The notes under the pieces: model-generated | Databases searched by the model: none | The model's input: the letters and a program-made list of their open reading frames with translations, nothing else | Told to the model about the DNA's origin: nothing | Shown here: one piece after another, positions 1 to 20,131 of the stretch | Layout of the letters: every line of letters begins with the position of its first letter | Position numbering within the stretch: position 1 is the first letter of the stretch | Program-made: the position numbers and the translations under genes | IMG/VR virus record: IMGVR_UViG_3300047377_000190 | Location: 1-20,131 of that record | DNA: 20,131 nt | DNA from: a virus | Reading direction: 5' to 3' (one strand)

Positions 1-363
1 GTTACATTTGCGTCTGCCGCAACGTCTAGCCATCAGGTGGGGCTAAACTTTACGCCTACTATGAAGACGCTGCCGGTTGAGCCTAAACTGCCTAGCGGTT
101 CGCTGAAGGGCTTTAAGAAGCGCATATTTGAAGTAAACGCTGAATTGTTTGAAACACAGTCCTTGCTGATTAACGGGTCGCTGATACCGTTTCGCAGTTT
201 TGGCACAAATGTGTTAAACTCGTCAGTGCAAGAGTTTACTGGGATTAAGACCATCAACGGCATGCTAGGCTATAGCTATGATGGGCAGATAACAATAACC
301 CAAGAGGTGCCGCTGAAAATGTCAGTTCTGGGCATCGAATACAAAGTGAGTGTAGGGCAATAG
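1..363 (+). CDS. Tail nozzle / stabilization protein, C-terminal fragment (T7 gp12-like)
   Basis: The reading frame is open from the first base of the window, so this is the last 120 residues of a longer gene; the GTG at 37 is internal and not the start. The fragment has the usual ending of podoviral tail tubular B / stabilization proteins: a basic KGFKKRIFEVNAELFET segment, then YSYDGQITITQEVPLKMSVLGIEYKV at residues 92-117, in which a Y-D-x-Q-I/V-x-I-x-Q-x-x-P-L-x-M-x-V-L-G-I pattern is typical of the family. In the virion this protein forms the tip of the short tail, the channel through which DNA leaves. It is followed one base later by the first internal virion protein, the same order as in T7-type phages. 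Assignment is by family pattern from memory; the bulk of the protein lies outside the window. Confidence 0.72.
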   Translation, partial: VTFASAATSSHQVGLNFTPTMKTLPVEPKLPSGSLKGFKKRIFEVNAELFETQSLLINGSLIPFRSFGTNVLNSSVQEFTGIKTINGMLGYSYDGQITITQEVPLKMSVLGIEYKVSVGQ

Positions 364-364
364 T

Positions 365-958
365 ATGGCACAGGTAGCAGTACCAGTTGGAGTAGCCGCG
401 CTATCAGGAATGGCCGGCATTAGCGGCGCTAAAGCAGAGGCACGCGGACTTGGTGCGCAAGCAACGCAAACACGCATGCAGGGGCGCTCTGAGGCGTTAA
501 AGTATAAGCAACAGGGGGTGGCTGTGCTAGACAACATGCTGCGCACTATGGCAACGCAAAGAGCCGCCGCTGGCGCTGGCAACATTGACGCCTTTTCTGG
601 TAGTGCGGCGTTTTTGCGTGTGATGGCGCAGAAGGGTGGCGCAAGTGAGTATTACACCACACGCGAGGGGCAAACTATTGTGACCCGGCAAGCCGAGTTG
701 CAAGCTATTGAGTATGAGCGTCAGGCAAGGGCTGTTGTTAAGGCGGCGCGTAATCAGGCCATTGTGGGCATGCTACAGGCTGGCGCTACTGGCGCAATGA
801 TGGGTGGTGCGCCAACGCCATCTGGCGTTGGCCCGACAATAGATGCCAGCACGCAGTTTGGTTTGCGTGCGTCAGCAACATATCAGCCGCTAGCCGCGTC
901 TGCTTCATACAACCCGCTGCAACAAACATCATCACAGCAATTTATGAGTTTACTATAA
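365..958 (+). CDS. Internal virion protein, T7 gp14-like
   Basis: A 197-residue protein very rich in Ala, Gly and Gln. A hydrophobic Ala/Gly stretch covers roughly residues 4-25. A long helical region follows, with AGNIDAFSGSAAFLRVMAQK at about residues 72-91 and a Tyr/Arg-rich helix with EYERQARAVVKAARNQA near 119-135. A second Ala/Gly/Met-rich hydrophobic patch (GMLQAGATGAMMGG) follows at about 138-151, then a Ser/Gln/Pro-rich tail. This layout matches internal core proteins of the gp14 type, which leave the capsid on infection and help build the channel across the outer membrane. It starts one base after the nozzle gene stop and ends one base before the next start, so it belongs to the late structural operon. 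The call rests on composition, size and position; no catalytic motif is expected or seen. Confidence 0.62.
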   Translation: MAQVAVPVGVAALSGMAGISGAKAEARGLGAQATQTRMQGRSEALKYKQQGVAVLDNMLRTMATQRAAAGAGNIDAFSGSAAFLRVMAQKGGASEYYTTREGQTIVTRQAELQAIEYERQARAVVKAARNQAIVGMLQAGATGAMMGGAPTPSGVGPTIDASTQFGLRASATYQPLAASASYNPLQQTSSQQFMSLL

Positions 959-959
959 A

Positions 960-2690
960 ATGGCAGAGCGTTTAAAAAGATACAGGCCATTGGGCGTTAG
1001 CATCCCCACCGTGCCAACCGTAGACTATGTAGCCACGGGCAGGGCGCAAGCTAGGGCAATGGCGCCTATCCAGCGCGGCTTGGATAGCATGACAGACTTT
1101 GCGCTAAAGAAGTTTGAGGAAAGAGCGCTTATAGAAGGCGCTGAGTACGGCGCGGAAAACGCGCCTACAAAGCAACAGCTACAGGACGCGCAGGGCGACA
1201 TCGAGGACTTAGTGCCGGGCGACCAGACTACCGTGTTTGGGCGTGCTGCGCGTAAGGCTGCTTTGCAAACCATGACGACAAACTTTGAGGTGTCGGCGCG
1301 TGAGCAAATGATAAATTTGCAAGTTCAAGCGGAACTGCAAGACATGGACACCGCCACGTTTACCGAGCAATCTAACGCAATTATCGATGGGTATACTTCA
1401 ACGCTGCAAGACATCAGCCCATCTGCGGCGCTGACCTTTCGCGCCACTATGGCGACTGTTGGCAATAGCGCCTTGCTTGCGCATTCAAAGGCTCAGATAA
1501 AGCGACAGCAAGACCAAGAACAGTTTGCCATTACAAGCAGCATGGATATTGTTGTTAATGGCGATGCTACAAGAGGTATACCTAGCAGACCGCAACAAAT
1601 TATATCTGAGGGTTCTACGACCACCTATGATGAAAATGGGAACATGCAGCATGTGTCTATACGCGAAAAAATAGATGCAACGCGAAACGGCTTAAAGGAC
1701 ATGGCCTTTTCCGTTACCGATAAAGCCGGGGCAGAAAAGTACCTCAAGGAATTTGACGATGCTATCGTAGAGGCAATTAACACAGAGGTGTCAAACTTTG
1801 TTTTGGTTAACCCAGCAAAGCACATGAGAGCGTTGCGCAGTGGCGAAATTGAAGATGCAAAAATGCGTGACTTGTTTATGGGTAACTTAAACGAAACGCA
1901 AAGAAAGGTTGCTATTAAAGCTGCCAGCGATGCTTGGGGCGAAGAGCTTTCTAGGGAAAGCGCTTTAAACCAGCAAATAGAGCGCAACATGAAAAGGGCG
2001 TCTGATGATGCCGTGGTAGATTGGATTGATGCTTTTGAGGGTGGCGATGAAGATGCGCAAGATAAAGCGCTGTCTATATTAAGAGACACAAACCCAGAAA
2101 AATATACTGAATTTAAAACTCGCTCTATATCCGGCGATGTTACTGACAACGCAGACGCCGTTGAGTTCTTGGAGCGGGAGAAGGCCGGGCTAACTTTAAC
2201 ATCTGATGCTGTGGTTAATGAGTGGGTCAATGGCAATATTGGCTTTACTACTTTTAAAACTTATATGTCTAGCGTAAAAACACTAAAGGACAGAAGGTTT
2301 GCTGCCGCTGGCAAGATTTTGCGTTACAACTTAGGTTTGCCAGAGTTGCCATCTAGAAATCCGTCAGTTGTGCAAAGAGATGCGGAGCGTAAGGTTTCTG
2401 CAATTATGGATAAACTAACACGCAAATCACTAGACCCTAATTTGCCGGATGACTTTGACCCTGTAGAATTTGTGGATAAAGAAATTGACATCCTCAGAAA
2501 GCGGGACGCTGTTGTTGACTCCGCTAAATTAACAGATGCAAAACAAAAAGTTAGAGCGTTAGCTGTTTTGCTAAAGTTGCCGCCAAACTCTGATGTTAAC
2601 AAAGTTGATGATGCTTTAGCTGAAAGCGGAAATTCTAAGTACATAACGGATTACGGTGAGTCTATTAGAATAGTGAAGAACAGCCAATGA
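960..2690 (+). CDS. Internal virion protein, T7 gp15-like position
   Basis: A 576-residue, largely helical, charged protein. It begins with a basic segment (MAERLKRYRPLG) and a Pro-rich turn, then runs as long Ala/Glu/Lys/Gln-rich helices with no transmembrane segment and no recognisable enzyme motif. In size, composition and place (second after the nozzle gene) it corresponds to T7 gp15, the internal core protein ejected with gp14 and gp16 to form the DNA translocation channel and motor. Direct sequence similarity to gp15 is not evident by eye, so the role is inferred from synteny. No strong ribosome binding site precedes the ATG, which lies one base after the previous stop and suggests translational coupling. 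The stop overlaps the next start (ATGA at 2687-2690). Confidence 0.55.
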   Translation: MAERLKRYRPLGVSIPTVPTVDYVATGRAQARAMAPIQRGLDSMTDFALKKFEERALIEGAEYGAENAPTKQQLQDAQGDIEDLVPGDQTTVFGRAARKAALQTMTTNFEVSAREQMINLQVQAELQDMDTATFTEQSNAIIDGYTSTLQDISPSAALTFRATMATVGNSALLAHSKAQIKRQQDQEQFAITSSMDIVVNGDATRGIPSRPQQIISEGSTTTYDENGNMQHVSIREKIDATRNGLKDMAFSVTDKAGAEKYLKEFDDAIVEAINTEVSNFVLVNPAKHMRALRSGEIEDAKMRDLFMGNLNETQRKVAIKAASDAWGEELSRESALNQQIERNMKRASDDAVVDWIDAFEGGDEDAQDKALSILRDTNPEKYTEFKTRSISGDVTDNADAVEFLEREKAGLTLTSDAVVNEWVNGNIGFTTFKTYMSSVKTLKDRRFAAAGKILRYNLGLPELPSRNPSVVQRDAERKVSAIMDKLTRKSLDPNLPDDFDPVEFVDKEIDILRKRDAVVDSAKLTDAKQKVRALAVLLKLPPNSDVNKVDDALAESGNSKYITDYGESIRIVKNSQ

Positions 2691-4891
2691 ATGATTTGCA
2701 AAAAGAAATTATGCGTGTTTTGGACTTGCATGAATTGGGCAAGCCTATTTATGCAAAGCCCGGCAAGGACGGCATCTCTCGCGCTGACTTTATACGCTCT
2801 GAGCCAGAGCCTCTTCGTGCGCCGCTACGTCAGGCAGAGCCACAGAGCCTAGAGAAAACTATGCAAGACATCCCGGCTGTTGCTGGCGGTATTGCTGGCG
2901 GCGTTGGCGTTGGTTTGGGTGAGGCGGCAGACTTGGGCATAGGGTTGTTGGAAGGCGCTTATAAGGCGCTAAACCCTGACGCCGGAGAAGGGCGCTTCCA
3001 AAGTTTTGTGTCTGGCTTGGCAGAGCAATTTGAAACTGGCTATGGCGAACAGGCGCGGTCTATTGTTATGGACATGGGCGAGAAGGCTGGGTTGTCACCA
3101 GAACAGCTAGACGTTATGGATGAGAGTATCACAGCCGGCAGCATGCTTAGTATTGGCGGCGCAACAAAGAAGGCGGCGCAAGCTGTGCCGGGCATGATGT
3201 CTAAGGCTGGTGACGGCATTCAAACGCTTGGCGACAGGGCTACAGCGCAACTTGCAGAAGCGCCGGGGCAGAAACTAATGTCTGGGCCGCCTATAGATGA
3301 TATCGTAAATAAAGGCTTTGCGGCTGCGGGTGATGCTGTCAAAAAAGCAAGGGCAAAGAAAAACATATTTGTCGGAGCGCCAAAGGGCATCGACACTAGG
3401 TCTAAGTTAAATACGCTGAGGCGCAATGTTGAAAAGTTAGCCATCGAAGGCGCAGACGCACGTTTTTGGTACGAGCGCAGCGGCAAGGCAATACTAGACG
3501 CCGTTGGCGGTGACAAGGCAGAGGCAGAAAAAATAGCGCAGATTGTGGCTATCACATCAGCCGGGACGCCAGTCAAGGCAAACTTTGATTTTGCTTTACA
3601 GGCTTATGCGCAACACAAAGCTGGCCAACCTATTATGACCGGCAGATTTCCAACAGCGATGAGTAAAAGAATTGAGCAAGTGCTAGGCGGTCAAGATTGG
3701 GAAGGTAGAAAAACAAATAACTTTTATGTGAACCTAATGCGCGTTGTAGACCCACAAAAGGTGCAGGGTGTAACAACAGACCTATGGATGATGCGGTCTT
3801 TCGGGTTTGACACTGACAACCCAACAGATGCGCAATATACATTTGTTGAAAGGGAAACAAACAGAATAGCAGACAGGTTGGAGTGGGAACCTCAACAGGC
3901 ACAGGCGGCAATCTGGGTAGCACAAAAAGCAAAAGAGGAAGGCACCGACATTGCTACATCTAAGTTTGACTATTCGGACGCCCTAGACCAAAACCTTGCC
4001 CAGATATCATGGGAGAGCATACCGGGCAGAACGTCATCACACATGCTGGAAATGTTTGATGCGCCTTACGAGGTGCAGCAAGAATATCATGTGGCTGTGT
4101 CTAAGGCGTTCCAAGATGATGATGGGTTTGACCTAGTCGCCAGAAGGCTTGGCATCCCAACACCGGGAGACTTTGAGGCGCCGGGTTACTTTGAGGGCAA
4201 AGTAAGCCCCGGCACACAATCCGAGCTTGTGGCGCCAAAACAATACAAGGTAGACCGTAAGGTAGAACCAGCCGCAATTGAGCTTATAGAGGCATATGCG
4301 GCTGTGCGTGGTATATTAATGAAACAAGACGGCGTTGGCTATCACAGGCCGTTCTATCAAACAACCAAAGCAGCCGGCAATGGCATAGAGGTGCGGGTAG
4401 GCAGAGCGTTCAGTGAGGCCGAAACAAAAAGGCTTGCTGATTTATTAAAGCAAGAGGCTGGCTTTGAGATAGCCCCTATTGGCGCATCTGGCGGGGTGCG
4501 CATAATTAACTTTGACCCTGACTTTGATAACAAAGAGTTTCAAAGGATTGCAAAAGGTGCTATAGATAAATTGGAGCTGGATGATGACGCGGATATGGAT
4601 GCCGTGTTGTTTGCCAGCCAGAATGGTCTTTTGGAAAATAATTGGAGTGCATCTAAAAATGGTGAGGAATATATCTCTGCGCTTGGCGCAAAAGGACGAC
4701 CCGATCTTCAGCGGAAGGTTCAAGATATCATCAACGAAGTCCAACCAAGGATCGATGAAATCGACAGCGACTTTTCAGAGCGATATGGGTTTACAAGAAA
4801 CGAACAAATTAACTCAAACTTCAGAAGAGCTGAAGAGCAAGTAACGCCGCCACAAATGTCTGAACAAGCGGAGGGTATTAACAATGGCTGA
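2687..4891 (+). CDS. Large internal virion protein with a DUF7178 / HhH-glycosylase-like domain
   Basis: A 734-residue protein in the ejection-protein cluster. Residues 60-220 are Gly/Ala-rich and amphipathic, with a glycine-rich hydrophobic stretch at 62-90 that could touch membrane. Residues 255-415 form a globular region with the landmarks of a phage domain I recognise as DUF7178-like: FWYERSGKAI (260-269), AITSAGTPVKANFDFA (288-303), RKTNNFYVNLM (341-351), VTTDLWMMRSFGF (362-374), and a Y...ETNRIADRL..EPQQAQAAIWVAQK segment (384-414). In mycobacteriophage homologues the same blocks read roughly as ALSP, K..NFY.NI, VTIDxH and P.Q.QAi.W.awR, and the fold is thought to be related to helix-hairpin-helix DNA glycosylases. 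The C-terminal 320 residues are unassigned. Start ATG at 2687 overlaps the previous stop. A virion role is inferred from context; the enzymatic relation is a pattern match from memory. Confidence 0.55.
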   Translation: MNDLQKEIMRVLDLHELGKPIYAKPGKDGISRADFIRSEPEPLRAPLRQAEPQSLEKTMQDIPAVAGGIAGGVGVGLGEAADLGIGLLEGAYKALNPDAGEGRFQSFVSGLAEQFETGYGEQARSIVMDMGEKAGLSPEQLDVMDESITAGSMLSIGGATKKAAQAVPGMMSKAGDGIQTLGDRATAQLAEAPGQKLMSGPPIDDIVNKGFAAAGDAVKKARAKKNIFVGAPKGIDTRSKLNTLRRNVEKLAIEGADARFWYERSGKAILDAVGGDKAEAEKIAQIVAITSAGTPVKANFDFALQAYAQHKAGQPIMTGRFPTAMSKRIEQVLGGQDWEGRKTNNFYVNLMRVVDPQKVQGVTTDLWMMRSFGFDTDNPTDAQYTFVERETNRIADRLEWEPQQAQAAIWVAQKAKEEGTDIATSKFDYSDALDQNLAQISWESIPGRTSSHMLEMFDAPYEVQQEYHVAVSKAFQDDDGFDLVARRLGIPTPGDFEAPGYFEGKVSPGTQSELVAPKQYKVDRKVEPAAIELIEAYAAVRGILMKQDGVGYHRPFYQTTKAAGNGIEVRVGRAFSEAETKRLADLLKQEAGFEIAPIGASGGVRIINFDPDFDNKEFQRIAKGAIDKLELDDDADMDAVLFASQNGLLENNWSASKNGEEYISALGAKGRPDLQRKVQDIINEVQPRIDEIDSDFSERYGFTRNEQINSNFRRAEEQVTPPQMSEQAEGINNG

Positions 4892-7886
4892 TCTGCTTGA
4901 GGAAAAAACAGAAGAAATGGTAGCTGGCGCACAGGCCAAGCAAGAGGCAACGTCTATTCTGCAAGAGGAACAGGCAGAGCAAAACTATGACCTGTTTGCT
5001 GATGAGCCTGTAGTACAGGAAACAGCGCTAGAGCCAGACCCGCAAGTGCAAGAGGCGCTTGTTGCAGGTATGGAAAGAGCGCAGATAGACACAGGTGAGC
5101 CGCAAGGCGTTGAAGTCGCAAGCGCCGGAGCCTTTAAAAAATTTATTGTGGAGCCTCTTGCTAAAAGAGTGGCAGAGGCAGAGAAGAAAGTTATTCCCGG
5201 TTTGCCTGATGAGCCTATCCAAGAGATAGGCGGTAGGTTTGTTATCCGTGAAATGCCAGAGGAAGAAATCGCCACAATAAACAACGCTATGGGCGGCGAC
5301 TACGTTAAGAGCCTAAACCTACCGGCCATATCCGAGGGCATGGGCGATGCTGATATGGCAGATTGGTTTGACAAGTTTAAGTCAGCAAACGCAGAGCTTA
5401 TCGAGGACGCACGCCGAGGCACGCTAAACTTAGACGCATTGATAGGTTTGGCTGAAGAAATGGGCGCGGATGAAATTACTGAACGCATTTTGCGCCGTAA
5501 AACTGGTGAAGCGCTAAACCCAGAGGAAATGGTTGGCGGCGTGTTTGCCGTGCGCTCTGCCTTTATAAAGACGCGGGAACTGTTTGAAGAGGCGCACAGT
5601 TTGCCGGAAGGTGTAGAAAAGCAATTAGCCTTTTCTAAGTGGGCGCGGATGCTGTCACTAACACAGCGCCTATCTATCAACGTATCAGGCGGCGGGTCAG
5701 AGGCGGCGCGTACTACATACGCTATGGGCGCGTTGCAAAAAACGCTAGACATGCCGAGCATACAAAATATAGCAGACGACTTTACCTCAATGCTTGGCCC
5801 AGAGGGCGCGGAAACGCTAGAGCATTTAGGCATTCTTTATACGGGTCTAAAAACCACCGCAAGTAAAAATCAGTTTTTGGCAAAGGCGGGTGGCGCGCTT
5901 GATCGTGGTATGGATGTAATTACTGAGATATGGATTAACTCGATTCTATCGTTGCCCGTAACTCACGCGGTTAACATACTTGGCAACACTTCATTTCAAG
6001 CCCAAAGAATTTTAGAAACATTTGTCGCTTCTGGCATTGGCACGGTGCGCTCATCAATTACCGGCAACATGGACAGGGTCAGGTTTAAGGAAGGCGCGGC
6101 ACAACTACAGGCTATAGGGGATAGCTGGATAGACGCCACCCTTGTTGCTGGCAAAACATTAAAAACAGAAATACCGGCAGATGGCGCGTCTAAAATAGAT
6201 GTGCGCCGCATGCAAGCTATTGGCAGCACGGGCGACTTAGGCGAGATAGCATCTATGTACAGAGAAGGCAACGTGCTTGCCGGGTTAACAAATACATTTG
6301 GCTCGTCTATGCGTTTAGGTGGGCGTTTCTTGCTTGCAGAAGATGCTTTCTTCAAGGGCATAGGCTATCGCATGGCATTGCGCCAAGAGGCAGAGATAGC
6401 CGGTGGCAACGCCTACGATGCTGCGATTGCAATGGGCAAGACGCGCGATGAGGCTGCCGCAATTGGCGCTAAACAAAAACACAATGTTCTTACAAACCCA
6501 ACAGAAACAATAATAAAAAGAGCGCAGAAATCTTCTGAGGTTGGCACATTCCAAGGCGACCTAGATGGGTGGCTTGGGTCTATCCAAGGTGGCATGTCTC
6601 ATCCCTTGGTTAAGATGCTAGTGCCTTTTTACAAGACCCCGGTAAATGTTATGAAGGCGGTTGGCGAGCGCTCCCCATTGATGCTGCTTAACCCAAACCT
6701 TTACAAAACAATTAAAGCGGGTGGCCGCGAGGCAGATATGGCGATGGCTAGGATTGCCACTGGTAGCGGCATTATGTACGCCTTTGGTTCATACGCGGCT
6801 GGGTCACAAAACGCGGATGAGGACATGATCATCATGGGCAGCGGCCCACCTTCGCCGCAAGAGAGACAGGCGCTAGCTCGCAAGGGCATACAGCCATATT
6901 CAATTAATATAAAGAACTACGACAAAAACGGGAACTGGGATGGTACATACACATCCACCACTTACTCTAGAATAGACCCGGTGTCTGGCATATTAGCTAT
7001 GGCGGCAGACTTTGCGTATTATGCAAACTACGAAGATGACACCAGCAAGATTGAGGCATTGGCAATGGCAAGTGTTGTTGGCATGCAAGAGTACATGATG
7101 CAAATGCCGTTGTTGCAAGGTGTGCAAGAGCTAACAAATATCCTCTCAACAAGAAACACAAAGCAACGCGCAGAAAAGTTAATAGAGTTTTTGGGGCGCA
7201 AGGCTACCGAAACAGGCTTGTCTGCCATTCCGGGCGTGTCGTCATTTAGCGCTGGCATTGAGCGCCAGATAGACCCAACCGTGCGGTCAACAATGCTGCC
7301 ATCAGAGGGGTTGTTTGGAGAAGACCCAACGCAGGGCAACGCTCTGACAAGGGGCTTTTACCAAGAGCTACAGCGCATGAAGGCGCGTAACCCGTTTTTC
7401 TCAGATGCGGTGGAGCCTATGCTAAACCTTTGGGCAGAGGAAATCCGCGCCGGTTCTGGTGAGCAATGGGAATTTTGGTCGCCGATTAGGGTTCAAGAAA
7501 CAAAATACTCACCTCTCGATGATGAAATACTAAGGCTTAAAAACGGCATCTCCATGCCCAACAAAAAACAGCACGGCATGTTGTTGAATGCACAGCAATA
7601 TAACCGCATGCTGCGAATTATGAACCACGCAGACTTTTTTGGTAATATGCCAGAAATTGAAGTAGATGGGGAAATGGTAAAAAACCCTGATTACAAGCAG
7701 GGGCAAACGCTAGCAGATGAGCTTTTGAACTTTATTCGCAGTGATGAGTATCAAGGCTATGAAGACGAAGTAAAGCACGAAGAGCTATCTAAAATAATAT
7801 CATCAAGAAGAAGAGAAGCTAGAGATGACCTTTTTGAAGAAGATGAGGTTTTGAAATACAGACTTTCACGACTTCAAGAACAGTAA
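4884..7886 (+). CDS. Very large internal virion protein (T7 gp16-like position, no transglycosylase domain)
   Basis: A 1000-residue protein, the largest in the window. Its acidic N-terminal 60 residues (EEKTEEM, EEQAEQ, many Glu/Gln) look disordered or coiled. The body is helical. Around residues 348-390 there is a W-I-N-S-I-L-S-L-P-V-T-H-A-V-N-I-L-G-N block of the 'W-x-n-x-L-L-S-x-P-x-T-H-x-x-N' type that recurs in large phage head or internal proteins. A second hydrophobic block, HPLVKMLVPFYKTPVNVMKA, lies near residues 573-592. It fills the place of T7 gp16 as the last and largest internal protein, but I see no soluble lytic transglycosylase motif, so any peptidoglycan-cleaving activity must lie elsewhere. 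Its ATG overlaps the stop of the previous gene by 8 bases (4884-4891), which implies coupled expression. The C-terminus is highly charged. Confidence 0.6.
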   Translation: MADLLEEKTEEMVAGAQAKQEATSILQEEQAEQNYDLFADEPVVQETALEPDPQVQEALVAGMERAQIDTGEPQGVEVASAGAFKKFIVEPLAKRVAEAEKKVIPGLPDEPIQEIGGRFVIREMPEEEIATINNAMGGDYVKSLNLPAISEGMGDADMADWFDKFKSANAELIEDARRGTLNLDALIGLAEEMGADEITERILRRKTGEALNPEEMVGGVFAVRSAFIKTRELFEEAHSLPEGVEKQLAFSKWARMLSLTQRLSINVSGGGSEAARTTYAMGALQKTLDMPSIQNIADDFTSMLGPEGAETLEHLGILYTGLKTTASKNQFLAKAGGALDRGMDVITEIWINSILSLPVTHAVNILGNTSFQAQRILETFVASGIGTVRSSITGNMDRVRFKEGAAQLQAIGDSWIDATLVAGKTLKTEIPADGASKIDVRRMQAIGSTGDLGEIASMYREGNVLAGLTNTFGSSMRLGGRFLLAEDAFFKGIGYRMALRQEAEIAGGNAYDAAIAMGKTRDEAAAIGAKQKHNVLTNPTETIIKRAQKSSEVGTFQGDLDGWLGSIQGGMSHPLVKMLVPFYKTPVNVMKAVGERSPLMLLNPNLYKTIKAGGREADMAMARIATGSGIMYAFGSYAAGSQNADEDMIIMGSGPPSPQERQALARKGIQPYSINIKNYDKNGNWDGTYTSTTYSRIDPVSGILAMAADFAYYANYEDDTSKIEALAMASVVGMQEYMMQMPLLQGVQELTNILSTRNTKQRAEKLIEFLGRKATETGLSAIPGVSSFSAGIERQIDPTVRSTMLPSEGLFGEDPTQGNALTRGFYQELQRMKARNPFFSDAVEPMLNLWAEEIRAGSGEQWEFWSPIRVQETKYSPLDDEILRLKNGISMPNKKQHGMLLNAQQYNRMLRIMNHADFFGNMPEIEVDGEMVKNPDYKQGQTLADELLNFIRSDEYQGYEDEVKHEELSKIISSRRREARDDLFEEDEVLKYRLSRLQEQ

Positions 7887-7913
7887 AAAATAAGGTATAA
7901 TACCCCCAAGGAG
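7873..7913 (+). promoter_or_regulatory. Promoter-like site and strong RBS before the fibre cassette
   Basis: The 32-base gap between the internal virion genes and the fibre genes holds a perfect -10 hexamer TATAAT at 7896-7901. It sits inside an 11-base dyad, GGTATAATACC (7894-7904). The best -35 at 17-bp spacing is the poor TTCAAG at 7873-7878, so the site may depend on an activator or be recognised by other means. A strong Shine-Dalgarno AAGGAG at 7908-7913 lies 5 bases from the ATG at 7919. The site could raise fibre expression separately from the internal proteins. Confidence 0.45.
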
Positions 7914-7918
7914 CTACT

Positions 7919-9301
7919 ATGGCAGATTACAACATTAACGCAGTTACCAGACGCGCAGTCTTCACCGGGTCAGCCGGTCTGGGGCCGTATGATTTTACGT
8001 TTGAAATCATCGACAGCAACGACCTTGCGGTATATTTCAACGCTACCCTGTTAACGCTAAGCACAGACTACACCGTTAGCATTAATGCCAACGGCACTGG
8101 CGATGTGACCATTGTGACCGGCGGCAGCGTGCCGTCTACGCCAACCGCGTCCGACCAGATCGTTGTGGTTGGCGCACGCGATATCGAGCGCACCACGGAC
8201 TTTGTTACCGCCGGTGATTTGCTGGCGTCATCACTAAATGAGCAGCTAGACAGCCTAACAATCTTTGACCAGCAAGTGTCGGAAGAAGGCAGACGCGCAT
8301 TGCGTGCGCCTGTGTATGACCCGGCGCTGGTAGAAGATGGCGGCGTGGTGGACATGACCCTGCCAACCAAGGCATCGCGCTCTGGCAAGACGCTAGCGTT
8401 TGATAGCGATGGCAACCCAACAGTCGGTGAGGATATCGGTAACTGGCGCGATGACTGGGCGGCATCTGTTGCGTATGGCATCCGCGACATCGTGCGTGAT
8501 GCTAGCAACTATAACATCTATCGCTGTAACACCGCGCACACATCCAGCGGCACTACGCCAATTAGCAGCAACGCAGATGTGTCTAAATGGGATTTGGTTA
8601 TTGACGCCACGGCTGTTGATGACGCCAAGAAGCTGGCCATCCACCCAGAGGACAGCCAGTTTACTCTGAGCGATGGCACGACCACCGGCTACTCAGCATT
8701 GCACCACAAAGAAAAAGCGTTGGATGCGCAGACAGCGGCGGCTACTAGCGAGACAAATGCCGCAACATCAGAAAGCAACGCGAATGATTGGGCTGTTAAA
8801 ACAAACGGCATTGTAGATAGCACAGACTATTCTGCAAAGGCTTGGGCTAATGGTGGTACAGGCGTTACATCTACTTCTGGTGCTGGTGCGGCAAAAGAAT
8901 GGGCTATTACTGCGTCTTCCAGCACTGTAGATGGTACTGAGATGTCAAGTAAGGCTTATGCAGTAGGTGACATGAACAGAGGTTCTTCTGGCGCACACTC
9001 TGCTAAAGATTGGGCTAGTTATGTAAGTGGTAGCAATACTGTTGATGGTACATTTCATTCTGCAAGGTATTACGCAGAACTAGCAGAAGCGCAGTTTGAT
9101 AACTTTGATGATAGATATTTAGGCGCAAAAAGTTCAGCACCAACATTAGATAATGACGGCAATGCACTGATTAATGGCGCATTATATTATGATTCTGGAA
9201 ATGCAAAGTTAAATGTTTACGATATTGGCACACAACAATGGACAGCTATTGAGGCTGGCGCAACCCCCGGCTTTGCTATAGCAATGAGCGTGGCCTTATA
9301 A
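7919..9301 (+). CDS. Tail fibre protein with T7-type N-terminal attachment domain
   Basis: A 460-residue fibre. Residues 1-130 match the phage T7 tail-fibre N-terminal family (PF03906-like): a start with VTRRAVFTG, PYDFTFEIIDSNDLAVYFN, a Y-T-V-S strand, then ERTTDF..AGDLLASSLNEQLDSLTIFDQQ. This domain docks the fibre to the tail hub. Residues about 175-228 (NWRDDWAASVAYGIRDIV ... YRC ... WDLV) resemble a small chitin/carbohydrate-binding CBM5/12-type fold. Residues 290-395 carry degenerate repeats ending in SAKAWA, AAKEWA, SSKAYA, SAKDWA and SARYYA, interpreted as trimeric shaft segments. The end has FDDRYLGAKSSAPTLDNDG and a GALYYDSGNAKLNVYD strand, common in phage fibres. A strong RBS precedes it. 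Base composition drops from GC-rich codons in the first 800 bases to AT-rich ones near the end, which suggests a recombined distal part. Confidence 0.85.
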   Translation: MADYNINAVTRRAVFTGSAGLGPYDFTFEIIDSNDLAVYFNATLLTLSTDYTVSINANGTGDVTIVTGGSVPSTPTASDQIVVVGARDIERTTDFVTAGDLLASSLNEQLDSLTIFDQQVSEEGRRALRAPVYDPALVEDGGVVDMTLPTKASRSGKTLAFDSDGNPTVGEDIGNWRDDWAASVAYGIRDIVRDASNYNIYRCNTAHTSSGTTPISSNADVSKWDLVIDATAVDDAKKLAIHPEDSQFTLSDGTTTGYSALHHKEKALDAQTAAATSETNAATSESNANDWAVKTNGIVDSTDYSAKAWANGGTGVTSTSGAGAAKEWAITASSSTVDGTEMSSKAYAVGDMNRGSSGAHSAKDWASYVSGSNTVDGTFHSARYYAELAEAQFDNFDDRYLGAKSSAPTLDNDGNALINGALYYDSGNAKLNVYDIGTQQWTAIEAGATPGFAIAMSVAL

Positions 9302-9315
9302 TTTAGGAGCAAAAA

Positions 9316-9651
9316 ATGCCACAGAATTTTCGCAGATATACATTAAGTGCTGTAGGTACTGTTGCGGCAGATATACCTGATGGTTCTAACTTTGACAGTT
9401 ATGATACTTTAGTTGGCATACATATTACTAACATTGTTAGCAATGCAGTTACTGTTAGTTGTTACATTAATGACGGTACTAACAATATCTATTTAATTAA
9501 AGATGCGCCTATTGCGGCTGGTGGTGCGCTTCAAGTTTTAGATGGCGGTGGTAAGTTTGTCGTTGAGTCAGGTGACAGGCTTTATGTGCAGTCAGATACA
9601 GCATCATCTGTTGATGTATGGGTATCGGCTGTTGATGACATTAGCTCGTAG
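9316..9651 (+). CDS. Small beta-rich tail/fibre-associated protein
   Basis: A 111-residue protein with alternating hydrophobic strands and no helix-rich parts. Visible landmarks are VTVSCYINDGTNNIYLIKDA (residues 46-65), IAAGGALQVLDGGGKFVVES (66-85), GDRLYVQ (86-92) and a closing SVDVWVSAVDDIS. Similar small proteins with the sequence theme 'I-x-D-G-x-x-x-Y-L-I-x-D-x-P-I-P-x-G-x-x-L-x-x-x-x-G-K-x-V-L-x-x-G-D' occur in the fibre clusters of cyanophages and pelagiphages. A virion decoration or fibre-connector role is inferred. AGGAG at 9305-9309, 6 bases before the ATG, is a good ribosome binding site. The TAG stop merges with the GGAG of the next gene. Confidence 0.55.
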   Translation: MPQNFRRYTLSAVGTVAADIPDGSNFDSYDTLVGIHITNIVSNAVTVSCYINDGTNNIYLIKDAPIAAGGALQVLDGGGKFVVESGDRLYVQSDTASSVDVWVSAVDDISS

Positions 9652-9660
9652 GAGTAACCA

Positions 9661-10770
9661 ATGGGTTATGTAGGCAATCAACAAGCAGAGGGCTTTGTCC
9701 AGCGTCCTACCAAGCAAGACTTGACAGGGGCAACTGGCGATACTCTTACGCTTACTCATGCTGTTAGCAAAGAAGAAGATATTGACCTCTATATCAACAA
9801 TGTAAAACAAGAGCCAACGACTGCGTACACTGTAACTGATACAGCCGTAACGCTAACTGGCGATGTAGTTGCTTCTGATGATATCTATGTGGTATATAAC
9901 TCTCTGGCATTGCAGACTGTAGTGCCGCCTGATGGTTCTGTTACTAGCGCAAAGCTGGTTTATCCATTAACCACGTTTTCATCTACAGGCATTGATGATA
10001 ACGCTACTAGCACTGCGATGACATTGGACAGCAGTGGGAATGTGGGCATCGGAACGACTTCGCCAGTTTCTTCTGTAAATATAGTAGACACGGCAAGCAC
10101 AGCAAATGTGCGTTTAGAAAGCGGTAGTGGCACACCAGTTATACTACAAAACTTTGCATCTACAGCGGCAGGTGGTGCATATATTGATGTAAATAGTAAC
10201 CACCCTTTACTTTTTAGAACTAACGCCACAGAACGTATGCGTATCGACAGCAGTGGCAATGTTATGGTGGGTAGCACTTCGGCTGTTGATGTCTCTTCTG
10301 GCACAATTGACGGTGTTACTTTAAAGCCAAATAATGTTGAAATTTCAAGAGATGGTGGAACGCCTCTTTTAATGCGTAGAAGGTCATCAAACGGTGAGAT
10401 GGTTGCATTTAGACGTGACACTACATTTGTAGGCTCTATTTCAGTAACGACCACATCCACAGCCTACAACACCTCATCAGACTACCGCCTCAAGGAAAAC
10501 GTCACCGACATCACTGGCGCAACTGACAGGCTAAAGCAACTCAACCCTGTTCGCTTTAACTTTATCGCTGACGCAGATACCACAGTCGATGGCTTCCTTG
10601 CACACGAAGTGCATGACGTTGTACCAGAGGCGATTACAGGCACTAAGGATGCAGTAGATGCTGATGGCAATCCTGTCTATCAGGGCATTGACCAGAGCAA
10701 GCTAGTACCGTTGCTAGTGGCAACCATACAGGAACTTGAGGCTCGTATAGCCGCATTGGAGGCAGAATAA
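9661..10770 (+). CDS. Tail fibre/spike with C-terminal S74 self-cleaving chaperone domain
   Basis: A 369-residue fibre. Residues 1-105 are an attachment module (MGYVGNQQ ... INNVKQEP ... PPDGSVTSAKL) that resembles the N-terminus of the gene at 11890. The middle has two repeats typical of phage fibre stalks, DSSGNVGIGTTSP near residue 123 and DSSGNVMVGSTSAV near 196. The C-terminal 100 residues are an intramolecular chaperone of the Peptidase S74 family, with SDYRLKENV at 273-281, LKQLNPVRFNF, GFLAHEVHDVVPEAI and the closing helix LVPLLVATIQELEARIAALE. By analogy with endosialidase, Ser273 and Lys278 form the catalytic pair and the chain should cut itself just before Ser273 once the trimer has folded. 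GGAG at 9651-9654 is the RBS, and the stop overlaps the next ATG (TAATG). Confidence 0.82.
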   Translation: MGYVGNQQAEGFVQRPTKQDLTGATGDTLTLTHAVSKEEDIDLYINNVKQEPTTAYTVTDTAVTLTGDVVASDDIYVVYNSLALQTVVPPDGSVTSAKLVYPLTTFSSTGIDDNATSTAMTLDSSGNVGIGTTSPVSSVNIVDTASTANVRLESGSGTPVILQNFASTAAGGAYIDVNSNHPLLFRTNATERMRIDSSGNVMVGSTSAVDVSSGTIDGVTLKPNNVEISRDGGTPLLMRRRSSNGEMVAFRRDTTFVGSISVTTTSTAYNTSSDYRLKENVTDITGATDRLKQLNPVRFNFIADADTTVDGFLAHEVHDVVPEAITGTKDAVDADGNPVYQGIDQSKLVPLLVATIQELEARIAALEAE

Positions 10771-11711
10771 TGGCATTATCAAAAATACTACCAGCCTCTC
10801 AAGAGCAATATGCAGGGGCTAGAAATCTTGTCATCAATTCAGCGATGCAGGTGGCGCAGAGGGGTACGCAAACAAGCATTACTTCTGCATACACAGCTTG
10901 TGATAGATGGAATTTTACACGGTCTGGTGCGGCTGTAGTTGATGCTTCACAAAGCACAGATGTTCCCTCTGGTGAGGGATTTGCAAACTCATTAAAGATA
11001 GATGTTACAACTGCGGATACATCTGTTGCGGCAGGAGATTTTGCTCATTTAAGAACAAGATTTGAAGGACAGGATTTACAGCAGTTAAGAAAAGGCACAA
11101 GTGAAGCAAAGTCTTTAACCCTTAGTTTTTGGGTAAAGTCAGCAAAGACGGGAACTCATATTGTTGAATTGTATGACCTTGATAACACTCGTCAGGTTTC
11201 AAAATCTTACTCAATTACTACTGCGGATACTTGGCAAAATGTAACTTTGCAGTTTCCTGCAGACACGACAGGGGCATTTGATAATGATAATGCCGCTTCA
11301 TTACAAGTGGCTTGGTGGCTTCTTGCTGGGTCAACCTATTCTGGCGGCACATTAAATACATCTTGGGCATCTTCAACTGATGCAAATAGAGTTGTTGGTC
11401 AGGTTAATGTTATGGATGATGCGGCTAATAATTTTTATCTAACAGGCGTACAGCTAGAAGTAGGCGAACAGGCCACACCGTTTGAGCATCGTAGCTATGC
11501 AGATGAGTTGACTAGGTGTTTACGGTATTATCAAGACAGATACGTCTATATGTATGCTGGGAATATTCCTCATGGCTACTTGTATAATATGAGGGCTACG
11601 CCAACTTTTAATAGTGGATACACAACTTTTGGTGCTACTGATGAGTATGTTTTGTATTACGCAACAAGTACTGCGGGGCAGTATGATATGAAAATGGATG
11701 CGGAGTTATAA
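10770..11711 (+). CDS. Tail protein with carbohydrate-binding-like (jelly-roll) domain
   Basis: A 313-residue protein. After a short lead it shows NLVINSAMQVAQRGTQ (19-34) and Y.ACDRWNF (42-50), a signature of phage tail proteins whose central beta-sandwich resembles carbohydrate-binding modules. Further strands include SLTLSFWVKSAKTGTHIVEL, TWQNVTLQFPAD and VAWWLLAGS. A very typical 'F-x-L-T-G-V-Q-L-E-V-G-E-x-A-T-P-F-E' strand at about 226-242 is followed by HRSYADELTRCLRYYQ. Proteins with this pattern are thought to bind surface sugars or act as a fibre tip. The start overlaps the S74 fibre stop by one base, so the fibre genes look co-translated. Receptor specificity cannot be read from the sequence. 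Confidence 0.68.
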   Translation: MALSKILPASQEQYAGARNLVINSAMQVAQRGTQTSITSAYTACDRWNFTRSGAAVVDASQSTDVPSGEGFANSLKIDVTTADTSVAAGDFAHLRTRFEGQDLQQLRKGTSEAKSLTLSFWVKSAKTGTHIVELYDLDNTRQVSKSYSITTADTWQNVTLQFPADTTGAFDNDNAASLQVAWWLLAGSTYSGGTLNTSWASSTDANRVVGQVNVMDDAANNFYLTGVQLEVGEQATPFEHRSYADELTRCLRYYQDRYVYMYAGNIPHGYLYNMRATPTFNSGYTTFGATDEYVLYYATSTAGQYDMKMDAEL

Positions 11712-11713
11712 AA

Positions 11714-11890
11714 ATGAATATTACATCAGCACAATATCAAAATAACCCTGTTTCTGGGGAAGCCGAACATAATATAGTTGTGATAATTGATGGTGAAACT
11801 TTGATTGTACCCCTTGACCCAGCCAACCGCCACTATGCCGCTATCCTAGAATGGGTAGCTGACGGCAACACAATACAGGATGCAGAATAA
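11714..11890 (+). CDS. 58-residue protein in the fibre cassette
   Basis: A short ORF between two fibre genes; its ATG is 2 bases after the previous stop and its TAA overlaps the next ATG (TAATG at 11888-11892). The product begins MNITSAQYQ, has a small strand region (IVVIIDGETLIVPLD) and ends PANRHYAAILEWVADGNTIQ. The ending 'N-R/x-H-Y-x-x-I-L-x-W-x-x-x-G-N-x-I' is one I associate with small proteins beside tail-fibre genes in marine phages, though I cannot name the family. A role in fibre assembly or as a fibre subunit is a guess. The tight overlap on both sides and the coherent amphipathic sequence argue that it is real. Confidence 0.6.
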   Translation: MNITSAQYQNNPVSGEAEHNIVVIIDGETLIVPLDPANRHYAAILEWVADGNTIQDAE

Positions 11891-12777
11891 TGCCATACAT
11901 AGGTAAAAATCCAGTAGGCGGTGGCTTTCATAAGCTAGACAACCTTACTGCTTCTGCCACAGATACCTACGCTTTGACGCTAGGGTCTGCGGCATACTAC
12001 CCAGAGAGTGCTAACCAACTGCTAGTATCTCTCAACGGTGTTATTCAAGCACCACAAGACAGCTTTACAGTGTCAGGTTCTGACCTAGTGTTTGATGACC
12101 CACTGACAGGCTCAGACAGCATCGACTTTGTTGTTGCGCTGGGTGATGTGCTGGCTGTAAAGACGGTTACTGATGGGGCTATTACGACTGCCAAGCTGGG
12201 CAATGGTGCGGTTACTGATGCCAAGATAGATACAATGGCGGCAAGTAAGCTGACAGGCGCATTACCAGCTTTAAATGGTTCTGCTTTAACAAATATCGGT
12301 GGTGCATTAACTGCCGTTAGCGAACAAACCGCAAGTGGCAGTAGCACGGTTGATTTTACAGGAATACCAAGTGGCGTGGAGTTAGTTAAATTCACTAGCT
12401 GGGGGCTTTCTTCTAATGCAACAGCAACTATTGACATTCGAATAGGCGATAGCGGGGGATTTGAAACCACTGGCTATGCTAGACAGTCTCATTATGGAAC
12501 AAATGCACTTGTTACTGGTGGTAGTTCTTTAAGTGGCGATTCTTGGAGAAACTATGCATGGGTTAACGCTGTGAGTGTTTTCTATTTTAGCGGTCAGCTA
12601 GTACACGCTGGAAGCAACAGATGGATAATGGACGCTAGCATTTTTGTTTCTGATTATGACGGCTATTTTGTAACTATGATGGGGTACAAGGAACTGTCTG
12701 GCGAGTTGGACAGAATACAATTTTTTCCTACTGCTGGAACTTTTGATGCTGGCACTATTAGAATTATGTACGCATAG
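11890..12777 (+). CDS. Tail fibre/receptor-binding protein
   Basis: A 295-residue beta-rich protein. Residues 1-118 form an attachment module (MPYIGKNPVGGGFHKLDNL ... VSLNGVIQAPQDSFTVSG ... VTDGAITTAKLGNGAVTDAKI) related to the N-terminus of the S74 fibre at 9661. This suggests that the two fibres share a docking site. SALTNIGGALTAVSEQT follows, then a C-terminal sandwich of about 150 residues rich in Gly, Ser, Trp and Tyr (for example SWRNYAWVNAVSVFYFSG and WIMDASIFVSDYDGYFVTMM) ending in AGTIRIMYA. Such C-terminal domains in marine phage fibres usually form the tip. The stop TAG merges with the GGAG that serves the next gene. The structural role is well supported; the ligand is unknown. Confidence 0.65.
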   Translation: MPYIGKNPVGGGFHKLDNLTASATDTYALTLGSAAYYPESANQLLVSLNGVIQAPQDSFTVSGSDLVFDDPLTGSDSIDFVVALGDVLAVKTVTDGAITTAKLGNGAVTDAKIDTMAASKLTGALPALNGSALTNIGGALTAVSEQTASGSSTVDFTGIPSGVELVKFTSWGLSSNATATIDIRIGDSGGFETTGYARQSHYGTNALVTGGSSLSGDSWRNYAWVNAVSVFYFSGQLVHAGSNRWIMDASIFVSDYDGYFVTMMGYKELSGELDRIQFFPTAGTFDAGTIRIMYA

Positions 12778-12786
12778 GAGACTGAC

Positions 12787-13311
12787 ATGGCACTTATTAA
12801 ACTAAACAATCAGTCTTTGTCTGCTGTTACTAGCGCAGGGTTGCCCAGTGGTACTGTGTTGCAGGTGGTTAGCACAGAAAAAACCGACACCTTTACTACT
12901 ACAAGTACCTCTTTTTCAGATGTTACAGGATTAGCGGCAACTATAACTCCATCTTCTACTTCAAGCAAAATTTTAGTTTTGGTGTCAACAAATGCTGGCA
13001 CTAATCCAGGTGGTGTAGCTGAGTTTAGGTTATTAAGAGGCAGCACTGAAATTTTACTTGCAGACTCTGCTGGTAATCGTAGCCAAACAACTTTTACTCT
13101 TTATACAGGCAGTGGCAACAATGGTGCGGCTGGTGTAGGAATGAATTTTTTGGATAGTCCAAACACTACTAGTGCAACAACGTACAAAATAACAATGCGT
13201 TCAAATTCAAGCGGTCAAATTGTTGGTGTAAATAGAACGCAAGATGATGCAGACGGTGCTTCAACTTCGAGAGGAACGTCAAACATTACTCTTATGGAGA
13301 TTGCAGGGTGA
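12787..13311 (+). CDS. Beta-rich tail/fibre-tip protein
   Basis: A 174-residue protein starting MALIKLNNQSLSAVTSAGLP, then GTVLQVVSTEKTDTFTTTST and ITPSSTSSKILVLVSTNAGT. The arrangement 'P-S-G-x-V-L-Q-V-V ... T-x-T-x-x-x-D-x-x-G-L-x-x-x-I-T-P-S-S-x-S-S-K-I-L-V' is a common theme in small tail proteins of cyanophages and pelagiphages, where it forms a compact jelly-roll. The C-terminus has SATTYKITMRSNSSGQI and a closing strand NITLMEIAG. A good RBS (GGAG at 12777-12780, 6 bases before ATG) partly overlaps the previous stop. It is the last gene of the fibre cassette, directly upstream of the lysis genes. It probably belongs to a receptor-binding tip or a secondary fibre. Confidence 0.62.
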   Translation: MALIKLNNQSLSAVTSAGLPSGTVLQVVSTEKTDTFTTTSTSFSDVTGLAATITPSSTSSKILVLVSTNAGTNPGGVAEFRLLRGSTEILLADSAGNRSQTTFTLYTGSGNNGAAGVGMNFLDSPNTTSATTYKITMRSNSSGQIVGVNRTQDDADGASTSRGTSNITLMEIAG

Positions 13312-13454
13312 ACCAGAACGATATCCCTTTATATGCTGGTGGCCTGACTGCTCCGTGGTGGGTTGATGTTCTAAGTGATTGGCTTGGCTTGGTAGCTGTT
13401 AGCCTTACTGTTATTTTGCTTTTGATAAACATCTGGAAGTCTAGGAAAGGCTAG
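13308..13454 (+). CDS. 48-residue single-TM membrane protein, holin-like candidate
   Basis: A GTG-initiated ORF; GTG at 13308 overlaps the preceding stop (GTGA), with GGAG at 13296-13299 eight bases upstream. The product has a polar N-terminus containing WW, one transmembrane segment (LGLVAVSLTVILLLINIW, residues 26-43) and a short basic tail, KSRKG. The basic C-terminus suggests N-out/C-in topology. Small proteins with one membrane span and a basic tail at the entry to a lysis cassette are often holins, pinholins or antiholins, so this may modify the 3-TM holin encoded at 14686. No family assignment is possible by eye. The TAG stop is followed three bases later by the next ATG. Confidence 0.55.
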   Translation: MNQNDIPLYAGGLTAPWWVDVLSDWLGLVAVSLTVILLLINIWKSRKG

Positions 13455-13457
13455 CCC

Positions 13458-13898
13458 ATGCTTGCCGAGCTTGCCGCCGCAAACGCCGCTTTTCAGGTGG
13501 TCAAGCAATTCGTGCAGAACGGACGTGAGATTGCAGACTGCGCGGATAAGGTTGCCACATACGTCAACGCGACAGAGGACTTGCGCCGCAAGGCAGAAAA
13601 GAAAAAGCGCAACCCCTTTGCGTCCGGCGACCTAGAAGAATTCATGCATCTGGAAAAGCTCAAGCAGCAAGAAGAAGAGCTAAAGCAGTTAATGATCTGG
13701 CACGGGAGACCCAACTTGTGGACGGACTGGCTAAACTATCAGGCGGTAGCGCGTAAGAATAGACAGGCGGCAATCGCTGCCCGGCGTAAGCGCAACAAAC
13801 AAATCATGGAAATCATTATAATAGTTGTTCTAATCATAGCAGGGTTTGTAGGACTTGCTATGCTTATGTGGTGGGTGCTGTATCTGAAAGGGCTGTAA
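13458..13898 (+). CDS. C-tail-anchored membrane protein of the lysis region
   Basis: A 146-residue protein. The N-terminal 50 residues form an Ala-rich helix (LAELAAANAAFQVVKQFVQN). A charged segment follows, GDLEEFMHLEKLKQQEEELK (57-76), then MIWHGRPNLWTDWLNYQAVA and a strongly basic stretch RKNRQAAIAARRKRNKQ (99-115). It ends with one transmembrane helix (IMEIIIIVVLIIAGFVGLAMLMWWVLYL, about 116-143). The positive charge before the span predicts that the N-terminal 115 residues stay in the cytoplasm. The block 'D-L-E-E-F-M-x-L-E-x-L-K-x-Q-E-x-x-L-K-x-x-M-I-x-x-G-R-P' recurs in proteins near the endolysins of many marine phages, function unknown to me. The topology does not fit a spanin, which would expose its coiled coil to the periplasm. 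AGGAAAGG at 13443-13450 is the RBS. Confidence 0.6.
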   Translation: MLAELAAANAAFQVVKQFVQNGREIADCADKVATYVNATEDLRRKAEKKKRNPFASGDLEEFMHLEKLKQQEEELKQLMIWHGRPNLWTDWLNYQAVARKNRQAAIAARRKRNKQIMEIIIIVVLIIAGFVGLAMLMWWVLYLKGL

Positions 13899-14317
13899 TG
13901 GCGGGGGAAACAAGGACGGGGCTAATAGGCGAGCATGTTGCTTGCGCCGCTGTGTTGGGAATGCCGGGGATTATGGGCGCAGCTATGGCGCAACAGGATA
14001 AGATAGACTTGCTGGCGTGGGATGATGTTGGCTATCTGCGCATACAGGTGAAGGCACGAAACATACTGCCAGAGGCAGACGGACGCACACCGTGCTATCA
14101 CTTCAACTATGGCATGGGGCTAACTAAAAAGAAGGCAGAGCGCGGCGCGTATGATATAATAGCGTCAGTAGCTATTGACAGGCGCAAGGTGATATTCACC
14201 GCGCTGGATAGTGTCGGCACGGTAAGCAAGCGCATCAGTGCGCGGAGCTTTGACGAGCCGGACGTAGAGATAGATAGCTGGCAGCATGCGCTGGCGGTGG
14301 TGAGAGGTAAGACATGA
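13898..14317 (+). CDS. Small PD-(D/E)XK nuclease
   Basis: A 139-residue protein; the ATG at 13898 overlaps the previous stop (TAATG) and fits better than an upstream GTG at 13868. Near the N-terminus GLIGEHVACAAVLG supplies the helix with Glu12. IDLLAWDD supplies Asp37, and the strand YLRIQVKAR supplies Gln50-x-Lys52, which together form an E-D-QxK active site of the PD-(D/E)XK fold (closest in look to the PDDEXK_5 / phage endonuclease group). The rest has KKAERGAYDIIASVAID and a beta strand KVIFTALD typical of the same fold. Such enzymes cut DNA, often branched or intron-target DNA. Its place between a membrane protein and the endolysin is odd for a recombination or packaging enzyme, so it may be a mobile passenger or a late-acting resolvase. 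Metal-dependent cleavage is inferred from motifs only. Confidence 0.62.
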   Translation: MAGETRTGLIGEHVACAAVLGMPGIMGAAMAQQDKIDLLAWDDVGYLRIQVKARNILPEADGRTPCYHFNYGMGLTKKKAERGAYDIIASVAIDRRKVIFTALDSVGTVSKRISARSFDEPDVEIDSWQHALAVVRGKT

Positions 14318-14685
14318 ACTGGGATAACTATCCAAACTTTAGCGAGGCTGAGTTTACATGCAGCCATACAGGCAAGTGCGAGATGCAAGCCAGCTTCATG
14401 GATAAGCTGCAAGCGCTACGCACAGCACACGGCAAGGCGATGACCGTGACCAGCGGCTACCGCCATGAGACACACCCCGTGGAAGCGGCGAAGGACAGGC
14501 CGGGCATACACACGATGGGGCTGGCTGTAGATATCGCGTGCGGCGGGGCTGACGCGTACAACATTATGCGCCTAGCGTTCGAGCTAGGCTTTACCGGCAT
14601 AGGCGTGGCACAGTCTGGGCGCAATCGTTTCTTGCACTTGGACACATACACCAAGCCGCCCCGGTCTAACGTGTGGAGTTATTAG
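14314..14685 (+). CDS. Endolysin, M15-family zinc peptidase
   Basis: A 123-residue single-domain enzyme of the Peptidase_M15_3 type. Key parts are SEAEFTCSHTGKCEM near the N-terminus, TVTSGYRHETHPVE (44-57), GIHTMGLAVDIA (64-75) with zinc ligands His66 and Asp73, GFTGIGV (92-98), and FLHLD (106-110) with His108 as third ligand. Enzymes of this family cut peptide cross-bridges or stems in peptidoglycan (D-Ala-D-Ala carboxypeptidase or L-Ala-D-Glu endopeptidase). There is no signal peptide or transmembrane anchor, so release depends on a holin. It overlaps the upstream nuclease gene by 4 bases (ATGA) and is followed directly by the 3-TM holin gene. Length is normal for phage M15 endolysins. Confidence 0.85.
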   Translation: MNWDNYPNFSEAEFTCSHTGKCEMQASFMDKLQALRTAHGKAMTVTSGYRHETHPVEAAKDRPGIHTMGLAVDIACGGADAYNIMRLAFELGFTGIGVAQSGRNRFLHLDTYTKPPRSNVWSY

Positions 14686-15054
14686 ATGTTAGGAATATTA
14701 GCAAAGATACTTGGGTCTGGTGATGTCGTGAAGCAAGGCATTGACCTTATCGACAGCATGCACACTAGCACAGAAGAGGAAGTAGCGGTAAAGTCAAAGG
14801 CAAAGACGGATTTGCTACAGGCTTACGCGCCATTTAAGATAGCGCAGCGCATGCTAGCGTTTATGTTTGGCTTCACCTATGTGACTTGCTTCGCCATTGT
14901 GATGGGCATGACGCTATCTGGCAGGGGCAACCCTGATGACGTCACCAAGGTCATGGATCAGTTTAGCATCAACTATGCGATGCTGTTGATACTGGGCTTT
15001 TACTTTGGCGGCGGTGCTGTTGAGGGATTGCTAGAGAAGCGCAATAAAAAGTAA
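14686..15054 (+). CDS. Holin, GTA_holin_3TM type
   Basis: A 122-residue protein starting immediately after the endolysin stop (TAG then ATG), with GGAG seven bases upstream inside the endolysin gene. An N-terminal amphipathic helix (LGILAKILGSGDVVKQGIDL) precedes a Glu/Lys-rich region. Two clear membrane spans are present, about 56-76 (MLAFMFGFTYVTCFAIVMG) and 93-114 (INYAMLLILGFYFGGGAVEG), and the N-terminal helix could be the third. The motif 'R-x-x-L-A-F-x-F-x-x-x-Y ... L-x-x-G-F-Y-F-G-G-x-x-x-E' is characteristic of the 3-TM holin family found in gene transfer agents and phages of alphaproteobacteria. It forms membrane lesions that let the M15 endolysin reach the wall. The gene ends inside a hairpin terminator shared with the opposing operon. 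Confidence 0.75.
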   Translation: MLGILAKILGSGDVVKQGIDLIDSMHTSTEEEVAVKSKAKTDLLQAYAPFKIAQRMLAFMFGFTYVTCFAIVMGMTLSGRGNPDDVTKVMDQFSINYAMLLILGFYFGGGAVEGLLEKRNKK

Positions 15055-15074
15055 GGGGGCTACTGCGCCCCCTT
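15053..15074. terminator. Shared hairpin terminator between convergent operons
   Basis: AAGGGGGC (15053-15060) pairs perfectly with GCCCCCTT (15067-15074) around a 6-base loop: an 8-bp stem, mostly GC. In the leftward direction it is followed by a T-rich tract (TTACTTTTTATT), which makes a good intrinsic terminator for the early leftward operon. In the rightward direction no T-run follows, so it should stop late transcripts less well. The stem overlaps the holin stop codon on one side and the last codons of the HTH gene on the other, leaving only 5 bases between the two coding regions. Confidence 0.75.
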
Positions 15075-15278
15075 CACTATCTCCAGCGTGTGGCGCTGGC
15101 CGTAGGTTTTTCGCAATATGCCACGGTCGCACATGATTTCCACATGCTTTCCTATGGCTTGCTTGGAGACGTTCAGGGTAGCCGCTAGCTGTGTGTAGCT
15201 AGGAACGTACCCCTGCGCCTCAGATAGCGTCTGTATGGCGCTCAGAACGCGATGCTGGGCTGGTGTAATCCTATACAT
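15060..15278 (-). CDS. Small LexA-like winged-helix DNA-binding protein
   Basis: A 72-residue protein: MYRITPAQHRVLSAIQTL, then GYVPSYTQLAATLNVSKQAI with a clear helix-turn-helix (TQLAATLNVSKQAIGKHVEI), and a wing segment GILRKTYGQRHTLEIV. The pattern 'L-T-x-x-Q-x-x-V-L-x-x-I ... G-x-x-P-S-x-x-x-L-A-x-x-L-x-V-S' matches the DNA-binding domain of LexA and related MarR-type winged helices. There is no C-terminal peptidase, so it cannot self-cleave as LexA does. The ATG at 15278 is chosen over an upstream TTG because AAGGAG lies 7 bases before it. It overlaps the stop of the exonuclease gene by 8 bases and is the last gene of the leftward operon. It may repress or modulate a phage promoter; the target is unknown. 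Confidence 0.68.
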   Translation of the reverse strand: MYRITPAQHRVLSAIQTLSEAQGYVPSYTQLAATLNVSKQAIGKHVEIMCDRGILRKTYGQRHTLEIVKGAQ

Positions 15279-16239
15279 CGCCAAGCTCCTTCACGGTCAA
15301 AGCATTCTGACGCACGCGCATGGCTGGCTTTGCCGGCACAACCTTCTCTTGCGTAGCTTTCATGTTGCGCATGCCCCACTTAACGATAACCCTTTTGCCA
15401 TCCACAACGGTGTTTGCTTCTTCATGGTTGCCCATATAATCCTTGATGACCGTTTCCGCGTCAGCGATAATCTGGTCGCACTCTTTTTTTGCACGCTTCG
15501 CCTCAAGCAAAGCCTCGACAGCATCCTGAACTTCGCCGTCTGATACGTCCAACGGCTGTGCCACATCATCGACCCGGCTGTAGGCCACGTTGCCATCGGC
15601 TGGGTTCATCAGCGGATACCAGTCGATGTCTTTGCGGCGTTGCTCAAACTCTTCGACAGCCTGTGCAATGCGTGCCTGTACGCCAGCGTCAGCGTGGTAC
15701 AGGAAGATGCGCAGGGTAGACCCGCGATAGAGTACACACACCGCGCCCAAGTCTGCGCCGGCGCACATCATCTGCGCCTGTAGCTGTAGCACGCCGCGAT
15801 GTGGTGGCGGCACATCTTCTGGCGCTGCCTGTGTTGTCTTGCATTCCAGCAATAATTTTTCGCCCGTTAGCTGGATTGCGTTTGCAACGCCGGGGATGAT
15901 AATGCCCTGCGCGTAATCCTCTTTCACCATGCGCGTGCCTGTGGCCATGCCGTCCAGCGATGCCGCCATTGGCAGCTTGTCATGGAAGAACGCTTGCGCG
16001 AAGTCGTCTTCGACATCGACAAGGCCGAGGCGGCGGGATGCTTCTGCGATGATTGCACCCTCATGGATGTCGCCCCAGCGTGTAAGCTCGTTGCCTTCCC
16101 ACGGCTCCGGCTCTTTGCCAGCATCGCGGTCTATGAACTCCGCAAGCATTTCGTTTTGCGTTGCGTATGGTGATTGCCCCATAAGCTGCGCGATGCGTGA
16201 TGCTGATAGCATGTTGTCAGGCGTTAGTTTTCCGACCAT
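15271..16239 (-). CDS. YqaJ-like viral exonuclease (lambda-exonuclease type recombinase subunit)
   Basis: A 322-residue protein of the PD-(D/E)XK YqaJ family. SASRIAQLMGQSPYATQNEM (12-31) is the typical entry motif. It is followed by RWGDIHEGAI with Glu60, ASLDGM with Asp96, LLLECKTT with Glu132 and Lys134, and QLQAQMMC (152-159), which complete the active site. Family members degrade one strand from double-stranded ends and work with an annealing protein in phage recombination and replication. A C-terminal extension (about 235-322) contains a charged helix (LLEAKRAKKECDQIIADAE) and a small beta part, as in other phage YqaJ proteins. The ATG at 16239 is preferred: it forms TAATG with the upstream HNH stop and has GGGAG (16248-16252) 8 bases before it, whereas the ATG at 16254 has no RBS. 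No RecT/Beta partner is seen in the window. Confidence 0.83.
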   Translation of the reverse strand: MVGKLTPDNMLSASRIAQLMGQSPYATQNEMLAEFIDRDAGKEPEPWEGNELTRWGDIHEGAIIAEASRRLGLVDVEDDFAQAFFHDKLPMAASLDGMATGTRMVKEDYAQGIIIPGVANAIQLTGEKLLLECKTTQAAPEDVPPPHRGVLQLQAQMMCAGADLGAVCVLYRGSTLRIFLYHADAGVQARIAQAVEEFEQRRKDIDWYPLMNPADGNVAYSRVDDVAQPLDVSDGEVQDAVEALLEAKRAKKECDQIIADAETVIKDYMGNHEEANTVVDGKRVIVKWGMRNMKATQEKVVPAKPAMRVRQNALTVKELGDV

Positions 16240-16940
16240 TAGTTTGTCTCCCATTTGTTGGATTTAGATAGATTGTCTCTGGCGAGTATGACCCTTAAGT
16301 TTTCCGCGATATGCAGACCGCATACATTTTCCCCTTTCAAGGGTATGCCGTGATCGACATGATGCTGCACGCCTGTCATCTGGGTCATCGCATTGCGCTC
16401 TTTGTACTTAACAGCAATGGCGTTCTTGTCAGCCCAAATAGGTGTAGCCCTAGCCAGCCTTTCATCGCGCTCTTGGCGCTTCATGGAATTGTAAAGGCTA
16501 ACGCGGCGCTTGTTTTCTTGCTTCCATCTTCTTGATGAAGCCTGACTTGATTGCAAGTTTTTTTGATAATGCTCCCTGCGATAAAGCAAAGCGTAATCAC
16601 GATTTTGTTGATACCACTTTTTCCTTCTCTCCGCGCATGACTGCAAGTTGCTTGCATAGTATAGCTTAGAATAATCCTTTATCGCGTCAGCGTTTTTTTG
16701 CCTCCAATTCGCTGCGCGCTGCGTAACCAAATGATGGTTCTTTTGCCTATATTCAGCTTCGTACCGCAAGCGTTTTTCTCTGTGTTTTATCCGCATCTTT
16801 TTGGATTTATGTTTTCCACATTCTGAACATTGCCCGTCAACGGCTTGCCTCTCACAAACATGCCCATGCTTGCACGGCTTGCCAGTGAAGTATCGAGGCA
16901 ACCCCTTTTCCTGTGCCTCTTTGCGTGTGATGATTTCCAT
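16239..16940 (-). CDS. HNH homing-type endonuclease
   Basis: A 233-residue protein. The N-terminus carries GLPRYFTGKPCKHGHVCER and GQCSECGKHK, a Cys/His cluster (Cys23, His25/27, Cys38, Cys41) likely to bind zinc and common in phage-borne HNH enzymes. Residues 79-160 hold three loose repeats beginning NWRQKN, KWYQQN and RWKQEN, very rich in Lys, Arg and Gln, a probable DNA-contacting helical linker. The C-terminal HNH motif is clear: VQHHVDHGIPL (191-201), GLHIAENLRVI with Asn214, and N-L-S-K-S-N-K-W at 223-230. Free-standing enzymes of this kind cut related phage genomes lacking the gene and so spread it. Here it sits between a 40-residue membrane protein and the YqaJ exonuclease, and its stop overlaps the exonuclease ATG. 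A GGGGGG run in the preceding gene serves as RBS. Confidence 0.85.
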   Translation of the reverse strand: MEIITRKEAQEKGLPRYFTGKPCKHGHVCERQAVDGQCSECGKHKSKKMRIKHREKRLRYEAEYRQKNHHLVTQRAANWRQKNADAIKDYSKLYYASNLQSCAERRKKWYQQNRDYALLYRREHYQKNLQSSQASSRRWKQENKRRVSLYNSMKRQERDERLARATPIWADKNAIAVKYKERNAMTQMTGVQHHVDHGIPLKGENVCGLHIAENLRVILARDNLSKSNKWETN

Positions 16941-16941
16941 A

Positions 16942-17064
16942 TCAACCCCCCATAATATAAATTAAATTCCACCACGTATATTGTGGCCCGAAGATGTCCA
17001 CCCAGCCCATGACCCACAGGCTGAGTAGCGCATATGTAAACAACATTCCAGCAACTTTCTGCAT
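16942..17064 (-). CDS. 40-residue single-TM membrane protein
   Basis: A very small ORF between the recombinase and HNH genes. The ATG at 17064 follows an AAGGGG ribosome binding site 7 bases upstream; longer readings that extend into the recombinase gene are unlikely. The product starts MQKVAGMLFTYALLSLWVMG with one membrane span (about 5-22), then a Trp- and aromatic-rich segment with WVDIFG and YTWWNLIYIMGG. The aromatic C-terminus suggests an interfacial or second half-span. I do not recognise a family. Candidate roles include superinfection exclusion, a minor lysis effector or a host-membrane target. It is separated by only one base from the HNH start. Confidence 0.5.
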   Translation of the reverse strand: MQKVAGMLFTYALLSLWVMGWVDIFGPQYTWWNLIYIMGG

Positions 17065-17074
17065 GATATTCCCC

Positions 17075-17698
17075 TTATGCGTTGATGAGATTACGCACGC
17101 TAGATGCGTGCCACTGACCGCCCATTGCGGTCGGTATCTGCGCGTCATTGAGCGCGGATGCGATGGCGCGTAGGCTCTGACCAGCCTTGCGCAATGCGTT
17201 GATAATAGGCATAGCTTGCGGCGCTACCTGTGCGGTGGCGCTGGCGCGTTGCTTGCCGGTAACTGAACCACCCTTTGCAGGGTCAGGTGAGCCGAGCTTA
17301 ACGCCCCGGCGCTTTGCTGCGGCTAGCGCAGCCTTGGTGCGCTTACTGATGCGTCTGCCTTCCCATTCTGCAAAGACAGCGGCCATCTGCAAGAATGTGC
17401 GGTCTGCCTCTGGCATGTCGGCGCATGTGATAGGCACGCCAGCCTCAAGCAAGCCAGTGATGAAATGCACGTTACGAGACAGACGGTCGAGCTTGGCAAT
17501 AAGCAGTGTTGCGCCTATCTTCTTGGCGTGCGCCAGTGCCTTGGCTAGCTCCGGGCGGTCGGACTTCTTGCCGCTTTCTACTTCTGTGTATTCAGCGACA
17601 ATATCATAGTGCGCACATGCGTGCTTCTGTGCCTCAAGGCCAAGGCCGGACTGGCCCTGACGCTGAGTAGATACGCGGTAGTAGACGATGAATTTCAT
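17075..17698 (-). CDS. Small serine recombinase (resolvase/invertase family)
   Basis: A 207-residue recombinase. The catalytic domain starts with IVYYRVSTQRQGQSGLGLEA, giving Arg8 and the nucleophile Ser10. It continues with SGKKSDRPELAKAL, the AKLDRLSRNV motif (69-77) with Arg72 and Arg75, and EWEGRRISKRTKAAL (111-125), the start of the long E-helix used for dimerisation. A C-terminal helix-turn-helix region follows (ALRKAGQSLRAIASALNDAQ and QWHASSVRNLI). These enzymes join or invert DNA at two sites through a 5'-phosphoserine link. Length fits small resolvases/invertases or short phage integrases and lacks the large C-terminal domains of large serine integrases. The 3' neighbour starts 11 bases downstream and the upstream gene ends 12 bases away, so it is part of the leftward operon. 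Whether it integrates, resolves or inverts cannot be told; no crossover site is recognised. Confidence 0.85.
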   Translation of the reverse strand: MKFIVYYRVSTQRQGQSGLGLEAQKHACAHYDIVAEYTEVESGKKSDRPELAKALAHAKKIGATLLIAKLDRLSRNVHFITGLLEAGVPITCADMPEADRTFLQMAAVFAEWEGRRISKRTKAALAAAKRRGVKLGSPDPAKGGSVTGKQRASATAQVAPQAMPIINALRKAGQSLRAIASALNDAQIPTAMGGQWHASSVRNLINA

Positions 17699-17710
17699 TA
17701 TGCTGCCCCT

Positions 17711-17956
17711 TTATGCGTGTGCTGAAACTTTGACCAACACCATGTCAGGTGTTGCGATGCAGACGTATGATTTGCCCTCTGCCATCATCAATTCGTTTGC
17801 GCTGTTGATTTTGAACATCGGCTGGCCAGCCTTGTCAAACGCAGCAAACGTCTTTGGTGATACGTGAATTGATTTTAGGCCAGTTGTGATTGCGACTGTC
17901 ATGCCCTTGGCAATCTTGTCTGTAATCCAATCAAATGTTTTTGCTGATGCTGTCAT
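17711..17956 (-). CDS. 81-residue protein of unknown function, first gene of the leftward operon
   Basis: The product starts MTASAKTFDWITDKIAKGMT, then VAITTGLKSIHVSPKTFAAF, FKINSANELMMAEGKSYVCI and VLVKVSAHA. It appears to be a small alpha/beta protein with no membrane segment and no Cys cluster. I do not recognise a family. ATG at 17956 is chosen because GGGA (AAAGGGAATAAAATG on the minus strand) stands in front of it; a TTG 15 bases upstream is less likely. Being first after the leftward promoter it should be expressed early and strongly, as phage host-takeover proteins often are, but that is a guess from position only. Its leader contains three TCAAC/GTTGA repeats described separately. 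Confidence 0.6.
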   Translation of the reverse strand: MTASAKTFDWITDKIAKGMTVAITTGLKSIHVSPKTFAAFDKAGQPMFKINSANELMMAEGKSYVCIATPDMVLVKVSAHA

Positions 17957-17967
17957 TTTATTCCCTT

Positions 17968-17994
17968 TCAACTAACGGTCAACGTGCCGTCAAC
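17968..17994. repeat. Three TCAAC elements at exact 11-bp spacing in the leader
   Basis: On the plus strand TCAAC occurs at 17968-17972, 17979-17983 and 17990-17994 (GTTGA on the minus strand), each start 11 bases from the next. All three lie between the likely leftward transcription start and the first gene's ATG. A period of 11 bp puts the copies on the same face of the helix, as in operator arrays for ribbon-helix-helix repressors. They may be an operator for the divergently encoded RHH protein. Confidence 0.5.
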
Positions 17995-17995
17995 T

Positions 17996-18026
17996 ATTAT
18001 ATATCACACTGCTATCATAATGTAAA
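17996..18026 (-). promoter_or_regulatory. Leftward early promoter
   Basis: On the minus strand TTTACA (18021-18026) serves as -35 and TATAAT (17996-18001) as -10. The spacing is 19 bp to that hexamer, or 17 bp to the overlapping TATATA (17998-18003). Transcription would start near 17989 and read through the 81-residue protein, the recombinase and onward to the hairpin at 15053-15074. The -35 lies inside the loop of an inverted repeat, so a protein bound there would cover the promoter. A rightward promoter is less obvious; CATAAT at 18016-18021 is a possible -10, but without a good -35. Confidence 0.55.
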
Positions 18027-18049
18027 GCATAGATAGCAAAAATATATCA
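17999..18049. promoter_or_regulatory. Operator-like inverted and direct repeats between divergent operons
   Basis: TGCTATC (18010-18016) and GATAGCA (18032-18038) form a perfect 7-bp inverted repeat with a 15-base spacer, so the centres of the arms are 22 bp, about two helical turns, apart. Outside them lie two direct copies of ATATATCA (17999-18006 and 18042-18049). The block covers the leftward -35 and -10 and ends ten bases before the RHH gene. It looks like a regulator-binding site, most simply for the RHH protein or the LexA-like protein of this region. Confidence 0.5.
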
Positions 18050-18059
18050 GGGCGATATC

Positions 18060-18254
18060 ATGGCAACAACAAAACCAACATTATTGCGGCTCAGAACCAA
18101 GACAGTTTTGATGCTGAAAGAGGCGGTCGAACAGTCGGCGCATCGCTCGATGGCGTCACTGGCTGACGAAATACTGGCGCAAGAATTAGAAAAGCGTTTG
18201 ACCAAAGACGGGTCTGACCTAGACCGTGTGATAGCGGCGGCACGCAATGGTTAA
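18060..18254 (+). CDS. Ribbon-helix-helix (Arc/CopG-like) transcription regulator
   Basis: A 64-residue protein with the full RHH plan: a short beta strand (TLLRLRT, residues 7-13), helix A (KTVLMLKEAVEQSAHR, 14-29), a turn and helix B (MASLADEILAQELEKRL, 31-47), then a short tail. RHH proteins dimerise through the strand and use it to touch the major groove, usually binding tandem short operators and often regulating their own promoter. It is the first gene of the rightward operon and lies next to repeat arrays that suit such binding. The RBS is weak (AGGG about 7-10 bases before ATG), so the protein may be made in small amounts. Its stop overlaps the start of the nuclease gene by 8 bases. 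Confidence 0.72.
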   Translation: MATTKPTLLRLRTKTVLMLKEAVEQSAHRSMASLADEILAQELEKRLTKDGSDLDRVIAAARNG

Positions 18255-18684
18255 CTCTCGCAACAAGGGCGCATCGTTCGAGCGTGACGTGAAGAACAGG
18301 CTGCATGCGGAGCTTGGGCTGGAGTTCCGCCGGGTGCTAGACCAGTGGGCCGAGGCTGGCTTGCCTGACCTAACGTGCGAAGATGACGCGTTTCCGTTTG
18401 TGATAGAGTGCAAGCGTTACCGGCAGGGTAGCACGTTTGCCTCGCCCAGCCATTGGGATCAGGTTTGCGTGGCAGCGGAGAAGGCTGGCAAAATACCGGC
18501 GCTGGTCTATAAATTCGATAGACTGCCGGAGCGCTGGCGCGTGCCTATTGAGGCGCTGGCAATGCTAGCCACGTTTGAGCGCCAAATGGGTGACGGGTAT
18601 GACTGGAAATACGCAGTCGAAATGACGTTTAACGATTTCTGCATGGTTGCAAGGGAGTTGATGTGCAATGAAACTAGCGATTGA
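18247..18684 (+). CDS. PD-(D/E)XK nuclease, Holliday-junction-resolvase-like
   Basis: A 145-residue protein. The start NSRNKGASFERDVKNRL gives Glu12 on the first helix. AGLPDLTC gives Asp41, and FVIECKRYR gives Glu54-x-Lys56: together the classical E...PD...ExK active site. The overall look ('N-K-G-x-x-F-E-R-x-V-x-x-x-L ... G-x-P-D-L ... I-E-C-K') is that of Hjc-type and VRR-type resolvases found in phage replication modules. They cut four-way or branched DNA during recombination and packaging. The remaining part includes SHWDQVCVAAEKAGKIPALV, a helix plus strand common in this fold. It overlaps the RHH gene and is followed by an overlapping small ORF, so all appear to be in one transcript. 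A restriction-type role is possible but less likely. Confidence 0.72.
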   Translation: MVNSRNKGASFERDVKNRLHAELGLEFRRVLDQWAEAGLPDLTCEDDAFPFVIECKRYRQGSTFASPSHWDQVCVAAEKAGKIPALVYKFDRLPERWRVPIEALAMLATFERQMGDGYDWKYAVEMTFNDFCMVARELMCNETSD

Positions 18685-18868
18685 TATGAGCGTGGAAGAG
18701 TTCGCCGCGTATCTAAAGAAACAGCGTGAGGCGTTGTTTGACGCCAACGACCGGCACGATGTAAACAGTAAATGGCGCAACCCTAAATGGCGTAGCGCTG
18801 TGATATCTGCGCACACAGCACGCATTGCTATGAAGCGGCGTAGCTCAAACAGGCAGCCAAACAAATGA
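18668..18868 (+). CDS. 66-residue basic protein of unknown function
   Basis: The ORF starts inside the end of the nuclease gene (17-base overlap), with GGGAG about 10 bases before the ATG, and its TGA overlaps the methyltransferase ATG (ATGA at 18865-18868). The product begins MKLAIDMSVEEFAAYLKKQR, then KWRNPKWRSAVISAHTARIA and a basic tail MKRRSSNRQPNK. It is helical and positively charged, so it may bind nucleic acid or a partner protein. I do not recognise a family. The neat overlaps on both sides and the helical, evenly charged sequence favour a real gene. Confidence 0.55.
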   Translation: MKLAIDMSVEEFAAYLKKQREALFDANDRHDVNSKWRNPKWRSAVISAHTARIAMKRRSSNRQPNK

Positions 18869-19608
18869 TGCGTCATATAGATTTATGTTCGGGCATCGGT
18901 GGATTTGCGCTGGGGTTTGAATGGGCTGGCCTGTCAACGCCAGCCATGTTCTGCGACATTGAGCCGTGGTCGCGCAAGATATTAGCAAAGCATTGGCCTG
19001 ATGTGCCAATCGAAGAAGATGTAAAGGTGTTAGCAAATGAGCCAGAAAAAATCCCAGCCGGGGGACGAGATACAATTCTTACTGCCGGGTATCCATGTCA
19101 ACCATTCTCACAAGCCGGGAAGCGCCTCGGCGCGGAAGATGACCGCCACATCTGGCCGTACATCCGCGAGATTGTTGCACAAAAACGACCCGCTTGGTGC
19201 GTTTTCGAAAATGTTTATGGTCATGTCTCCATGGGTCTCGACCAAGTGCTATCTGACTTGGAAGCCGATGGCTACGCCACAAGGGCGTTTATTGTACCGG
19301 CTTGCGGTGTCGATGCCCCGCACAGACGAGATCGGGTCTGGATTGTGGCCCACCCCAACGGCATCAGACTACAAGGGTGCGCCGAAGAACCGATACAGAG
19401 GCTCACCCACCAGCCACGGCAATCTGTCAGAGGTGGCAAGGGAAACCCCACATTCTGGTCAGCTGAACCCAACGTGGGTAGAGTGGCTCATGGGATACCC
19501 AACAGAGTGGACAGACTTAAAGGATTAGGCAATGCGATCGTGCCAAGGATTGCGATGCAAATAGGGATTGCCATACGGCAATGCGAGGCCAGCGCAACTG
19601 GTCAGTAA
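18865..19608 (+). CDS. DNA cytosine-5 methyltransferase (phage Dcm type)
   Basis: A 247-residue m5C methyltransferase with the expected motifs in order: motif I IDLCSGIGGFALGFEWAG (5-22) for SAM binding; motif IV GYPCQPFSQAGKR (75-87) with the catalytic Cys78; motif VI FENV (114-117); motif VIII PHRRDRVWIVA (152-162); motif IX RVAHGIPNRVDRLKGLGNAI (206-225); and the motif X helix after it. The segment between VIII and IX, the target-recognition region, is only about 40 residues, so the enzyme is among the short phage forms and its target site cannot be predicted. No partner restriction endonuclease is seen, which suggests protection of phage DNA from host restriction. It overlaps the preceding gene by 4 bases. 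Another long ORF runs inside it in the +2 frame (19037-19528) and also looks like a conserved protein. Confidence 0.9.
   Translation: MMRHIDLCSGIGGFALGFEWAGLSTPAMFCDIEPWSRKILAKHWPDVPIEEDVKVLANEPEKIPAGGRDTILTAGYPCQPFSQAGKRLGAEDDRHIWPYIREIVAQKRPAWCVFENVYGHVSMGLDQVLSDLEADGYATRAFIVPACGVDAPHRRDRVWIVAHPNGIRLQGCAEEPIQRLTHQPRQSVRGGKGNPTFWSAEPNVGRVAHGIPNRVDRLKGLGNAIVPRIAMQIGIAIRQCEASATGQ
19037..19528 (+). CDS. Alternate-frame ORF inside the methyltransferase gene (possible overprinted gene)
   Basis: A 163-codon ORF entirely inside the Dcm gene, in the next reading frame on the same strand. It has ATG at 19037 with AAAGGTG about 8 bases upstream, a reasonable RBS. The product contains KMTATSGRTSARLL (34-47), STKCYLTWKPMATPQGRLLY (68-87), SMPRTDEIGSGLWPTPTASD (91-110), GNLSEV, and LNPTWVEWLMGYPTEWTDL (143-161). 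These blocks match, from memory, a group of phage and prophage proteins often annotated next to or as part of cytosine methyltransferases. The same DNA encodes Dcm motifs VI, VIII and IX, so conservation in this frame could follow partly from constraint on the other. Whether it is translated is open. It could be a true overlapping gene, a widespread annotation shadow, or one partner of a frameshift product. Confidence 0.4.
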   Translation: MSQKKSQPGDEIQFLLPGIHVNHSHKPGSASARKMTATSGRTSARLLHKNDPLGAFSKMFMVMSPWVSTKCYLTWKPMATPQGRLLYRLAVSMPRTDEIGSGLWPTPTASDYKGAPKNRYRGSPTSHGNLSEVARETPHSGQLNPTWVEWLMGYPTEWTDLKD

Positions 19609-19626
19609 AGTGTAAAGGAAAATGAA

Positions 19627-20131
19627 ATGGCACTTGGTTTAGTAAATGAAGGCGGCGGCGGTGGTAACATCACGCCAATAATAAAGTTTGATGCGAAGGT
19701 GGGTGAGTTCTACCGCGTTGAGAGCGAGAACGTAAACGGCGAATGGGTGCGCGAGAGCATCGAGATGGCGTTACCGTTTGAGGTGGCAATTGATATGGAA
19801 AATATCGAGGTCGGTTATATGGCGTTTGTCAGCAACCGCCCAGACTTCCACATGGTCAAGTTGGGTGAGCGCATGCCAGACAAGCCGACACAAGACCACA
19901 AGTCTGCGTTTCGTGTGAAGCTGTGCAGCCGCGAGATTGGCTTGCGTGAGTTCAGCAGCCAGTCGAAGATGGTGCAGTCTGCGTTTGACCAGCTACACAA
20001 TCAATACGAGGCTGAACGCGCGAACAACCCCGGTCTGTGTCCTGTCATGAAGGTGACAGCCACAAAGACAGCAACCGTTAACACACCGCAGGGCGAACAG
20101 CGTTTTAAGGTGCCGGTGTGGGAAATCAGCC
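19627..20131 (+). CDS. Conserved phage protein, possibly ssDNA-binding; 3' end outside the window
   Basis: The frame opens at ATG 19627, with AAGGAA at 19615-19620 six bases upstream, and stays open to the last base of the window: 168 codons, truncated. It starts MALGLVNEGGGGGNITPIIK, then KVGEFYRVESENVNGEWVRE, a VAIDMENIEVGYMAF strand, RPDFHMVKLGERMPDKPTQD, FRVKLCSREIGLREFSSQSK and QRFKVPVWEIS. The mix of beta strands with a flexible Gly-rich lead, and its place in a module with resolvase and methylase, resemble proteins annotated as single-stranded-DNA-binding in several podoviruses, which would pair with the YqaJ exonuclease in the other operon. I cannot confirm an OB-fold by eye. It appears to be the next gene of the rightward early operon. 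Confidence 0.5.
   Translation, partial: MALGLVNEGGGGGNITPIIKFDAKVGEFYRVESENVNGEWVRESIEMALPFEVAIDMENIEVGYMAFVSNRPDFHMVKLGERMPDKPTQDHKSAFRVKLCSREIGLREFSSQSKMVQSAFDQLHNQYEAERANNPGLCPVMKVTATKTATVNTPQGEQRFKVPVWEIS

Follow-up and report, generated by a model that had tools for sequence, protein, structure and literature searches.

In all likelihood, one stretch of DNA near the right end of a 20,131-base viral record (the window, by which we mean this whole record) encodes a two-chain C5-cytosine methyltransferase. Its chains are alpha and a second chain, beta, nested in another frame of the alpha gene, and its use is most likely the protection of phage DNA. In the model we favor, alpha (247 aa) would furnish the catalytic large domain, with motifs I-VIII and cofactor binding, rejoined via the motif X helix. 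Its stretch between motifs VIII and X would be mostly a passenger, kept open so that the ribosome reaches motif X. Beta (163 aa) would start in the +1 frame from its own internal ATG and Shine-Dalgarno site and supply the small domain, made up of an N-terminal part lying over alpha motifs IV-VIII, followed by a single swappable cassette and then motif IX. As a heterodimer, the chains would form one enzyme methylating a cassette-defined target, and this methylation would most likely shield the phage DNA from host restriction. Internal initiation at 19037, the assembly, the recognition role of the cassette and the biological purpose are the parts of this model that we infer.

Table 1. Features of the methyltransferase locus and of the opposite strand of the window
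Feature	Position	Strand	Basis or remarks
RecE-like exonuclease	15271-16254	-	
Endonuclease VII-like protein	16239-16940	-	
Serine recombinase related to DNA invertases	17075-17698	-	
Alpha, C5-cytosine methyltransferase, 247 aa, motifs I-VIII and X	18865-19608	+	PF00145, PHROG_363, AF2, Foldseek
AAAGGTG, Shine-Dalgarno-like site for beta, within alpha codons	19023-19029	+	7 nt 5' of the ATG; SD-like 5-mer in relatives
Beta, 163 aa, ATG start, stop TAG at 19526-19528	19037-19528	+	+1 frame, wholly within alpha
Alpha motif IV (PCQ, catalytic Cys78)	19093-19101	+	Sequence; P77 and C78 invariant in the alpha alignment
Alpha motif VI (ENV)	19207-19215	+	Invariant in the alpha alignment
Beta residues 72-92 (YLTWKPMATPQGRLLYRLAVS), predicted hairpin, overprinting alpha between motifs VI and VIII	19250-19312	+	AF2; W75 and L89 invariant
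Alpha motif VIII (PHRRDRVWIV)	19318-19347	+	Sequence; both frames constrained over this motif
Beta recognition cassette (putative), one W[PA]TPxAxD module	19346-19459	+	Cassette counts, swapping, fastest phase at alpha position 1 (beta position 3)
Alpha residues 174-209, passenger stretch, predicted disordered	19384-19491	+	AF2 pLDDT <50; phase flip here
Beta motif IX (LNPTWVEWLMGYP)	19463-19501	+	Precedes motif X in frame in L192, L207, L209 and L197; PF00145 277-322
Alpha motif X (GLGNAIVP), starting at the beta stop	19522-19545	+	L221, G222, N223 and P227 invariant in the alpha alignment

The catalytic chain and the frame nested within it

Alpha is a C5-cytosine DNA methyltransferase by virtue of a catalytic large domain bearing motifs I, IV, VI, VIII and X, with PC, ENV, RxR and GN invariant in the alpha alignment. 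It matches PHROG_363 (6e-69) and PF00145 (3.6e-34), the latter match being limited to residues 2-174 of 247. The original prediction had correctly recognized FENV as motif VI and PHRRDRVWIV as motif VIII, but had misread RVDRLKGLGN/RVDRLKGLGNAIVP as motif IX, which is in fact motif X (LGNAIVP). Alpha lacks both motif IX and the recognition domain: the Pfam match ends at residue 174, and motif IX is found in the +1 frame. The AF2 model of alpha (from a 47-sequence alignment) has block means of 73-97 over residues 1-170, except for 51 at 81-90, with pLDDT 80-97 across most of residues 1-160. It falls to pLDDT <50 at residues 174-209, where the small domain would be expected, and shows a confident helix at 226-245 beside motif X (pLDDT 95 at 231-240). 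When compared with Foldseek, this model aligns with M.HhaI over 175 columns (TMq 0.61, 28% identity, E 6.6e-13), a length that fits the large domain and not the whole 327-residue enzyme. Computationally, the small domain is missing from alpha.

Beta had been predicted as a 163-codon ORF with its own ATG and an upstream AAAGGTG lying wholly inside the Dcm gene, and its coordinates (19037-19528) bear this out. Its product matches PHROG_1008 ('DNA methyltransferase') at 2.3e-30, the best stretch being residues 2-123, and sequence and profile searches returned no Pfam, NCBIfam or PDB relative. Relatives came from two IMG/VR retrievals, one queried with beta and the other with only alpha, to which we added annotated phages. 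Both frames are open in all 166 loci examined, with beta always in +1, and the beta frame is open in 110/110 distinct loci once duplicates are removed, as well as in 33/33 of the loci brought in by the alpha query alone. The +2 frame is open in none of the 110. One might suppose that beta is a shadow ORF, i.e. an alternate frame that is open and looks conserved only via the conservation of Dcm codons, with no second protein made, and the conserved motifs IV-VIII do fall in the overlap. However, synonymous-codon shuffles within each gene give a mean of 5.8 stops per shuffled locus and lead one to expect just 0.1 open loci among the 110. The three sequence blocks quoted in the original prediction are not only present but also, as it had maintained, no random shadow, in keeping with the PHROG_1008 match.

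The codons around the beta start likewise speak against a shadow, being fixed against codon usage. A start codon occupies the equivalent position in 100 of the 110 distinct loci (ATG 79, GTG 17, TTG 4, none 10), and an SD-like 5-mer precedes it in 91 of those 100. At the beta SD site, alpha Lys53 is encoded by AAG in 86/90 cases (47% gene-wide); at the beta start, alpha Asn57 is AAT in 66/67 (53% gene-wide) and alpha Ser57 is AGT in 16/16 (19% gene-wide). To judge from these counts, the codon choice of alpha bends to preserve the start and the SD of beta.

As to the rest of the window, just upstream of alpha at 18247-18684 lies a PDDEXK nuclease gene (PF24608, 5e-16; PHROG RusA-like resolvase, 8.5e-17), whose product is resolvase-like and not an evident restriction partner. 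The strand opposite the methyltransferase carries the three genes listed in Table 1 between 15271 and 17698, and the 1000-aa product of 4884-7886 matches a family of internal virion proteins (PHROG_6651, 1.9e-23).

Substitution phases in the two frames

With beta in +1, alpha positions 1, 2 and 3 equal beta positions 3, 1 and 2. Our phase test comprised 40 disjoint locus pairs with substitutions treated singly; in the variable region its outcome hinges on the pairwise alignments, from which we kept only blocks aligned in phase and at least 12 bases long. Change at alpha positions 1/2/3 is 0.114/0.052/0.322 before beta and 0.099/0.073/0.328 after it. Within the overlap, the figures are 0.107/0.045/0.145 over motifs IV-VIII, 0.238/0.111/0.113 in the variable region and 0.162/0.067/0.089 in the motif IX region. 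Over motifs IV-VIII, alpha third-position change is 0.45 of the alpha-only level (95% CI 0.39-0.52), and by this measure both frames share the constraint; across roughly the same bases as alpha motif VIII, the beta frame reads RTDEIGSGLW. The ratio of alpha position 1 to position 3, which is 0.35 before the overlap, reaches 2.1 (1.7-2.7) in the variable region and 1.84 (1.32-2.64) in the motif IX region. The fastest position from motif VIII to the end of beta is thus the third position of beta, so that beta is the protein under selection in this stretch and alpha mostly a passenger. W198, R206 and R217 of alpha are also conserved in the passenger stretch near motif IX, suggesting that alpha may not be a pure passenger there.

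The phase pattern is consistent at three divergence levels. In a distant clade, obtained with a different query (29 pairs), the motif IX block repeats the signature (0.303 at alpha position 1 and 0.135 at position 3), and the frame is open from motif VIII to motif IX in all 58 loci examined; the variable region of this clade shows little phase contrast (0.41/0.35/0.36). A shadow ORF does not account for a fastest phase that moves to the third position of beta where alpha is unconserved, and does so again in the distant motif IX block. We consider it exceedingly improbable, and as the main explanation it is already refuted by the phase test. Synonymous change would also be depressed if selection in the overlap favored an RNA or DNA structure and not a second protein. 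But the depression obeys the codon-phase rule and flips to the third position of beta, and structural selection would preserve neither an open frame nor a start codon, leaving this explanation a negligible probability. Beta is, by these computational tests, protein-coding and not a shadow.

The original prediction had posed a choice between a second product and a set of database proteins arising from the wrong frame. The phase switch, the open frames and the homologues favor the second product. It had counted normal synonymous variation and frequent stops in the second frame as marks of a shadow; the relatives show the reduced ratio with the fastest phase switching to the alternate frame, and their second frame is free of stops.

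Motif IX and the putative recognition cassettes of beta

We identify LNPTWVEWLMGYP in beta as motif IX because the corresponding block stands in frame directly before motif X in single-chain relatives. These include locus L192 (LNPDWVEWLMGYPISWT...LGNSVVP) and WillSterrel (L207; LNPAFPEWMMGWPTGW...IGNGVVP), and the block is likewise in frame before motif X in SchottB (L209) and Papez (L197). The L192 chain aligns with PF00145 as a whole (residues 3-334 to profile 2-322); taken by themselves, its 60 C-terminal residues match profile positions 277-322 (E 0.006), which cover motif IX. On this computational evidence, motif IX resides in beta. The same in-frame block also counts against a shadow ORF.

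Between motif VIII and motif IX, beta carries cassettes of the form W[PA]TPxAxD, one in the window and 1-5 in relatives, which are roughly 25-45 aa long with a few longer. We found 19 pairs of cassettes that share at least 75% identity while sitting on backbones that share no more than 70%, and conversely 187 locus pairs with backbones at least 85% identical and last cassettes less than 50% identical. The cassettes thus move between backbones, a behavior like that of recognition domains. From their position, variability and swapping we infer that they are the recognition part, and beta very probably carries the DNA-recognition part that alpha lacks. The original prediction had placed the short recognition segment of Dcm at the WPTPTA part of the other frame. 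The two do not merely coincide, as the segment is encoded by the alternate frame.

In the AF2 model of beta, the hairpin has strands at 72-79 and 85-92 with pLDDT of about 80; the isolated chain as a whole is weakly modeled (pLDDT 61, pTM 0.40), and Foldseek with this model gave no fold match. This poor model might fit a subunit that folds on its partner, though it proves nothing. A lone beta with no recognizable fold or Pfam match would also be compatible with a real protein having another job, e.g. an anti-restriction factor or a regulator, instead of a methyltransferase subunit. We hold this to be highly improbable: L192, L207, L209 and L197 have motif IX and the catalytic part fused in a single frame, alpha itself lacks a small domain, and in the loci examined beta was never found without alpha beside or around it.

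The single-chain relatives might instead recommend a programmed +1 frameshift near motif VIII, generating one chain that joins motifs I-VIII to the cassette and motif IX. Such a frameshift is decidedly unlikely in light of the conserved start codon and Shine-Dalgarno site and of the constraint on beta, which begins about 100 codons ahead of motif VIII and would be unnecessary for a late shift; moreover, the fused product would be without motif X. The two-chain heterodimer is the simplest reading.

Alternative arrangements and known two-chain enzymes

We examined 274 fetched loci that carry motifs I-VIII within a single ORF. The +1 frame holds motif IX in 231 of these and the alpha frame in 10; the +2 frame never does, and 33 were unmatched by the search pattern. 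These loci were selected as relatives and include duplicate contigs, and their proportions do not measure how common each arrangement is across phage methyltransferases in general. The relatives span Paenibacillus, Lacticaseibacillus, Mycobacterium, uncultured phages and many bacterial assemblies, and at the level of sequence hundreds of related entries, from phages and bacteria, share the nested arrangement. Nested pairs are also present at N15 gene 58 and K1ind1, and an N15-type beta (51-82% identity over 99-100% of its length) occurs in seven plasmid records from enterobacteria, all of which list just one methyltransferase at this place. Phage Alma has two separate genes, overlapping by 50 nt, for the catalytic part (gp83) and for the part with the TRD and motifs IX and X (gp82). 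Alma gp82 matches PHROG_1008 at 3e-68, as does the C-terminal half of the WillSterrel single chain at 1e-57, so that homologues of beta beyond any nested overlap, which the original prediction had proposed to look for, do exist. In a tree of motifs I-VIII, the nested loci are scattered throughout and the in-frame state requires three changes (actinophages, the L192 group and L168), such that some in-frame forms look secondary.

Certain in-frame loci have further +1 ORFs. L192 (1083-2114), L216, L217 and L218 have motifs IX and X in the alpha frame, yet show a +1 ORF of 174-179 aa with SGMMxxGxxYxLP and LLPTPxASD modules but without motif IX, which is possibly a recognition-only partner. In the actinophage loci L197 (1555-1875), L207 (1553-2083) and L209 (1354-2103), whose enzymes have motifs IX and X in frame, a +1 ORF resembles the N-terminal part of beta; the high G+C of actinophages makes an open +1 frame weak evidence, and this ORF could be a relic or a shadow. 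On a Clostridia contig, L168 (1200-2248) keeps motif IX in the alpha frame, with motif X in another, representing either a third arrangement or a broken gene.

We lean toward the view that nested two-chain C5 methyltransferases are the usual design in a large phage and prophage family, in which cassettes would be shuffled in beta while the other frame does no more than lead across to motif X. Annotation of these loci is uneven: Lily gp63 is entered as 'g62 internal gene', and C72C1 and R23.9 list alpha only. Most annotations checked have alpha alone, or beta as a hypothetical protein or second methyltransferase without a role, and so miss what is probably the specificity-determining half of the enzyme. 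Predictions of methylation targets for such phage enzymes use a chain that is probably without the recognition domain. With in-frame, split and nested relatives all extant, and the overlap conserved and measurable, the origin of interlocked frames and the evolution of specificity become testable.

Several known systems bear comparison. M.HhaI and M.HaeIII share with alpha the large domain and motifs I-VIII and X, but have the recognition domain and motif IX within one chain. M.AquI is a two-subunit C5 methyltransferase whose small subunit has half of the variable region together with motifs IX and X (PMC3404938). It resembles the window in distributing the catalytic and recognition parts over two polypeptides but differs in the place of motif X, which in the window is in alpha, beta ending where it begins (19528); the split of Alma gp83/gp82 is closer to the M.AquI pattern. 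The ShiLan-type phage methylase genes also conceal a second frame, which encodes an out-of-frame HNH endonuclease (PMC11855218). That frame is an inserted homing endonuclease of scattered occurrence, whereas beta is a methyltransferase part conserved across relatives. The same nested pair as in the window is seen in gp62/gp63 of the Paenibacillus larvae phage Lily (42.5% identical to beta), for which we found annotation only, and no analysis of role or constraint. Enzymes of this kind would be natural modular two-chain methyltransferases, otherwise produced artificially by enzyme splitting.

In M.EcoHK31I, too, the smaller chain is encoded within the larger gene in a different frame, a nesting like that of 19037-19528 within 18865-19608 in +1. 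M.EcoHK31I is described as a two-polypeptide C5 methyltransferase of a restriction-modification system, acting on YGGCCR (Lee, Kam and Shaw 1995, via PMC3404938), with motifs I-VIII and X on one chain, motif IX on the other and the recognition domain predicted in the larger chain (PMC3404938). It is the known biochemical case in which motif IX is parted from motifs I-VIII and X. The layout of motifs, as given there, is that of the window, where the large chain again has I-VIII and X and the small chain IX; by contrast, no partner endonuclease was recognized beside the methyltransferase gene of the window. The systems further differ in the recognition domain, which the phase test assigns to beta, as 1-5 swappable cassettes. 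The placement predicted for M.EcoHK31I deserves re-examination: if the family-wide reading is true, its recognition domain would also reside in the small out-of-frame subunit.
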